Shown: piece after piece, positions 1-64,000 of the stretch
How positions within the stretch are numbered: position 1 is the first letter of the stretch
Layout: each line of letters opens with the position of its first letter
From: a bacterium
Lineage (GTDB): Bacteria > Zhuqueibacterota > QNDG01 > JAGLOF01
Assembly: GCA_016934955.1 (NCBI GenBank)
Contig: JAFGRY010000049.1
Coordinates: forward strand, 125,503-189,502
Reading direction: 5' to 3'
DNA: 64,000 bases
The notes under the pieces: model-generated
The model's database searches: none
What the model was told of the DNA's origin: nothing
The model's input: the letters and a program-made list of their open reading frames with translations, nothing else
Made by a program: the position numbers and the translations under genes

Positions 1-259
1 CGAGGGCGGAATGCTCCCCGATCTGGGGATCACCGCCCGATCCAAGCCCGGCGGTTATATTGTGCCCGATGAGGATACGCCTGTCGCAGGTTATGGCCAG
101 AAGATCCTGGGCATCGGTATTCACGGCAATGGTCTCGATGCCCTTGATGTTCTCCCGGGCGAGCCTGTCGATGGTATTGTTACCGGCACCGCCGATACCG
201 ATTACCTTTATTCTGGTCTGATAGGGCCGGATCTCGTCAATCTGCGCGTCGAGATCCAT
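1..259 (-). CDS. ftsZ: Cell division GTPase FtsZ, N-terminal part (runs off the left edge)
   Basis: This is the first 86 codons of an FtsZ-family tubulin-like GTPase; the rest lies outside the window. FtsZ polymerises at midcell to form the division ring. The fragment starts MDLDAQIDEIRPYQ and then shows the Rossmann start KVIGIGGAGNNTI (about residues 18-30), the nucleotide-contacting AVNTDAQ (about 46-52) and GLGSGGDPQIG (about 71-81). Bacterial FtsZ usually has GGGGNN and GAGANPE at these places; GGAGNNTI and the GGDP form are typical of archaeal FtsZ. The start codon lies 10 nt after the stop of the response regulator gene, with only a weak ribosome site, so the two are probably cotranscribed. 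The family call is firm; subfamily and function cannot be settled from the fragment. Confidence 0.88.
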   Translation of the reverse strand, partial: MDLDAQIDEIRPYQTRIKVIGIGGAGNNTIDRLARENIKGIETIAVNTDAQDLLAITCDRRILIGHNITAGLGSGGDPQIGEHSAL

Positions 260-269
260 CTTGTTTCTT

Positions 270-692
270 TCAGGAGATGTCATCATGCCGATTTCCGACT
301 TCAATATGACTGTTGGTATTGTTCAGCAGCTTGAACACCATGGAACGCAGTTCCTGGATTTCAAACGGTTTTTCGATGTACTCGGTATCGCCCCAGCGGT
401 CGATGGCTTCCCGCACCTCCGCCGACCCGTAGGCCGTCATGACGATGACGTTGATCAGCGGATACTTGGCACGAATCTCGTTGAGAAGCTGCAGTCCGCT
501 CAAACCCGGCATGCGCAGATCCGTGAGCACGAGATCGACACTGTTGTCGGCGAGAAACTGGAGAGCTCCGGTGCCCGTGTTGGCGCAGAACACTTCAAGA
601 TCCGACTTGTCCCGCTTCAGTTTGCGGGAGAGGCTCCATGTGAGATCTTCTTCGTCGTCGACGATGAGAATACGCTTTTTCCGGTCAGACAT
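270..692 (-). CDS. Single-domain response regulator (CheY-like)
   Basis: A 140-residue receiver domain with no output domain. It has the acidic pair VDDEED (residues 11-16), phosphoacceptor Asp58 in VLTDLRMP, Thr86 in VMTAYG and the conserved Lys108 in YIEKPF. About 20 residues after the receiver are unstructured. Such stand-alone receivers pass phosphate on or act by binding a partner protein. It sits directly upstream of ftsZ in what looks like a two-gene unit, separated from the NtrC/kinase genes by a terminator and a sigma-54-like promoter. Its partner kinase is not known; the two upstream kinases are obvious candidates by proximity. Confidence 0.88.
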   Translation of the reverse strand: MSDRKKRILIVDDEEDLTWSLSRKLKRDKSDLEVFCANTGTGALQFLADNSVDLVLTDLRMPGLSGLQLLNEIRAKYPLINVIVMTAYGSAEVREAIDRWGDTEYIEKPFEIQELRSMVFKLLNNTNSHIEVGNRHDDIS

Positions 693-734
693 TCGTAACC
701 TGTTTCAAAATTATTTACCAGGACCAATACTCAA

Positions 735-749
735 GCAAATACCATACCA
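735..749 (-). promoter_or_regulatory. Candidate sigma-54 (-24/-12) promoter for the response regulator-ftsZ unit
   Basis: Read on the minus strand the motif is TGGTATGGTATTTGC: a TGG at -24 and TTGC at -12 with exactly the spacing of the sigma-54 consensus TGGCAC-N5-TTGC. Transcription would start near 723, about 30 nt before the response regulator start at 692. The gene just upstream encodes an NtrC-type sigma-54 activator, which supports the reading. A weaker sigma-70 alternative (TTGCTT-N17-AATAAT) overlaps the site, so promoter class is inferred. Confidence 0.45.
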
Positions 750-823
750 TGGAGACGGTGGTGACCGGCGGGGAGATTGTCGAATGTTTTGATGCAGATA
801 AATCAATTTTAATCAATATGTTA

Positions 824-857
824 TAAAAAACACGGAAAGCGGCCGCTTTCCGTGTTT
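824..857 (-). terminator. Intrinsic terminator after the NtrC-type gene
   Basis: A perfect inverted repeat with arms AACACGGAAAGCGG / CCGCTTTCCGTGTT is followed on the minus strand by a run of T. It ends the GGDEF-kinase-kinase-NtrC unit and separates it from the response regulator-ftsZ unit. Confidence 0.85.
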
Positions 858-905
858 CAGGATGATCGCTCATCCGTTTTTTATCATGTGGTCAAAATCG
901 GACCA

Positions 906-2264
906 CTACATCATTCCATAGGCCTTGAGCTTTTCACGCAGTGTCGAGCGGGAGATATTGAGAATGCGAGCGGCTTTGGACTTGTTTCCGTCAACCGTGT
1001 TGAGTACTTCCAGGATGTGCTCCTTTTCCATTTCCTGCAGTGAGACCCGGCCCAGTGAGGATCTGACGGCCTCCTTCGTATCTCCTTTATCGTGAAGCTC
1101 AATGGGGAGATGTTCCGGAAGCAGGGTGTCTCCCTGACAGAGAATGACGCCCCGCTCGATGACGTTTTTCAGCTCGCGGATATTACCCGGCCATCCGTAC
1201 CCCTGAAACAGCTCTTCGACTTCGGGATCGATATTGGTGACGTTTCGGTTGAATTCCTTGTTGTATTCCTGAAGAAAGACTTTGGCCAGAATCATTGTAT
1301 CCTCTATCCGTTCCACCAGGGGCGGGATTGTTATCTCCATCACTTTCAGACGGTAATAGAGATCGTCTCTGAACTCACCCCGCTTTACGCAGGCGGCCAG
1401 ATCTTCATTTGTCGCGGCGATCACTCTCACGTCTATTTTAATATCCGACACGCCTCCGATGCGTCTGAATGTCTGGGATTCGATGACTCTGAGAAGTTTC
1501 GGCTGCAGGCTTAATTTCATACTCGATATCTCATCGAGAAAAATGGTGCCGCTATTGGCCAGTTCGAACAGCCCCTTCTTCATTGTTTTCGCATCGGTAA
1601 AGGCTCCTTTCTCGAAACCGAAGAGCTCACTTTCCAACAGGTTGTCTGGCAGGGCGCTGCAGTTGAGCTTGATAAACGGCTGCTCCGCGCGCTGGCTCGA
1701 ATAATGGATGGCATTGGCGACGAGTTCCTTGCCCGTGCCGCTGTCTCCCTGTATAAGGACGGACGTCTTCGGCGTGGCGGCGACAACGCTCACGAGATGT
1801 TTGACTTCCTTGATTTTGGTGCTGTTTCCAAACATGGCATCACAGGGATCGCTCTTGTCCCGCTTCCTTTTCAGCCTCGCAACTTCCCGTTTCAATTCAA
1901 ATGTTTCAAGCGCCTTGGCAACGACGAATTTGACCTCATCGAGTTCGAAGGGCTTCATGAGATAATCGTAGGCGCCTTTTTTCATCGCTTCAATCGCCGG
2001 CTTTGGATCGGTTGATGCGGTCATCATGAGTACAAGAATATCCGGATCCCGTTCCTTTATTTTCTGCAGCACTTCGATGCCGTTCATTTTAGGAAGACGC
2101 AGGTCGAGCAGAACGAGGTCGATGAGTTCATTATTGATTAATTTCACCGCCTCTTCCCCGCTGGCTGCTGAATAGAGTTTGTATCCCTCTTTTTTCAGAA
2201 CCTGGTTTAGGGTGAACAGCAGATCGTCGTTATCTTCGACAATGAGAATCTTCGCGTTCTTCAT
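906..2264 (-). CDS. NtrC-family sigma-54-dependent response regulator
   Basis: A 452-residue activator with receiver, AAA+ and Fis-type DNA-binding domains. The receiver has phosphoacceptor Asp54 in VLLDLRLP and Lys104 in LMKPFE. The AAA+ domain (about 145-375) has Walker A GDSGTGKE (173-180) and Walker B GTIFLDE (D244). The sigma-54 contact loop reads GAFTDA (220-225) rather than GAFTGA. The C-terminus carries a Fis-like helix-turn-helix with NKSKAARILNISRSTL. Phosphorylation would license ATP-driven opening of sigma-54 promoters. Its ATG overlaps the stop of the upstream kinase as TAATG, so the two are translationally coupled and likely form a cognate pair. Confidence 0.93.
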   Translation of the reverse strand: MKNAKILIVEDNDDLLFTLNQVLKKEGYKLYSAASGEEAVKLINNELIDLVLLDLRLPKMNGIEVLQKIKERDPDILVLMMTASTDPKPAIEAMKKGAYDYLMKPFELDEVKFVVAKALETFELKREVARLKRKRDKSDPCDAMFGNSTKIKEVKHLVSVVAATPKTSVLIQGDSGTGKELVANAIHYSSQRAEQPFIKLNCSALPDNLLESELFGFEKGAFTDAKTMKKGLFELANSGTIFLDEISSMKLSLQPKLLRVIESQTFRRIGGVSDIKIDVRVIAATNEDLAACVKRGEFRDDLYYRLKVMEITIPPLVERIEDTMILAKVFLQEYNKEFNRNVTNIDPEVEELFQGYGWPGNIRELKNVIERGVILCQGDTLLPEHLPIELHDKGDTKEAVRSSLGRVSLQEMEKEHILEVLNTVDGNKSKAARILNISRSTLREKLKAYGMM

Positions 2265-4153
2265 TACACGCTCCTGGTGGGTAATAACATGGTAAATTTG
2301 GTGCCTTTTCCTTTTTCACTCTTTACGGTGAGTTCCCCCCCATGCTCCTTGATGATACGGTATACGATGGAAAGGCCCAGACCAAGTCCGCTGGGTTTTG
2401 TCGTGAAAAAGGGGTCGAATATGGTTTCGAGATGGTCCCGGTCAATACCCTCCCCGGTATCGGTCACATCTACCCGTACGTAACGGCGGCCCGATTTTGC
2501 GGATTCGGGAATGACCGCCTCCGCGTCGGGCCAGAATTCAATGGTCAGTCTGCCGCCGTTTTCCATCGCTTCAATGGCATTGAGCAGCAGATTCAGAAAG
2601 ACCTGCTGTACCTGCTGTCCGTCCACCATCACCGGTTCTATATCGTCATGAACGATTTCACTGTACTCGACTCCCGTGAGCGACATTTTCTTATGGATGA
2701 GATTGTACACTTCTCTGAGTATTTCAGGAAGGTCGTGAAGTCTGCGGTCGGGCGGTTTCGGCCTGGCGTAGGCGAAGAAGGTCTTAAGCAGTTCATCGAG
2801 CCTGTTAACCTGCCGCACGATCCGGTTGAGGTACTCCTTGCGGGGATCGTCCGATTGCTCGAACTCTTCGTCACATGCCTGGGCGAGGGCCTTGATGCCG
2901 GCGAGGGGATTTTTAATTTCATGGGCGATTCCGGAAGCGAGGACGCCCAGGGATACGAGCCGGTCCATCCGGATGACTTCCGTCTGCATCTGTTTGAGCA
3001 GGCTGATGTCGCGAAAGGACACAATGGTGCCGACCTTATGATTGAGATTGTCGATTCTGTTGGTGGACGTGAATCCGATGGAGATGGTGCGGCCGGTTTT
3101 TGTTGTCAGTTCCGTTTCCCGGCTGTAATTGAGGGTGCCAGACTTCTGGGGCATGGAGAGTATTTTTTGCGCCTGTTCCGGATTGAGGATGTCATTGATG
3201 TGCTTTCCCACCGCTTCTTCGGGGCTGTATTCCAGTATCTTCACCGCACCGGCGTTCAGCGAGGTCACCATCCCTTCCAGATCCACGGTCAGGAGGCCCG
3301 CTTCCATGCTCTGAATAATGCTTTCGTTGAAATTTTTGAGATCGAGAATCTCTTTTTCCATCCGTTTCTGATCGGTGACGTCCCGGGCAATACCCATCGA
3401 ACCGACGATTCGGCCGCGTTCGACAATGGGCGTGATATTGAATGAAAGCACCTTCTCCTTTTCCGGGTCACCGTCCACCCGCGCCTCGAACACCCGGGCC
3501 CTGCCCTGGTGTGCCATTTCGTAGTGGTTCCAGGTGAGTTGACGGTCTTCGGGAGCGATGAGCGAAAGGAACGAATGGCCGATCCAGTTCTCTTTGTGCT
3601 TGTCCGTAAGCGCTGAAAACCGGTTGTTGATGTAGACAAACGTGCCGTCGCTGTCCAGGGTGAAGATGAGGTCGTCGGCATTCTCCAGGAGATCACGGTA
3701 CCGGTATTCCGATCGTTTCACTTCCTGGCGCAGTTCCTGGTTTTTCTTGATGATCTCAACATCGAGAAAGATGTTTTCGATCACTTCCCGCATCTCATGG
3801 GCTCCGAAGGGCTTGGTAAACCAGCCCCAGAGCCCCATTTCGATCAATGTATCCTTGTAGATACGCTTGTACTGCTCGTTGGAGAAAAAAATGAAGGGAG
3901 TCGACATGTATCGCGCGTAGCGCGGATCTTCGGAAAAACGGGTGAAGATTGTTTTGCCGTCGAGATCCTTGGTGATGAATTCGCTGATGATGAGTTTGGG
4001 ATTGGTGCGAACGATCTCCCGCAGGCCGTCGGTTCCAGATGCCGCCCTCACGATGGAGAGTCCCGTCCCCTGCAGCGCGTAGTGCAGCAGCGTTTCCGTT
4101 CCCGGATCGGGATCGATAACCAGGATCACCTTTTTCTTTTTCAGTTGTACCAT
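2264..4153 (-). CDS. NtrB-type PAS histidine kinase with an N-terminal pseudo-receiver
   Basis: A soluble sensor kinase of 629 residues from the ATG at 4153, which lies 4 nt past the upstream stop; an in-frame TTG at 4165 is the alternative. Order: receiver-like domain (about 8-130), two PAS domains (about 148-265 and 275-390), HisKA with His411 in SGIAHEIKNPL, and a GHKL ATPase ending with DTGEGI and GLGLSI. The receiver has Glu58 (LIISEF) where the phosphorylated Asp should be, while the conserved Ser and Lys (FFSNEQ, FTKPFG) remain, so it probably cannot be phosphorylated normally. Immediately upstream of the NtrC-type gene, it is the likely kinase for that regulator. Confidence 0.9.
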   Translation of the reverse strand: MVQLKKKKVILVIDPDPGTETLLHYALQGTGLSIVRAASGTDGLREIVRTNPKLIISEFITKDLDGKTIFTRFSEDPRYARYMSTPFIFFSNEQYKRIYKDTLIEMGLWGWFTKPFGAHEMREVIENIFLDVEIIKKNQELRQEVKRSEYRYRDLLENADDLIFTLDSDGTFVYINNRFSALTDKHKENWIGHSFLSLIAPEDRQLTWNHYEMAHQGRARVFEARVDGDPEKEKVLSFNITPIVERGRIVGSMGIARDVTDQKRMEKEILDLKNFNESIIQSMEAGLLTVDLEGMVTSLNAGAVKILEYSPEEAVGKHINDILNPEQAQKILSMPQKSGTLNYSRETELTTKTGRTISIGFTSTNRIDNLNHKVGTIVSFRDISLLKQMQTEVIRMDRLVSLGVLASGIAHEIKNPLAGIKALAQACDEEFEQSDDPRKEYLNRIVRQVNRLDELLKTFFAYARPKPPDRRLHDLPEILREVYNLIHKKMSLTGVEYSEIVHDDIEPVMVDGQQVQQVFLNLLLNAIEAMENGGRLTIEFWPDAEAVIPESAKSGRRYVRVDVTDTGEGIDRDHLETIFDPFFTTKPSGLGLGLSIVYRIIKEHGGELTVKSEKGKGTKFTMLLPTRSV

Positions 4154-4157
4154 AATC

Positions 4158-6302
4158 TTATGCAATCGTCGCTACGGGAATACTGAAGGAAAATACGGAT
4201 CCGACTCCCAGTTTGCTGTTGACTCTGATGGTGCCCCCGTGCTGTTCCACTATCTCCCGGGCGAGAGCGAGGCCGAGACCCGACCCTTCAGTGGCCTGGT
4301 CGCTCTCTTCGCTTTCGGCAACGCGGTAAAACTTGTTGAAAATATAGGGCAGCGATTCTTTGGGGATTCCGTATCCATTATCGATAATGCTGACCTGGAT
4401 GCGGTTCTCCTCCACTTTCAGTTCAATGCCGATCTTTGAATTGACCGGACTGTATTTGACCGCGTTGCTGAACAGGTTCAGAATGACCTGTTCGATGAAG
4501 TCCTGGTCGCCGGAGGCGAGGGGCAGTTTCTCAGGGATCTCCGTGATCACCTTGATATTTTTCTGCTTTGCCATCCCGTTGTGGAAGAGGGTGATTTTCT
4601 CAACCAGCTGTTTCATGTCGAACGGCAGCATGTTGATTTCCGTCTTTCCGGCTTCGAGGCGGGAAAGATCGAGGAATTTATTGACCAGCTCTGTCAATCT
4701 GCTCGATTCATTGAGAATCACCTGGGCATATTCTTTTGCCTGATCCTCGAGCACATGTGAATCGAGAAGCAGTTCACTGAAACCGTAAATGGACGTAAGC
4801 GGTGATTTCAATTCATGGGCAACCATGGAAATGAGTTCGGTCTTGATCGTATCGGCTTCTTTTTCTTTGGTGATGTCGCGAATGATGGTGACAACACCTG
4901 ACGCGAGCCCTTCATCGCTGATGACATTTGCCGCGTGGGCAAGGAACACCTTCGGTTTTCGAAATCCGGCGACGTTGAACTGGAACTCGGCGTGATTCAC
5001 CGTGCTTCCCTTTCGCACCGATTTCACGAGTCTTGTGAGCTCGGGGATCTTCAGAATATCTTTCAGCGGCTTGTCGATGGAGGCCGGTTCCTGAACGGCA
5101 AACCATTTTTCCGTGACGGGATTCAGCATGAGAACGCAGTCGTCCGAATCGGTGACGATGATGCCGTCGGCAATGTTTTTGAGAATCGTTTCGACCTTGT
5201 TTTTCCGGTTGACGATGCCGTGAACATCGATCTCCCTGAATCGCACCATCTCCGAGGACATGTAATTGAACACCTTCACCAGGCGGTTCAATTCCCTGTC
5301 TTTCGACTCCGGGATCATTTCGTCGAAATTACCCCTGGCGATCTCGGATGCCGTATCGATCAGCGCCCGCACGGGTCTGTCGAGCCGGGGCGAGAGAAAA
5401 CGGGCAAAGAGACCGGAAACGAGAAGCAGCAGAACCAGGTGGAGCGGTCCGGGCCAGCGGATGCGCCCGCCGCCCGTGGGGCCGCCCGAACCGGCTGCCG
5501 CCGATTCCACCGGGACGGTGATGATGACGGACCAGGGAAGATTCGGCAGTTCCAGTCTGGCTGCACGTATACGGCCGTCGGTCAGTTCGGCCTTGTTTTT
5601 CAGGGAAACGGCACTGCCGGAGGGCGGAGAGCCGGCAAGAAGAAATCCGGCCGTATCGACGATTGCGATTGATTCACCTTTCTTCTCCAGGGACCCGGTC
5701 AGCAGGGAGAGGGAATCGAGGGACAAAAACAGTTCCAGAGCCTGGCGCGTCCGGCTGTCGGGCAGGAAAATACCCAGCGAAACAATGGGCGCTTCCGTGC
5801 CGGCACCGGACAGCTGCCTTCTCGCGTAGAGCTCAGTCGCACCGGCCGGACGGTCCAAGGGGCCGGAATAGACGAATTGAATGATTCTGGCCTGGGGCAT
5901 GCCGGTTATGCCGTGTGCCGCCAGTTCCTCCGGCACGGTGCTGCGCAGCACCCGCAGCGGATTATCTCTGTTCCTGTACCAGACGACAGCGCTGAAGATA
6001 TCCCTCCTCCGGTCCAGCCAGCGCTTGATCATACTCTCATCGTTTCCCCCGGATGAATCGAGAGCCGCCCCGAGGGCAGTAAGCTGCTGAAGCCGGGGGT
6101 CGGTCCAGTGCAGGGTGATATTCCGGGAGATCTCCTCGGCGCGCTGTTTCAGAGAAACCGGCGGAGGCGCCGGAGTGCGGCGGACCGGAGCCCTTCGTCC
6201 TTCGAGCAGCCCGGCCAGCAGCAGAACAAGTGCGCCGGAAAGAAATAATCCGATCCAGCAGATGATGAACGAGCGTTCCCGAAATATGGATGTCTTTTTC
6301 AT
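4158..6302 (-). CDS. Transmembrane sensor histidine kinase (HAMP-PAS-HisKA-HATPase)
   Basis: A 714-residue membrane kinase. Membrane segments lie at about residues 11-30 and 287-303 and enclose a periplasmic sensing region with Cache-like character. A HAMP linker (about 303-355), a PAS domain (about 368-478), HisKA with His496 in MVAHELKSPLTS, and an ATPase domain with NLFSNAVKYSP, DNGYGIP and GSGLGLAL follow. The layout resembles PhoR/VicK kinases. The ATG at 6302 is preferred over further upstream starts because MKKTSIF leads straight into the first membrane helix and lies 16 nt after the GGDEF gene. Signal and partner are unknown; neighbours suggest a shared signalling operon. Confidence 0.9.
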   Translation of the reverse strand: MKKTSIFRERSFIICWIGLFLSGALVLLLAGLLEGRRAPVRRTPAPPPVSLKQRAEEISRNITLHWTDPRLQQLTALGAALDSSGGNDESMIKRWLDRRRDIFSAVVWYRNRDNPLRVLRSTVPEELAAHGITGMPQARIIQFVYSGPLDRPAGATELYARRQLSGAGTEAPIVSLGIFLPDSRTRQALELFLSLDSLSLLTGSLEKKGESIAIVDTAGFLLAGSPPSGSAVSLKNKAELTDGRIRAARLELPNLPWSVIITVPVESAAAGSGGPTGGGRIRWPGPLHLVLLLLVSGLFARFLSPRLDRPVRALIDTASEIARGNFDEMIPESKDRELNRLVKVFNYMSSEMVRFREIDVHGIVNRKNKVETILKNIADGIIVTDSDDCVLMLNPVTEKWFAVQEPASIDKPLKDILKIPELTRLVKSVRKGSTVNHAEFQFNVAGFRKPKVFLAHAANVISDEGLASGVVTIIRDITKEKEADTIKTELISMVAHELKSPLTSIYGFSELLLDSHVLEDQAKEYAQVILNESSRLTELVNKFLDLSRLEAGKTEINMLPFDMKQLVEKITLFHNGMAKQKNIKVITEIPEKLPLASGDQDFIEQVILNLFSNAVKYSPVNSKIGIELKVEENRIQVSIIDNGYGIPKESLPYIFNKFYRVAESEESDQATEGSGLGLALAREIVEQHGGTIRVNSKLGVGSVFSFSIPVATIA

Positions 6303-6318
6303 GGGCAGAGCCTGATCG

Positions 6319-7245
6319 TCACTTTTGTACACCAGTATCGGGGCAGAGAATGGTTCGGTTTCGCCCCTCTTCCTTCGCCCGGTAGAGCGCCTGATCCGCC
6401 AGGGTGATGAGCATATCCCGTGTATCCGTGTCCTCGGGATAGGAAGCAATACCGATGCTCACGGTAACGCGGGTGCCGGAAAAATCCGTTTCCTGAATGA
6501 GATTGCGAATTTTTTCCCCCACGATCAGCGCTGACTGTTTCGCTGTTCCCGGCAGGATCAGAACGAATTCTTCGCCGCCGTACCGGGCAGGACAGTCCAC
6601 TTCCCTGACGTGGGTGCGAAGCATTTCCGCGAACTCCCGTAACAGCGTGTCCCCGGCAGGATGGCCGAAGGTGTCGTTGTATCGTTTGAAGTGGTCGATA
6701 TCTATCATCAGCAGGGAAAGCGGCAGTCCGAACCGTTTGGATCGCTGTATCTCGAGGTGCAGGCGGTGCTGAAACGCCCGATAGTTGAACAGGTCGGTGA
6801 GACCGTCTGTAACGGCCAGTTTGTTCAGTTTTTTTTTGGCTATTTCCAGCTCTTCAACTTTTTCCGCCAGGGCGCGGTAGAGTGTCCCGATACGAACCAG
6901 TGATTTGATGCGGGTTGTAAGCTCGACCTTGTTGTAGGGCTTGCTGATAAAGTCGTCGGCGCCTGCCTCGATGCCACGGATCCGTTCTTCATTTCCCCTG
7001 AGCGCAGTGGCAAGAATGATGGGGATATATTTGAACTCTTCCGATGCTTTCAGTTCTCTGCAGACATCGTATCCGTCCATATTCGGGAGCATGACATCGA
7101 GGACGATGACATCGGGCTGAATATCGCTGACGGTCCGCAGTGCTTCCTGCCCGTTCCGGGCGAACCTGACATCGTAGCCCTCGGCGGTGAGATAGGTCTT
7201 GAGAAGGAGGCGGTTGTTCGCTTCATCATCCACGACGAAGATCAC
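6319..7245 (-). CDS. PleD-like response regulator with diguanylate cyclase (GGDEF) domain
   Basis: A 308-residue protein joining a receiver (phosphoacceptor Asp50 in VIVLDVMLP, Lys102 in ISKPYN) to a GGDEF domain (about 140-300). The active site GGEEF is intact at 223-227, so it should make cyclic di-GMP from two GTP. An RxxD inhibitory site (R214-D217) sits exactly five residues before GGEEF, the standard place for product inhibition. The start is uncertain: GTG at 7245 gives a protein beginning at the receiver's first strand, and a few extra residues from an upstream unusual start are possible. It is first in a row of four signalling genes. Confidence 0.88.
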   Translation of the reverse strand: MIFVVDDEANNRLLLKTYLTAEGYDVRFARNGQEALRTVSDIQPDVIVLDVMLPNMDGYDVCRELKASEEFKYIPIILATALRGNEERIRGIEAGADDFISKPYNKVELTTRIKSLVRIGTLYRALAEKVEELEIAKKKLNKLAVTDGLTDLFNYRAFQHRLHLEIQRSKRFGLPLSLLMIDIDHFKRYNDTFGHPAGDTLLREFAEMLRTHVREVDCPARYGGEEFVLILPGTAKQSALIVGEKIRNLIQETDFSGTRVTVSIGIASYPEDTDTRDMLITLADQALYRAKEEGRNRTILCPDTGVQK

Positions 7246-7354
7246 GCCCCGCGTATGTGCGGTGTCTCTATTAACGTGCAGATCCCCCTAATTAATAATG
7301 CCGCCATCTGCAGCTAACGGACCGGTACCGAACAGGTCGGGTTAAGGGCCGGGC

Positions 7355-8806
7355 TTATGCTTTTTTCATATAGTTTACGTCCAGCTGTCTCGCGGCGAGC
7401 CCTTCATCAAGCCGGCCCACCGGTGTGGTCAGCGGTGCTTCATGAAGCCGTTCCGGATCTGTTTCCGCCTCGCGCGCAATGGCGATCATGGCCTCGGCAA
7501 ACGCGTCGAGCGTCTCCTTGGATTCGGTTTCCGTTGGTTCGATCATCAGCGCTTCATGCACAATCAGCGGGAAATAGATCGTCGGAGCGTGAAACCCGTA
7601 ATCGAGGAGCCTTTTGGCCATGTCCAGGGTTTTCACCCCCAGTTCTTTCTGCCGGTCTCCGGAGAGAACGAATTCATGCATGGCGTGCTGCGTGTGCGGA
7701 AGATCGAAATAGGGCTCGAGCCGGCGCATCAGGTAGTTGGCATTTATGATCGCGTTTTTGCTCACGCGCTTTACCCCTTCCCCGCCCAGGGTACGGAGAT
7801 ACACATAGGCGCGAACCATTACGCCGAAATTTCCATAGAAACTCTGAATTTTCCCGATGGAATCGGGTCTGTCGTAATCGCAGGCATAGGCTCCGTCGCG
7901 TTTAACGATGACGGGGCTGGGAAGAAACTGTTCCAGCCGTGAAACGACACCCACCGGACCGCTTCCGGGCCCGCCTCCCCCGTGGGGCGTGGAAAAGGTT
8001 TTGTGCAGATTGAAATGGAGGATGTCGAACCCGATCTTTCCCGGTTGCACCAGGCCCATCAGCGCGTTTAAATTGGCTCCGTCCATATACAGGAGGGCGC
8101 CGGCATCGTGGACCAGGCGTGCGATTTCCTCGATCTGTGTTTCAAAAAGCCCCAGCGTATTGGGGTTGGTCAGCATGAACCCGGCCACGTCCTCGTTGAG
8201 GTGAGCCTTCAGGTCGGCGATGTCGACAAGTCCCGCTTCAGTTGATTGTATCTGAACGGTGTCGTACCCGGTGATGGTGGCGCTGGCGGGATTGGTGCCG
8301 TGTGCCGAATCGGGCAGAATGATGGTCTTTCTCGGGTTGCCCTGCCACTCGTGAAAGGCCCGCATGATTTTGATCCCGGTCATCTCCCCGTGGGCGCCTG
8401 CTGCCGGCTGCAGTGTGACGGCTGCCATGCCCGATATTTCGCAGAGATAATCGCCCAGTTCGCCCATCAGCTGCAGTGCTCCGGCAATATCCTCTTCGGG
8501 CTGGAACGGATGCAGTGATGCGAGGCCGTCCAGCCGCGCCAGTGTTTCATTTATTTTCGGGTTGTATTTCATGGTGCATGATCCGAGGGGATAGAATCCT
8601 TTGTCCACGTGATGATTTTTCGCGGACAGGCGGTGGAAATGGCGCATGACGTCCATTTCGCTGACCTCGGGCAGGGGTGCGTCTTCCCGGCGCAGGAAGG
8701 AAGCCGGTATCATTTCGTCCAGCGGTTTGCGCGGTACATCCAGGTCTGAGAGAGAATAGCCTCTGCGGCCCTGAGAGCTGATTTCAAAGAGAAGCGGTTC
8801 TGCCAT
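7355..8806 (-). CDS. gcvPB: Glycine dehydrogenase (decarboxylating) subunit 2, P-protein
   Basis: The 483-residue beta subunit of the two-subunit glycine cleavage P-protein, a PLP enzyme that decarboxylates glycine and passes the aminomethyl group to lipoylated H-protein. The PLP lysine lies in [17 protein letters not shown], and [10 protein letters not shown] and [10 protein letters not shown] are family hallmarks. The start at 8806 has a strong GGAGGT site 5 nt away; an in-frame ATG 14 codons earlier is less likely. The partner genes gcvPA, gcvT and gcvH are not beside it. An L-protein (31589-33007) and glyA (37453-38736) occur elsewhere in the window. Confidence 0.95.
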
Positions 8807-8880
8807 CGATACCTCCGGACTGGTCGTTATCGCATCCTGATGCTGCATTCAAGTCTTTTAAACTAACAATTTCTCCCACG

Positions 8881-8910
8881 ATAATCAACTAAATTTTATC
8901 TAATACTCAA
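8881..8910 (-). promoter_or_regulatory. Weak candidate sigma-70 promoter for gcvPB
   Basis: On the minus strand TTGAGT (8905-8910) and GATTAT (8881-8886) are separated by 18 nt in an AT-rich patch. The match is modest. It lies in the 183-bp divergent gap between gcvPB and dsrC. Confidence 0.3.
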
Positions 8911-8921
8911 GAAAAAAGCAC

Positions 8922-8950
8922 TTTTCAATGGGAATTTATTTCTGTATATT
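8922..8950 (+). promoter_or_regulatory. Candidate sigma-70 promoter for the dsrC-dsrMK-like genes
   Basis: TTTTCA (8922-8927) and TATATT (8945-8950) with a 17-nt spacer lie 40 nt before the dsrC start, which has an AAGGAG ribosome site. The -10 is good and the -35 fair. Confidence 0.45.
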
Positions 8951-8989
8951 ATATGATATTTTTCGGTATAGAGACAGTAAGGAGCGATA

Positions 8990-9307
8990 ATGGGAACAAT
9001 CATCATCGACGAACGGGAATTTGAAGTTGACGGAGACGGGTTTCTCCAGGATCCTCATATCTGGGATAAAGAGGTAGCGCAGCTGCTTGCCAGCCATGAC
9101 GGGACCGGCGAACTCAATGATGTGCACTGGAAGGTAATCAATTTCATTCGCGAATACTGGCTCGAGAATGATATGGCACCCATGGTGCGCGCACTCTGCC
9201 AGGCGGCCGGTATCCGGCTGCGGGAAGTATATGAATTGTTTCCCATGGGCCCTGCGAAAGGCGCCTGTAAAATCGCCGGTCTTCCCAAGCCGGACGGATG
9301 CGTCTAA
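8990..9307 (+). CDS. dsrC: DsrC/TusE-family sulfur carrier protein
   Basis: A 105-residue DsrC-family protein. These small carriers hold sulfur as a persulfide or trisulfide on cysteines of a flexible C-terminal arm. The arm is complete: Cys93 and Cys104 in CKIAGLPKPDGCV, separated by ten residues. TusE-type proteins, which act in tRNA thiolation, commonly keep only the last cysteine, so two cysteines favour a true DsrC-like redox role. The N-terminal DEREFEVDGDGFLQDP is also characteristic. It is the first gene of a three-gene unit with membrane and iron-sulfur subunits related to DsrMK, its known partner in sulfate reducers. Confidence 0.92.
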   Translation: MGTIIIDEREFEVDGDGFLQDPHIWDKEVAQLLASHDGTGELNDVHWKVINFIREYWLENDMAPMVRALCQAAGIRLREVYELFPMGPAKGACKIAGLPKPDGCV

Positions 9308-9328
9308 ATTAACCTGCGGGGTGCGTGC

Positions 9329-9958
9329 ATGACCGTTTGGAACGCTGTTCTTCTGACCGCATTTCTCATTTCAGCGGTCTCTTCCCTGACCCTGTTCCTG
9401 AAAACAGTGGCAATGCGGGACGACTATGACCCTTCGGAACCGAAAGGGAGCATTCCTCCCGCCGTCCTCTATGCGTATACGGGAGCGATGTCGCCGCTGA
9501 AGAAAGAGACTGCCAACAGGCACTGGCCCACCTACACAGCCGGTATGCTCTATCACGCGGGCATCTTTTTCTCGTTTTTCTGGCTGCTGATTCTGGCAAC
9601 CGGGATCGGGCTTCCCGCCGTTCTCAATCGTCCCTCCGGCGTGCTGCTCGCCTCGACGGCCCTCTGCGGCCTCGCCATTCTTCTGAAACGGGCCGTCAGC
9701 AGAAAGATGCGCGCCCTGTCGCATCCCGATGACTATCTCAGCAATATCCTGAGCACCGGATTCCAGGTCGTCACCGCGGTGACGCTGCTTTCCGGAAGCG
9801 GAACTGCGGTGCTCTTTTTCTACGCATCGCTGCTTTTCCTTTACATACCGGTGAGTAAACTCAGACATGCCGTCTTTTTTCCTCTTACACGATTCTATCT
9901 TGCACTTCACTACGGCAGGCGGGGCGTCTGGCCTCCACCCGAGAGGAGCGGTCTATGA
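9329..9958 (+). CDS. DsrM-like membrane subunit (cytochrome b / NarI-type)
   Basis: A 209-residue integral membrane protein with about five hydrophobic segments (approximately 5-25, 75-95, 101-118, 140-160, 162-180). Histidines in HWPTYTAGMLYHAG at the edge of a helix could bind haem b, as in DsrM, HdrE and nitrate reductase gamma subunits. It is shorter than typical DsrM (over 300 residues). The gene overlaps the next by ATGA, which pairs it with the DsrK-like subunit. The expected role is electron exchange between membrane quinone and the cytoplasmic iron-sulfur subunit. The family assignment rests partly on context. Confidence 0.7.
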   Translation: MTVWNAVLLTAFLISAVSSLTLFLKTVAMRDDYDPSEPKGSIPPAVLYAYTGAMSPLKKETANRHWPTYTAGMLYHAGIFFSFFWLLILATGIGLPAVLNRPSGVLLASTALCGLAILLKRAVSRKMRALSHPDDYLSNILSTGFQVVTAVTLLSGSGTAVLFFYASLLFLYIPVSKLRHAVFFPLTRFYLALHYGRRGVWPPPERSGL

Positions 9959-11247
9959 CTATTTCCGATGAAAGGAAGCGGCAGGGCCTCGATCTGCTTT
10001 CTGAAAAAATGACCGGGAAACTCCGCACCCATCTGAACAGCTGCGTGCATTGCGGTCTCTGCGGAGAGTCCTGTCACTACTACCTCACCTACGGCGAGGA
10101 CAAGTACCTTCCCGGGCACAAGGTCGATCTTATCGCCGGGATCTACCGCCGCTACCACACGCTCATGGGCAGGGTCGCACCCTCCTGGATCGGCGCTCAT
10201 GATCTGGACGATGAGCGCATCGACGAGATGATCGATGTCATCTACGGCGGCTGCGCCATGTGCGGACGCTGCACCCTGCACTGTTCGGTGGGTGTCGACA
10301 TCTCTTTTCTCGTCAGGACCGCCAGATCGATGCTTGCCGCCATGGATCTTGTGCCTGCGAGCCTGCAGTCAACCGTGGACGCCGCGGTCACCACCGGCAA
10401 CAATATGGGGATCCCCCAAAAGGACCTCGTGGACACCCTGCTGTGGCTCGAAGAAGATCTGCACATGGAGCCGGGATTTGAACATGCCGAGATCCCCCTG
10501 AACCGTAAAGGTGTCAATGTGCTCTACACGCTGAATCCCCGGGAACCCAAATTTTTTCCCATGTCGATCAGCGCCATGGCCATGGTGTTTCATGCCGCGG
10601 ATGAGTCATGGACGCTTTCCACCGATTATTACGACGTCACGAACTATGCCTATTACTCCGGAGACGACGGCATCGCCGCCGAACTGGTACAGCGGCTGTT
10701 CAATGAGGCGGGCAAGCTCGAAGCGAAAACGCTTGTTCTTGCCGAGTGCGGTCACGGACCGCGGGCGATCCGCTGGGAAGGTCCCCGCTGGATACAGACC
10801 CCCTATCCTTTCCGGGCGCTGACTGTTGTGGAGCTGATGGCCGAGTATATCAGACAGGGGCGAATTACTCTCGATCCGGCAAAAAACCGGGAGACGATGA
10901 CACTCCACGATCCCTGCAATCTGGCGAGAGACGGAGGAGTGATCGAAGAACCGAGGTTTATCCTGAAGCATGCGGCGGCGAATTTCATTGAAATGACACC
11001 AAACCGGGAGAACAACTACTGCTGCGGCGGAGGCGGGGGTCAGCTGGCGATGGGTGAATTCGCCGAGCGGCGCCTGCGGGTCGCCGAACTGAAGGCGGAC
11101 CAGATTCGCCGCACGGGGGCGAAGATCGTGGTCACCCCCTGCCATAACTGCATCGATCAGCTTATGGAGGTCAACAAGGAATATCAGCTGGGCGTCAAAA
11201 TCAAGACTATGGCCGAAGTGGTGGCGGACGCCCTGGTTCTGCGGTAG
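9955..11247 (+). CDS. DsrK/HdrD-like iron-sulfur oxidoreductase
   Basis: A 430-residue cytoplasmic catalytic subunit of the HdrD/DsrK family. Two 4Fe-4S binding motifs are at C30-x2-C33-x2-C36-x3-C40 and C100-x2-C103-x2-C106-x3-C110. A C-terminal CCG-type domain has HDPCN, NYCCGGGGG and TPCHNC, matching the special cluster that handles disulfides in heterodisulfide reductase and DsrK. With the membrane subunit and DsrC it forms a plausible quinone-DsrC disulfide/trisulfide oxidoreductase. No DsrAB sulfite reductase or DsrJOP is encoded in the window, so the source of the sulfur substrate is open. Succinate/glycolate-type HdrD relatives are alternatives made less likely by the adjacent dsrC. 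Confidence 0.82.
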   Translation: MTISDERKRQGLDLLSEKMTGKLRTHLNSCVHCGLCGESCHYYLTYGEDKYLPGHKVDLIAGIYRRYHTLMGRVAPSWIGAHDLDDERIDEMIDVIYGGCAMCGRCTLHCSVGVDISFLVRTARSMLAAMDLVPASLQSTVDAAVTTGNNMGIPQKDLVDTLLWLEEDLHMEPGFEHAEIPLNRKGVNVLYTLNPREPKFFPMSISAMAMVFHAADESWTLSTDYYDVTNYAYYSGDDGIAAELVQRLFNEAGKLEAKTLVLAECGHGPRAIRWEGPRWIQTPYPFRALTVVELMAEYIRQGRITLDPAKNRETMTLHDPCNLARDGGVIEEPRFILKHAAANFIEMTPNRENNYCCGGGGGQLAMGEFAERRLRVAELKADQIRRTGAKIVVTPCHNCIDQLMEVNKEYQLGVKIKTMAEVVADALVLR

Positions 11248-11264
11248 GTGCCGTATATGAACGT

Positions 11265-11297
11265 AAAAACCCGGTATCGCGCGATACCGGGTTTTTT
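11265..11297. terminator. Bidirectional intrinsic terminator between dsrK-like gene and cysteine desulfurase
   Basis: The stem AACCCGGTATCGC / GCGATACCGGGTT is a perfect palindrome flanked by A and T runs, so it can end transcription of both convergent genes. Confidence 0.93.
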
Positions 11298-11316
11298 ATT
11301 GTCGAAAAAGCGGTGC

Positions 11317-12477
11317 TCAGCGTTTGATGGCGGCAATCTCCGTGACGGCTTCGATGGCCGCATCGATATGCTCCTCGGTATTGAAGGGCCCGAGGCTGAA
11401 CCGCACGGTACCGTGGATCTCCTCCGTGCCCATCTGCCGGTGTACCAGCGGAGCGCACTGCAGCCCGGTCCTGCAGGCGATGTGGTAGTCGACATCGAGC
11501 ATGGTCCCCACGTCCCCTGCTTCCCAGCCTTCGATGTTGAAACTGAGCACGGCATTGTGATGTTCGGCCGAGTCGGCGCAGTAGAGTGTCACCTTGTCGA
11601 TTCCGGCAAGTCCGTCCCTCAGTTTCTGCCAGAGAGCCATTTCCCGTGCATGGATGGCGTCAAGCCCCTGTTCGGCAATCCATTTTTGTCCGGCATGCAG
11701 ACCTGCGACGCCCATGACATTGAGCGTGCCGCATTCCATTCTGTAGGGAAACTCATCCAGGTGGTACGGATAGGCGGAACGGACGCCGGTGCCGCCGTGA
11801 CGCGTCCCTTTTATAGGTACGTTCTCTCCGATATAGGATCCACCGATTCCTGTCGGCCCCATGAGACATTTGTGGCCGGTGAAGGCAAGCAGGTCGATAC
11901 ACATTGCCTGAATATCGATCGGCTGGGCGCCGGCCGTCTGGCTGGCATCAACGGCGAACCAGATCCCTTTTTCCCGGCAGATCTTTCCCACTTCGGCAAT
12001 CGGCTGCACCGTCCCGATCACGTTGGAACCGTGGTTCATGATCACCATTTTCGTATTCGGCCTGATTGCCCTTTTGATCTCATCGGGATCCATATATCCA
12101 CGATCATCGAACGGGACATAGGTGACGTCCGACCAGCCGTCACGCTGAAATACGTTCAGCGGACGCAGCACGGAGTTGTGCTCGAGGTTGGTCGAGATCA
12201 CATGGTCGCCTTTTTCGACCATTCCCTGGATAATCATGTTAAGCGAATCGGAAGCGTTATAGCTGAAGGTGAGATAGTTGGGGTTGATACCGTTGAAAAA
12301 TTCCGTAAGCATTTTACGCGTGCCGTGAACGACCTCTTCCGTTTCGAGGGTGGCATCATAGCCGGATCGTCCGGGATTGATGCCGTGGTGCATGTAGAAT
12401 TCGTGCATGAAATCGTAGACTGACTTCGGTTTGGGATACGTAGTGGCTGCATTGTCCAAATACATCAGATTTTCCAT
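11317..12477 (-). CDS. Cysteine desulfurase (class V aminotransferase fold)
   Basis: A 386-residue PLP enzyme that releases sulfur from cysteine as an enzyme persulfide. It begins MYLDNAATTYPKP, has the PLP lysine in FTGHKCLMGPTGIGG, and the reactive cysteine in the RTGLQCAPL loop near residue 340, as in SufS/CsdB-type and related group II enzymes. No iron-sulfur scaffold gene is adjacent. It ends back to back with the dsrC-dsrMK-like unit, and desulfurases are known donors to TusE/DsrC-type carriers, so a functional link is possible but inferred. On its own strand it follows dnaE by 48 nt. Confidence 0.9.
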   Translation of the reverse strand: MENLMYLDNAATTYPKPKSVYDFMHEFYMHHGINPGRSGYDATLETEEVVHGTRKMLTEFFNGINPNYLTFSYNASDSLNMIIQGMVEKGDHVISTNLEHNSVLRPLNVFQRDGWSDVTYVPFDDRGYMDPDEIKRAIRPNTKMVIMNHGSNVIGTVQPIAEVGKICREKGIWFAVDASQTAGAQPIDIQAMCIDLLAFTGHKCLMGPTGIGGSYIGENVPIKGTRHGGTGVRSAYPYHLDEFPYRMECGTLNVMGVAGLHAGQKWIAEQGLDAIHAREMALWQKLRDGLAGIDKVTLYCADSAEHHNAVLSFNIEGWEAGDVGTMLDVDYHIACRTGLQCAPLVHRQMGTEEIHGTVRFSLGPFNTEEHIDAAIEAVTEIAAIKR

Positions 12478-12525
12478 CGTACCGGGTCTCCTTTCAGGTT
12501 GGCGTTTATATCAATACAGTGCGTA

Positions 12526-15500
12526 TCATCCTTCTATCCATACATTCTCCTTGCCCAGCAGCGTCCGCAGGTCAGACACAAGTTCGGGATCGGGGTAGAC
12601 CGATCTGCTGGTGGATTTAACCAGGACTTCCTGGCCTCCGTTTGATTTTATGTTGAAGAAGATGTCACACGATCCAGGGTACCGGTTCAGGAGCACGTTG
12701 ATACGGTCAATGTCCTGTCCGTGCAGTGCATCGGCATACATGGAAAGCGTGAGACTTTTGGCGTATGTTCTTCGCGCATTCTCCAGCGGCATGATCTCTT
12801 CCGCCAGCACCGCGCACTCGTCACCGCCCTCCTTCCGGTCCAGTTTTCCTTTGATCAGGACCATCTGTTCGGGCCCGATGACGGATTTGTACTGTTCATA
12901 GACACCCGAGAAAACGATCACGCGCACACTTCCCGTGAGGTCCTCGAGTGTGAAGAAGGCCATCATGTTGTTTTTCCGGTCCGGGCGGGTCATGAGACCG
13001 TTTATCAGGCCGCATATGCGCACGGGCTGGCAGCTGCGTGTTTCCGAAAGGCGGCCGATGTGGGGGTAGGAAAACGCGTCTATGTCATCCTTGAATTTCA
13101 TCAGCGGATGTCCGGAAATGTACATGCCCACAAGTTCCTTCTCCCGGCGCAATTTTTCCGTCTGGGACCAGTCTTCGATGTCGGGAAGTTTCGGGTAGTA
13201 CTGCGCTTCTGCCACCTCGTCCCCGAATATGGAGGTCTGTCCCATACCCTCCTGAAGCTGTGCGGCCTGTCCCAGGGCGATGGCTTTTTCGAGAACAACC
13301 ATTTTCTGGGAGCGGTATCCTTCCAGGGAATCGAGGGCCCCGACCTGAATAAGACTCTCCAGCACCTTTTTATTGACCGGACGAAGATTGACGTTTTTGC
13401 AAAAATCAAAGAGCGTCTTGAAGGGGCCGGAGCGCTTTAGTCCGTCCATGATCGCCACGATGGCCCCGCTGCCCACGTTTTTCACGGCGCCGAGACCGAA
13501 CCGGATGCCCTCGTCGGTTGCTCTGAACGCAGCCACACTGGCGTTGACGTCAGGGGGAAGCACCTCTATTCCCATTCTTCGGCACTCGTCGATGAGCAGC
13601 GTGACGCGGTCACTGTTCCCCATTTCGCTGGTCAGGTTGGCTGCCATGAATTCGGCGGGATAGTGCGCCTTGAGGTAGGCGGTTTGATAGGCGACCACCG
13701 AATAGCAGGCGGCATGTGACTTGTTGAATCCGTATCCGGCGAATTTATTGATCAATTCGAAGATCTGTTCCGCTTTCTCCCTGTCCACCCCGTTGGCGCG
13801 GGCGCCTTCAAGAAACTCGGTCTGCTGTTCACGCATGAGGTCAACGTTTTTCTTTCCCATCGCCTTTCGCAGCAGATCGGCTTTTCCAAGGTCGAATCCG
13901 CCCAGAACAGCGGCGATCTGCATGACCTGTTCCTGATACACGATAAATCCGTAGGTTTCTTTCAGTATCGGTTCGACGAGAGGATGGGGATATTCGACCG
14001 GTGAGCGCCCCTGCTTGCAGGCGATAAAGTCGTCGATCCACTCCATGGGGCCGGGACGGTAGAGCGCGTTCATGGCGATCAGGTCCTCGATGCAGGAGGG
14101 GTTCAATTTCTTCAGATATTCCCGCATGCCGCTGCTCTCGAACTGAAAAATGCCGATGGTTTCGCCCCGGGCGAAAATGTCGTATGTCTCCTGATCATTC
14201 AGGGGGATGGCGTCGATATCGACGGTAATCCCCTTTTCCGCGAGGGCTTTGACCGTGTGATCGATGACCGTAAGGGTGCGAAGCCCGAGAAAATCCATCT
14301 TCAGGAGGCCGATTTTCTCCACGATCGTCATATCATACTGGGTAGTGATGTCGCCCTGGGGAGATTTGAAGAGCGGAATATATTCCGTCAGCTCACCCGG
14401 AGCGATCACCACGCCGGCGGCATGGGTCGAGGCGTGACGCGACAGACCCTCGAGCACCACCGCGTATTCGAACAGGGTTCGGTTCGTTTCATTTTCCTCG
14501 CACTTCTCGCGGAATTCCTTTATGTCCTTGTGCGCCCGGGTGAGGGTCATTCCGGGCGTGGATGGAATGAGTTTGGCGATCGTGTCCACTTCCCCGTAGG
14601 GAATATTGAGCACCCTCCCCACATCTCTGATGACCGCCCGGGCATTCATGCTCCCGAACGTGATGATCTGGGTGACGTTTTGCGCTCCATATTTCTGCTT
14701 TACGTAGTCAATGACCTTTTCCCGCTGTTCATAGCAGAAATCGATATCGATATCGGGCATGGAAACGCGTTTCGGGTTGAGAAACCGTTCAAACAGAAGG
14801 CCGTACCGCAGCGGATCGAGATTGGTGATACCGAGAGAGTAGCTGACGATGCTGCCCGCGGCCGATCCGCGGCCGGGACCGACGGGAATGCCGAGCCGCT
14901 TCGCCTGCCGGATGAAATCCATGACGATGAGAAAGTAGCCGGCGAAGCCCATCTCCCGAATAACGGACAGCTCGAATTCGAGGCGTTCGGTCATGGCAGG
15001 GGCCGGTGTACCGTATCGCTTCTTCAGCCCCTGCCGTGACACTGTTTCAAGGTAGCTGTCAAGGGTACCGGACGCTTCGCCCGGGGGCATTTCAAATTTG
15101 GGCAGGTGATAGGTGCCGTATTCAAAAACCAGATTACATTTTTCCGCGATCTCGAGGGTGATATCGACCGATTCCGGATACTCGCTGAAGGTGCGCCTCA
15201 TCTCGTCCGGCGTTTTGAAATACATCTGGTCCGACGAGAAACGCATGCGGCTTTCATCATCGATCACCCGCCCGGTCTGAATGCAGAGCAGCGCATCATG
15301 GGCCGGTGCATGCTCTTTAAGAAGATAGTGGGTGTCATTGGTGGCGACAACCGGGATACTCAGGTCCTTCGAGAGCTCTACCAGGCCCTTGCGGGCGATA
15401 TCCTCTTCGGGTATGCCGTGGTTCTGAATTTCCAGAAAATAGTCGTCGCCGAAGATGTCACGAAAAAAAAGGGCGTCCCTGCGGGCGCCTTCAATATCAT

Positions 15501-15954
15501 TGTCGATAATGCGGTGAGCGATCTCACCTTTGATACAGGCGCTGAGACAGATGAGACCATCGGCATGGGCGGCGAGAACGTCCTTGTCGATTCTCGGTTT
15601 ATAGTAAAACCCCTCCAGGTACCCGATGGAGGAGAGTTTCATCAGATTTTTGTAGCCTGTCATGTTTTTTGCCAGCAGGATGAGGTGGTGGGCGGACAGT
15701 TCTCCCCTTTTCGACCCGGTGGTGCGGTCCTTGCGCGATCCAGGAGCCACATAGGCTTCGAATCCGATGATCGGCCGGATGCCGGCTTTAATGACTTTCT
15801 GATGAAACACGATGGCTCCGAACATGTTGCCGTGGTCGGTAATAGCCACCGCGGGCATGTCGTGTTTCCTGCACTGATCGACAAGATCGCCGATCCGGCA
15901 GGCGCCGTCAAGCAGACTGTACTTTGTATGATTGTGAAGATGAACGAATGACAT
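12526..15954 (-). CDS. dnaE: DNA polymerase III alpha subunit
   Basis: The replicative polymerase, 1142 residues, normal for bacterial DnaE. It starts with a PHP domain (HLHNHTKYSLLDG, AITDHGNMFG), and the polymerase core contains the catalytic PDIDIDF (near residue 400) and GRGSAAGS. Helix-hairpin-helix and OB-fold regions follow (ICGLING, VRVIVFSG). It is part of a long minus-strand run with murA and recN upstream. No exonuclease domain is present, so it is DnaE and not PolC. Confidence 0.97.
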   Translation of the reverse strand: MSFVHLHNHTKYSLLDGACRIGDLVDQCRKHDMPAVAITDHGNMFGAIVFHQKVIKAGIRPIIGFEAYVAPGSRKDRTTGSKRGELSAHHLILLAKNMTGYKNLMKLSSIGYLEGFYYKPRIDKDVLAAHADGLICLSACIKGEIAHRIIDNDIEGARRDALFFRDIFGDDYFLEIQNHGIPEEDIARKGLVELSKDLSIPVVATNDTHYLLKEHAPAHDALLCIQTGRVIDDESRMRFSSDQMYFKTPDEMRRTFSEYPESVDITLEIAEKCNLVFEYGTYHLPKFEMPPGEASGTLDSYLETVSRQGLKKRYGTPAPAMTERLEFELSVIREMGFAGYFLIVMDFIRQAKRLGIPVGPGRGSAAGSIVSYSLGITNLDPLRYGLLFERFLNPKRVSMPDIDIDFCYEQREKVIDYVKQKYGAQNVTQIITFGSMNARAVIRDVGRVLNIPYGEVDTIAKLIPSTPGMTLTRAHKDIKEFREKCEENETNRTLFEYAVVLEGLSRHASTHAAGVVIAPGELTEYIPLFKSPQGDITTQYDMTIVEKIGLLKMDFLGLRTLTVIDHTVKALAEKGITVDIDAIPLNDQETYDIFARGETIGIFQFESSGMREYLKKLNPSCIEDLIAMNALYRPGPMEWIDDFIACKQGRSPVEYPHPLVEPILKETYGFIVYQEQVMQIAAVLGGFDLGKADLLRKAMGKKNVDLMREQQTEFLEGARANGVDREKAEQIFELINKFAGYGFNKSHAACYSVVAYQTAYLKAHYPAEFMAANLTSEMGNSDRVTLLIDECRRMGIEVLPPDVNASVAAFRATDEGIRFGLGAVKNVGSGAIVAIMDGLKRSGPFKTLFDFCKNVNLRPVNKKVLESLIQVGALDSLEGYRSQKMVVLEKAIALGQAAQLQEGMGQTSIFGDEVAEAQYYPKLPDIEDWSQTEKLRREKELVGMYISGHPLMKFKDDIDAFSYPHIGRLSETRSCQPVRICGLINGLMTRPDRKNNMMAFFTLEDLTGSVRVIVFSGVYEQYKSVIGPEQMVLIKGKLDRKEGGDECAVLAEEIMPLENARRTYAKSLTLSMYADALHGQDIDRINVLLNRYPGSCDIFFNIKSNGGQEVLVKSTSRSVYPDPELVSDLRTLLGKENVWIEG

Positions 15955-15985
15955 TCGGTTGTTTTCCCGCGTTCGACACCCGATC

Positions 15986-17260
15986 TCAGGTGATCAGCGT
16001 TTCCAGCTCACGCCTGATATCCGCTCCCAGGGCGCCCAGTTTTTTCTCAATGTGTTCATATCCGCGGTCGATATGGTAAATGCGGGAGACATCGGTTTGT
16101 CCCCGCGCCACCAGCCCGGCGATGATCAGGGAAGCGCTCGCCCGCAGATCGGTCGACATCACCGGTGCGCCGGAAAGAGCGGCCACCCCTTTAACAATAG
16201 CGACATTGTGATCGAGGGTGATATCGGCGCCGAATCGCCGCAGCTCGGCCACGTGGGTGAACCGGTCCGGATAGATGGTATCGGTTAGCACGGACGAACC
16301 GCCGGCGACGCTCATGAGGCTCATCCACTGGGCCTGCATGTCGGTAGGAAATCCCGGATAGACCGCGGTAGTTATATTCACGGGAGAGACAACTCCGTCG
16401 GAAGCAACCGTAATTCTCCTGTCTTCGATGGTTACGCGCGCGCCGCTTTCCTCGATCTTGTCGATAACCGCCGCGAGATGGGCCGGTTCCGCATGCTCGA
16501 GAACGACCTCTCCCCCTGTCATGTGCGCGGCGACCATAAAGGTGCCGGCTTCGATTCTGTCCGGAATGATGAGCGTATCGGCCGGATGCAGCGAGGGAAC
16601 ACCCCGAATGACGAGGTGATCGGTCCCCGTGCCTTCAATCCGGGCGCCCATGGAGGTGAGGAATTGCGCGGTGGCGGTGATTTCAGGCTCTCTGGCGGCG
16701 TTTTCGAGTACGGTCGTCCCTTCGGCCAGGGCAGCCGCCATCATGAGATTGCCGGTAGCCCCCACACTGGGCAAATCAAATGAAATATGCGCTCCTTTCA
16801 GTGTATCGGCCCGGGCGATGATGTATCCGTTTTCAATGGCGATACGGGCGCCCATCTTCCTCAGCCCTTCGATGTGCAGATTTACGGGCCGGGGCCCCCA
16901 GGCGCAGCCGCCGGGAAGGGATACCTTCGCATATCCGAACCTGCTGATCAGCGGGCCCAGCACATAAATGGACGCCCGCATGGTTTTGACGAGATCGTAG
17001 GGAGCTTCGTAATTGACGCAGTTCCGTGTGTTAACGGTCAAGGTGCCGCCATCGGTCTCCACCCCCGCCCCGATGCTCTCCAGCAGCTTTTTCATGGTGC
17101 GCACGTCCCTGAGATCCGGGACATTGGTAATGGAATAGGTGCCGTCCGCCAGGAGTGTACAGGCCATGATGGGCAGTACCGCGTTTTTGGCACCGCCTAT
17201 ACGGACCGAACCGTTCAGCTGATTGCCGCCGTTGATAATGAATTTATCCATTTTAATCAT
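15986..17260 (-). CDS. murA: UDP-N-acetylglucosamine 1-carboxyvinyltransferase
   Basis: MurA adds enolpyruvate from PEP to UDP-GlcNAc, the first committed step of peptidoglycan synthesis. The 424 residues show the EPT fold with IGGAKNAVLPIMA at the N-terminus and the active-site loop SLPGGCAWGPRPV carrying Cys119, the residue alkylated by fosfomycin (Asp there gives natural resistance). Its ATG overlaps the recN stop as ATGA; an in-frame ATG three codons later (MDKFIINGG) is equally plausible. Confidence 0.97.
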   Translation of the reverse strand: MIKMDKFIINGGNQLNGSVRIGGAKNAVLPIMACTLLADGTYSITNVPDLRDVRTMKKLLESIGAGVETDGGTLTVNTRNCVNYEAPYDLVKTMRASIYVLGPLISRFGYAKVSLPGGCAWGPRPVNLHIEGLRKMGARIAIENGYIIARADTLKGAHISFDLPSVGATGNLMMAAALAEGTTVLENAAREPEITATAQFLTSMGARIEGTGTDHLVIRGVPSLHPADTLIIPDRIEAGTFMVAAHMTGGEVVLEHAEPAHLAAVIDKIEESGARVTIEDRRITVASDGVVSPVNITTAVYPGFPTDMQAQWMSLMSVAGGSSVLTDTIYPDRFTHVAELRRFGADITLDHNVAIVKGVAALSGAPVMSTDLRASASLIIAGLVARGQTDVSRIYHIDRGYEHIEKKLGALGADIRRELETLIT

Positions 17261-18918
17261 GGTTCAGTTTCCAGCAGTTCCCGTGCGCTTCGCACGGCTG
17301 TTTCTGTAATGGTTTCGCCGCCCAGCAGTTTCGCGATTTCCCTCACCCGCTCTTCCTGTGTCAGCGGCTGTATGCCGGTTCTGGTGTGTTCGCCTTCCAC
17401 CGTTTTCACCACCTGGTAGTGCCGTTCCCCCATGGAAGCGATCTGGGGCAGATGGGTTATACAGATAATCTGGCGTCCGGCGGCATTGGCAAGCAGGTTC
17501 CGGCCGATGACCCGGGCGATGCGTCCTGACACCCCGTTGTCGATTTCATCGAAAATCATCACCGGAATGTCATCGGATTCAGCAAGCACGGTTTTAAGCG
17601 CGAGCATAATCCGGGAAATCTCTCCCCCGGAGGCGACATCTTTCAGCGGTTTGAGCGGCTCCCCGGGGTTGAGGGAAATGAAAAATTCCACTCGGTCCAT
17701 TCCGTCACGGCTTATATGGTCCTCTGATGAACAGATATCGATGCTGAATGATGCATTGGGCAGTCCGAGTTCTGAGAGTACGGCGACCGTTTCCCGCTCC
17801 AGCACGGCGGCCCGTTCCCTGCGGCGGGCGGAGAGATCACCGGCGTTCCGGCGCAGACGGGCAGCGGCTTCCGTGATCTGCCGGCTGACCGATTCTATTT
17901 CCCCGTCGAGGGTTTCGATAGTGGCGAGCTCGGATTTCCCGTCACCGAGATACTGCAGCACCGCCTCGATGGAGCCGCCGTATTTTTTCTTGAGAAGACT
18001 GAATTTTCCCAGCCGTTCCCTGGCGAATTCCAGCTGGGCGGGATCGAATTCATGTCTGGAAACGAACTTCTGGAGGGAATCCACAACATCCTCCGCCGCG
18101 ATGCGGGCGGTCCGGCACTGTTCGGCCAATTCCCGGAAAATTGAATCCACTCCTGAAAGGGCGGACAGCGCCTCGTCGGCGCCGGCAAGGCGTTCAGCGA
18201 CCGACCCATCTCCTTCATACAGGGTCTGATTGAGCTGTTCCGCCAGCGCATGGATACGCTCACCGGCTTTTTGCAGCCGTTCCGACTGTTCCAGTTCCTC
18301 CTCTTCCCCGGGAAGGGGATTCACTGCCTCTATTTCCCGAATATGAAAGGAGAGGAGATCCCTGCGTTCGTTTATGCCGGTTTTTCTTTTTTTCAGGCCG
18401 GCCAGATGCTGTTCCAGCGTCCGGCATTCACCAAAAGCCGCGGCAGTGGCCGAGAGCAGCCCGTCATCGACGCCGAAATTGTCGAGATAGGCAATGTGCC
18501 GGGGCTGCCTGAGCAGCGCCTGATGGTCGTGCTGGCCGTGAAGATCGACAAGCAGATCCCCGACGGATGCAAGCACGCCGATCGGCACCGGGGCATCGTT
18601 GATGAACGCCCTGCTGCGGCCATTGGCGGTGATGATCCGGCGCAGTACAAGAGCGCCGTCTTCACCATCGATATAGTCGCTGAATTCCGCGAGGGCAGGT
18701 GAATCGGGCCTGGTGAACTCCGCTTCGATCACCGCCCGTTCAGCGCCGTTCCGGACAACATCTCCGCTTATCCGTTCTCCCAGCACCAGGCCCAGAGCGC
18801 CGACAATGATCGATTTCCCGGCGCCGGTCTCTCCGGTGAGAATATTGAGCCCGCTTCCGAACGTGACCTCGATGCGGTCTATAAGGGCGATATTTTCGAT
18901 GATGAGTGATCGCAGCAT
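17257..18918 (-). CDS. recN: DNA repair protein RecN
   Basis: A 553-residue SMC-like ATPase for double-strand break repair. Walker A GETGAGKS is near residue 30, a long coiled-coil middle is broken near the centre, and the C-terminal ATPase half has the signature ASGGEISRIMLALK and Walker B VMIFDEIDNGVSG. Length is typical. It lies 7 nt after the propeller gene and overlaps murA by 4 nt. No LexA-type operator was recognised near it, and it seems to be expressed within the long rib-to-dnaE run. Confidence 0.96.
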   Translation of the reverse strand: MLRSLIIENIALIDRIEVTFGSGLNILTGETGAGKSIIVGALGLVLGERISGDVVRNGAERAVIEAEFTRPDSPALAEFSDYIDGEDGALVLRRIITANGRSRAFINDAPVPIGVLASVGDLLVDLHGQHDHQALLRQPRHIAYLDNFGVDDGLLSATAAAFGECRTLEQHLAGLKKRKTGINERRDLLSFHIREIEAVNPLPGEEEELEQSERLQKAGERIHALAEQLNQTLYEGDGSVAERLAGADEALSALSGVDSIFRELAEQCRTARIAAEDVVDSLQKFVSRHEFDPAQLEFARERLGKFSLLKKKYGGSIEAVLQYLGDGKSELATIETLDGEIESVSRQITEAAARLRRNAGDLSARRRERAAVLERETVAVLSELGLPNASFSIDICSSEDHISRDGMDRVEFFISLNPGEPLKPLKDVASGGEISRIMLALKTVLAESDDIPVMIFDEIDNGVSGRIARVIGRNLLANAAGRQIICITHLPQIASMGERHYQVVKTVEGEHTRTGIQPLTQEERVREIAKLLGGETITETAVRSARELLETEP

Positions 18919-18925
18919 ACGGATA

Positions 18926-21085
18926 TCAGCGGATTAACACGCATTTTCCTCTCTGGATGCTGCCGTTCTCATTGACAGCAACGATGACATACACACCGGC
19001 TGCGGCGGGAGCGCCGCGGGACGTGCGTCCGTCCCACCAGAGCTGCCTGCCGTATACCGTTTCTTTTTCGAACCGGCGAACCAGATATCCGCCTGCGGTC
19101 ATGATGTCGACGGAAACGCCTTCGGTAAGCCCGTCGATGAGCAGCGCGTCGTCCTCGTCGGGCCTGAACGGATTCGGATAGGTTTTCAGCTGTTCCGGCC
19201 GTTCCGCCGGGAGTGTGTACGGTGTTTTCAGCAGAGAAATGCCTCTGTTGGTGCCAATATACAAAATTCCGGCGGCATAGTCCATACTTAATGCGGTGAT
19301 TTCATCGTCGAGCAGGTAGGAATCCGATTTTGTGTACAGATTCCAGCGGTACTCGGAGGCGGTGAAGAGATTCAGTCCGTTCCGGGAGCCGGCCCATATA
19401 TTGTTGGCGGGATCGATGACCAGTGCGGTGACAGCTGTCGACGGCAGTCCGTACACCTGCTGCACCTGTCCCCCGTAGAGATAGTTGAGACCGAGGGGAG
19501 TGCCGATCCAGACCGTCCCGTCGGGGCCGACGGCAAGGTCCGTGATCTCATCGGACAGCAGTCCGGAAGAGGTGGTCAGCCGATCGACCGGAAGATCATC
19601 GCTCTTGTCTTCAGGTGTTCCCGAGTCATCAAAGATAAAGAGGCCGCTGGTGCGGGTGCCGATGTATTTTCGACCGAACTCGTCGATGACGAGCGCACTG
19701 ACAAATGGTGAGGTGAGTCCTTCATTCTGCCCGAAATAGACCCATGTCCCTTCCGGCGTGACTGCGGCCAGCGGCCGGGCCGATGCGGCATAGTAGTTGA
19801 GAAACCAGACCGTGCCCGTCCCATCTTCAGCGATATCGCTGATCACCGAGTAGGATGCATCGTTGGGGATACCGGAGAGATAGCCGCTGTCCGGATGAAA
19901 GAAGGAGATGCTGCCGTCTCCGGCTATTTGAGTGAGGCCTCCCCCCCAGCTGCCGATCCAGGTACGGTTCCGGCTGTCGGTAAAGGCCGTGTACTGATCC
20001 CGGGAGCGAAGGCCGGCAAGGGTGGCGGGTCTGAAGGCGCTCCACGACCCGTTACGGTAGAGATAGAACCCGTTGTCCCTGGTCGTGACCCAGAGCCCGT
20101 TTTCGGGATCGGGGGAGAATCCCGAAATGAGCGTTCCCCCGATACAGTCCGGCTGCAGCGAACTGAACACCGACCCGGCCAGGATGAGAATACCGGAGGT
20201 GGTTCCCGCGTAGAGTGTCCCGGTTTCGAGGGTGAGCGCGGTGATGTGTCCGCTGCACCCCGGCACAGCGGCGAACGATCCGCCCTGGACGCTGCGGTAG
20301 AGACATCCGGCGCCGCCGGCGTAGATGCCGTCACTGTCGCTGAGCAGTGCCTCTATGCCGGCATTGAGCACAGTCGTAAACGCGGAATCATACCGGCAGA
20401 CCCCTCCGGAAGTGGCGGCGTACAGGACGCCCGAGTGCATGGCGAGCGTACGGACCGCGTTTCCCGGGAGCCCGTCGGCCGTGGTGAACCGCGTCCAGGC
20501 ACCGGGGTCGAGAAGATTGATGCTGCTGAGCGGCGCCCGGCACAGCCCTTCGGCTGTTGCGGCCCAGATAACGCCCCCGGAAATGAGAATATCGACGACC
20601 GGCTGATCCCGGTTCATGGACGGGCCGAGCTGCCGGTAGGTCTCCTTCACCTCCGATTTCGAGAGTATGTAAAGACTGATACCGATATCATGCGCCACCC
20701 AGAGGGAATCGCCGGTAACGGCAATACGGTTGATGCGGTACCCGGCAAAATCCCCGATCCGGTCCGAAACCGATCCGGCGGGTGAGATGCGGTCGATCAT
20801 GCCGTTGTCATACCCCGCCCGGACGCCGTCCTGCGAGGGCGCCAAAGCGGTGACATCCGACCCGGAAAGGCCGTCCGTATTGGTTATCTCCGAGAATGAA
20901 TCGTCCCGGGGATCGAATATGAGCAGCCCTCCCGCGGTGCCGAACCAGATGCGCCCGGACGCTGCGGCGGTGCAGGAGACATCGAGAAGCGGGGTCTCGC
21001 TCTGCCAGGTGAACTGTCCGGTCTGTCCCCGGAGGCAGGCGGCAGTCAGAACAAGCAGGAAGACCGCTGTGCGCCGCACCTTCAT
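18926..21085 (-). CDS. Secreted beta-propeller protein with FlgD/T9SS-type C-terminal domain
   Basis: A 719-residue exported protein. A signal peptide (residues 1-20, ending near CLRGQ) is followed by many propeller blades with repeated phrases such as [25 protein letters not shown] and [15 protein letters not shown], the two-component-regulator propeller repeat. The final 85 residues (from [12 protein letters not shown] to the end) form the FlgD-Ig-like domain used as a sorting signal by type IX systems of the FCB group. The overall plan is reminiscent of PorZ. It overlaps ribH by ATGA and precedes recN, an odd place for a secreted protein. Function unknown. Confidence 0.8.
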
Positions 21086-21549
21086 CCCAGCTGCTTCATC
21101 AGGTCGGCCATCTCGATGCCGCTGAGCGCCGCCTGCCAGCCCTTGTTGCCGTTTTTCGTGCCGGCCCGTTCGATGGCCTCTTCGATCGTATCGCAGGTGA
21201 GCACACCGAAGATGGCGGGCACTCCGGTGGCGAGAGCGGTCTGGGCGATTCCCTTGGTGACTTCCGATGCGATATAATCGAAATGGACCGTCCCGCCCCT
21301 GATTACGGCGGCAAGGCAGATGACCGCATCATAGGATCCGCTTTTCGCCAGTTTCTGGGCGACTACGGGCAGCTCGAAGGATCCCGGAACCCAGACGATA
21401 TGCACGTTGTCGGGATCGCCCTCATGCCTGGTAATGCAGTCAAGGGCGCCGTCGAGCAGCTTGGTGGTGATGAATTCATTGAACCGGCTCACTACGATGG
21501 CGAATTTCTGGCCACGGGCTGAAAGCTGGCCGTTGGTGACGTGTTTCAT
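21082..21549 (-). CDS. ribH: 6,7-dimethyl-8-ribityllumazine synthase
   Basis: RibH condenses the pyrimidinedione intermediate with 3,4-dihydroxy-2-butanone 4-phosphate, the penultimate riboflavin step, usually in a 60-mer or pentamer shell. The 155 residues contain [17 protein letters not shown], and the catalytic-His loop RGGTVHFDY. It is the last biosynthetic gene of the FMN-riboswitch operon, 15 nt after ribBA. Confidence 0.97.
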
Positions 21550-21564
21550 GCCGCTACCTCTCGT

Positions 21565-22815
21565 TTATTTTTTCTTATCGTTTTCCCGAATGATCCAGTC
21601 CTTGAGAATCAGATGACCAAGTTTATCCCGTTTTGTCTCCAGGTACTGCGCATTGACCGCGTTGGGACAGATTTCGATGGGAATTCGTTCCACGATCTCA
21701 AGTCCGTATCCCTTGAGACCGATGATCTTCTTGGGATTATTGGTGAGAAGCCTGATTTTTTTCAGCCCCAGATCCGCCAGGATCTGGGCCCCGATACCGT
21801 AATCTCTCAGATCGGCGGGGAATCCCAGTGCTTCGTTCGCTTCCACCGTGTCTTTTCCCGTGTCCTGAAGCTGGTAGGCCTTTATCTTGTTCTCAAGGCC
21901 GATCCCCCGGCCCTCCTGCCGCATATAGAGCAGCACACCCCGGCCCGCATTGTTGATGTGGGTCAGGGCGTCGGCAAGCTGGTCGCCGCAGTCGCACCGC
22001 ATTGACCCGAACACGTCGCCGGTCAGACATTCGGAGTGCACCCGGACGATTACTGGTTCATCTCCCGAGATATCGCCCTTGACCAGGGCCAGGTGATGAT
22101 GATCGTCAACGGAGCTTTCATAGAGATGGAGAACGAATTCGCCGAATTTTGTGGGAAACGCCGTTTTGACCACTTTTCTGATCAGGTGGTCGTTTCTGCT
22201 CCGGTAGGCGATCAGATCCCGGATGGTGATCATTTTAACTCCCCGTTTGCGGGCGATCTCCGCGAGCTGGGGAACCCTGGCCATGGTACCGTCTTCGTTC
22301 AGAATTTCGCAGAGCACCCCTGCAGGATGAAGACCGGCCAGTCGCGCCAGGTCGACAACCGCTTCCGTGTGCCCCGCCCGTGTGAGCACCCCCCCCGGTT
22401 CCGCTCGCAGGGGGAATATATGACCGGGACGCCCCAGCTGGTCCGGCCGTGTTGAGGGGTCGATGAGCACCTGTACGGTTTTGGCGCGGTCGTGGGCCGA
22501 AATGCCGCTCGTGGTTCCCTCCACGGCATCCACCGATACCGTGAAAGAGGTGTGATGGATGGCGGTGTTGTCCTCGACCATGGGATCGAGTTCCAGCCGG
22601 TCCAGGTCTTCCCCCTCCATGGCCACGCAGATGAGGCCGCGGCCGTGAATGGCCATAAAATTGACGATGTCGGGCGTGGTGAGCCCGGCGGCGGCAACGA
22701 AATCGCCTTCGTTTTCCCGGTCTTCATCATCGACGACGATGAGTATTTTCCCGGCCCGGAAATCGGCGATGGCGTCGTCTATGGTGCTGAAATGATAATC
22801 ATTCTGCTGTGTCAT
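21565..22815 (-). CDS. ribBA: Bifunctional 3,4-dihydroxy-2-butanone 4-phosphate synthase / GTP cyclohydrolase II
   Basis: A 416-residue fusion supplying both precursors of lumazine. The N-terminal RibB half (about 1-205) has [12 protein letters not shown] and HRGHTEA-like [10 protein letters not shown]. The C-terminal RibA half has the zinc cysteines in [17 protein letters not shown] and the catalytic RQEGRGIGL. Both halves look intact. It lies between ribE (7-nt gap) and ribH in the riboflavin operon. Confidence 0.97.
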
Positions 22816-22822
22816 GACGGAT

Positions 22823-23425
22823 CTACCTGTTTCTGTTTGGTTGATGAATGAACTGTTCGATATATCGTGCGATCATATCGGCTTCGATATTTACTCTGCT
22901 TCCCGGCTTCAGCAGTGCAAGCGTCGTCCGGCTCCAGGTATGGGGAATGACAGCGATCTCGAAACGCCGGTGATCCAGGAAAGCAACCGTGAGGCTGACA
23001 CCGTCGATGGTGATCGACCCTTTTCTGATGATATAGGGCCGCAGCTGCGACGGAATCTCGAGAGTCAGGCGGGTTTCCGCCCCGGATGTGACGATCGATA
23101 GCACCCTGGTGGTGCAGTCCACGTGTCCCTGCACAAGGTGCCCCCCCATTCTGCGGTCAAGCCGGGCCGCTCGTTCGAGATTGACCCTGGAACCCTGTTT
23201 CAGATCGCCCAGAGTCGTCGACTGGAGGGTTTCCTTCACGGCCGTGGCCTCGAATCCGCCGCTGCTCAGCGCCGAGACGGTGAGGCAGGCCCCGTTGACG
23301 GCGACCGAGTCGTCGACTGCCAGATCGTCCAGGATGTGCTGACAGCCGATGATAAACAGCCTGCCGCCCGCAAGGGGCCGCACCTGTCGGATGGTGCCGG
23401 TTTCTTCTATCAGACCCGTAAACAT
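22823..23425 (-). CDS. ribE: Riboflavin synthase, alpha chain
   Basis: A 200-residue enzyme that dismutates two lumazines into riboflavin. Two similar barrel halves are visible: the first starts [10 protein letters not shown] with VNGACLTV, the second has GHLVQGHVD and IDGVSLTV. Its ATG overlaps the ribD stop as TGATG, so translation is coupled. Confidence 0.97.
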
Positions 23426-24510
23426 CAGAGCCGTCCTTCAAACAGCATATCGTCCCCCAGGGATTTCCAGGTGTGAGCGGAGAATTGCAGCGGATTCCCG
23501 GGGCAGTCAAGCCCCAGATGTGAAAACGGCGGGATGCCGTCCCCGAACAGTTTCGGGGCGATAAAGACCGCAAGCCGGTCGCAGAACCTGCCGCGGAGAA
23601 ACGATGAGAAAACGCCGTTCCCCCCTTCCACCAGGATGGACGCGATCTTTTCCCTGCCCGCCCGTTCAAGGAGCCGCTCCAGATCGATCAGTCCGTCGCC
23701 CGACTCGGGAAGCCTCCAGACGGTGAGACCGGCATCTTCCAGAATATGCGCCCGTTCTTCTGGAGCCGTTTCGGAAGCGGCGATGATGATGTGCCGGGGA
23801 TCGCCCGAATGGGCCATGGCCGAGGCAAGGGGGAAACGGAGCCTGGCATCGAGCACCAGTCGCTTGGGATCCGGCAGCCTGACGCTCCGGACGGTCAATC
23901 TGCAGTCATCCTGCAGCACGGTGTTGATGCCGACAAGCACGGCATCGTGTTCAGCCCGCATGCGATGGACGCGGGCGCGCGAGGATTCTCCAGTGATCCA
24001 GTGCGACCGGCCGTCCGGCGCAGCGATGAAGCCGTCCAGGGTCTGGGCCGATTTAAGCGTGATGTAGGGGGTGCCGCGGGCTATGAAGGTGCAGTAGACG
24101 TAATTGAGTTCGCGGCAGGCGGATTCTTCGATGCCGGTGACAACGGTGATGCCCGCTTCCCTGAGACGGGCGATACCGCGGCCCTGCACCCGGGGATTGG
24201 GATCCTCCATCCCGATAAAGACGCGGCTTATACCCGCCGCGGCGATTGCGTCCGCGCAGGGCGGGGTTTTCCCGTAATGACTGCACGGTTCCAGGGTCAC
24301 ATACATGTCGGCGTTGCGGAGCTGTCCGGGATCGCATTTTTTCATGGCATCGATCTCCGCATGGTCACCGCCGTAGCGGTGATGGTACCCCTCCGCGATG
24401 ACGCGTCCGTGCCGGACGATGACCGCCCCCACCATGGGATTGGGACTCACCCTGCAGCAGCCTTTGCGGGCGAGTGTCAACGCTCGTTTCATCAGTGCAT
24501 GGGCATTCAT
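23425..24510 (-). CDS. ribD: Bifunctional diaminohydroxyphosphoribosylaminopyrimidine deaminase / reductase
   Basis: A 361-residue riboflavin enzyme. The N-terminal deaminase has the zinc site HAE (in GGDHAEIDA) and PCSHYGKTPPC; the C-terminal NADPH reductase has LKSAQTLDG and VEGGNGVFSSF. It is the first gene of the rib operon and directly follows an FMN riboswitch. The ATG at 24510 lies 7 nt after an AGGGG site embedded in the riboswitch hairpin, so both transcription and translation start may be controlled. Confidence 0.97.
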   Translation of the reverse strand: MNAHALMKRALTLARKGCCRVSPNPMVGAVIVRHGRVIAEGYHHRYGGDHAEIDAMKKCDPGQLRNADMYVTLEPCSHYGKTPPCADAIAAAGISRVFIGMEDPNPRVQGRGIARLREAGITVVTGIEESACRELNYVYCTFIARGTPYITLKSAQTLDGFIAAPDGRSHWITGESSRARVHRMRAEHDAVLVGINTVLQDDCRLTVRSVRLPDPKRLVLDARLRFPLASAMAHSGDPRHIIIAASETAPEERAHILEDAGLTVWRLPESGDGLIDLERLLERAGREKIASILVEGGNGVFSSFLRGRFCDRLAVFIAPKLFGDGIPPFSHLGLDCPGNPLQFSAHTWKSLGDDMLFEGRL

Positions 24511-24512
24511 TG

Positions 24513-24538
24513 AAAAACCCCTGAAATGGGATCAGGGG
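24513..24538 (-). terminator. Riboswitch expression platform: terminator that also hides the ribD ribosome site
   Basis: On the minus strand CCCCTGA, a 7-nt loop, TCAGGGG and then TTTTT form an intrinsic terminator ending 2 nt before the ribD ATG. The AGGGG of the second arm is the only good ribosome site for ribD. The aptamer's 5' strand (24669-24675, TCAGGGG) can pair with CCCCTGA as the alternative anti-terminator. Confidence 0.85.
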
Positions 24539-24567
24539 CGTGCAGAAAACAAAGACGCATTGTTTTC

Positions 24568-24679
24568 ATCTTCTTTCATCCGGACTGTGACCGTCGGCAC
24601 CAGAATTTCACTGGTTCTGTCCAGCAGCTGGACTCGTGGGCTGTACCACCGGTGAGGAATTCCACCCTCCCCTGAAGAT
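24568..24679 (-). promoter_or_regulatory. FMN riboswitch (RFN element)
   Basis: The conserved RFN cores are present on the minus strand: AGGGTGGAATTCC, CACCGGTGGT, AGTCCAGCTGCTGGAC and GTCACAGTCCGGATGAAAG. The closing stem P1 is ATCTTC (24674-24679) with GAAGAT (24568-24573). FMN binding should stabilise the aptamer and free the downstream terminator arm, turning off ribD-ribE-ribBA-ribH. Confidence 0.97.
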
Positions 24680-24693
24680 CTGTTTGCGCTGAC

Positions 24694-24722
24694 AATATAG
24701 GGATTCCCGCTGCGAAAATCAA
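24694..24722 (-). promoter_or_regulatory. Sigma-70 promoter of the rib operon
   Basis: TTGATT (24717-24722) and TATATT (24694-24699) on the minus strand with a 17-nt spacer. The start would fall near 24687, a few nt before the aptamer. Confidence 0.75.
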
Positions 24723-24742
24723 GTCTAAAATTAACAATGGTC

Positions 24743-24788
24743 TTACAATCTGTTGTGTTGTTAAAAAAAAATCAACAATATGTTGTGA
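24743..24788 (+). promoter_or_regulatory. Pair of NrdR boxes upstream of nrdJ
   Basis: Two near-palindromes, ACAATCTGTTGT (24745-24756) and ACAATATGTTGT (24775-24786), are 30 bp apart centre to centre, about three helical turns. Each 16-bp version matches the ACACWATATATWGTGT consensus at 12 positions. NrdR binds such tandem boxes to repress ribonucleotide reductase genes, and nrdR itself is at 39214-39666. The boxes lie just upstream of the nrdJ -35 and between it and the divergent rib promoter. Confidence 0.88.
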
Positions 24789-24794
24789 TTTTAC

Positions 24795-24823
24795 TTGACT
24801 TTTTAGTTTGAAGTTTCTATGTT
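24795..24823 (+). promoter_or_regulatory. Sigma-70 promoter of nrdJ
   Basis: TTGACT (24795-24800), 17 nt, TATGTT (24818-24823). This places transcription start near 24830 and rules out an in-frame ATG at 24819 as the nrdJ start. Confidence 0.78.
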
Positions 24824-24872
24824 ATGTCTGGTAATTCACTCCTTTCATACAAATTATTATATAGGGACGGAT

Positions 24873-27329
24873 ATGATTGATTTCGCCGACGATCATGCGG
24901 AGGCCACCGGTGATTTGTTCAAAATTGATGGAAACGGCCACGGAAAAGAGACTGAGTCGATTGTGTATGAAAAAATTTCCGATGACCCGGCAGGGGTAAC
25001 GGGCGCTGAACACGCTGAGATGATTGCACCGGAACCTGCTGAGTATTCTCCATCCGAACAGACCACCGGTTCCGTTGAACTGGAACTCAGCAGCAACGCT
25101 ATGACCGTTCTGCGGCGGCGCTATCTCAAAAAGGACGGTGACGGAAACGTCATCGAAGAGCCCGAGGACATGTTCAGGCGGGTGGCCGAGTGCATCGCGG
25201 CTGCAGACAGGGCCTATGATAAAAAGACGGACATCGGCAGGCTGGCGGATACATTTTACGGTATGATGGCCAGGCTTGAATTCATGCCCAACTCCCCCAC
25301 GCTCATGAATGCCGGACGGGAACTGGGACAGCTTTCCGCCTGTTTCGTGCTTCCCGTCGAGGATTCCATGGAATCGATTTTCAACGCGGTGAAAAACACG
25401 GCCCTGATCCACAAATCCGGAGGCGGTACGGGGTTCTCCTTTTCCCGCATCAGACCCCAGAACGATATCGTACGGTCGACACAGGGGATCGCTTCCGGCC
25501 CTATCAGTTTTCTCAATGTGTTCGATGCGGCCACCGAGACCGTAAAACAGGGCGGAACCCGGCGCGGCGCCAATATGGCTATCATGAGGGTCGACCACCC
25601 TGATATTCTCGAGTTCATTACCTGCAAGGAAAAAGAAAACAAACTCAATAATTTCAACATATCAGTGGCGGTGACCGAACCGTTCTGGACCGCGCTGCAG
25701 AAAAACGGCGACTATGAACTGATCAATCCCCATTCGAAGGAGTGCGCCGGCACCCTGAACGCGAAAGAAGTGTTCGAAAAAATCGTCGATCATGCCTGGA
25801 AAAACGGTGAGCCCGGAATCATCTTTATCGACCGGGTGAACAGCGATAATCCCACCCCGCATCTGGGCGAAATTGAATCGACCAATCCCTGCGGTGAGCA
25901 GCCGCTCCTTCCCTATGAATCATGTAACCTCGGATCCATCAATCTGTCACGCATGGTGAGAACCGACGGCGGCGCCGTGTCCGTGGATTACGACAAATTG
26001 AGAGAGACGGTCCGCACAGCCGTGCATTTTCTCGACAATGTCATAGATGTGAACCGGTATCCCCTGGAAACGATAGAAAAGCAGACGAAATCGACCCGCA
26101 AGATCGGGCTCGGCGTCATGGGATTCGCCGATCTTCTCAGCATGATGAACATCTCCTACATGTCGGTTCAGGCCATCGATCTCGCCAGCGAACTCATGTC
26201 CTTCATCAACCGGGAAGCACGGTGCAAATCGGAAGAGCTCGCAGTGCGGCGGGGACCGTTCCCTGCCTTTGCCGGCAGTGTATACGGCGAAAACGGGGAG
26301 CCGCCCATCCGGAACGCAACCAGGACGACCATCGCCCCCACCGGAACCATCAGTATCATCTCGGGCTGCTCCAGCGGCATCGAGCCCCTCTTCGCCCTCG
26401 CGTTCACCCGGCACGTGATGGATGACGATAAACTCACTGAAATTCATCCCATATTCTGCCGCAAACTTGAGGAATACGGGCTCTACTCGGATGACATAAT
26501 TGAAAAAGTGGTCGAAGAGGGTTCCATTCAGCACCTGGATGAAATTCCCGACGATCTGAAAGGGGCGTTCCAGACGTCTCACGACATTACACCGGAATGG
26601 CACATAAAAATGCAGGCCGCCTTCCAGGAGCACACGGACAACGCGGTGTCGAAAACAGTCAATTTCAAAAATGAGGCCACCAGGGAAGATGTTGCCGACG
26701 TGTATACCCTGGCCCACGACCTTGGCTGTAAAGGGGTTACCATCTACCGTGACGGCAGCCGCAGCGAGCAGGTACTGAACAAAGGGAAAAAACAGGAGCA
26801 GGCCGCTGCATCATCAGCGCCGCCGCAGGCGAAGCCGGTATCCCATGAACGGCCGGTGACCCTCCAGGGCTTCACTTCTAAACTCAATACCGGCCAGGGC
26901 AGCCTCTACGTAACGGTCAATACGGACACCCGGAACCGTCCGGTGGAAGTATTCGCCAATATCGGGAAGAGCGGCGGCGACACATCCGCTCTTTCAGAGG
27001 CGATCGGACGTCTCATATCCATCGCGCTTCAGAACAACGTCGATGTTACCGATGTAAGCAAAACACTCATCGGGATCACCGGTTCAAGGCCGATCTGGAA
27101 TGATGGAAGGCTCGTAAAATCCGTTCCTGACGGCATCGGTCAGATCCTGATGCAGATGTTCGGGGACAAGGCGGCCCCGGGTGCGCACCATTCCCCGGCG
27201 GCAGACAGCAGACCTGCAAGGACAATCGCACCGCAGACCGGCCCCGAATGTCCCGACTGCTATTCGACAATGGAAACGGAAGGCGGCTGCAGTGTCTGCC
27301 ACAACTGCGGCTATTCCCACTGCGGCTAG
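24873..27329 (+). CDS. nrdJ: Adenosylcobalamin-dependent (class II) ribonucleotide reductase
   Basis: An 818-residue enzyme reducing ribonucleotides to deoxyribonucleotides with B12, independent of oxygen. Conserved parts include NSPTLMNAGRELGQLSACF (first active-site Cys), HKSGGGTGFSFS, NPCGEQPLLPYESCNLGS (radical Cys and Glu) and APTGTISIISGCSSG. A TSCPD domain follows (about 655-770), then a cysteine-rich tail with CPDC and CSVCHNCG that probably serves redox relay or metal binding. The ATG at 24873 has an AGGGACGG site and lies downstream of the promoter. NrdR boxes upstream indicate repression by NrdR when dATP is high. Confidence 0.96.
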   Translation: MIDFADDHAEATGDLFKIDGNGHGKETESIVYEKISDDPAGVTGAEHAEMIAPEPAEYSPSEQTTGSVELELSSNAMTVLRRRYLKKDGDGNVIEEPEDMFRRVAECIAAADRAYDKKTDIGRLADTFYGMMARLEFMPNSPTLMNAGRELGQLSACFVLPVEDSMESIFNAVKNTALIHKSGGGTGFSFSRIRPQNDIVRSTQGIASGPISFLNVFDAATETVKQGGTRRGANMAIMRVDHPDILEFITCKEKENKLNNFNISVAVTEPFWTALQKNGDYELINPHSKECAGTLNAKEVFEKIVDHAWKNGEPGIIFIDRVNSDNPTPHLGEIESTNPCGEQPLLPYESCNLGSINLSRMVRTDGGAVSVDYDKLRETVRTAVHFLDNVIDVNRYPLETIEKQTKSTRKIGLGVMGFADLLSMMNISYMSVQAIDLASELMSFINREARCKSEELAVRRGPFPAFAGSVYGENGEPPIRNATRTTIAPTGTISIISGCSSGIEPLFALAFTRHVMDDDKLTEIHPIFCRKLEEYGLYSDDIIEKVVEEGSIQHLDEIPDDLKGAFQTSHDITPEWHIKMQAAFQEHTDNAVSKTVNFKNEATREDVADVYTLAHDLGCKGVTIYRDGSRSEQVLNKGKKQEQAAASSAPPQAKPVSHERPVTLQGFTSKLNTGQGSLYVTVNTDTRNRPVEVFANIGKSGGDTSALSEAIGRLISIALQNNVDVTDVSKTLIGITGSRPIWNDGRLVKSVPDGIGQILMQMFGDKAAPGAHHSPAADSRPARTIAPQTGPECPDCYSTMETEGGCSVCHNCGYSHCG

Positions 27330-27343
27330 GCCCTTCTCCATTG

Positions 27344-27392
27344 CTGCCGCGACGCTCAGGCTGAATGCGCGGCAGCCGCCCCGTGCGGGCGG
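27344..27392 (+). other. Two tandem stem-loops between nrdJ and the DUF116 gene
   Basis: CTGCCGCG (27344-27351) pairs with CGCGGCAG (27368-27375), and directly after it CCGCCC (27376-27381) pairs with GGGCGG (27387-27392). The second stem overlaps the GGCGGAG ribosome site of the next gene. No T-run follows, so these are not classical terminators; they may stabilise or tune the downstream message. Confidence 0.5.
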
Positions 27393-27401
27393 AGTGCCAT
27401 C

Positions 27402-28187
27402 ATGAAACAGTTTTTTCAGGTAAAAGACCGCACCCTGGGAGATGAGTGGACCGACTGGGCCGGTTCGGTGGAAAACGGACAAACCGATTCCACTACCGGC
27501 AAACGGCTGTTCATCGGCGTACTGCTCATCGCCCTGATGCTCTTCGGGGCATTTCTCTATGTTATCTGGTATATGATTCAGCCGCGGCTGGAGCAGTTTC
27601 TCCCGGGGCTGCCGCTCTACATCGGACTGCTGCTGCTCGCGTTCTGGCTGCTGATTGCACTCTGGTTCGGTCTCATGGTCCTTTCGATCATTTCCGGAAA
27701 AGATTTTCTTCTCCGGATCGGCCGCTGGGAAATATCAATCACCTTTCTCATTCCCATAGCGCTGAAATTCGGCAGCCGGCTCGGCATATCCCGGGACAGA
27801 ATGGGCAACTCCCTGGTCAAGGTCAGCAACCTGCTTATCAAACTGAAATTGAAACGGATCAAACCGGAAAAGATACTCATCCTCCTGCCCCGCTGCCTGC
27901 AGAAAGAATACATCACCGCCATCAAGGAAAAAGCCGAGACGTTCGGCATTCCCGTGTTTGTCGTATCGGGAGGGTCAAAGGCGCGTGCGGTTATCTATGA
28001 AAACAGACCTGATGCGGTGATCGGCGTGGCCTGTGAACGGGATCTTCTCAGCGGGATCAGCGACATTCGCGACACCATTCCCGTGATCGCCATTCCAAAC
28101 AAACGTCCCCAGGGTCCGTGCAAGAATACGACGGTCGAGCTGGGAGAATTTGAAAACGCCCTGCGGGCGCTGAACGTTATCCGATGA
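27402..28187 (+). CDS. DUF116 family membrane protein
   Basis: A 261-residue protein of unknown function. Two membrane helices (about 36-58 and 69-92) are followed by a cytoplasmic DUF116 domain with the family's conserved cysteines in LLPRCLQ, GVACERDL and GPCKNT, plus SGGSKARAVI. The three single cysteines suggest a metal or cluster site, though this is not established. It follows nrdJ by 72 nt and may be cotranscribed. Its last 11 bp overlap the convergent helicase gene. Confidence 0.82.
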   Translation: MKQFFQVKDRTLGDEWTDWAGSVENGQTDSTTGKRLFIGVLLIALMLFGAFLYVIWYMIQPRLEQFLPGLPLYIGLLLLAFWLLIALWFGLMVLSIISGKDFLLRIGRWEISITFLIPIALKFGSRLGISRDRMGNSLVKVSNLLIKLKLKRIKPEKILILLPRCLQKEYITAIKEKAETFGIPVFVVSGGSKARAVIYENRPDAVIGVACERDLLSGISDIRDTIPVIAIPNKRPQGPCKNTTVELGEFENALRALNVIR

Positions 28188-30390
28188 TATCGAATTTTGC
28201 ATACTGAGCGATGAATTTTTTAATGCCCCCGCTCTCGAACTGAACGTGCACGACCTGTTTGGGCCCCTTCCCGGAGACCTTTGCGATACAGCCGCGACCA
28301 TATTTCTGGTGCGAGATCCACATTCCCTTCTCGATTGAAAACTGCTCCTGGGAGAACGATTCGTAATCAGGGTGCACCCCCGCATTCCGGGCGGGTCGGA
28401 TCCTGTCGCTCCCTGTTCCCCCCGAAAAGGATCGCTGGGCGTCCCGCGTGCCCATACTCTGTCTCAGAACACATGCATTGTCGATTTCATCGATAAACCG
28501 GGATGGCATCGACGGCCGGGTATCGTTGTAAAGGCGGCGGGAGCGGGCGTGAAAAAGATAGAGCCGCTCCATCGCCCGGGTCATGCCGACATACATGAGC
28601 CGCCTCTCTTCTTCCATGGCCACCGGATCGTCCAGGCTTCTGTACCCCGGGAAAAGACCGTCCTCGAGCCCCGCGATAAAAACAACCGGGAATTCCAGCC
28701 CCTTGGCGCAGTGCAGAGTCATGAGGGTGATGACGTTAGTGCCGTCGTTCCAGAGATCCACATCGGACACAAGGCTCACTTCTTCGAGAAATCCGGCAAG
28801 GGTGCAGTCGTCGTGCTGGGCTGCATAGTCATCCACCGCTGCCAGAAGCTCTCGCACGTTCTCGGCTTTCCCCTGCCCTTCAATGCTGGTATCTTCCTTG
28901 TACATCAGTAGCAGACCGGCCTCGTCAACCAGCGTCCGAATGAGCTCACTGAGTGAAATTTTATCTTTCAGCTGCACGTATTTTGCGATGAAATCGTAAA
29001 ATCCCCTGATGCTCTTTTTCATCCGTTCGCTCATGTCCGGTATGTCATCGACCTCTTCCGCCGCCTCGAAGAGGCTGCTGCTTCCGGAGGCCGCGAACTG
29101 TTCCAGCTTGCTGATCGACTGGGCGCCGATGCCGCGAAGAGGGAAATTGATGATCCGCTTGAGGCTGATGGTGTCACGGGGATTGGAGATCACTTTCAGA
29201 TAGGCCAGGATGTCCTTGATCTCTTTGCGCTCGTAGAACCGCATGCCGCCGACGATCGTATAGGCGAGTCCGTTTCGCCGCAGCCCTTCTTCGATCGCGC
29301 GCGACTGGGCGTTGGTCCGGTAAAGAATCACGAAATCCGAAAACGACCGCTTTCGCTGCAGTACCTGGCGGTGAATGGTGTCGACGATTTTTTGCGCTTC
29401 CATTCGTTCGTTTTCAACTTCAATCACCTCTACCGGCTCTCCGCGCTCCCCCGCCGTCCAGAGTGTTTTTCCTTTTCTGCCGCTGTTGTTGGCCACCACC
29501 GAGTTTGCGGCGGCGAGGATCTGTTCGGTGGAGCGGTAATTCTGTTCCAGGCGGTGCACCTGGGCGTCGGGAAAATCCTTTTCAAATTCCAGTATGTTGC
29601 GTATGTCGGCGCCCCGCCAGCGGTAGATGGATTGATCATCGTCACCGACGGCGAAAATATTTCTGTTCCCGCCGGTGAGCCGCTTGAGCAGCATGTACTG
29701 GGCGCGGTTCGTATCCTGGTATTCATCTACGAGAAGATAGGAGAAGCGGTGACGGTATTTCTGCAGCACCGCCGCGTCACGGTCAAACAGTTCGATGGGC
29801 ACGGTGATCAGGTCGTCGAAATCGAATGCCTGGCTCATTCGCAGCCGGTTCTCGTATTCCGGATAGATCTTCGCCGTAATATCCTTGACCGGAGTGTCCG
29901 CCTGCCGCATGAAGGAGTCCGGAGTTACCAGCTGATTTTTGGCACCGCTGATGAGGGCGGCGATCGCCCTGGGCTGGTAGAGCTGCACAGAGATGCCGAA
30001 GTCGGACATGATCGATTTGATCAGCCGCAGCTGGTCATCCGCGTCATAAATGACGAAATTGCTCTCGTAGCCGAAGGACCCGGCTTCGTATCTGAGGATT
30101 CTGGCGAAAACAGAATGGAATGTGCCGATCCAGATTCTGTCGGCGCTGCTGATTGATGATTCGACGCGGGTACGCATCTCCCGGGCGGCTTTATTGGTGA
30201 ACGTCATCGCGAGAATTGCGGAAGGATCGATGCCGAGATGGTCGATCATATAGGTGATGCGCGTCGTGAGCACCCTGGTTTTCCCGCTCCCGGCCCCGGC
30301 GAGAACCAGTACCGGCCCTTCGACGGCGGTAACAGCGTTGACCTGTGCCTCGTTGAGATGCTTCAGATACGGGAGTCGTTCTTCGGTCAC
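28177..30390 (-). CDS. pcrA: ATP-dependent DNA helicase, UvrD/PcrA/Rep family
   Basis: A 737-residue superfamily 1A 3'-5' helicase for repair and for removing proteins from DNA. It has LNEAQVNAVTAVEGP (Q-motif region), Walker A GAGSGKTRVLTTRI, LVDEYQDTNRAQ, GDDDQSIYRWRGAD, and the C-terminal Tudor-like end (SHQKYGRGCIAKVSG) that is typical of PcrA/UvrD. The start is a GTG at 30390 overlapping the mltG stop as GTGA. Pairing with mltG suggests one transcription unit from the promoter near 31500. Confidence 0.94.
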   Translation of the reverse strand: MTEERLPYLKHLNEAQVNAVTAVEGPVLVLAGAGSGKTRVLTTRITYMIDHLGIDPSAILAMTFTNKAAREMRTRVESSISSADRIWIGTFHSVFARILRYEAGSFGYESNFVIYDADDQLRLIKSIMSDFGISVQLYQPRAIAALISGAKNQLVTPDSFMRQADTPVKDITAKIYPEYENRLRMSQAFDFDDLITVPIELFDRDAAVLQKYRHRFSYLLVDEYQDTNRAQYMLLKRLTGGNRNIFAVGDDDQSIYRWRGADIRNILEFEKDFPDAQVHRLEQNYRSTEQILAAANSVVANNSGRKGKTLWTAGERGEPVEVIEVENERMEAQKIVDTIHRQVLQRKRSFSDFVILYRTNAQSRAIEEGLRRNGLAYTIVGGMRFYERKEIKDILAYLKVISNPRDTISLKRIINFPLRGIGAQSISKLEQFAASGSSSLFEAAEEVDDIPDMSERMKKSIRGFYDFIAKYVQLKDKISLSELIRTLVDEAGLLLMYKEDTSIEGQGKAENVRELLAAVDDYAAQHDDCTLAGFLEEVSLVSDVDLWNDGTNVITLMTLHCAKGLEFPVVFIAGLEDGLFPGYRSLDDPVAMEEERRLMYVGMTRAMERLYLFHARSRRLYNDTRPSMPSRFIDEIDNACVLRQSMGTRDAQRSFSGGTGSDRIRPARNAGVHPDYESFSQEQFSIEKGMWISHQKYGRGCIAKVSGKGPKQVVHVQFESGGIKKFIAQYAKFDIIG

Positions 30391-31430
30391 TCGGACATCC
30401 TTTCCTTCTCAGCGATTCTGCGGCGTAGTCTGTCAAGCTGCCGTTTCGCCTTCAAATGGCCTGACAGTGTTCGGGAAAACGTGTGGGATCCGTCACCGGC
30501 GGCAACCATGAAGAGCACATCGGTGCTGGCGGGATGCATCGCGGCATAGAGTGATTTCAGACCGGGGTTTCCAACGGGTCCCGGCGGAAGGCCGAAGTGG
30601 CGATAGGTATTGTAGGGTGATTCAATGTGCAAATCCCGTTCGTATATTCTGCGGGGACCGTCCGGGATTATGTACTGGATCGTCGGACAGGACTCCAGAT
30701 ACATGCGTTTCGCGAGCCGGTTATGGTAGAGGGCTGAGACAATGCGTCTCTCGGAATCGAGCATTACCTCCCCTTCGATGATCGAGGCAAGCGTCACCAG
30801 TTCGTGCAGGGAGAGAGCCGAGCTGTCGGGCTCGAAATGGAGCGAATCGGTGATCACGGAGAAAAATCGGCCAAGCATGGTCGAGACAACCGTTTCAGCA
30901 TCCACTCCCAGGGGGAAAAAATAGGTGTCGGGATAGAGGTAGCCCTCCAGTGTGCCCGTGGGTATGTTCAGGGAGTCACAGAGAAGAGAATCGGTGACGG
31001 CGCTCATGACGGCGGCCGAATCGACTGAAAGCGACGCCTCGAGAATAGCGGCGATTCGTTCAACCCGCACGCCCTCGGGGACAGTGACCTTGCGAAGCAT
31101 CACTTTTCCCGCCACCAGGGTACGAATCACTTCCGAAAGGCTCATCGCCGTATCAAAACGGTAGGCTCCCGCCTGTACCTTGCGGGTTTTGCCGGTTATT
31201 TTCAGGACGGCGAGAAAGATATCGGTATTGCCGATAACGCGATGTTCGCGCAGAAGCCCGGCTATGTGTGCGGTTGTCATTCCCTGCCGGATCACGATCG
31301 TTTCTTCAGCGGCGGGTGCATGGTGCGGCGGAACGAACAGTATCACCAGTGAGAATATGGCACTGAGGAGAACGGCGGTTGTCAGCACCAGCAGCGGGTG
31401 TCGTGTTTTCACTACTATCGAAAGCTCCAC
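30387..31430 (-). CDS. mltG: Endolytic peptidoglycan transglycosylase MltG
   Basis: A YceG/MltG-family enzyme that cleaves nascent glycan strands at the inner membrane. One membrane helix near the N-terminus (PLLVLTTAVLLSAIFSLVI) precedes a LysM-like part (IVIRQGMTTAHIAGLL) and the catalytic domain with the conserved Glu in LASIIEGEV, followed by ALYHNRL and SCPTIQYIIPDG. The start is uncertain: GTG at 31430 is chosen, with TTG at 31439 and GTG at 31412 as alternatives; none has a strong ribosome site. The start lies within a few nt of a terminator-like hairpin. Confidence 0.9.
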   Translation of the reverse strand: MELSIVVKTRHPLLVLTTAVLLSAIFSLVILFVPPHHAPAAEETIVIRQGMTTAHIAGLLREHRVIGNTDIFLAVLKITGKTRKVQAGAYRFDTAMSLSEVIRTLVAGKVMLRKVTVPEGVRVERIAAILEASLSVDSAAVMSAVTDSLLCDSLNIPTGTLEGYLYPDTYFFPLGVDAETVVSTMLGRFFSVITDSLHFEPDSSALSLHELVTLASIIEGEVMLDSERRIVSALYHNRLAKRMYLESCPTIQYIIPDGPRRIYERDLHIESPYNTYRHFGLPPGPVGNPGLKSLYAAMHPASTDVLFMVAAGDGSHTFSRTLSGHLKAKRQLDRLRRRIAEKERMSE

Positions 31431-31437
31431 TTGATCC

Positions 31438-31463
31438 AAAAAAAAACCCCATTTTCGGGGTTT
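31438..31463 (-). terminator. Intrinsic terminator in the mltG leader
   Basis: AAACCCC, GAAAAT, GGGGTTT, then nine T on the minus strand. A good promoter lies just upstream at 31484-31512, so this hairpin would be in the first 40 nt of the mltG-pcrA transcript. It could instead end readthrough from lpd. Confidence 0.82.
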
Positions 31464-31483
31464 GTGATGAAAATGATGGTGAG

Positions 31484-31512
31484 AATGTACGATATATATT
31501 CGATTTTGTCAA
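31484..31512 (-). promoter_or_regulatory. Sigma-70 promoter upstream of mltG-pcrA
   Basis: TTGACA (31507-31512) is a perfect -35; a 17-nt spacer and TACATT (31484-31489) follow on the minus strand. Predicted start is near 31477, about 15 nt before the terminator-like hairpin. Confidence 0.75.
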
Positions 31513-31530
31513 CAGTCAAATGGCCGATTT

Positions 31531-31570
31531 TTCCCGCGGAATATTAGAGAAGGGAAACATTCCGCGGGAA
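31531..31570. repeat. 12-bp inverted repeat after lpd
   Basis: TTCCCGCGGAAT (31531-31542) and ATTCCGCGGGAA (31559-31570) are exact inverted copies around a 16-nt loop. No T-run follows on the minus strand, so it is not a classical terminator; it may be a 3' stem of lpd mRNA or an operator upstream of the mltG promoter. Confidence 0.6.
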
Positions 31571-31588
31571 TCACTCCGGAATCGGCGC

Positions 31589-33007
31589 TTACCGCCTGGG
31601 TTGATACAGGTGGGTGCAGTATCCGTGCACCGCTTCCGCCGCTTCCATCATCGTTTCGGAAAGAGTGGGATGAGGATGGATGGCGGCGGCAATATCAGCG
31701 GCCGTGAGACCGTTTTCAATGGCGAGCACGGCTTCCGCAATCAGTTCTCCGGCGCCGGGGCCGACAATCCCGACCCCGAGCACGCGGTCGCTGTCCGGAT
31801 CGACGATAATCTTGGTCATGCCGTCGGATCGTCCGATGCTGGCCGCTCTTCCTGACGCACCCCACATGAACCGGGCCGTTTTCACCGGTATGTTCTCCCT
31901 GCGCGCATCCTGTTCGGTGAGGCCGCACCAGGTGATCTCGGGATCGGTGAAAAGCACCGCCGGAATCGTTTTCGGTGCATAACCGCCTTTCCTGCCTGCA
32001 ATGCTGTTGACGGCCGCTTTTCCTTCGGCTGTCGCCTTGTGAGCCAGCATCGCCCCTCCCACGACGTCTCCTATGGCATATATGGCCGGATCATTGGTAC
32101 GCAGGGAGGCGTCTGTTTTAATGAAACCCCGTTCATCGCAGAGGACACCGGTTCTTTCCAGACCCAGTGTATCCGAATTGGGTGTCCTGCCGACGGTCAT
32201 CAGCACTTTCGCGTAGGAACGGGTGAGCCGTTCATCCTTTTTCGTGCGAACAGTGACCTCGCAGCCGTCAGCGGTTTCGACGATGGTTTCCACTCTCGCT
32301 CCGGTCAGGATTTCCGCAAACGACGGCCCGGCGGAACGCACATAGGTCCTCACGAGGTCACCGTCGGCTCCGGGGAGAATCGTGTCCATGAGTTCGACGA
32401 TTGAGACCCGGCTGCCCAGGGCCGCGTAAATAGTTCCCATTTCAAGACCGATATATCCTCCCCCGACAACCAGGAGCGATTCAGGAATATCCGTGATATT
32501 CAGCGCCTCGGCGGAATAGATCAGCCTTTCTGAATCGAGATGCAGTGACGGGATGACGGCCGGCCTGCTGCCGCTGGCGATGATCGTGTAGTCCGGGGTG
32601 ATCTCATGTTGAGAACCGTCTGTTCCGGTCACTTCAAGTACGCGTGATTCCCTGAAAACGGCTCTGCCCCGGAGATAGGTAACCCCCCGCTGTTTTGCCA
32701 GCTGCATGAGGCCGGATGTCAATGAGGTGACCACTTCGTCTTTTTTCCTTCTCATCCTCACGATGTCGATGGCCGGTTCACTGAATGTGATCCCGAATTC
32801 GGCGGCGGAAGCGGCTTCGTGAATGACAGCGATGCCGTGCAGCAGGGTTTTCGTTGGTATGCAGCCGCGGTGAAGACAGACGCCGCCCGGATGTTCCTCG
32901 GGGTCGATCAGCGTCACCGTCATACCGAGATCCGCGGCGTAGAAGGCGGCCGGGTATCCCCCGGGGCCCGCTCCGATCACGGCAATGTGCAGAGGTTGTT
33001 TATCCAT
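31589..33007 (-). CDS. lpd: Dihydrolipoamide dehydrogenase (E3 / glycine cleavage L-protein)
   Basis: A 472-residue FAD-dependent disulfide oxidoreductase that reoxidises dihydrolipoyl groups with NAD. FAD binding at VIGAGPGGYPAAFYAA, redox pair Cys44 and Cys49 in GGVCLHRGCIPTK, NAD fold at VVGGGYIGLEMG, and the catalytic His-Glu in HPHPTLSE are all present. It is not beside E1/E2 genes; with gcvPB in the same window, service to glycine cleavage is plausible. The ATG has a good AGGAG site and its own promoter. Confidence 0.95.
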   Translation of the reverse strand: MDKQPLHIAVIGAGPGGYPAAFYAADLGMTVTLIDPEEHPGGVCLHRGCIPTKTLLHGIAVIHEAASAAEFGITFSEPAIDIVRMRRKKDEVVTSLTSGLMQLAKQRGVTYLRGRAVFRESRVLEVTGTDGSQHEITPDYTIIASGSRPAVIPSLHLDSERLIYSAEALNITDIPESLLVVGGGYIGLEMGTIYAALGSRVSIVELMDTILPGADGDLVRTYVRSAGPSFAEILTGARVETIVETADGCEVTVRTKKDERLTRSYAKVLMTVGRTPNSDTLGLERTGVLCDERGFIKTDASLRTNDPAIYAIGDVVGGAMLAHKATAEGKAAVNSIAGRKGGYAPKTIPAVLFTDPEITWCGLTEQDARRENIPVKTARFMWGASGRAASIGRSDGMTKIIVDPDSDRVLGVGIVGPGAGELIAEAVLAIENGLTAADIAAAIHPHPTLSETMMEAAEAVHGYCTHLYQPRR

Positions 33008-33052
33008 GTGCCGGTTCTCCTGTATGTCCAGTTATCCCATAATCAGGGCGGT

Positions 33053-33081
33053 AATGTGCGAATTTTCCGGAACATTGTCAA
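33053..33081 (-). promoter_or_regulatory. Sigma-70 promoter of lpd
   Basis: On the minus strand TTGACA (33076-33081), 17 nt, CACATT (33053-33058). The -35 is perfect and the -10 weak but similar to the mltG one. Confidence 0.6.
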
Positions 33082-33129
33082 GCCTGCCATCGTTTTCTTT
33101 TTGAAAAGTCATGCAGAAAGTTTCACAGC

Positions 33130-33158
33130 TTGACTTCTTCCGTAAAATATTGTAAACT
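33130..33158 (+). promoter_or_regulatory. Sigma-70 promoter of the exported-protein genes
   Basis: TTGACT (33130-33135), 17 nt, TAAACT (33153-33158), about 50 nt before the start at 33209. The same hexamers and spacing recur at the tRNA-Arg promoter. Confidence 0.75.
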
Positions 33159-33208
33159 GTAAGTCATTCAAAATTGCGGAACATGGTATAGTTAAACAGG
33201 GATTGTTT

Positions 33209-34381
33209 ATGCATTCTTCCAACGCAGTAAAAACCGCAGCAGCGGTACTGGCCGCTCTGCTTCTTTCCCAATGCACCACAACCGATAAAACCATGGTAGG
33301 CAGCGACTATTTTGACAGAGGTGAGCGGGGAAGTGAACAGTATATGGTACTCTATCCCGCAGCGAGTGATACGTTTTATCGCGATCCCGGCGTCGGCGGT
33401 GCCGGCAGCACTCTTTACCTGGGTGCAATGGACGATCTCACCACACGCACGCTTTTCAGATGGCGACCGGAAGATCTGCCTACCGCAGGGACCATCGACA
33501 CTGCCAGGCTCTCGTTGTTTTTTTACAGGACCCACGGCGACACATCGAACATACCGGCACCCACCGTGCATAAGATCACCGGGGACTGGAGCGAGGACGA
33601 TATCACCTGGGATAATTTCGAATCCGGAAACCTGCTGGGTGAAGCGGTTGATCTTGTCGACTTCAAGGCGACATCCAAGGGGATCACGATTACGCTTCCC
33701 AACGACCTGATGCAATCCTGGATCGATTCCACAACCGCCGCCGACAATTACGGGATCTGTATCTCCTATGCCGCTCCGGACACGGGATTCATCCTGCAAT
33801 TCTACAGTGATGAGCATGATGACTATGCGTCACGTCCGGGACTCTGGTTCCACTCCTGGGTCGACACTTTGGATATCAGTTTTACGCTGACCAATTCAGA
33901 TGACGCGTTCATTGCCGATCAGCCCATCGCACCGGAGTCCGACCGGCTCTGGGTGTCAAACTGCACGGCCTACCGCTCCCACCTCTATTTTGATACGGAC
34001 ACCCTGCCGGATGGCGCATCGATAAACCTGGCCATGCTCACTCTCACATACGACACGCTGCGGTCCTGGCCGAATTCAAGCACATCCTTCAGCCTGATGG
34101 CGCTTGCCCTCGATGAACCGTTTCACCTTCCGCCCGATCTGGCAACAGTGCTCGATCCGGTGAGTTCGGCACTGGTGACCGCCGATTCGGTGCTGCTGAA
34201 TATTTCGGAATTCGTCCAGTCGTGGTCAACCGATTTTATCGAAAACAACGGTCTGATTGTCGCCGGCCTCTACGAAGATCAGAATATCGGCAAGCGGGCG
34301 ATCTACAGCAGCACAGCGGACGCGCTGCTGAAGCCGAAACTCGAAATTTACTACAGTCTTCCCGCCGGAAGCCGCTTCTAA
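33209..34381 (+). CDS. DNRLRE-domain secreted protein, possible lipoprotein
   Basis: A 390-residue exported protein of unknown role. The signal peptide ends VLAALLLSQC; the cysteine suggests a lipoprotein, although Gln before Cys is not ideal. A DNRLRE domain (about 30-200) shows LYLGAMDDLTTRTLFRW, ARLSLFF, and GDWSEDDITWDNF; the second half looks like a diverged repeat of it (LYFDTDTLPDGASINLAMLTL). Such domains occur in surface and extracellular proteins. The ATG at 33209 follows an AGGGA site; an in-frame TTG two codons earlier is less likely. It leads a group of three envelope genes. Confidence 0.75.
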   Translation: MHSSNAVKTAAAVLAALLLSQCTTTDKTMVGSDYFDRGERGSEQYMVLYPAASDTFYRDPGVGGAGSTLYLGAMDDLTTRTLFRWRPEDLPTAGTIDTARLSLFFYRTHGDTSNIPAPTVHKITGDWSEDDITWDNFESGNLLGEAVDLVDFKATSKGITITLPNDLMQSWIDSTTAADNYGICISYAAPDTGFILQFYSDEHDDYASRPGLWFHSWVDTLDISFTLTNSDDAFIADQPIAPESDRLWVSNCTAYRSHLYFDTDTLPDGASINLAMLTLTYDTLRSWPNSSTSFSLMALALDEPFHLPPDLATVLDPVSSALVTADSVLLNISEFVQSWSTDFIENNGLIVAGLYEDQNIGKRAIYSSTADALLKPKLEIYYSLPAGSRF

Positions 34382-34398
34382 CCCGTGGAGAATTGCAC

Positions 34399-35610
34399 AT
34401 GAAGATAAGACAGGTTACAATCATCGCCATTGCCGCTCTCATCACCGGTTCGTTACTGGTTCCCGGCGCGGAGGCCGGAAGTATTTTCACCTCCCGCGGG
34501 GTCGGTTTTTACGCCCGCTTTGGCAATGTCCGGGGAATGGGCATGGGAGGAGTCTCCATCGGCCTCAGCAGTCCCACCCGTATCTGTTCCGTGAATCCGG
34601 CGAGTCTCTATGCGATCGCCAATACACGCATCACCCTTCAGCTCTATTCCGACTACAATACGGTAAAGGATCAGTTTGCATCGGCTTCGTCCATGTACAC
34701 GAATTTTGACGGATTTTCCCTGGCCGTGCCGCTGGGCAGCGGCACCGGCTTCATGGTTTCCATGCACCCGCTCACCCGCATGGACTTTTTTCTCCAGTCG
34801 GATCAGGAGATTGCCGGAGAGTCCTATCTGAAGTCCGTCGAAGGATCAGGAGGTATCAATCAGTTTTCTCTTTCCTTTTACTGGGCGGTGCAGAAATGGA
34901 TATCACTGGGCGTGACAACTTCATTTAATTTCGGCCTGCTCAAGGAAACCTGGAAAGTCGACTACAGCAGCAGCAGCATCGCCACCAGCCGGGATGTCTA
35001 CTATTATAAATATCGCGGTGTAGGTCTGACGCTCGCAGCCATGGTGCACCCGGCTCCAGGGCTGGAAATCGGCGCCCTGTACACACCGGCCGCCGAACTG
35101 AAAAGCCGGAACGACCTGTATACGATCTTCACTCACGAACATACCAGGTCAACGGGAACATTGACATTCCCCTCGGAATGGGGCGTCGGCGCCTCTTACC
35201 GGGCGTATCCTCACCTGCTGCTCGGAGCAGACTACCATGCGCGCAACTGGTCCGATCTCGCCTATGACGGCGAATCCCTTGCCGGTGTCAGAAACACGAA
35301 ACGAATTTCCGGAGGTGTTGAACTGTTCAACAGCGGGGACGTCGACGATCCGTTCTGGAAACGCATGGCGTATCGTTTTGGATTCACCACTGAACCCTTT
35401 GCCTACACCGACCTGGACGGGAACACCATCGACGAACGCTGGCTCACGTTCGGCATAGGCCTGCCGGCCTTTTTCGACATTTCCCATATCGATCTCTCGG
35501 TCGCCATTGGAAAACGGGGAAACCTGGCGGATAACGGACTTTCTGAGACGATGATCCGTGTCGGGGCATCAATAACCGGGGGTGAAAAGTGGTTTACCCG
35601 TAGATATTGA
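34399..35610 (+). CDS. Outer-membrane beta-barrel protein, FadL/PorV-like
   Basis: A 403-residue protein with a signal peptide ending VPGAEA, then NVRGMGMGGVSIGLSSPTR and NPASLYAI, the pattern at the start of FadL/OmpP1- and PorV-type barrels. The rest alternates hydrophobic and polar residues with many aromatics, as expected for a barrel, and a strand-like C-terminus. PorV is a shuttle of type IX secretion; proteins with matching C-terminal domains are encoded at 18926-21085 and 48663-50717, but that link is inference. ATG at 34399 has GGAG 8-9 nt upstream. Confidence 0.72.
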   Translation: MKIRQVTIIAIAALITGSLLVPGAEAGSIFTSRGVGFYARFGNVRGMGMGGVSIGLSSPTRICSVNPASLYAIANTRITLQLYSDYNTVKDQFASASSMYTNFDGFSLAVPLGSGTGFMVSMHPLTRMDFFLQSDQEIAGESYLKSVEGSGGINQFSLSFYWAVQKWISLGVTTSFNFGLLKETWKVDYSSSSIATSRDVYYYKYRGVGLTLAAMVHPAPGLEIGALYTPAAELKSRNDLYTIFTHEHTRSTGTLTFPSEWGVGASYRAYPHLLLGADYHARNWSDLAYDGESLAGVRNTKRISGGVELFNSGDVDDPFWKRMAYRFGFTTEPFAYTDLDGNTIDERWLTFGIGLPAFFDISHIDLSVAIGKRGNLADNGLSETMIRVGASITGGEKWFTRRY

Positions 35611-35628
35611 TGGGGGAAAATTATTTTC

Positions 35629-35657
35629 TTGATTTTAAGCGCTATTTTTATTAAGAT
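35629..35657 (+). promoter_or_regulatory. Candidate sigma-70 promoter for the TPR lipoprotein gene
   Basis: TTGATT (35629-35634), 17 nt, TAAGAT (35652-35657) in the AT-rich 101-bp gap before the GTG start. Confidence 0.45.
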
Positions 35658-35711
35658 TTAAGATTCAGCAAGAAGCAATCCACAGGTTTGAACGCATAGG
35701 AGGGATACCCG

Positions 35712-36968
35712 GTGCACAATAAAATTAAATTAAGCGTTTTCAGTCTCCTGCTGTTTGTCGTAATCATTGCAGGTCAGCTGCAGTTTTACGGCTGTGCCGG
35801 ATCCGGCAGCCAGATCAGCCCTGAGCGTGAGCAGGCGATTCGCGATTCCCTGCGGCAGGTGCTTGTGTGGGATCTTCAAAAGAACATGAGTATCGCCATG
35901 ATCGCGTTCCAGAACGGCGAATGGGAAAAAGCGGCCCATTACTATAACATCGTATTAAAAGCGGATACCATCGGCGCATATACCACCGTGAAATATCAGA
36001 ATCTGGCGCACTGCTATGTCAACCTCTCCAAGCCCGACAGCGCCACAATCATTTTCCGGGAAGGGATCAAACGCTATCCCGAACACGCCTACTTCTACAA
36101 CGGCCTCGGATATATCCTTCGCAGAAGCGGCGAAACCGAAGAGGCGATCGACATGTACGAGAAATACGCCGAATTGAGACCCGACGAACTCGACACCTAC
36201 AATGTACTCGCCGATCTTTACCGGGATGCCGGGAATAATGAACAGGCAATCGCATGGCTCCGGAAACTGGTTGACAAGGAACCTGAAAACCTGTCGGCCC
36301 GGGAAAAATTGAGCGAGCTTCTCCGCACCACCGGCGATGTGGAGGCGATCATCGCCCAGCAGCGCCATCTGGTGGAACAGGATTCAATGAACCTCAATTA
36401 CCGCCGGACACTCGCCGAGACCTACTACAATGAGGCCCAGTACGACAACGCCATCGAACAGCTCGAGTTCATCATCAGCATCGATGCAGACGATGTTGTC
36501 TCGCTGGAAAAACTGGCGGACTGCCATAAGGTTCTGAAACAGTATGATGAGGCAGTGGTCATCTACAATCGTCTTATCAAACTAAATCCCCAAGACAAGA
36601 AAAATATGTGCCAGCTGGCCCTGGTGTATGTCGATCTCGGCAGATACACGCAGGCGCTCCGGCAGGCCGACAAGGCGCTGAGCATCGACAGGAACTACGG
36701 CCTGGCATACCTGACCAAGGGCATCGTCTATGAGACCGCTGCGCAAAAATGTATCGAAAAGAAAAGCGGCAAGATCGACTACAGTGACAAGCTCGTTTTC
36801 CAAATGGCCTACGACGAATTTGAGAAAGCCCAGAACGACCTGTCCCAGCGTCAGGACGCGAGCCGTCATCTGACCTATCTTCAGGATCAGATTCCGACCA
36901 CGGGTGACCGGTTCATGCATAAGAAGCAGACTCGTCCTGAAGGGGACTGCTATAACTGGATCAAGTAG
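35712..36968 (+). CDS. TPR-repeat lipoprotein
   Basis: A 418-residue exported protein made almost wholly of tetratricopeptide repeats, about nine from residue 55 to 375 (for example NGEWEKAAHYYNIVL, SGETEEAIDMYEKYA, LKQYDEAVVIYNRLI). The signal sequence ends LQFYGC, a plausible lipobox. TPR lipoproteins usually scaffold envelope assemblies. The start is GTG at 35712 with a strong AGGAGG site. It ends 2 nt before rpiB, so the downstream metabolic genes probably share its transcript. Confidence 0.85.
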   Translation: MHNKIKLSVFSLLLFVVIIAGQLQFYGCAGSGSQISPEREQAIRDSLRQVLVWDLQKNMSIAMIAFQNGEWEKAAHYYNIVLKADTIGAYTTVKYQNLAHCYVNLSKPDSATIIFREGIKRYPEHAYFYNGLGYILRRSGETEEAIDMYEKYAELRPDELDTYNVLADLYRDAGNNEQAIAWLRKLVDKEPENLSAREKLSELLRTTGDVEAIIAQQRHLVEQDSMNLNYRRTLAETYYNEAQYDNAIEQLEFIISIDADDVVSLEKLADCHKVLKQYDEAVVIYNRLIKLNPQDKKNMCQLALVYVDLGRYTQALRQADKALSIDRNYGLAYLTKGIVYETAAQKCIEKKSGKIDYSDKLVFQMAYDEFEKAQNDLSQRQDASRHLTYLQDQIPTTGDRFMHKKQTRPEGDCYNWIK

Positions 36969-36970
36969 CC

Positions 36971-37423
36971 ATGGGTTCGTCATGTTCAGTCGCATTGGGT
37001 TCTGATCATGCCGGATATCAGCTGAAAGAGCGCATAAAAGAGTATTTAACCGCGCAAAAAATTCCTTTTGAAGATTTCGGCACCCATTCCCAGGATTCCG
37101 TTGACTACCCGGACACCGCTGTCCGGGTATCACATTCCGTCAGGGATCGGAAGCACACATACGGCGTTCTGATCTGCGGAAGCGGCATAGGAATGTCCAT
37201 AACCGCCAATAAAGTAGCGGGTATCCGTGCGGCTCTCTGTACCTCCGTCACCCACGCGCGTATGGGCAGGCTGCATAACGACGCCAATATTCTGACCCTG
37301 GGAGAACGGTATACCGATCCCGACGCGGCGGTCGATATCGTCGATACTTTTTTACGTACGGAGTTCGAAGGCGGTCGGCATCAGCGACGTATTGATAAAA
37401 TTCACCGGCTGACCGGCTGCTGA
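36971..37423 (+). CDS. rpiB: Ribose 5-phosphate isomerase B
   Basis: A 150-residue RpiB/LacAB-family isomerase interconverting ribose 5-phosphate and ribulose 5-phosphate. [11 protein letters not shown], the phosphate-binding DYPD, the catalytic Cys in [16 protein letters not shown] and GIRAAL are present. It is followed by glyA, a common pairing in bacteria. Confidence 0.95.
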
Positions 37424-37452
37424 CAACCACCATTTCATTTTACGGAGTTTTC

Positions 37453-38736
37453 ATGGATACGCTCAAGTCTTTCGATCCCGAGATATTTCAGGCCATCAGC
37501 GGTGAACACGACCGTGAGAATTTCACTCTGGAGATGATCGCTTCCGAGAATTTCGTCAGCAAAGCGGTGCTGCAGGCGCTTGGCAGTGTCATGACCAACA
37601 AATACGCCGAGGGATATCCGGGTAACCGGTACTACGGCGGCTGCACTTTTGTCGACAGCGCGGAAGATCTGGCAAGAGACCGCGCGAAACAGCTTTTTTC
37701 CTGCGACTATGCCAATGTGCAGCCCCATTCCGGCTCACAGGCGAATATGGCGGTCTATATGACCTATCTCCAGCCTGGTGACACGGTTCTGGGAATGGAC
37801 CTGGCTCACGGCGGCCATCTCACCCATGGAAGTCCGGTAAATTTCTCCGGAAAGCTCTACAATTTCGTTTCCTACGGTGTGGACAGGGAAACCGGCACCA
37901 TCGATTTTGACACGGTCTGGAAACAGGCCCGGGAACACAAACCGAAAATGATCGTCACCGGCGCGAGCGCCTATCCCCGCTTCATCGACTATGCAGCATT
38001 CCGTGAAATCGCGGATGAAATCGGCGCCTTCCTGATTGCCGACATCGCTCACCCGGCCGGGCTGATCGCCACCGGGCAGCACCCCGACCCTCTTCCCTAT
38101 TGTGATGTGGTAACCACCACCACTCATAAAACATTGAGAGGCCCCAGGGGTGGCATGATCCTCATGGGGAAAGACCGGGAAAATCCCTTCGGTATCGTGG
38201 CCAAAAAATCAGGCCGGGTCCGGATGATGTCCGAACTGATCGACAGTACCGTCATGCCGGGTATTCAGGGCGGTCCCCTGATGCATGTGATCGCGGCAAA
38301 AGCCGTGGGATTCAAGGAAAACCTCGAACCGGGTTTCACCGACTACTGCAAGCAGGTAATCCGCAATGCGTCCGCGCTGGCGGAAAAGATGACCGGGCTG
38401 GGATACCGCCTCGTATCCGGCGGCACCGACAACCATCTTATACTGGTTGATCTTTCCGATAAAGAATTTTCCGGCAAAGCCGCTGAAAACGCCCTCGAGG
38501 CGGCGGGAATCACCGTCAATAAAAACATGGTGCCGTTCGACCAGAAGAGTCCCTTCGTTACCAGCGGCATACGCGTGGGAACAGCCGCACTCACGACACG
38601 CGGCATGAAGGAAGATGAGATGGTCTATATCGCCGGCCTCATCCACCGCGTTCTTTCCGATCATAAAGATGAAGCACTGCTCTCGTCCGTGAGAAACGAG
38701 ATCCGCGAATTCGGCAAGAACTACCTCTTGGATTGA
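37453..38736 (+). CDS. glyA: Serine hydroxymethyltransferase
   Basis: A 427-residue PLP enzyme interconverting serine and glycine with tetrahydrofolate, supplying one-carbon units for thymidylate and purines. [23 protein letters not shown], the PLP lysine in [14 protein letters not shown] and the length are typical. Placed between rpiB and dCMP deaminase in a run of nucleotide-related genes. Confidence 0.97.
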
Positions 38737-38738
38737 CG

Positions 38739-39200
38739 ATGGTGATGGAGAGCGGCCGTTCCCGGCCACCCTGGGATGATTATTTCATGGAAATCGCCTC
38801 GCTTGTTGCGACCCGTTCCACCTGCATCCGGCGCAATGTAGGAGCAGTAATCGTCCGCAACAAGCGCATACTCGCCACCGGATACAACGGGGCGCCCAGA
38901 GGGACTCCCCACTGTACCGATATAGGCTGTCTTCGCGACAAACTGAAGGTCAGGTCCGGAGAGAGGCATGAGCTCTGCCGCGGCACCCATGCCGAGCAGA
39001 ATGCGATCATTCAGGCAGCGGCGAGCAGCACCTCCATTGAGGATGGAATTCTCTATTCCACCCATCATCCCTGTTCATTATGCACAAAGATGCTGATAAA
39101 CGCAGGTATCAAACGCGTCTATTTCCGGGAAGGCTATCCCGATGATCTGGCCAAGGAACTGGCCGCAGAAGCCGGTATGGAACTGATCAAATTAGTGTAG
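38739..39200 (+). CDS. dCMP deaminase (ComEB family)
   Basis: A 153-residue zinc deaminase converting dCMP to dUMP, the substrate for thymidylate synthesis. The catalytic zinc site is [11 protein letters not shown] and HPCSLCTKM, with an additional Cys/His group (IGCLRDK, ERHELC) as in dCMP deaminases. The start is ATG at 38739 or 38745; both lie just after the glyA stop. Next to nrdR and glyA it fits a dNTP-supply operon. Confidence 0.93.
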
Positions 39201-39213
39201 AGGGGTATTCCCC

Positions 39214-39666
39214 ATGCGCTGTCCTTTCTGCGCCCATGATGAAGACAAGGTAGTTGACTCCCGTTCCCGTGAGGACGGGCGCGTTGTCCGTCGCAGACGC
39301 CTCTGTCTCGCCTGCGGTCAGCGGTTCAGCACCATCGAAGAGATCGAGGACAAAACGTTATATGTGATCAAGTCCGATAACCGGAGGGAAGAGTACGATC
39401 GCAACAAGCTGATGCGGGGTTTGAAAATAGCCTGCAGCAAGCGGCCCGTATCTATAGAACGCCTGGAGCAGCTCGCGACGGAGATCGAAATAAGCATTCA
39501 GGCCGAGTTTGTCAAGGAAGTGCGAAGCAGAAAGATCGGGGAAATGGTCTCCCGCCGTTTACGGGAGATCGATGAAGTGGCGTATGTCCGTTTCGCTTCC
39601 GTGTACCGAAACTTCAAGGATAAAGATGAGTTTCTCAAGGAACTGAATGAATTGAAAACCAACTGA
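39214..39666 (+). CDS. nrdR: Transcriptional repressor NrdR
   Basis: A 150-residue repressor of ribonucleotide reductase genes. The N-terminal zinc ribbon has CPFC (residues 3-6) and CLAC (31-34); the ATP-cone domain (about 46-136) senses ATP/dATP, starting VIKSDNRREEYDRNKLMRGL. It should bind the two NrdR boxes in front of nrdJ at 24743-24788. A GAGGGG site precedes the ATG. Confidence 0.97.
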   Translation: MRCPFCAHDEDKVVDSRSREDGRVVRRRRLCLACGQRFSTIEEIEDKTLYVIKSDNRREEYDRNKLMRGLKIACSKRPVSIERLEQLATEIEISIQAEFVKEVRSRKIGEMVSRRLREIDEVAYVRFASVYRNFKDKDEFLKELNELKTN

Positions 39667-39695
39667 CGCCTGTACACAAACATATTGGAGAGTGC

Positions 39696-41024
39696 ATGTT
39701 TCGCAAAAAAAGTTTCAGGGGCGGCGCCCATCCGCATGACGAGAAACGCTGGTCAGCAGATATGGCAATTCAGGAAATGCCGCTGCCGGGCACGGTGATT
39801 ATCCCTGTGCAGCAGCACATCGGAGCCCCCGCTGACATCATCGTTGAGAAAGGAGACGCAGTAAAAAAAGGTCAGCCGCTCACCAAAACATCGAAATTTG
39901 TATCGGTTCCGGTGCACGCATCCATTTCAGGCACGGTTGCCGCGGTCGAGAAACGTCCCCACCCCTTCGGTACCGACCTGACCTCGATCGTCATCGAGAG
40001 TGATGGAAACGATGCATGGGCCGCCGAACCGGTCATGAATCCCGACTATCTTTCCCTCGGCACTGACAAGATGGTGCAGATAATCGGCGAGGCGGGTATT
40101 GCGGGCATGGGGGGCGCCGCCTTCCCCAGTCACGTAAAACTCTCCCCTCCGGCCGATAAACCGGTCGACACGCTCATTCTGAACGGTGTGGAGTGCGAAC
40201 CATACCTTACTTCAGATTACCGACTCATGCTCGAACGGCCCGATGATATTCTGGCAGGTCTGCAGATTATTATGAAAATTCTGGGTCTGACCAAGGCCTT
40301 CATCGGCATCGAAGCGAACAAACCCAGGGCGATTGCACTGCTCAGGGAAAAATGCGCCGAAAAAAAGAATATCGCCATCGTCCCTCTGGCCGTTAAATAC
40401 CCCCAGGGGGCGGAAAAACAGCTGATAAAAGCGGTCAGCGGCCGCAGCGTGCCCAGCGGCGGTCTGCCCATGGACGTCGGATGCCTGGTGCACAATGTCG
40501 GAACCGCCGCCGCCATCTATGAAGCGGTGGCCATGGGCAAGCCCCTCATCGAGCGGATCGTCTCCGTGACGGGACCGGGGGTGCGGAAACCCAGAAATAT
40601 CAAGGCCAGGATCGGGACTCCCTTCGCCGATCTGATCGAATTCTGCGGCGGCTACACCCAGAAAGCGGCCAAAGTGATCAACGGCGGCCCCATGATGGGA
40701 ATCGCCCAGACCACCATCGCCGTTCCCGTCATCAAGGGCACCTCTGGCATTCTCGTCCTCGATGAACGGACGGCCGCCGGCAGCGACGAGCTCCCCTGCA
40801 TATCCTGCGCCCGCTGCGTCGATGTTTGTCCGATGAACCTGCTTCCCAATCACATCGCGGCCTTCATCGAGCACAACCGGGTCGAAGATGCTCAAAAGAT
40901 GGGCTTGTTCGACTGCATGGAATGCAGCACCTGCAGTTTTATCTGTCCAGCGAAACGGAATCTCGTGCACTACATAAAACTTGGCAAAGCCCTCTGGAAT
41001 GAAGCGCAGAAGAAAACCGGCTGA
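39696..41024 (+). CDS. rnfC: Rnf electron transport complex subunit C
   Basis: A 442-residue peripheral subunit of the Rnf ferredoxin:NAD oxidoreductase that pumps Na+ or H+. The N-terminal barrel-sandwich (VEKGDAVKKGQPLT), the NADH/FMN-type domain (GEAGIAGMGGAAFPSHVKL) and two C-terminal 4Fe-4S motifs (CISCARCVDVCP and CMECSTCSFICP) are intact. It lacks the long C-terminal repeats found in some proteobacterial RnfC. First gene of rnfCDGEA. Confidence 0.95.
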   Translation: MFRKKSFRGGAHPHDEKRWSADMAIQEMPLPGTVIIPVQQHIGAPADIIVEKGDAVKKGQPLTKTSKFVSVPVHASISGTVAAVEKRPHPFGTDLTSIVIESDGNDAWAAEPVMNPDYLSLGTDKMVQIIGEAGIAGMGGAAFPSHVKLSPPADKPVDTLILNGVECEPYLTSDYRLMLERPDDILAGLQIIMKILGLTKAFIGIEANKPRAIALLREKCAEKKNIAIVPLAVKYPQGAEKQLIKAVSGRSVPSGGLPMDVGCLVHNVGTAAAIYEAVAMGKPLIERIVSVTGPGVRKPRNIKARIGTPFADLIEFCGGYTQKAAKVINGGPMMGIAQTTIAVPVIKGTSGILVLDERTAAGSDELPCISCARCVDVCPMNLLPNHIAAFIEHNRVEDAQKMGLFDCMECSTCSFICPAKRNLVHYIKLGKALWNEAQKKTG

Positions 41025-41056
41025 ACAGGCGCGCCGGTAATGGAGGAATAAATCAA

Positions 41057-42085
41057 ATGGAAAGATCGTTGCGCATATCTCCTTCTCCCCACATCAAGGA
41101 TGCTGAATCGGTCACCCGGATCATGTACATGGTTGTCCTTGCCCTCATCCCTGCCGGTGTCTGGGGGGTCTATATATTCGGAACACAGGCACTCTGGGTA
41201 ATCGTCGTGTCCATTCTTGCCGCCATGGGATCCGAGTTTCTCTTCGCGAAAATGATGAAGCGCCCGGTACGAGTGTTCGACGGAAGCGCCGTGATAACCG
41301 GAATCCTGCTCGCCTATAACGTTCCCGCGGAAGTGCCCCTCTGGCTTCCGGCGATCGGCGCCGTTGTCGGTGTCGGCATCGGAAAAATGACGTTCGGCGG
41401 ACTCGGGTACAACCCCCTTAACCCGGCGCTGGTCGGACGCGCCTTTCTCATGGCATCCTGGCCGGCAAGTATGACCATTTTTAAAACCGCCCCCGCAGGC
41501 CTGTCTCTCTCGGGAATCGATGTGGTGACCTCTGCCACTCCCCTGAATGTGTTCAAGGCGTCAAGAGAGATACTCGCGAACAGCGGCGCCCACACTGCCG
41601 AGGAAGTGACCCAGGCCACCCAGACCATATCAGAACTGTACAACGCCAACGCCGCCCTCTTTTTCGGCAAAGTCGGGGGCTGTATCGGAGAAACGTCGGT
41701 ACTGCTGCTTCTCATCGGCGCCGTCTTCCTTATGTATAAACGGGTCATCGGATGGAAGATCCCCTTCTCCTACATCGGAACCGTTATCATACTGACTTGG
41801 ATTTTCGGGGGCACGGAAGGACTCTTCTCGGGCAATCCGCTCTTCCATATTCTTTCCGGAGGACTGATTCTCGGCGCATTTTTCATGGCCACCGATATGG
41901 TGACCTCACCGGTCACCTTCAAGGGCAGAATTATCTTCGGTATCGGATGCGGCGTGCTGACGGTCGTGATCAGGCTGTGGGGAGGATACCCGGAAGGCGT
42001 ATCCTATTCCATTCTCCTGATGAATCTGACCACGCCGCTGCTGGACAGATTTACAAAACCAACACCTTTCGGAGGGAAAGAGTAG
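41057..42085 (+). CDS. rnfD: Rnf electron transport complex subunit D
   Basis: A 342-residue membrane protein with about nine or ten helices; the family carries a covalently bound FMN on threonine, likely in VVTSATPLNVF (near residue 157). ISPSPHIK at the start and FGGLGYNPLNPAL are family features. Next to rnfG with no gap. Confidence 0.94.
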   Translation: MERSLRISPSPHIKDAESVTRIMYMVVLALIPAGVWGVYIFGTQALWVIVVSILAAMGSEFLFAKMMKRPVRVFDGSAVITGILLAYNVPAEVPLWLPAIGAVVGVGIGKMTFGGLGYNPLNPALVGRAFLMASWPASMTIFKTAPAGLSLSGIDVVTSATPLNVFKASREILANSGAHTAEEVTQATQTISELYNANAALFFGKVGGCIGETSVLLLLIGAVFLMYKRVIGWKIPFSYIGTVIILTWIFGGTEGLFSGNPLFHILSGGLILGAFFMATDMVTSPVTFKGRIIFGIGCGVLTVVIRLWGGYPEGVSYSILLMNLTTPLLDRFTKPTPFGGKE

Positions 42086-42676
42086 ATGAAAGATATTCCT
42101 CATTTCGCGCTGGTGTTAACCGTGGTGGCCTGCTTTTCAGCCGGCTCACTCGCCTGGCTCAATACAATAACGAGGCCCAGGATCATCGCCCAGCAGCAGC
42201 AGGAACTGGACGCGGGAATCATGCAGGTGCTTCCCGGTTCGGAAAACGGCGTGATCAAGGCCGTCGAAAACGACGGGACCGTCTCGTTTTACAAAGGGTA
42301 CCGCAACGCCGATTCCACATCACTTATCGGATATGCCTTTCTCATCGCCCCCCAGGGATATTCCAGTAACATACGCACCATTGTCGGTATCGATTCATCC
42401 TGTTCCCGGGTGCTCTCAATAAAGGTCCTTTCCCAGAAAGAGACGCCGGGACTGGGCACAAAATGTGAGGAGATCAGGTCCGGTGAGACCGCTCCCTGGT
42501 TTCAGGAACAGTTCAGAAACAAGCCGTATGCAGACCTGATTCTCGATAAGGACGGTGGGACCATCGAATCGATTACCGGTGCGACCATCACTTCCCGCGC
42601 CATTATGCTCGGTGTTGCGTCCAGGATGGAGCTGCTGCGTGATGAGCTGGATATTCCGAACACAATGATCAACTGA
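42086..42676 (+). CDS. rnfG: Rnf electron transport complex subunit G
   Basis: A 196-residue subunit with one N-terminal membrane helix (about 6-25) and an exported FMN-binding domain. The covalent FMN threonine is in SITGATITSRA. It also shows ETPGLGTKC, matching the family. Follows rnfD directly. Confidence 0.93.
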   Translation: MKDIPHFALVLTVVACFSAGSLAWLNTITRPRIIAQQQQELDAGIMQVLPGSENGVIKAVENDGTVSFYKGYRNADSTSLIGYAFLIAPQGYSSNIRTIVGIDSSCSRVLSIKVLSQKETPGLGTKCEEIRSGETAPWFQEQFRNKPYADLILDKDGGTIESITGATITSRAIMLGVASRMELLRDELDIPNTMIN

Positions 42677-42692
42677 TCGATTTGGAGGCACC

Positions 42693-43295
42693 ATGACCCT
42701 GACTAAAGAATTTCTCAAGGGGCTTTATAAAGAGAACCCCGTCTTCCGCCTGATGCTGGGTTTGTGTCCGGTACTGGCAACATCCACGTCAGTGAACAAT
42801 GCCATCGGCATGGGATCCGCCACGCTTTTCGTGCTTCTGTCCTCGAATATCGTGGTTTCTCTGATCAGAAAGGCCGTTCCCGGGAAAATTCGTATTCCCG
42901 TATTCATCATCGTAATCGCCACATTCGTCACGATCGTCGAGATGGTGATGGCCGGCTTCTTTCCCGCCCTGAGCAAATCGCTGGGCAACTTCATCTCATT
43001 GATCGTTGTCAACTGCATCATTCTCGGACGGGCCGAAGCCTTCGCGAGTAAAAATTCAGTTTTCAGATCCATTCTTGACGGGCTGGGCATGGGACTGGGA
43101 TTCGCTCTGGCGATGATCATTATTGCGACGTTCAGGGAAATTCTGGGAAACGGCACCTGGCTGGGTATTCCGGTACTCGGAGAATCTTTCAATCCGATAA
43201 CGATCTTCATTCTCTCGCCCGGCGCTTTTCTGACCATCGGGTATCTCATCGGATTCTTCAACTGGTTTGAATCCCGCCGGCTCGCCGGCAAATAA
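42693..43295 (+). CDS. rnfE: Rnf electron transport complex subunit E
   Basis: A 200-residue six-helix membrane protein. LGLCPVLATSTSVNNAIGMG near the N-terminus is the RnfE/NqrD signature with its helix-embedded cysteine, part of the transmembrane 2Fe-2S site shared with RnfA. Confidence 0.95.
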   Translation: MTLTKEFLKGLYKENPVFRLMLGLCPVLATSTSVNNAIGMGSATLFVLLSSNIVVSLIRKAVPGKIRIPVFIIVIATFVTIVEMVMAGFFPALSKSLGNFISLIVVNCIILGRAEAFASKNSVFRSILDGLGMGLGFALAMIIIATFREILGNGTWLGIPVLGESFNPITIFILSPGAFLTIGYLIGFFNWFESRRLAGK

Positions 43296-43318
43296 CGGCT
43301 TAAAAAAGGATTGTACCT

Positions 43319-43957
43319 ATGGATTTCCAATCACTTTTTGTCATTTCAATTGGGGCGATCTTCGTTTCCAATTTCGTTTTATCCCGATTTCTCGGTATCT
43401 GCCCCTATATCGGCGTGTCCAAACAGCTCGATTCTGCCCTCGGAATGGGAATGGCCGTCATTTTTGTCATGAGTATGGCTTCGGTGGTTACCTGGTCCAT
43501 CTATACATTTTTCCTCGCCCCCACCCAGGCCAATGTTCTGTATCTTATCTTCATGAAGGGCAGCGGTTCCCCTCCGGATCTTACGTATCTGCGCACGATA
43601 TCCTTTATTCTCGTGATCGCGACCCTCGTCCAGTTCGTTGAAATGGTTATCCAGAAACTGAGCCCCGGCCTCTACCGTTCGCTCGGCATCTATCTGCCCC
43701 TGATCACTACGAACTGCGCGGTTCTCGGCGTATCGCTCCTGAATATCGACAGCAGCTACTCGTTTATTGAAAGCCTGGTCAACGGATTCATGTCCGGTGT
43801 CGGTTTCACTCTTGCCCTTGTCCTTATGGCCGGACTGAGAGAAAAGCTCGAGCTCGCGAACGTTCCAAAAGCGATGAAAGGCGCCCCGATCGCTTTTATC
43901 ATGGCGGGACTGATGTCACTGGCATTCTTCGGATTTGCGGGGCTCAAACTCGGTTAA
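43319..43957 (+). CDS. rnfA: Rnf electron transport complex subunit A
   Basis: A 212-residue six-helix membrane protein homologous to RnfE/NqrE. SRFLGICPYIGVSK and TTNCAVLGVSL contain the conserved cysteines for the intramembrane iron-sulfur centre. In most operons rnfB follows here; instead tatC begins 6 nt later. Confidence 0.95.
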   Translation: MDFQSLFVISIGAIFVSNFVLSRFLGICPYIGVSKQLDSALGMGMAVIFVMSMASVVTWSIYTFFLAPTQANVLYLIFMKGSGSPPDLTYLRTISFILVIATLVQFVEMVIQKLSPGLYRSLGIYLPLITTNCAVLGVSLLNIDSSYSFIESLVNGFMSGVGFTLALVLMAGLREKLELANVPKAMKGAPIAFIMAGLMSLAFFGFAGLKLG

Positions 43958-43963
43958 TTGCCC

Positions 43964-44752
43964 ATGCGCAGGGAAAAAAAACAGAAAGAGATCGACACCA
44001 AGGAGATGCCGTTCCTCGCCCATCTCGAAGAACTGAGATGGTGTATTCTCAAAAGCGTCCTCTCCGTCTTTATCGCCATGATCGCCGCCTTTCCCTTCAC
44101 CGGGATCATGCTGACAGTGCTCACCCTGCCCAACAATCATCTCGCCGAACCGGCGAAGCTTATATTTCTCAAACCGACGGGGATGCTCGTTGTCCGCATT
44201 GAAATCGCCATTGCAGTCGGCGTGATCGTATCCATACCGGTCATTTTTTATCAGCTCTGGAAATTTCTCATGCCGGGGCTGCACGCGCACGAACGACGGT
44301 ATTTTCTCCCCGCCCTGCTTTTCACAACGGTCTGTTTTCTCGCCGGCGCCGTTTTTTCCTATTTCGTTATCATTCCCACCGTGCTTCCGTTTCTCTTCGG
44401 CATGGGAACGGATACGATTGAAGCGACGATCAACATCACGGAATACATGAGTTTCGTTATCAGGCTGATCCTGGTAGCGGGCCTTGTATTCGAACTGCCG
44501 GTGCTCTCCCTGTTCCTCACCAGAATCGGCATTCTCTCTCCCTCGTTCCTCAAACGGTACCGCCGCTACGGCATTGTCCTTATTTTTCTTGTTTCCGCTA
44601 TTCTCACTCCCCCAGATCCGATGAGCCAGATACTGATGGCGGCGCCCCTGCTGCTGCTGTATGAAGTAAGTATCTGGATCTCGGTGATCGTGCAAAGGAA
44701 AAAAATAGAGGAAGAAGAAGATGAGGACTGCAAAGAGGAAACAGGAGGCTGA
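43964..44752 (+). CDS. tatC: Sec-independent protein translocase TatC
   Basis: A 262-residue six-helix receptor for twin-arginine signal peptides. The N-terminal FLAHLEELRW is the key signal-binding motif, and FYQLWKFLMPGLHAHERRY and SAILTPPDPMSQ are typical. The ATG at 43964 is preferred to an in-frame TTG two codons earlier. The C-terminus is very acidic (EEEEDEDCKEE). No tatA/tatB is adjacent. Confidence 0.95.
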   Translation: MRREKKQKEIDTKEMPFLAHLEELRWCILKSVLSVFIAMIAAFPFTGIMLTVLTLPNNHLAEPAKLIFLKPTGMLVVRIEIAIAVGVIVSIPVIFYQLWKFLMPGLHAHERRYFLPALLFTTVCFLAGAVFSYFVIIPTVLPFLFGMGTDTIEATINITEYMSFVIRLILVAGLVFELPVLSLFLTRIGILSPSFLKRYRRYGIVLIFLVSAILTPPDPMSQILMAAPLLLLYEVSIWISVIVQRKKIEEEEDEDCKEETGG

Positions 44753-44761
44753 CCATATACG

Positions 44762-44792
44762 AAACGGGACTGCCGTGACGGCAGCCCCGTTT
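44762..44792. terminator. Stem-loop between tatC and tRNA-Arg
   Basis: AAACGGG-A-CTGCCG, loop TGA, CGGCAG-C-CCCGTTT forms a long stem that can serve both the tatC transcript and, on the minus strand, the tRNA transcript. T-runs are short on both sides. Confidence 0.65.
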
Positions 44793-44797
44793 GCGTG

Positions 44798-44871
44798 TAC
44801 GCCCGAAGGGAATCGAACCCCCAGCCTTTGGAACCGGAATCCAACGCTCTATCCAATTGAGCTACGGGCGC
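44798..44871 (-). tRNA. tRNA-Arg (anticodon CCG)
   Basis: Cloverleaf on the minus strand: acceptor GCGCCCG with CGGGCGT, D-arm GCTCAATTGGATAGAGC, anticodon stem TTGGA/TCCAA with loop TTCCGGT (anticodon CCG), and T-arm GGGGGTTCGATTCCCTT. CCA is not encoded. It reads CGG arginine codons. Confidence 0.95.
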
Positions 44872-44886
44872 GTTTTATTGAGCATA

Positions 44887-44915
44887 AGTTTAATAAAAAT
44901 TGGCAACAAAGTCAA
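44887..44915 (-). promoter_or_regulatory. Sigma-70 promoter of tRNA-Arg
   Basis: TTGACT (44910-44915), 17 nt, TAAACT (44887-44892) on the minus strand, about 15 nt before the mature tRNA end. Confidence 0.78.
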
Positions 44916-44952
44916 GAAAAATCAAAGTGCAACAGTAAAAAATGAAGGAACC

Positions 44953-45645
44953 ATGGCCAACAGAATAGGCATTCTCGGAGGCATGACACCTGAGTCAACC
45001 GTCATCTACTACACAACCATCATTCACTCCTATTTGCAGCGGTTCGGTGACTATGGGTTTCCTGAAATCGTTATAGAGAGCGTCTCATTTCAGCAGTATG
45101 TCGACTGGATGAACAGCGACAGCTGGCCGGCGATTACGGAATCTCTTGTCCAGGCACTGGCCCGTCTCGAGCGGGCTGGAGCCGACTTTGCCGTTATCGC
45201 CACCAATACCATGCACAAGGTGTTTCCCGCGCTCTTGAAACGGTCCGGCATTCCCCTTCTCAGCATCATCGATGCCGTTGCCGATGCGGTGGCTGCCAAC
45301 CGCTTAAAAACCGTTGCTCTTCTGGGTACAAAATTCACGATGTCCGGCACTTTCTACCAGGAAGGACTCAAGCGGCACGGTATCGCGACACTTGTACCCG
45401 ATGAGGATGATCAGCAGCTGATCAACGAGGTCATTTTTTCCGAGCTTGGCAGAGGGGTGCTGAACGACCGCTCACGGGAACAGTATCTCGGCATAATCGG
45501 CACCCTGGCGGAAAGAGGCGCCGAGGGCGTTATCCTCGGATGTACGGAAATCCCCCTGCTCATTCGGCCGGACGATACCGCTCTCCCCCTGTTCGATACC
45601 GCGATCATCCATGCGGAAGCGGCCCTGGCCAGGGCACTCGCCTGA
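44953..45645 (+). CDS. Aspartate/glutamate racemase family protein
   Basis: A 230-residue cofactor-independent amino-acid racemase. It begins MANRIGILGGMTPEST; the two catalytic half-sites are ATNTMHK and GCTEIPLL. The first site has Thr where the symmetrical racemases have Cys, the second keeps Cys. This asymmetric Thr/Cys arrangement is known in YgeA-like enzymes that act mainly in one direction on L-Asp/L-Glu. The ATG at 44953 has a GAAGGA site; longer readings run through the tRNA region and are rejected. It may supply D-amino acids to the wall, but the substrate is unproven. Confidence 0.85.
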   Translation: MANRIGILGGMTPESTVIYYTTIIHSYLQRFGDYGFPEIVIESVSFQQYVDWMNSDSWPAITESLVQALARLERAGADFAVIATNTMHKVFPALLKRSGIPLLSIIDAVADAVAANRLKTVALLGTKFTMSGTFYQEGLKRHGIATLVPDEDDQQLINEVIFSELGRGVLNDRSREQYLGIIGTLAERGAEGVILGCTEIPLLIRPDDTALPLFDTAIIHAEAALARALA

Positions 45646-45649
45646 CGGG

Positions 45650-45853
45650 TCAGCGAACGTCGATCACGAGATCTCCGCAGGTGATGCTGCTGCCTGAATA
45701 GATCTTTCTCCGTTTTCGCGTTTCCACGATGCCGTCCACCGACACCATCCCCTGCTCCACCATGATTTTCGCGGTCCCTCCGGTTGCCGCGATGCCGCAC
45801 ACTTTCAGCAGTTTAATCAGCTCTATGTAATTGTCGGTCAAGGTGAATACCAT
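45650..45853 (-). CDS. S4-domain RNA-binding protein (YbcJ-like)
   Basis: A 67-residue S4 domain. The pattern IELIKLLKVCGIAATGGTAK, MVSVDGIVETRKRRKI and the final GDLVIDVR match small S4 proteins such as YbcJ/YaaA-type, which bind structured RNA. It is the last gene of the long minus-strand run and ends only 4 nt from the convergent racemase. Confidence 0.85.
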   Translation of the reverse strand: MVFTLTDNYIELIKLLKVCGIAATGGTAKIMVEQGMVSVDGIVETRKRRKIYSGSSITCGDLVIDVR

Positions 45854-45859
45854 ATATCC

Positions 45860-47170
45860 TCACAGTGATGGGTAGAGCAATTCTTCCAGGACGCGGGAAA
45901 GCATCCGTGTGTGCTCCCGCCGGTCAAAGCGCTGTAAATCGGGAAAAACCAGCGGGACTGCGGTGTTGCCGCCGCCTGCCCACTCATCGAAGCGCTGAAT
46001 AATGATGCCGGCGGCCGCTTCCGTCTGCCGGGATGTCACCAGACTGCATCCCGGATGTTCCGCCAGTATTCTGCGTGCTTCACAGGCGCCGCTGAATGCG
46101 AGGATCGGTCTTCCCGACGCGAGATATTCATACACCTTGCCCGTTGCCATGCCGCTGCTGCAGGTATCGGGCAGCATAAAGAGCAGCAGGTCCGCCGATA
46201 TCATTTCGGAAACCGCCTCGTCATGACTGACGTACCCGCGCAGCTCAGTACAGCAGTCGGCGCCCCAGCGCCGGACAACGGCACCCGGATCGATATCCGT
46301 GGCTCTCCCTACTAGCCTGATGCTGATCCGCTCTCTGATGTCCGGCCGGCGCTCCAGGGCCAGAGCAAAGGCCCTGAAAAAGGGTTCGGGATCGAGCAGT
46401 GAGCTCATGGTGCCGCAGTAGGTGATGGTGAACCGTGCATGTGCCGCGGCGGTTTTGCCCTCAAAATCGTCGGGATCGAATCCATTGGGAATAGTGATCA
46501 TGCGGGCAGCACCGGTGCGGGAGAGGGATGCCAGGGAGCTGCGAATGGGGTCCGAAACGGCAATGACCGCATCCGCTGACTCAACGATCCACCTGGCAAG
46601 CTGACGTCGTGCCGTTCGGTGTACCTCCCCCGCCTTTCCCCCAACAAGGGATTCGGTGAGCCAGTGGTCGCGAAAATCGGCCACCCAGGGAAAATGCAGC
46701 ATGCGGGCCAGCACCAATCCCGGAAGATGGCCGGAAAGTGGCGGAGAAGTGGTTAAAATCGCCGAAAAGCCCCTGTTTTTTAACAGGTGGCACCCTTTCA
46801 GCGCCGCAAATGGGACCCATCCCGTCTTCGTATCGGGAATGGAGGCACGGTCAATCACTCGCTTGAGGAGTGCCGGGAATCCGGCGGAAGGGGTCGTGCG
46901 GGTGTCGGGGATCACGCTGTTCCCTGAGAGCAGGCGGGTGATCCTGGCGGGATCGAGGGAACCGGTCCGGTGCACGGGGCAGTGGTGTATTTCCCGCAGC
47001 AGCGACGGATCGACTGCATAGTAGCTGACCGGTTTAACGGTGACGGCGGCCGGATGCCAGCCGAACTGCGGCAGGTATTTAATGAACTTACTGACTCGCT
47101 GCACGCCCCCCATTCCCAGCGGGGGAAAGTAGTAGGAAAAAACCAGGAGTGTGCGTTCACGGTTTTGCAT
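45860..47170 (-). CDS. Glycosyltransferase, GT4-like
   Basis: A 436-residue GT-B transferase, probably for surface polysaccharide. The N-terminus YYFPPLGMGGVQRVSKFI is the acceptor-side glycine-rich start of GT4 enzymes; TIPNGFDPDDF and GKVYEYLASGRPILAF with the following Glu form the nucleotide-sugar site. The ATG at 47170 overlaps the flippase gene by 14 nt and has an AGGA site; an open extension upstream has no GT features. The pair with the flippase suggests an oligosaccharide export module. Confidence 0.87.
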   Translation of the reverse strand: MQNRERTLLVFSYYFPPLGMGGVQRVSKFIKYLPQFGWHPAAVTVKPVSYYAVDPSLLREIHHCPVHRTGSLDPARITRLLSGNSVIPDTRTTPSAGFPALLKRVIDRASIPDTKTGWVPFAALKGCHLLKNRGFSAILTTSPPLSGHLPGLVLARMLHFPWVADFRDHWLTESLVGGKAGEVHRTARRQLARWIVESADAVIAVSDPIRSSLASLSRTGAARMITIPNGFDPDDFEGKTAAAHARFTITYCGTMSSLLDPEPFFRAFALALERRPDIRERISIRLVGRATDIDPGAVVRRWGADCCTELRGYVSHDEAVSEMISADLLLFMLPDTCSSGMATGKVYEYLASGRPILAFSGACEARRILAEHPGCSLVTSRQTEAAAGIIIQRFDEWAGGGNTAVPLVFPDLQRFDRREHTRMLSRVLEELLYPSL

Positions 47171-48617
47171 GCCGGAATATCCTGATAATTCGTCGCTTTT
47201 CATCAGCGGTGAAAAACCGGCTGAGATAGAGAAGCACCGGGAACAGGAGCAGCAGGGCGGCTCGCACAAGCACCCGAGAATCGGCGAAAACCACCGTCCC
47301 CGCATAGAAGAGCAGGCCGAGAATGGCGACCAGTTTCCCGATACGGACCCATTCATAGGGTACGGGATAGAGTCTCCTGCTGTACAGATAGAGCGATGCC
47401 GCCATGGCGGCATAGGCCAGAAAAGCGGACCAGGCCGCTCCCATGATCCCGAACGAGGGAATGAGAAAATAGTTGCCCGCAAGGCTGACCGCGGCCCCTA
47501 TTCCAGTGACGATCGGCAGGGAGGCGGTCTTTTTCTTCAGGTAGATACCGACGATAAAGTTGACGTACACCCCGTAGCAGATATAGGCAAGCATCACAAC
47601 AGGGACAATCGGTATCCCCGGTGTGTATTCGGCACCGATTATGGTGAACCCGAACAGTTTCAGCGTGACGATCTCATTGATGAAAAACGAGATGATGATA
47701 TAGAACCCGCCGGTGACGAGAATGAAATAGGTGAGAATACGGGCAAACACCTTCCGGGCGTCCTTCTGTTTCGATGTTGAAAGGAAAAACGGATGCCAGG
47801 CGAATCTGAAGGCGGCCACCACCAGAGCCATGAACATGCCGAGCTTGTAACTGGCGCTGAAAATCCCGGTGGCGTCCTTTCCCATCATGCGGTCGAGGAA
47901 AAACCGGCTGATCTGGTCCATGATCAGCACCGACAGCATCGAGGGTATGTAGGGAAGCCCGAAACGCAGAAGATCTTTGAGGGTTTTCGCGCTGAAGCGG
48001 GGTCGCAGCCAGGCGGCGATTACCGGAAGCACGGTGAGCAGTGACACGAACGACGCCACGAAATTTGCGGTGAACACTCCCGTCAGCCCCCACTTTTTTC
48101 CGGCGACGAGCCATATATTCATAAGCAGGTTCGCGAGCACGTTGACGAATTTAAGCGCTCCGAACTGAATCGATTTTTCTTCCCCCCGGAGCACCAGAAA
48201 CGGCAGGAGCGCGAGCGCATCGGCGAGCAGAATACCGGCGGCAAGGCGGATAAGATGAGGATAGGCCGGTGTTCTGAATATCATTCTGGATATGTCTGCC
48301 GGAAAAAGAAAAATAACAAGCGAGAACAGCACCCCGGTGGACAGCACCATCAGAAAGGCGGTGCTGAAAATTTTCTGCTTCCCGTTTCTGCTTTCCTCGA
48401 GGATGAAATAACGCAGGAAGGCCGTATCCATCCCATATCCGAACAGGACATTGGCGAGAGCGAGAGAGGAGAAAAGAAGCGCGGCAACTCCCATGATATC
48501 CGTGTCCAGGTAGTTGGTGTGGATCGGGAGAAGCAGGAAACCGATGGATCGGGTAAAAATGTGACCCAGTCCGTAGATAAAGGAATGCTTCGTCAGTCGT
48601 TTTATGCTATCCAGCAC
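47157..48617 (-). CDS. Polysaccharide flippase (Wzx/MATE-like, PST family)
   Basis: A 486-residue membrane protein with about 12-14 helices. It starts LTKHSFIYGLGHIFTRSIGFLLLP, typical of lipid-linked oligosaccharide flippases, and the middle LKDLLRFGLPYIPSML and GIFSASYKLGMF fit the oligosaccharide-flippase family. Works with the overlapping glycosyltransferase. Confidence 0.88.
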   Translation of the reverse strand: MLDSIKRLTKHSFIYGLGHIFTRSIGFLLLPIHTNYLDTDIMGVAALLFSSLALANVLFGYGMDTAFLRYFILEESRNGKQKIFSTAFLMVLSTGVLFSLVIFLFPADISRMIFRTPAYPHLIRLAAGILLADALALLPFLVLRGEEKSIQFGALKFVNVLANLLMNIWLVAGKKWGLTGVFTANFVASFVSLLTVLPVIAAWLRPRFSAKTLKDLLRFGLPYIPSMLSVLIMDQISRFFLDRMMGKDATGIFSASYKLGMFMALVVAAFRFAWHPFFLSTSKQKDARKVFARILTYFILVTGGFYIIISFFINEIVTLKLFGFTIIGAEYTPGIPIVPVVMLAYICYGVYVNFIVGIYLKKKTASLPIVTGIGAAVSLAGNYFLIPSFGIMGAAWSAFLAYAAMAASLYLYSRRLYPVPYEWVRIGKLVAILGLLFYAGTVVFADSRVLVRAALLLLFPVLLYLSRFFTADEKRRIIRIFRHAKP

Positions 48618-48662
48618 GTGTCATCTCCGGTTTGAGCGGCAGCCGCGGCAGGTGTGCCCGGG

Positions 48663-50717
48663 TTATTTAAGCAGCAGTATTTTACACGATTCCGTGATCG
48701 AACCGTCCAGAAAAAGGATGCATATATAGAGCCCGCTGGGCAGGGTGCGGTCAGATCCGCCCGGTTCCCAGACAAGGGAATGCACCCCCTCCTCCATCCG
48801 GGCATCGGCGAGTGTGGCGACTTCCCTGCCCCGGATCGTATAGAGGCGCAGTGTCACACGCCGGCCGGCTGGTGCCGACCAGGTGATATGAGCAGTGGCG
48901 TTGCAGGGATTGGGATAGCAGGTGAGCGCCGGGATCGAGCCGCGAAGATCATTCCCTGGCAGCACCGGCACGGCGGAATCGGTGTGCAGAACCGCGTCGA
49001 GACTGTTGAGCTTGCCAAATCCTCTCTTTCCTGTCCAGAGTTCGCTGCCGGTGAATTCATCCCTGAGAGCGGTGCCGATAAGCACGCTTTTTATTTGCGA
49101 GGAGGTGAGCCCGGGATTTTTCTGCAGCATGAGTGCGATGGTGCCCGTGACATGCGGCGCCGACATGCTGGTGCCGCTCCAGGCCCGGTGCAGACTGTCT
49201 GAAGCGGTATAATAATCGTCGGGCCACGCCATGGACGAGGAGCGAGCGGAAAGAATAAATTCTCCGGGAGCGACGATTTCCGGTTTCTGCCGGCCGTCCC
49301 GGGTTGGTCCGGGACTGGAAAAATCTGAAAGACCGCCGATGTCGAGTACGTAGGGTCCCCAGGGATCAGCGGCGATGGCCGGCCACCTGTCCCTGGTAAC
49401 GAAGGATCCGACGGAGATACACAGTCGGGCGTTTGCCGGTTCGGGAAGCAGGCAGCTGTAATCTGCTCCGCTGCTCAGTGAGGCGTTCATCGATGCATCG
49501 TACAGCCATCCGTGAAACCAGCTGGTTGAGCGGGCGGGGTCACCGTTGAGGCAGCGGAGCGTCCATGCGCCCGGGGACAGATTGTCGATGACCGCTCCCC
49601 CGGAACGGGAATCGGAGACCAGAATTTCAGTCTCGAGCAGTCCGTTCCCTGCATCCGGTCCGGCCGCGCCGTTGCTGATGTAGAGATAGCCGTTATCACT
49701 GTCGAGGATCCCGATCTCGCCTCTGTTCACCGGTCCCAGACGGTGTCCGTCCGGAGTGATAAGGGTAAAGCGGATGTCATCATCAGCGGCGGACCAGATA
49801 TCCCAGCTGAGATAATCTTCGACTCCGGCCTGATTTCCGCTGGTGGTGAAGGTGATATCCGCCGACTCCGCAGGCACCAGATCTTCCTTGAAATGGACAG
49901 GATCGTCTCCTGAGTTGCCGGCCGCGACCACTACCGCGCGTCCGGGCCGCCAGAGGCGGTCATCGATTCCCGATTCGAAGGCGCTGGAACCGTCGTGGGG
50001 GCCGTAATGGGTGCTCCCCACGGAAATGTTGACCGCCACCGGACGATCCAGATAGTCTGCACAGGCGAAGATATAATCGAGGGCATCGAGAATGGTTTCT
50101 TTCTCGAATTGATAATTTCCGGATTTCACCACAATGAGTTCCGCGTCCGGTGCAACGCCCACATACCGTGCTTCCGCACCGCCGTTTCCGGCGGCTATTC
50201 CGGCAATGTGGGTGCCGTGACCCCAGATGTCCGCCTCTCTCACCGACCCGTCTGTCACGCCGTCCAGTTCATTCTGGATATCCGTCTGTGTGTATTCCGA
50301 TCCATACGTGAAGGAAGCCGGTGCGGGACCCTCGTCATCCGTCTGGTCCCAGATCCTGAGAATCCGGGTGCGGCCCGAGGAGGTGATAAAATCGGCGTGA
50401 CGCCAGTCGATCCCTGAATCGATAATTCCGACGAGCACCCCCTCCCCTGTCAGCACCGTTCCCTGCACTCCGGCATGCACCTGGTCGGCGTAAACAGCCG
50501 GAAGACTGACATCCAGCATCGGAAGACAGCGTGTCCGGGCGCGGCGAACAGGAACGGCCGTTTTCCGGTGCCGGGATGAGGCGTCCACTGTGCTGCCGCC
50601 GTCGCCGGATCCGTCTGTCCGGTGTTCCCGGCAGCAAGCGACGGCCGCGGATTCTGACAGGATCAGAACCAGCAGGGTGACGAAGGCTCCTGCAGCGGCG
50701 AAAGGCCGAAATCTCAT
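48663..50717 (-). CDS. Secreted subtilisin-like serine protease (S8) with C-terminal sorting domain
   Basis: A 684-residue exported protease. Signal peptide 1-27; catalytic Asp100 (GIIDSG), His167 (GHGTHIAG), oxyanion Asn268 (AAGNSG) and Ser517 (SGTSMSAPH) are all in place. An insert of about 170 residues between Asn and Ser looks like a beta-sandwich. The last 80 residues (from YPNPCNATA) are an FlgD/T9SS-type domain with TLRLYTIRGREVATL; Cys replaces the usual Phe of YPNPF. The ATG at 50717 follows a strong GGAGGAGGG site and overlaps the xerD stop as ATGA. Likely surface-bound or released. Confidence 0.9.
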   Translation of the reverse strand: MRFRPFAAAGAFVTLLVLILSESAAVACCREHRTDGSGDGGSTVDASSRHRKTAVPVRRARTRCLPMLDVSLPAVYADQVHAGVQGTVLTGEGVLVGIIDSGIDWRHADFITSSGRTRILRIWDQTDDEGPAPASFTYGSEYTQTDIQNELDGVTDGSVREADIWGHGTHIAGIAAGNGGAEARYVGVAPDAELIVVKSGNYQFEKETILDALDYIFACADYLDRPVAVNISVGSTHYGPHDGSSAFESGIDDRLWRPGRAVVVAAGNSGDDPVHFKEDLVPAESADITFTTSGNQAGVEDYLSWDIWSAADDDIRFTLITPDGHRLGPVNRGEIGILDSDNGYLYISNGAAGPDAGNGLLETEILVSDSRSGGAVIDNLSPGAWTLRCLNGDPARSTSWFHGWLYDASMNASLSSGADYSCLLPEPANARLCISVGSFVTRDRWPAIAADPWGPYVLDIGGLSDFSSPGPTRDGRQKPEIVAPGEFILSARSSSMAWPDDYYTASDSLHRAWSGTSMSAPHVTGTIALMLQKNPGLTSSQIKSVLIGTALRDEFTGSELWTGKRGFGKLNSLDAVLHTDSAVPVLPGNDLRGSIPALTCYPNPCNATAHITWSAPAGRRVTLRLYTIRGREVATLADARMEEGVHSLVWEPGGSDRTLPSGLYICILFLDGSITESCKILLLK

Positions 50718-51655
50718 GGACCCTCCTCCCTGCTGAATCCCGCCTGGGTTTCCCGGGGATGGCATGACTGGATCACTTCCTGAAGATAGGCGCGGTCAAG
50801 ATGGGTGTAGATCTGAGTGGTGGAAATGTCGGCATGACCGAGCATCTCCTGAACGGCCCGCAAACTGGCCCCTCCCTCCAGGAGATGGGTGGCAAAGGTG
50901 TGACGGAGTGTGTGAGGGCTGATATTTTTATCAATACCCGCTTGCGCGGCGTAGGTCTTGATGATTTTCCACACGGCGACCCGGCTGAGAGGACGGCCCC
51001 GCATGTTGAGAAATACAACGTCTCCACCCCGTCTCCCCGCAGCCAGAAGGGGACGCGTTTCTTCAAAATAGCGCCGAAGATAGTAGAGTGCGGTCTCGCC
51101 TACCGGGACGATACGCTCTTTCATGCCCTTCCCGAAAACACGGATCAATTGTTCTTCAACAAGCAGCGAAGACCGGTCCAGTGTTACGGCTTCGGAAACA
51201 CGCAGACCGGATGCGTAGAGGAGCTCCAGCAGGGCTCTGTCCCGGATACCGCGGGGCTGACCGAGATCCGGCTGCTCCAGCAGCGATTCGATTTCCGCCA
51301 CCGTTAGACAGGCAGGGAGCCGCCGCCGGGACTTGGGAAGATCGATCCGGCTCGAAGGGTCGGTGTCACTATACCTTTCCGTCATGAGAAATGTATGAAA
51401 TGTCCGTATGCTGCTGATCGTGCGGGCCAGGGTCGCTTCGGAAAGACCGAGACCCGCCATATCCACAAGCAGGCCGCGGATATCGGCCTCTCCGCAATCG
51501 GTGATGCGGCCGATCCCCCGGTCCTGAAGAAACAGGAGATACCGGGTACAGTCATGTTCATAGGCTTCCTGCGTATGGCCGCTCAATCCCCGCTCCAGTG
51601 CGAGATGCTGAATGAACCGATCCAGGAGAACCGTGTATTCAGGAGTGAGATCCAT
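50714..51655 (-). CDS. xerD: Tyrosine recombinase XerD-like
   Basis: A 313-residue recombinase for chromosome dimer resolution at dif. The N-terminal SAM-like domain (HLALERGLSGHTQEAYEHD) and the catalytic residues are complete: Arg in YASGLRVSEAV, HTLRHTFATHLL, and the final Tyr in TTQIYTHLD. Length and context with housekeeping genes favour XerC/XerD over an integrase; XerD is favoured by similarity but a single-recombinase system is possible. Confidence 0.9.
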   Translation of the reverse strand: MDLTPEYTVLLDRFIQHLALERGLSGHTQEAYEHDCTRYLLFLQDRGIGRITDCGEADIRGLLVDMAGLGLSEATLARTISSIRTFHTFLMTERYSDTDPSSRIDLPKSRRRLPACLTVAEIESLLEQPDLGQPRGIRDRALLELLYASGLRVSEAVTLDRSSLLVEEQLIRVFGKGMKERIVPVGETALYYLRRYFEETRPLLAAGRRGGDVVFLNMRGRPLSRVAVWKIIKTYAAQAGIDKNISPHTLRHTFATHLLEGGASLRAVQEMLGHADISTTQIYTHLDRAYLQEVIQSCHPRETQAGFSREEGP

Positions 51656-51667
51656 AATCAGCGCCGT

Positions 51668-52303
51668 TCAGTGAAAAAACGGATTCTCCGCTTTTTCCTT
51701 GCCGATGGTCGTGGGGGATCCGTGCCCCGGAAACACCACAGTCGCGTCGGGCAACGCGAACAGTTTGTCGCGAATGGACCGGGTAAGCTGTTCAGGAGAA
51801 CCGCCCGGCAGGTCGGTGCGCCCCACTCCAGAAGCGAAGAGTGTGTCACCGGAAAGGATAAAATCATCGCCGGACAGGCAGATGCTGCCGGGAGAGTGGC
51901 CGGGAGTGTGAATTACCCTCAGATTTCGTGTACCGACGGAAATCAGGTCGCCATCCTCTACGGGAGTGATCTCACCGGTATACACAGCCGGGCTTCCCAG
52001 CAGGCTTGAAAAATTCCTGCCGGTGTCGGTCAGCTTGGCGGCGTCCCGCGGATGAATGTGCGCCCGGCACCCTGTTGCCCCGGCCAGTGAAGCAAGCGCT
52101 CCGATATGATCATAATGTCCGTGGGTGAGAATAATGGTCGCGATCCTCATACCCGACTTTTCGGCTACTGAAACAATATATGCGGCATCATCGGCGGGAT
52201 CGACAACGGCACATTCACCGCCTTCGGTGTCGGATACGATATAGCAGTTGGTCTCGAGCATGCCAAGCTGCAGGATTTCGATATCGAGATTCTTCATTCG
52301 CAT
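51668..52303 (-). CDS. Metallo-beta-lactamase-fold hydrolase (glyoxalase II-like)
   Basis: A 211-residue MBL hydrolase. The metal motif THGHYDHIG, HTPGHSPGSICL, SGDTLF and PGHGSPTTIGKEK match the GloB/YcbL-type thioesterases. The substrate is not known. 12 nt upstream of xerD and 6 nt after the radical SAM gene. Confidence 0.9.
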   Translation of the reverse strand: MRMKNLDIEILQLGMLETNCYIVSDTEGGECAVVDPADDAAYIVSVAEKSGMRIATIILTHGHYDHIGALASLAGATGCRAHIHPRDAAKLTDTGRNFSSLLGSPAVYTGEITPVEDGDLISVGTRNLRVIHTPGHSPGSICLSGDDFILSGDTLFASGVGRTDLPGGSPEQLTRSIRDKLFALPDATVVFPGHGSPTTIGKEKAENPFFH

Positions 52304-52309
52304 GAAACG

Positions 52310-53230
52310 TCACTCCGGTGTGTAGTGAATACCCTGATATGTGTCACGCCGTTCCAGTGTCCTGTCGATTTTATCCAGAATCACCGGCTTTTTGACCCGC
52401 CAGGCGGGAGCGATAACGAGCTCCGGTCGCGATTCAGCGACAAGCCGCTGAATGATCATCTTCTGCGGCATCATCTCGATCGCGTCGCATACGAGCTCAA
52501 CATAATCATCCAGACTGAAGGTCGGTACGGTGAACCGGCGATGCATTCGCGCAAGCTCCGTGCCTTCCAAAATCTGCAACGGGTGAAACTTGACACTCTG
52601 GATATTCATGCGCGAGACGGCCCTGAGGGTCCGCATCATATCCGCTCTGCTTTCCCCGGGGAGGCCGAGAATGATGTGCACACAGACATGCAGACGGTAT
52701 CGCCCGGTCATTTCCAGGGCGTGCTGAAAGTCACCGAACCCGTGTCCCCGGTTGATCAGCGCCAGTGTCTTTTCATGAATCGACTGCAGGCCGTATTCTA
52801 TCCATACATCCCGTGTATCAGCATAGGAATCGAGCAGTGCCAGTATCTCTTCATTAACGCAGTCAGGCCGCGTTCCCACAACCAGGCCCACAACGTCGGG
52901 GAACGCGGTGGCCTGGTCATAGCAGGATTGTAACGTATCAAGGGGGGCGTAGGTATTGGTGTACGGCTGAAAATAGACAAGGAACCGGCGTGCACCCCTT
53001 TTTTCAATCAGACGGTCGCGGGTCTCCCTTATCTGCCTGGCGATCGGGACAGGGTCCAGATGAGCGTCATAAAAAAAGGCGGTGTTGTTGCAGTAAATAC
53101 AGCCGCCGGAACCGATGGCGCCGTCCCGATTCGGACAGGTAAAACCCGCATGCACCGGTATCTTCCAGACGCTTCCGCCGAAACGGCCGGCGAGGTACTG
53201 TCTGAACGTGTAATATCGCCTTTCCATCAC
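52310..53230 (-). CDS. Radical SAM protein, TIGR01212/YhcC family
   Basis: A 306-residue radical SAM protein. The cluster cysteines are in CPNRDG and CIYCNN (about residues 32, 44 and 47), with a wide first spacing that is characteristic of the YhcC family. SAM-site parts IILGLPGES and ILEGTELARM follow. The reaction is not established. Confidence 0.9.
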   Translation of the reverse strand: MMERRYYTFRQYLAGRFGGSVWKIPVHAGFTCPNRDGAIGSGGCIYCNNTAFFYDAHLDPVPIARQIRETRDRLIEKRGARRFLVYFQPYTNTYAPLDTLQSCYDQATAFPDVVGLVVGTRPDCVNEEILALLDSYADTRDVWIEYGLQSIHEKTLALINRGHGFGDFQHALEMTGRYRLHVCVHIILGLPGESRADMMRTLRAVSRMNIQSVKFHPLQILEGTELARMHRRFTVPTFSLDDYVELVCDAIEMMPQKMIIQRLVAESRPELVIAPAWRVKKPVILDKIDRTLERRDTYQGIHYTPE

Positions 53231-53279
53231 TCATTCACTGATCGGCACTTCCGGTCGGGGTGCCGGGCAAGAAACGATG

Positions 53280-53729
53280 TCACTCCTCTTTATCCGGATC
53301 CGGCAGAAGATCCTCGGCCAGTGAGAGTGCGATTCCCGACAGCATCACTTCCGGACCAAGCTGGGTAAAATCTCCGGAAAGAATTGCGGCATCGACATCC
53401 GCATAAAGGGAACAGCCCGCACCCTTCTCGATGATCAATCCGGAGACCCGGCCGTGATGTTCATTGATGAAGGTTACTTCCCCCAGCATGTCGCTGATCA
53501 CGTACCCGCTGCAGAAATGGAGCTGCAGATGTGAGCAGGCGGTATACACGGAGACGAGGTTTCCGGTTTTATCGCCGATGCTGATATCAGGATATATTTC
53601 CAATGAGAGTTTGCGATTCTCTTCCCTGTTTTCCAGGACCATCCGGTAACACCGGTCTTCCTGAAAAAACGTTCCCTCCAGTGTACGGGCGATTTGGTCG
53701 AGAACCTGCTTGTTGAACGTAACGGACAT
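53280..53729 (-). CDS. Hypothetical protein, 149 residues
   Basis: I do not recognise this protein. It is soluble, without signal peptide or membrane helix, with a strand-rich pattern (YRMVLEN, KLSLEIYPDIS, LQLHFCSGYVISDML) and acidic C-terminus (PDPDKEE). It has a normal start and lies in the middle of the housekeeping run, 49 nt before the radical SAM gene and 16 nt after the lipid kinase-like gene, so it is probably expressed. The central region has a beta-barrel feel, such as a sensor or chaperone-like fold, but that is only impression. Confidence 0.7.
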   Translation of the reverse strand: MSVTFNKQVLDQIARTLEGTFFQEDRCYRMVLENREENRKLSLEIYPDISIGDKTGNLVSVYTACSHLQLHFCSGYVISDMLGEVTFINEHHGRVSGLIIEKGAGCSLYADVDAAILSGDFTQLGPEVMLSGIALSLAEDLLPDPDKEE

Positions 53730-53745
53730 TGTTCACATCCCTGTT

Positions 53746-54324
53746 TTACATGAGAACCGAGATTACCTGCATCATGACACCCGAACAGAGGGGAATGGTC
53801 AGGTTGTCGTCGATACCGGTGATGAAGACATCACACACGAATGCCGCCGCTCCTCCCGCCAGGCCGACAGCCGAAGGACAGTCAGGATGCAGCAGCACGA
53901 TTGCCACGGCGGTCAGGATGAACACTGCATTGCCTTCCCACGTTTTCCCCCCGATCCACGGGTGCTTTCCCCAGAATTTGCCGGCAAGTGCGCTGAGTCC
54001 GTCGGAAACGACAACGAAGAGCAGCGCGACCTGGGCGATCCAGCTGCTGAATACGAGAACACAGACAAACGAACTGAGCAGCAGATAGGTGGCACCGGTG
54101 AGATGCTCCTTTTCATGCTCGCGCAGCATGGTCCCCGTAACTGCCAGAAACAGACGTCCGAATCGCGCGTTGTACCGGCGCAGCAGCTCGACAGCGGCGG
54201 CGACGAACAGGAGCGTGCCGAGAATGGTCAGCATCTCCCCCCGGGAGAGCATGCGTATCGCCAGGGGAATGACGAGAAGGAGCAGGTGAATCGATTTTCG
54301 CAGCAATTCGTTTTTCAGGGTCAT
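53746..54324 (-). CDS. Dolichol kinase / CTP-dependent lipid kinase-like membrane protein (SEC59/DGK1/VTE5)
   Basis: A 192-residue membrane protein with six to seven helices. LLRKSIHLLLLVIPL, TGATYLLLSS, VVSDGLSALAGKFWG and GGKTWEGNAVF match the SEC59/DGK1/VTE5 group, related to phosphatidate cytidylyltransferase. Members phosphorylate dolichol, diacylglycerol or phytol with CTP; the substrate here is unknown. Confidence 0.83.
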   Translation of the reverse strand: MTLKNELLRKSIHLLLLVIPLAIRMLSRGEMLTILGTLLFVAAAVELLRRYNARFGRLFLAVTGTMLREHEKEHLTGATYLLLSSFVCVLVFSSWIAQVALLFVVVSDGLSALAGKFWGKHPWIGGKTWEGNAVFILTAVAIVLLHPDCPSAVGLAGGAAAFVCDVFITGIDDNLTIPLCSGVMMQVISVLM

Positions 54325-54330
54325 ACGCGT

Positions 54331-54990
54331 TCAGTCGAGTGCCTGCTCCGCAACTGTTCTCAGCGTTTTCAGCGCGCCTGCCGGATCCGGAGCCCTGAAT
54401 ATGGCCGATCCTGCGACAAGAATTCTCGCCCCCGCCCTGATGATTCGGGGCGCCGTTTTCAAATCAACGCCGCCATCGACTTCAACCGGCGGCATGCCTG
54501 ACCAGGAGACGACGGTACCGATCGTTTCGAGAGGTCCCGGCATGAATGCCTGACCGCCGAATCCGGGATAGACGGTCATGACCAGAATACGGTCGAAGCG
54601 ACGCAAAGTTTCCTGCAGCCCGGTAACGCCGGTGTCGGGGTTGATGGCGATACCCGCCTTCACCCCCAGCGAGTGTATCGCCGCGCACAGGTCTGAGGCA
54701 TCCGCCTGAACCTCCAGATGAACGATAATCCCATCGGCACCGGCAGCGGCAAATGTCTCTATATAGGATTCCGGATTATCGATCATCAGATGCGCCCAGA
54801 GGGGAAGCGTTGTGACATTCCGTACCGACCTGATCACCGGAGGCCCGAAAGAAATGTTGGGAACGAAGTGTCCGTCCATGACATCGAGGTGGATTGAGTC
54901 GGCTCCGGCCCTCTCAACCACGGCGATCTCATCAGCCAGGCGGCCGAAATCAGCGGCAAGAATCGAGGGGCTTATCTCTATCATTCCCAT
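54331..54990 (-). CDS. rpe: Ribulose-phosphate 3-epimerase
   Basis: A 219-residue TIM-barrel enzyme of the pentose phosphate pathway. SPSILAADF, HLDVMDGHFVPN, HLMI, and EVDGGV contain the metal-binding His/Asp residues. The start is either ATG 54990 or ATG 54984 (MIEISPS), the latter overlapping the PASTA stop as ATGA. The order fmt-rsmB-PASTA-rpe mirrors the Firmicutes fmt-rsmB-prpC-prkC-rsgA-rpe cluster. Confidence 0.96.
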   Translation of the reverse strand: MGMIEISPSILAADFGRLADEIAVVERAGADSIHLDVMDGHFVPNISFGPPVIRSVRNVTTLPLWAHLMIDNPESYIETFAAAGADGIIVHLEVQADASDLCAAIHSLGVKAGIAINPDTGVTGLQETLRRFDRILVMTVYPGFGGQAFMPGPLETIGTVVSWSGMPPVEVDGGVDLKTAPRIIRAGARILVAGSAIFRAPDPAGALKTLRTVAEQALD

Positions 54991-55751
54991 GTATCATCTT
55001 CCAGTTTACTGAGAACGATATTCACCGACTGCCCCTTTTCAACATGCATGCCGGCTTTCCTGCTCTGCTCGATCACCGTATTGGGGATCAGGTCCTTTTT
55101 GACCCGATACTCGACAATGCCGAGGATAAGGCCGTTCTGCCGGAGCATTTTTTGGGCAGTTTCCAGGCTTCTGCCGACAAGATCCGGCACGATGAATTCA
55201 GTGGGCAGCGGTCCGTTGCTCACCGTTATGCTTATTTTCGTGTTTTCCATTACATTGGTGCCGGGGGGGACGGACTGTTTGCACACCACTCCTCTGGGTC
55301 GGTAATTGTCGTACTCATAATAGGGCGGCTCTTCCGGATCGAGACCGCTCTCGCGAAGTTTGTAGAATGCGTCACGTTCGGAAATACCGGTAACGTCCGG
55401 CACTTCCACCGGACGCTCTCCGGCACTGACACTCACGTAGATGCGCCTGCCTTTTTTGACCAGCGAATAGGGCAGCGGATGCTGCTGGATGATAGTGCTT
55501 TCAGGATAGGTCGATTCCCACATTTCCTGCTCTTTGACGATCTTGAATCCGCTTTTTTCCAGCACTTCTTTGGCTTCGTCAAAGGAGAGTTCCGTGACAT
55601 CCGGAAGCTCCTTTTCGGCGCCGTGGTGCGTGTACAGCGGCATGAAAACATAGTCGAAGACTATGGCCAGCGCAAAGAGAATCACCACCGTGGCGGCGAG
55701 CCCAATGAACATATTCTTTTTTTCACGGAACCAGTCGATACAATTTCTCAT
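54981..55751 (-). CDS. Membrane-anchored PASTA-repeat protein without kinase domain
   Basis: A 256-residue protein: a short cytoplasmic start, one membrane helix (about 14-35) and three PASTA repeats (about 47-110, 114-181, 187-250), for example ELPDVTELSFDEAKEVLEKS, EVPDVTGISERDAFYKLRES and IVPDLVGRSLETAQKMLRQN. PASTA repeats bind peptidoglycan or lipid II on Ser/Thr kinases and PBPs. Here nothing but the repeats is present. Its position between rsmB and rpe is the slot of the PrkC kinase in Firmicutes. Confidence 0.92.
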   Translation of the reverse strand: MRNCIDWFREKKNMFIGLAATVVILFALAIVFDYVFMPLYTHHGAEKELPDVTELSFDEAKEVLEKSGFKIVKEQEMWESTYPESTIIQQHPLPYSLVKKGRRIYVSVSAGERPVEVPDVTGISERDAFYKLRESGLDPEEPPYYEYDNYRPRGVVCKQSVPPGTNVMENTKISITVSNGPLPTEFIVPDLVGRSLETAQKMLRQNGLILGIVEYRVKKDLIPNTVIEQSRKAGMHVEKGQSVNIVLSKLEDDTWE

Positions 55752-55769
55752 CTCGTTTCTCTGATAATA

Positions 55770-57104
55770 TTATGTCTTTTTGAGTCTGGCGGCGAACACG
55801 CCGTCGCACCCGTGCACATGAGGCCAGGTTCGTATATATCCCGCGGCAGTGACAACTTCCGGGGGAACATATTCCGCAGCCGGCTCCACGACCATGTCGC
55901 TGCGCAGATCAAGGAGCCAGGCAACGATCTCTTCATTTTCAGACGGCAGCACCGTGCAGGTGCTGTAGACAAGCCTGCCGCCGGGGGCGAGGCTCTCCGC
56001 AGCCCGCAGTATCATGGCCCGCTGCACCGATATCAGCTGATCGATATCCTCCTCCTGCCGGTGCCAGCGCAGTTCAGCGCGTTTTGCCAGAACTCCGAAT
56101 CCCGAGCAGGGAGCATCCACCATGATCCCGTCGGGAGCGCGCACCGGATACGACGTTGCACCGTCTCCTAAAATAGGAAATAGTTTCTTTATTCCCAAAC
56201 GATTTCGATAGGAAATCACTTTACGCAGCCGGGTCAAATTTTTGTCCATCGAAAGCACGGCACAGGAGTCGCCGCTCAATTCGGCGATATGGGTTGATTT
56301 ACCGCCGGGGGCGGCCGCGGCATCGAGAATCGTTTCTCCCGGTTTCGGGTCAAGCAGATGTGACGCCAGCCCGGCACTCACATCCTGCAGGGAAACGAGA
56401 CCGTCGGTGAACAGCGACGAGGAGAGTACCGGCGACGATTTGTCGGTGACGAAAAATTCGGGAAGCAGTGAAGCGGGAACGGCCCTGCACCCCAGAGATT
56501 CCGCGGCTGCAACCGCCTCGGCCGTATCGAGGCGTCCGCGTCTGACCCGCACACCGTATGCTGGACGACGGTTGGCCGCCTCGCAGATACCGGCTGTCAT
56601 CTCATAGCCTGTCTCCCTTATCAGCCGCCGGACCAGCCAGTCCGGAAAGGACCAGCGGATCGCAAGATAGTCGGCATCATCCTGTTTTTCCGGGTATGAG
56701 CAGAGGGCCGGATTTCGAATCAGGGTGCGCAGTACCGCGTTGACCGTACCGCGAAAATGCCCGTTACCGGTATCACCGGCCATAGCCACCGCCTCACTCA
56801 CCGCCGCGAAACCGGGAATACGATCGAGATACCGGATCTGGTAGAGGGCGGTTATCAGTATCCACTGCACCCTCAGCGGCAGACTGTCCCATTTGCCGTG
56901 GTACACTGAGGCGAGCCAGTGCGCGAGAGTCCGTTTTCTGCGGATTGAACCGTTTACCAGTTCATAGAGCAGGGAGAGATCTTCCCGCGACCAGCGTCCT
57001 GACGCGGCCTGGCCCTCGAGCAGCATGTCACTGTAACTGCCGGAACGGAACACCCGGAGACAGATATCCACCGCTGCGTCTCTAACGGTTTTCTCACGTC
57101 GCAT
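55770..57104 (-). CDS. rsmB: 16S rRNA (cytosine-967-C5)-methyltransferase RsmB
   Basis: A 444-residue methyltransferase with an N-terminal NusB-like domain (VRDAAVDICLRVF...) and a C-terminal SAM domain with DAAAAPGGKSTHIAEL, VDAPCSGFG and the catalytic-Cys motif YSTCTV. The ATG at 57104 lies 1 nt after the fmt stop; the open frame upstream inside fmt is rejected. Confidence 0.95.
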   Translation of the reverse strand: MRREKTVRDAAVDICLRVFRSGSYSDMLLEGQAASGRWSREDLSLLYELVNGSIRRKRTLAHWLASVYHGKWDSLPLRVQWILITALYQIRYLDRIPGFAAVSEAVAMAGDTGNGHFRGTVNAVLRTLIRNPALCSYPEKQDDADYLAIRWSFPDWLVRRLIRETGYEMTAGICEAANRRPAYGVRVRRGRLDTAEAVAAAESLGCRAVPASLLPEFFVTDKSSPVLSSSLFTDGLVSLQDVSAGLASHLLDPKPGETILDAAAAPGGKSTHIAELSGDSCAVLSMDKNLTRLRKVISYRNRLGIKKLFPILGDGATSYPVRAPDGIMVDAPCSGFGVLAKRAELRWHRQEEDIDQLISVQRAMILRAAESLAPGGRLVYSTCTVLPSENEEIVAWLLDLRSDMVVEPAAEYVPPEVVTAAGYIRTWPHVHGCDGVFAARLKKT

Positions 57105-57105
57105 A

Positions 57106-58062
57106 CTATTTCCCGAACACGGGCTCCGAAGTAAAACAGTCTCCTGCCTGAAGCGCGCTGCCCCTGATAAAATCACCGGCGGGGAGACGGCTCTTCCCCT
57201 GCAGCTGCAGTGAACCGATGCTCAGGGCGCCGTCGCCTGTTTGTACGATCAGCCCTCCCCTGCCCGCGCAGAGCACGGTCCCGGGAGGCCGGCCTCCTTC
57301 GACATCAGGGTGATCCCCCGCCTGCTCGGACTCATACAGCTTTATTCTGAAACAGTTCCAGTAGGTGAACGCCCCCGGGCAGGGAGAGAGTCCGCGAATG
57401 TGATTGCGGATACGCTCCGTCGGGAGGCGCCAGTCTATCAGACAATGCTCTTTGTCTATTTTCGGGGCCCGGGAAGCCGTGCCCGACTGCGGCAGGGAGA
57501 GAGCCGCTCCCCGTTCAATCAGGGAGGCCGTTTCGGTGACAGCCTCGCTTCCGATCGCCATCAGCCGGTCATGCAGCGTTCCGGCCGTATCACCGGGGAA
57601 TATCTCTGTTTCCCGCTGCAGGATGATGCCCCCGGTATCCACCGTTTTTTCAAGAAAAAAGGTGGTGACGCCCGTCCTGGTCTCACCGTTGATAATCGCC
57701 CATTGTATAGGTGCCGCCCCCCGGTATGCCGGAAGAAGCGAGGCATGGAGATTGAATGCCCCCCTGGGAGGCAGTGAAAAAACGGCCTCAGGGAGTATTC
57801 TGAACGCGACGACCACGAAACAGTCGGCTTCACAGGCGGAAAGGGCGTCGATGAAGCGCGGATCGGAAAGGCTTTCCGGTTCGAGAACCGGCAGCCCCAG
57901 ATCGAGGGCCTCACGCTTCACCGGCGTGGACGAGATTTTTTGTCCCCTCCCCCGCAGTGTGTCGGGCCTGGTTACGACCGCGGCGATGTCATGGCCGGCT
58001 GTCGCGAGTGAATGTAAGCTGGGGACGGCAAATTCAGGCGTCCCCATAAAAACGATACGCAT
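57106..58062 (-). CDS. fmt: Methionyl-tRNA formyltransferase
   Basis: A 318-residue enzyme that formylates initiator Met-tRNA using 10-formyl-THF. MRIVFMGTPEFAVPSL, the catalytic NLHASLLPAYRGAAPIQWAI and GVTTFFLEKTVDTG are diagnostic. The start overlaps the yajC stop by 1 nt. No def (peptide deformylase) gene is adjacent. Confidence 0.97.
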   Translation of the reverse strand: MRIVFMGTPEFAVPSLHSLATAGHDIAAVVTRPDTLRGRGQKISSTPVKREALDLGLPVLEPESLSDPRFIDALSACEADCFVVVAFRILPEAVFSLPPRGAFNLHASLLPAYRGAAPIQWAIINGETRTGVTTFFLEKTVDTGGIILQRETEIFPGDTAGTLHDRLMAIGSEAVTETASLIERGAALSLPQSGTASRAPKIDKEHCLIDWRLPTERIRNHIRGLSPCPGAFTYWNCFRIKLYESEQAGDHPDVEGGRPPGTVLCAGRGGLIVQTGDGALSIGSLQLQGKSRLPAGDFIRGSALQAGDCFTSEPVFGK

Positions 58063-58382
58063 CAGCCGTTTTTCTTCAGCACCTGGGCGATTGAATTGCG
58101 GGACACTTCAATTTTTACGTTATCGGCGATTTTAACGATCAGCAGGTTCTCCTGTTCCTTTATACCGGCAATGGTCCCGACTATGCCGCCCGCGGTGAGT
58201 ATGCGGTCGCCCTTGACAATCTCGCTGAGCATCTTCTGATGCTCTTTCTGTTTTTTTGCCTGGGGGCGGATCATAAAGAAATACATAACAACGATGATCG
58301 CGATCAGGGGCAGAAAGGCGAGCAGCGATCCTCCCTGCTGCTGTTGGCCGGAAGCACCCATCATTAATAGTAACTGATTCAT
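58062..58382 (-). CDS. yajC: Preprotein translocase subunit YajC
   Basis: A 106-residue Sec accessory protein with one membrane helix (LLAFLPLIAIIVVMYFFMI) followed by RPQAKKQKEHQKML and the small domain KGDRILTAGGIVGTI. SecD/SecF genes, often next, are absent here; tgt upstream is a usual neighbour. Confidence 0.95.
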   Translation of the reverse strand: MNQLLLMMGASGQQQQGGSLLAFLPLIAIIVVMYFFMIRPQAKKQKEHQKMLSEIVKGDRILTAGGIVGTIAGIKEQENLLIVKIADNVKIEVSRNSIAQVLKKNG

Positions 58383-58405
58383 GTTTTCTCCTTTTTTTAT
58401 TTGTG

Positions 58406-59533
58406 TCAGGGTGTATAGTCACGAAAAAACTGTTTTTTCCACGCGGGAAAGCGGTCGTCCAATATAGCGGTCCGCGCCTCTGCAACCAGGGCAAGGTAGA
58501 AATGAAGATTGTGAATCGTTGCCAGGGTGAGACCGAGAATTTCACCGCTCTGAAATAGATGACGCAGATAGGACCTGCTGAAATGTCGGCAGGTGTAGCA
58601 GTCGCAGCGGTCACTGACCGGACCCATGTCCCGGGCGTACTGCTGATTTTTAATGACGACTCTGCCTGTATGCGTGTAGAAAGTGCCGTTGCGACCGTTT
58701 CTGGTCGGGATGACACAGTCGAACATGTCGATGCCGAGAGAGATGGCGTCAACGATATCTTCGGGCTTTCCCACTCCCATGAGATAACGGGGTTTTTCCT
58801 CCGGCAGCAGATCCGCGGTAAAACCGGTCATCTCGAGCATCGCTTCCCGGGGCTCGCCCACCGCGAGCCCGCCGATGGCATAGCCGGGAAAGTCGAGATC
58901 GGCAAGCGACCTGGCGCTGGCGCTCCGAACCTGTTCATACACACTTCCCTGGACGATGGCAAAAGGATACTGTTCGTATCCGAAGAGCGGTTCCGTTTCC
59001 CGAAAACGGGTCCTGCTGCGTTCGGCCCAGCCGACCGTGCGTTCATGGGCGATGAGGGCCTCTTCCCTGGTGCAGGGGTAGGGTGAGCATTCATCCAGGA
59101 CCATGAGGATGTCAGGGCCGAGATTACGCTGTATGTCGATCACCGATTCGGGGGTAAACGTATGGGTGGAACCATCGATATGCGATTGAAACCGAACCCC
59201 CTCATCGCTGATTTTCCGCAAATCGGCGAGACTGAACACCTGGTATCCGCCGCTGTCCGTCAGAATGGGCCGATCCCAGGCGGAGAATGCGTGCAGACCG
59301 CCCGCGTCTCTGATCAATTCGGAACCGGGCCGAAGCGCGAGATGGTAGGTGTTGGCGAGGATGATCCGCGCGCCGAGCTCCCTGAGCTGCACCGGAGAGA
59401 CCGATTTTACGGATGCCCGTGTGCCCACCGGCATGAAAATCGGTGTCTCGACGCTGCCGTGGGCGGTTGAAAGAACGCCTGCCCTGGCCGCGGATGTTCC
59501 GCACGTCTTGTGAAGTGTAAACGGAACGCTCAT
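58406..59533 (-). CDS. tgt: Queuine tRNA-ribosyltransferase
   Basis: A 375-residue enzyme exchanging guanine-34 for preQ1 in tRNAs with GUN anticodons. DSGGYQVFSL, GYAIGGLAVGEP, and the zinc site CDCYTCRHFSRSYLRHL are present. The ATG at 59533 (MSVPFTL) follows the radA stop by 7 nt; the open frame upstream lies in radA and is rejected. Confidence 0.96.
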   Translation of the reverse strand: MSVPFTLHKTCGTSAARAGVLSTAHGSVETPIFMPVGTRASVKSVSPVQLRELGARIILANTYHLALRPGSELIRDAGGLHAFSAWDRPILTDSGGYQVFSLADLRKISDEGVRFQSHIDGSTHTFTPESVIDIQRNLGPDILMVLDECSPYPCTREEALIAHERTVGWAERSRTRFRETEPLFGYEQYPFAIVQGSVYEQVRSASARSLADLDFPGYAIGGLAVGEPREAMLEMTGFTADLLPEEKPRYLMGVGKPEDIVDAISLGIDMFDCVIPTRNGRNGTFYTHTGRVVIKNQQYARDMGPVSDRCDCYTCRHFSRSYLRHLFQSGEILGLTLATIHNLHFYLALVAEARTAILDDRFPAWKKQFFRDYTP

Positions 59534-59540
59534 GGTAATG

Positions 59541-60896
59541 CTAGAGATGGTCCGCAAGGTCGCCGACGCTCTTGATGCCGATGACAGCGGGCCCGTCCTT
59601 CCTGATCGTTTTTTTTGCATTGATAGCCGGAACGACAATGGCTGCGCACCCGAGTCGCGCCGCTTCCGACATTCGTTTTTCGATATAGGAGATACCGCGA
59701 ACTTCGCCGGTGAGCCCCACCTCACCTATATAGGCGGTGTTACGCGGCACCGGTTTGTTTTTTAAGCTGGACATAAGCGCGGCGATTACCGCAAGGTCGG
59801 TGGAGGGCTCCTGGATCTGCATTCCTCCCGCGGTGTTTACGAACACATCCTGTGATCCGAAACGGAGCCCCAGCCGTTTTTCAAGCACCGCCAGCAGTAT
59901 GGAAACTCGTCGTGGGGGAATACCGGTGACCGTGCGCTGGGGTACACCGTAATAGGACTGTGTTACCAGGGCCTGTACTTCCACGAGAAGCGGGCGGGTT
60001 CCTTCTACACACACGGTCAGCGCAGTGCCCGGAGCAGGCGGCTGCTCCAGGCTGACCAGAAACTCGGAAGGATTTTCAACCTCCACCATGCCGCGGTCGG
60101 ACATTTCAAAAATACCGATTTCGTTGGTCGATCCGAACCGGTTCTTGACCGCGCGCAGGAGCCGGTACTGGTGCTGCCTGTCTCCCTCGAGCAGTATGAG
60201 GCCGTCAACCAGGTGCTCCAGTACCCGGGGGCCGGCGATGGTGCCGTCCTTTGTCACGTGCCCGACGAGAAACATGGTAGTGCCGCTGTTCTTTGCCGCA
60301 CCGGTAAGCACCTGTCCGCAATGCCTCACCTGACTGATGTTGCCGGGAAGGCTTTCCAGGGCTGCGGAAGAGACGGTCTGCACCGAGTCGACCACGGTCA
60401 CTGCCGGCCGTACCTGCTCTATGTGCCCTGCAATCTGTTCCACATCGGTCTCGGCCAGCAGCAGCACGTGTTCGGCGGAGATGCCCAGCCGGTTTGCCCG
60501 CAGCTTTATCTGGGGAAGCGATTCTTCGCCGGAGACATAGAGAACGGATTTTCCGGAGGAAGCGACCGCGTTGCAGGCCTGCAGCAGCAACGTCGATTTT
60601 CCCATGCCGGGAGCTCCTCCGATGAGAAAAACGCCCCCGGGAACGACTCCGCCGCCCAGCACCCGGTCGAATTCAGAAATACCGATGGTGTCTCTGGGGC
60701 CGGTGCGGGTGGTGACGCCGGCAAGCGACGTCGGTTTCTGCCGCAGAGCGGTCCGGGTGAAAGCGGCCGGAACAGCAGCGGCTGTCTCTTCGATAAGCGT
60801 GTTCCACGATTCGCATTCGGGGCATTTTCCCATCCAGCGGGGAGACGAATACCCGCAGGCCTGGCAGACATAAGCTGTCTTCGGCTTTTTACTCAC
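59541..60896 (-). CDS. radA: DNA repair protein RadA
   Basis: A 451-residue RecA-like helicase for branch migration. Zinc finger CQACGYSSPRWMGKCPEC, Walker A GGAPGMGKSTLL, the RadA-specific KNRFGST and a Lon-protease-like C-terminal domain are present. Its start overlaps the mlaF stop by 4 nt. Confidence 0.97.
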   Translation of the reverse strand: MSKKPKTAYVCQACGYSSPRWMGKCPECESWNTLIEETAAAVPAAFTRTALRQKPTSLAGVTTRTGPRDTIGISEFDRVLGGGVVPGGVFLIGGAPGMGKSTLLLQACNAVASSGKSVLYVSGEESLPQIKLRANRLGISAEHVLLLAETDVEQIAGHIEQVRPAVTVVDSVQTVSSAALESLPGNISQVRHCGQVLTGAAKNSGTTMFLVGHVTKDGTIAGPRVLEHLVDGLILLEGDRQHQYRLLRAVKNRFGSTNEIGIFEMSDRGMVEVENPSEFLVSLEQPPAPGTALTVCVEGTRPLLVEVQALVTQSYYGVPQRTVTGIPPRRVSILLAVLEKRLGLRFGSQDVFVNTAGGMQIQEPSTDLAVIAALMSSLKNKPVPRNTAYIGEVGLTGEVRGISYIEKRMSEAARLGCAAIVVPAINAKKTIRKDGPAVIGIKSVGDLADHL

Positions 60897-61639
60897 GAAA
60901 GCCCTCCTTCCCCCCGCCTGAGCCCGTCCCGAAATCCGGTCACCACCGGATCGGATGTGCCGCGAAATGCATCGACACTGCCGTGAAACGAGATCACCCC
61001 GTCATGGAGCATGGCAATGCTGTCCGCGGTGACATAGGCGCTGTCAAGCTCATGGGTGACGATTACGGACGTTATTCGCAGCCGGGACTGGGTTTCCCGA
61101 ATGAGGAGATTTATTTCCCCGGCCGTTATGGGATCGAGACCGGTGGTTGGTTCGTCGTAGAGCATTACTTTCGGTTCCATAATGAGTGCGCGGGCAAGTC
61201 CCACCCGTTTTTTCATTCCTCCGGACAGTTCCGACGGGGGCTGAGCCGCTGCGGTCGCGAGCCCGACAAGAGAGAGTTTTTCCAGGACGCGGCGTTCAAT
61301 CTCTTTTGCGCCGTATGCTGTATGCTCTCTCAGCGGCAGCGCCACATTGTCATATACCGACATGGAATCGAAAAGCGCGGCGCTCTGAAAAAGCATCCCC
61401 ATTTTTTTTCTGATGGAGAACAGTTGCTTTCGTCCCAGCCCGGTGATCGTGACGCCGTCCACGGTAATGGTGCCCCGGTCCGGGCGCACCAGTCCGATGA
61501 TCGATTTCAGCAGCACGCTTTTCCCGTAGCCGCTTCTGCCGACGATGACGATCGACCGTCCTTCGGGTATGGTGAGGTTGACGTCCCGCAGAACGATGCG
61601 GTCGTCAAACAGTTTCTGCAATCCCGTAATTTCTATCAT
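60893..61639 (-). CDS. mlaF: ABC transporter ATPase, MlaF-like
   Basis: A 248-residue ATPase for phospholipid transport across the envelope. Walker A GRSGYGKSVLLK, signature LSGGMKKRVGLARAL and Walker B VMLYDEPTTGLDP match the MlaF/Ttg2A/MCE-type group. Paired with the permease 9 nt upstream; no MCE-domain mlaD gene follows. Confidence 0.93.
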   Translation of the reverse strand: MIEITGLQKLFDDRIVLRDVNLTIPEGRSIVIVGRSGYGKSVLLKSIIGLVRPDRGTITVDGVTITGLGRKQLFSIRKKMGMLFQSAALFDSMSVYDNVALPLREHTAYGAKEIERRVLEKLSLVGLATAAAQPPSELSGGMKKRVGLARALIMEPKVMLYDEPTTGLDPITAGEINLLIRETQSRLRITSVIVTHELDSAYVTADSIAMLHDGVISFHGSVDAFRGTSDPVVTGFRDGLRRGEGGLS

Positions 61640-61648
61640 CTCTTCACA

Positions 61649-62437
61649 CTAAAAAAGCAGCATGGCAAGAATGTAATCGAACACGAGAATAAAGCCCGAT
61701 GAATAGACAAAGGCCTTAATCGTCGAGGAACCGACTCCTTCGGCGCCGCCGCTCGTGTGCAGACCGATGGAACAGCCGATAAGCGCGGTCCCTCCGCCGA
61801 AGACCAGGGCCTTGACAAGCCCGGAAAATACATTATGCACGATAAAATGGTTACGAACGCCGTCAAAGAAAGTGGCTGCCGACACACCCAGAAGAAAATG
61901 GGCGACAACGAAGGCGCCGAAATGGGCGACCAGGTCGGCATATACAACAAGCACCGGCATCATGGTGAGGCCGGCGGTAAAGCGCGGCGCGGCCAGATAC
62001 CGCACCGGATCGATCGCCAGCGTCTCGAGGGCGTCGATCTGTTCCGTCACCTTCATGGAACCGAGCTCAGCGGCAAGAGAAGCGCCCACCCGTCCGGCGA
62101 TAACGAGGCCGGTAAGCACCGGGGCGAGTTCAATGAATATGGCCGCACTCACCGCGGCACCAAGAAAATTCATCGCCATATTGCGGCTCATGATCCCTTC
62201 GAACTGGTAGGCCGCCTGCCAGGCCGATACCGCGCCGGTGAAGATACTTACCACTGACACCAGCGGTATGGAATTGACGCCGATCTTGAGCATCTGCTCC
62301 AGGACGAGCCGCCGGTGTTTCAGCAGTGAAAGACCGCTTCCCAGGATACCGGCAAGCAGCAGAGACCAGCGCCCCGTTTCCCGCAGGATATCGAGGCACT
62401 GCGCCCCCGTTCTTCTCAGCAGCCAGAATCTGTTCAT
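61649..62437 (-). CDS. mlaE: ABC transporter permease, MlaE-like
   Basis: A 262-residue membrane permease with about five to six helices. LVSVVSIFTGAVSAWQAAYQ, ELAPVLTGLVIAGRVGASLAAELGSMKVTEQIDAL is the strongly conserved MlaE region (residues about 100-140). It overlaps nadD by 4 nt and pairs with mlaF. Confidence 0.94.
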   Translation of the reverse strand: MNRFWLLRRTGAQCLDILRETGRWSLLLAGILGSGLSLLKHRRLVLEQMLKIGVNSIPLVSVVSIFTGAVSAWQAAYQFEGIMSRNMAMNFLGAAVSAAIFIELAPVLTGLVIAGRVGASLAAELGSMKVTEQIDALETLAIDPVRYLAAPRFTAGLTMMPVLVVYADLVAHFGAFVVAHFLLGVSAATFFDGVRNHFIVHNVFSGLVKALVFGGGTALIGCSIGLHTSGGAEGVGSSTIKAFVYSSGFILVFDYILAMLLF

Positions 62438-63015
62438 CGGTACAGCCCTGCTGCCTCGATGTAGGCTTCAACTGCGGGCGGAACCATGTAGGTGATCGAT
62501 TTGCCGGCTTTGACCCTGCTCCGTATCAGGGAGGATGACAGCGATATCAGCGGCGTTTCAACGACCGACACTCGTCGCAGCAGCTCGGGATCGACTCCGT
62601 CCAGAGGGTATCCCGGCCGGCGCATCACGATTACCTGAATGGCTTCCAGAATACGACCGGGATTACGCCAGGTGTGCATCTCCCGCAGACTGTCCGCACC
62701 GATGATCAGACGGAAGGAATGGGTACCGTCCGTCTGCGTGAGAAAATGGCGGACCATCAGCTCCGTGTAGGAAACCGCTTCGGCACGTATCTCGATATCG
62801 GAGCAGTGATAGCGGACATACGATGAAATCGCCGCCCGCGTCATGGAAAGACGGTGGGCCGCACCGCTGATATCCGTGGAATCCTTGTGCGGAGGAAGGC
62901 CGGCCGGAACCAGAATGATCCGATCGAGCGCCAGTTCGCTGCGCACCCACTCTACGGTAATGAGGTGGCCGTAATGGATCGGATCAAATGTGCCTCCAAA
63001 CAAACCGCTGATCAT
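62434..63015 (-). CDS. nadD: Nicotinate-nucleotide adenylyltransferase
   Basis: A 193-residue nucleotidyltransferase making deamido-NAD from nicotinate mononucleotide and ATP. GLFGGTFDPIHYGHL contains the HxGH motif, and PPHK, SFRLIIGADSL and the C-terminal ISLSSSLIRSRV (ISSTxIR-type) are present. Confidence 0.96.
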   Translation of the reverse strand: MISGLFGGTFDPIHYGHLITVEWVRSELALDRIILVPAGLPPHKDSTDISGAAHRLSMTRAAISSYVRYHCSDIEIRAEAVSYTELMVRHFLTQTDGTHSFRLIIGADSLREMHTWRNPGRILEAIQVIVMRRPGYPLDGVDPELLRRVSVVETPLISLSSSLIRSRVKAGKSITYMVPPAVEAYIEAAGLYR

Positions 63016-63021
63016 GGTCCC

Positions 63022-63801
63022 CTATTTCCCGATTTGATACCGTGAAAGTTCTTCCCGGATCTTCTGCAGTTTTTCACCGGCCTTCTCCCGGAAATGGGAG
63101 GCGGGAAAATCATCGAGCAGACGCTGGTACGCCAATTCAGCGTCTTCCAGATTTCCCATGAGCAGCTGACATTCGCCCATCATGAAGAGCGCGTCGTCGA
63201 CGACATCCGTATCATAGTAATTGTCGATGACCGATTTGAACGAGATGAGCGCGGCCCGCGGATAGCCCATTTTCTTGTAGAGTTCGCCGGTCTTGAATTC
63301 CTTCATCCCGAGCTTGTTCCTGCACTCGCGCAGTTTTTCTCTGGCTTCGCCGACAAATTCGGAAAGGGGATATTCGTCGAGAAAATACTGCAGCTGACTC
63401 ACCGCCTTGGCCGTGTATTCCTGGTCCAGAGAATATTTGGGTGAAAGCCGGTAGTAGCAAAGGGCGATTTTGTATTCAGCGTCGTCGACGAATTCGCTCT
63501 GAGGCATACTGTTTATCAGTTTCTGATATTCTTCGATGGCCAGAATGAATTCATCGGAATAGAAATAGGACTCGGCGAGATAGAATTGGGTTCCTTCGAT
63601 AACCGGGTCACCGGGATTGTTCATCATGACCCTCGTAAACTGCTGTTTGGCCCGGTAATAATCCTTTTTATCGTAAAATGTCTTGGCATGGGCGAACTGA
63701 TCCTGGGGCGACATATCCCGGAAACTGACAATTTCCCGTCTGCACGAGGCAGCGGCTGCCGCCAGAATCGATACAACAGCCAGTAATACGATTTTCTTCA
63801 T
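63022..63801 (-). CDS. bamD: Outer membrane assembly lipoprotein BamD-like
   Basis: A 259-residue lipoprotein with signal peptide ending AAAASC and tetratricopeptide-type repeats (YRAKQQFTRVMMNNP, AIEEYQKLINSMPQSEFVDDA, AVSQLQYFLDEYP) characteristic of BamD/YfiO. BamD works with BamA in inserting outer-membrane barrels. The ATG at 63801 has an AGGAG site 5 nt away, better than the in-frame GTG at 63807. Confidence 0.9.
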   Translation of the reverse strand: MKKIVLLAVVSILAAAAASCRREIVSFRDMSPQDQFAHAKTFYDKKDYYRAKQQFTRVMMNNPGDPVIEGTQFYLAESYFYSDEFILAIEEYQKLINSMPQSEFVDDAEYKIALCYYRLSPKYSLDQEYTAKAVSQLQYFLDEYPLSEFVGEAREKLRECRNKLGMKEFKTGELYKKMGYPRAALISFKSVIDNYYDTDVVDDALFMMGECQLLMGNLEDAELAYQRLLDDFPASHFREKAGEKLQKIREELSRYQIGK

Positions 63802-63815
63802 AGACACTCCTGATG

Positions 63816-64000
63816 TTATTGACTTCTTACCGAATAAAGGAGGTACGACAATGCGGTGAATGTCAGCAGGTAGACGCCGAACTCCGCCCAGGCGGACAGG
63901 GGCTGTTCAGGATATCCTTCAGCCTTCAGCCCGTACCCGTTCTCTTCGATTGATGTCAGTTCATCTGCCGGAAACCAGTTTTCAGCGGTAACTGTCGTAT
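63816..64000 (-). CDS. C-terminal end of an unknown membrane protein (runs off the right edge)
   Basis: The last 61 codons of a gene entering from the right: a polar stretch (ENWFPADELTSIEEN) then a hydrophobic helix (FGVYLLTFTALSYLLYSV) and stop TAA 14 nt before the bamD start. The family cannot be named from this fragment. It is probably cotranscribed with bamD. Confidence 0.7.
   Translation of the reverse strand, partial: TTVTAENWFPADELTSIEENGYGLKAEGYPEQPLSAWAEFGVYLLTFTALSYLLYSVRSQ

Follow-up and report, generated by a model that had tools for sequence, protein, structure and literature searches.

A two-cysteine DsrC, a membrane iron-sulfur pair and a cysteine desulfurase form a conserved gene module that may use cysteine sulfur

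What could a DsrC with both of its tail cysteines be doing in a genome where no sulfite reductase is found? The presence of DsrC is commonly read as a sign that a cell reduces sulfite or oxidises sulfur, and its first cysteine was described in 2012 as confined, few exceptions aside, to organisms with DsrAB (PMC3397948). In the window, the whole stretch of 64,000 nucleotides analysed here, such a dsrC is followed by genes for a membrane subunit (M) and an iron-sulfur/CCG protein (K), and a cysteine desulfurase (CsD) meets them head-on; all four lie where the first-pass annotation had placed them.

8990..9307, + strand: DsrC, 105 aa; PF04358 at 119 bits; CysA is C93 and CysB is C104 (penultimate)
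9329..9958, + strand: M, membrane subunit, 209 aa; predicted NarI-like five-helix fold; H76 and H180 conserved
9955..11247, + strand: K, iron-sulfur/CCG protein, 430 aa; Pfam Fer4_8 and CCG (50.7 bits)
11265..11297, no strand: bidirectional intrinsic terminator AAAAACCCGGTATCGCGCGATACCGGGTTTTTT, read from the sequence; folding z-score -4.9 for 11248-11318
11317..12477, - strand: CsD, TIGR01977 cysteine desulfurase, 386 aa; 419 bits against a cutoff of 377

The start of K overlaps the end of M by ATGA, and CsD converges on DsrC-M-K with the terminator shared between both units. The genome of the window is a metagenome-assembled genome (MAG) that is 90% complete, and it was searched family by family. 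The sulfite-reductase domain PF01077 was not found in it, and dsrA (TIGR02064) scored above cutoff in none of 50 genomes carrying the module; dsrAB elsewhere in the genome, which would have marked the locus as ordinary dissimilatory machinery, was thus not found.

The tail of the window's DsrC, GACKIAGLPKPDGCV, holds two cysteines 11 residues apart, and both were present in 70 of 75 module DsrCs. In the tree, the window and module DsrCs grouped with the DsrCs of dsrAB organisms and were split with 100/100 support from one-cysteine (TusE-like) proteins, these being taken from the window's phylum with E. coli TusE itself outside the set. Branching with TusE, the outcome that would have spoken against the first-pass annotation, was therefore not obtained, and TusE identity was also rejected by the PRK11508 equivalog (76 bits versus a cutoff of 191). 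A single clade of module DsrCs was not rejected on the 105 columns of the tree (p-AU 0.68). The module breaks the rule tying the first DsrC cysteine to DsrAB, and does so in several uncultured phyla. Among sampled Bacteroidales genomes, about one in three carries a DsrC-family gene of some kind. A second DsrC of the same genome is of the one-cysteine type and lies beside a DsrE2-family gene, in an operon of SQR-like, one-cysteine DsrC and DsrE2 genes; the lack of DsrEFH noted in the first-pass annotation is corrected to this extent, as the DsrE2-family gene occurs elsewhere in the genome. The DsrC-like matches in G001 and G039 looked like DsrC-CsD fusions but proved to join a NifS-type desulfurase to a DsrC-fold domain that lacks the cysteine tail, in genes adjoining another gene family, and were for these reasons left out of the evidence for a DsrC-CsD link.

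A biosynthetic sulfur relay for tRNA thiolation or Fe-S assembly, with DsrC in the role of TusE and M-K resetting its thiols, would follow the logic of the Tus relay (IscS-TusA-TusBCD-TusE-MnmA), in which a desulfurase passes persulfide to a DsrC-fold protein (PMC3397948). We regard this explanation as improbable, as the module DsrC has both cysteines and stands apart from the one-cysteine proteins at the support given above, the unit has no TusABCD or MnmA, the membrane CCG reductase present here has no counterpart in known relays, and a one-cysteine DsrC and two desulfurases besides CsD are already available in the genome.

The membrane pair was examined for its relation to known DsrC reductases. 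K carries two 4Fe-4S motifs (C30/33/36/40 and C100/103/106/110) and a CCG site (C265, C321, C356-C357, C396 and C399), the cluster cysteines being invariant in 41 aligned sequences and 82 loci; with both motifs and the full CCG cysteine set, it belongs to the HdrD/DsrK-type class of CCG reductases. All its equivalog scores were below cutoff, with 305 for TmcB (cutoff 735), 301 for HmcF (cutoff 750) and 250 for DsrK (cutoff 400), and canonical DsrKs of Acidobacteriota reached up to 741 bits with the DsrK model. Module K formed its own clade, separate from that of DsrK (support 99 and 100), and its structure model showed a fold like EtfD and HdrB (HdrB match, E 6e-6). M matched no Pfam family and no DsrM model, and scored weakly with TmcC (25 bits, cutoff 240) and HmcE (25 bits, cutoff 275). 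Its structure model (pLDDT 93.5) gave NarI chains as all of the top eight PDB matches, with probability 1.00 but E values of 0.03 or worse, and the conserved H76 and H180 are candidate ligands of heme b. The first-pass labels DsrM and DsrK could not be upheld, the HMM scores and the K tree ruling out this identity; M is closer to TmcC/HmcE than to DsrM, K is closer to TmcB/HmcF than to DsrK, and their putative orthology to DsrC-reducing complexes is distant.

Set against the DsrAB-DsrC-DsrMK(JOP) system, the module shares the two-cysteine DsrC and a CCG Fe-S protein with a putative b-type membrane subunit expected to reduce it. It differs in having a cysteine desulfurase in place of dsrA, a K in another clade and an M that no DsrM model matches. 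TmcABCD and Hmc hold the closest named relatives of K and M, and an interaction of TmcB with DsrC has been predicted, but the module scores lie far below the equivalog cutoffs and the window's unit has no multiheme cytochrome gene. HdrDE and HdrABC share the CCG site and, through the K model, the HdrB match, but in the module the disulfide to be reduced would be that of a protein, DsrC, and not CoM-S-S-CoB.

CsD has its active-site cysteine in CRTGLQCAP and its PLP lysine in FTGHK, the former 99% conserved among module homologues and the latter also conserved; a score above the family cutoff and both catalytic residues place it among the TIGR01977 cysteine desulfurases. The NCBIfam entry, a hypothetical equivalog, names no partner, whereas CsD is here tied to DsrC-M-K. 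Assignment as the selenocysteine lyase SclA was rejected (NF040779, 320 bits versus a cutoff of 525). Through comparison of homologous loci we found CsD adjoining DsrC-M-K in 49 of the 54 informative ones, that is, those with at least 1.3 kb of flank on both sides, and the linkage spans many phyla. The gene was convergent in 45, co-directional downstream in 18 and upstream in 4 of all 67 loci with CsD. In a second sample, drawn by DsrC instead of K and hence independent of the first, M lay beside DsrC in 28 of 30 cases and CsD was present in 14 of 20 extended regions, one of which had DsrC and CsD without M-K. Two loci with a divergent M-K type (L184 and L185) still had DsrC and CsD close by, though the genes were ordered differently. 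In high-GC loci, automatic ORF calling produced shadow open frames that looked like K-CsD fusions, but a six-frame HMM search gave separate genes.

Within the window's order, the module was present in 2 of 12 genomes, and a CsD orthologue (79% identity) was found in exactly these 2, being absent from the 10 genomes without the module. The distances of the four proteins correlated across 59 loci (r 0.77-0.89), with 0.885 for K-CsD and 0.805 for DsrC-CsD. CysA was missing in 5 DsrCs, 2 of which still had CsD; missing CysA (or missing DsrC) covaried with missing CsD (Fisher p 2e-4), which carries little weight as 4 of the 5 CysA-less rows fall in one clade. The head-on desulfurase is a conserved partner in this four-gene neighbourhood, and an arrangement shared by dozens of genomes from many phyla is not due to chance. 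Adjacency without functional coupling, with CsD as a housekeeping neighbour, would suit the convergent units of the window and the terminator between them; in view of the linkage in three arrangements across many phyla, the strong distance correlation and the ten module-less relatives lacking a CsD orthologue, we consider it extremely improbable.

The analysis shows the parts, how they are linked and co-inherited, that their catalytic residues are conserved and that dsrA is lacking. On this basis we build a tentative proposal, to which we give somewhat less than even weight, of a four-part module feeding cysteine sulfur into a DsrC redox cycle. CsD would turn L-cysteine into L-alanine and keep the sulfur as a persulfide, as expected from its family. 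The sulfur may then pass to the penultimate cysteine of DsrC, a transfer with precedent in vitro, as DsrC of A. vinosum became persulfurated at this residue when tested with another desulfurase, IscS, plus cysteine, or with sulfide (PMC3397948). Attack by the second DsrC cysteine would release H2S and leave an internal disulfide (or trisulfide), which the CCG site of K is predicted, from homology with TmcCB, DsrMK and Hdr, to reduce with electrons from a membrane carrier, probably menaquinol, passing through heme b of M; Tmc and DsrMKJOP are predicted DsrC reducers (PMC10553843). The net reaction would be cysteine + 2[H] -> alanine + H2S with cysteine as respiratory electron acceptor, DsrC acting as in sulfite reduction and the desulfurase replacing DsrAB. 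The suggestion made from the window alone, that DsrC belongs to a compact redox loop separate from sulfate respiration, gains support from the conserved CsD and from no sulfite reductase having been found, and cysteine is the likely source of the sulfur.

The potential of cysteine/(alanine + H2S) is near -0.1 V by a rough estimate from textbook formation energies, close to menaquinone, and the energy yield would thus be small. Searches of the 90%-complete MAG for menaquinone genes gave only two MenA-like prenyltransferases, with no menD and no mqnA/D, so the electron carrier, a quinone pool in the first-pass annotation, is hypothetical. Because the window's CsD is transcribed on its own, towards DsrC-M-K, co-expression of the two units is not assured. 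Operation in the oxidising direction, where DsrC thiols or persulfide would be oxidised at K with electrons going to the membrane carrier, has relatives in the oxidative DsrMK of sulfur oxidisers (PMC10504309) and would sit well with the SQR-like/DsrE2 sulfur-handling operon of the same genome. It appears quite improbable to us, as neither DsrAB nor another enzyme to carry oxidised sulfur further was found, and the potentials favour, though weakly, quinol reduction of the DsrC disulfide.

A cluster of Mvh hydrogenase, HdrC, HdrB, HdrA and FlpD was found in the window's genome, the one genome in which HdrABC was looked at, and could be an alternative partner of DsrC. DsrC would then be a plain thiol-disulfide shuttle between K-M and soluble HdrABC-Mvh, carrying no sulfur, with CsD serving cluster assembly only. 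The membrane step would need K and M alone, and DsrC of D. vulgaris is reported to interact with FlxABCD-HdrABC (PMC10504309). Such a shuttle is nevertheless rather unlikely, as it leaves unexplained why CsD stays beside DsrC-M-K through rearrangements and why DsrC and CsD occur as a pair without M-K.

No published description of the CsD-DsrC-M-K gene set was found in the open-licence literature, although subscription journals or preprints may contain one. For an Acetomicrobium MAG, the use of cysteine as electron acceptor for growth has been discussed (PMC10579422). If cysteine sulfur does enter the DsrC cycle, it would allow a sulfur-based respiration that needs no sulfite, sulfate or elemental sulfur. 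Respiration with cysteine as terminal acceptor via DsrC, with sulfide recycled where cysteine synthase is present and with uncultured anaerobes passing the module on by horizontal transfer, seems to us possible but doubtful. The module nonetheless names a likely other sulfur donor for DsrC and could account for sulfide formed from cysteine in genomes without sulfite reductase, and dsrC with a DsrMK-like pair in metagenomes should not be read as sulfate reduction. Only three proteins would be needed for the step from DsrC to the membrane, and its substrate would be organic and defined, so that it could readily be reconstituted. In genomes with cysteine synthase in the unit, the proposed cycle would convert activated serine to alanine with sulfur only as catalyst. 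Cysteine synthase lies between K and CsD in 3 loci and beside the block in 2, and the two cysteine synthases that were scanned scored above the cysK cutoff.

The four genes lie at the coordinates proposed for them in the first-pass annotation, with DsrC, a membrane subunit (M) and an iron-sulfur/CCG protein (K) tightly packed and a cysteine desulfurase (CsD) facing them. M starts 21 bases after dsrC and overlaps K by ATGA, gcvPB is located upstream of dsrC and transcribed away from it, and dnaE and murA are located downstream of CsD.

8990-9307, + strand, dsrC
9329-9958, + strand, M, membrane subunit
9955-11247, + strand, K, iron-sulfur/CCG protein
11265-11297, perfect bidirectional terminator between the convergent DsrC-M-K and CsD units
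11317-12477, - strand, CsD, cysteine desulfurase

Using an alignment of three K sequences as query, we scanned GTDB genomes and obtained 173 loci, of which 80 were kept; the loci came from Aminicenantes, other Acidobacteriota, Bacteroidales, Zixibacteria, KSB1, Eisenbacteria, Planctomycetota, Fermentibacteria, Ignavibacteria and one Clostridiales MAG. Another genome of the window's phylum (G070) also carries the module. The 82 loci (the 80, the window and G070), chosen by K with DsrC and CsD not selected for, were then searched with HMMs in six frames. Every locus has M and K, 75 have DsrC and 67 have CsD; two of these loci (L037 and L077) may be one and the same, and L068 is the genome G002. 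Where at least 1.3 kb was available on both sides, CsD adjoined DsrC-M-K in 49 of 54 loci, and the neighbourhood noticed in the first-pass annotation is hence a conserved one. Counted over all loci, CsD lies downstream in 45 in convergent orientation and in 18 in the same direction as the module, and upstream in four, again co-directional. As the linkage persists through such rearrangement, it provides strong evidence that CsD is functionally tied to DsrC-M-K. Over 59 loci, the pairwise sequence distances of any one of the four proteins correlate with those of the others at 0.77-0.89 (Mantel null maximum 0.19), and the proteins have therefore been inherited or transferred together. A divergent Acidobacteriota M-K type is likewise accompanied by DsrC and CsD, arranged as M-K-DsrC facing a convergent CsD in L184 and as DsrC, CsD, M-K in L185. 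Besides, module-type M-K pairs with neither DsrC nor CsD nearby were seen in L114, L119 and L116 (left side cut).

A second sample was drawn by DsrC from 393 Bacteroidales genomes, a few of its 30 genomes being shared with the K-based set. M adjoins DsrC in 28 of the 30 best DsrC loci, and the first DsrC cysteine is present in all 30. Among 20 extended regions, 13 encoded all four module genes, three DsrC-M-K, two DsrC-M, one DsrC alone and one, at a contig end, DsrC and CsD without M-K. Two Bacteroidales loci (L231 and L232) with DsrC-M but no K both continue with a metallo-beta-lactamase-fold gene. Within the window's order, the module was restricted to 2 of the 12 genomes searched, that of the window (G000) and G002, and these two alone carry a CsD orthologue (79% identity); the closest of the other desulfurases reached no more than 35% identity. 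The conservation of the whole gcvPB to murA neighbourhood in G002 is ordinary local synteny.

The window DsrC matches PF04358 at 119 bits with both C-terminal cysteines, and scores 76 bits against the TusE equivalog, below its cutoff of 191. In a 73-row tree, two-cysteine DsrCs, both module and dsrAB-associated, were split from one-cysteine proteins of the window's phylum with support of 100/100, an outcome against the TusE placement that would have refuted the first-pass inference; a single clade of module DsrCs was not rejected. Just upstream of dsrC, six Bacteroidota loci (L098 4244-4531, L244 4519-4764, L074, L080, L084 and L095) encode a small protein of ~80 aa with conserved cysteines in CKRY and CPDFV motifs, one copy of which had no Pfam match. 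It is the sole companion of the DsrC in L244 (4770-5087), whose tail reads KPFTCD, not KPDGCV.

The names DsrM and DsrK, given to M and K in the first-pass annotation, did not hold. M matched no Pfam family and the TmcC/HmcE models only weakly. Its AlphaFold model (pLDDT 93.5) shows five long helices. NarI, the nitrate reductase b-type subunit, accounted for each of the eight best structural matches of the model, at probabilities of 0.99-1.00 but with E values of just 0.03-0.10; His76 is kept in 96% and His180 in 100% of the 82 loci. K scores 305 bits against TmcB, 301 against HmcF and 250 against DsrK, all far under the equivalog cutoffs, and in a 61-row tree module K forms one clade (99) separate from DsrK (100). 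The cysteines of its two 4Fe-4S motifs and CCG site are all invariant among aligned homologues, and its model (pLDDT 94.5) matches EtfD, LutA and HdrB. The window K belongs to a 16-row clade of that tree that also holds sequences of Planctomycetota, Zixibacteria, Eisenbacteria and Bacteroidota, and it shares 67% identity with a Phycisphaerae protein, relationships that point to horizontal transfer.

The possibility that dsrAB elsewhere would make this ordinary dissimilatory machinery was not borne out, as the sulfite-reductase domain PF01077 was not found in G000 (4.4 Mb, 52 contigs, 90% complete) while control genomes gave matches, and dsrA (TIGR02064) was above cutoff in none of 50 module genomes, mostly draft MAGs, the absence being uniform. 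A genuine Dsr locus, dsrAB through dsrMKJOP and dsrC without module K, is encoded by G017 of the window's phylum (L032, G017:C58). The reported lack of DsrEFH-type genes stands for the module unit but not quite for the genome, where an SQR-like flavoprotein, a one-cysteine DsrC and DsrE2 lie in a row (G000:C35:61239; L030 5979-8035). This trio, also present in G010 (L033), is a second, separate DsrC system in the window's phylum.

CsD scores 419 bits against TIGR01977 (cutoff 377), a family expected to form a persulfide from cysteine, and the first cysteine of DsrC lets it expel sulfur via a disulfide or trisulfide. We infer the chemical steps of the module, their direction and the electron carrier as follows. 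A persulfide would be formed from cysteine at CsD, its sulfur would pass to the penultimate cysteine of DsrC and be expelled by the first DsrC cysteine leaving a disulfide or trisulfide, and oxidised DsrC would be re-reduced by K-M with electrons of a membrane carrier, probably menaquinol, the net reaction being cysteine + 2[H] -> alanine + H2S. A precedent for the transfer is A. vinosum DsrC, which became persulfurated on its penultimate cysteine when tested with IscS plus cysteine or with sulfide (PMC3397948). Textbook formation energies place this reaction at an estimated ~ -0.1 V, near menaquinone, so an electron loop may be possible but would not be energetically rich. In sulfite reducers it is DsrMK(JOP) that reduces the trisulfide of DsrC (PMC10504309), and Tmc is also predicted to reduce DsrC (PMC10553843). 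The module would be a new variant assembled from known parts. A quinone is implied in G000 by Nqr-type genes (L030) and the b-type membrane subunit; menD and mqnA/D were not found in this 90% complete genome, and its two MenA-like prenyltransferases were both below cutoff. G000 also has a heterodisulfide-reductase/hydrogenase cluster (C19:2386-7640; L230), here in a bacterium, in which the large subunit gene of an Mvh-type NiFe hydrogenase is followed directly by those for HdrC, HdrB, HdrA and FlpD. The main rival reading, in which DsrC is a simple shuttle to HdrABC, leaves CsD unaccounted for.

For cysteine as the sulfur source of DsrC, a cysteine synthase lies between K and CsD in three loci (L090 11284-12342, L106 5710-6768 and L115 2393-3448), each with an extra cysteine-rich C-terminal tail, and beside the module block in L091 and L113. 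Its position in these five loci suggests that some lineages may make cysteine for the module's use and recycle the sulfide. Growth with cysteine as acceptor has been discussed for an Acetomicrobium MAG, in a context other than this module (PMC10579422). Apart from these, G001 (C46; L024 301-1779) and G039 (C26; L025 244-1866) each encode a NifS-type cysteine desulfurase fused to a DsrC-fold domain that lacks the cysteine tail, with a similar neighbour gene adjoining in both.
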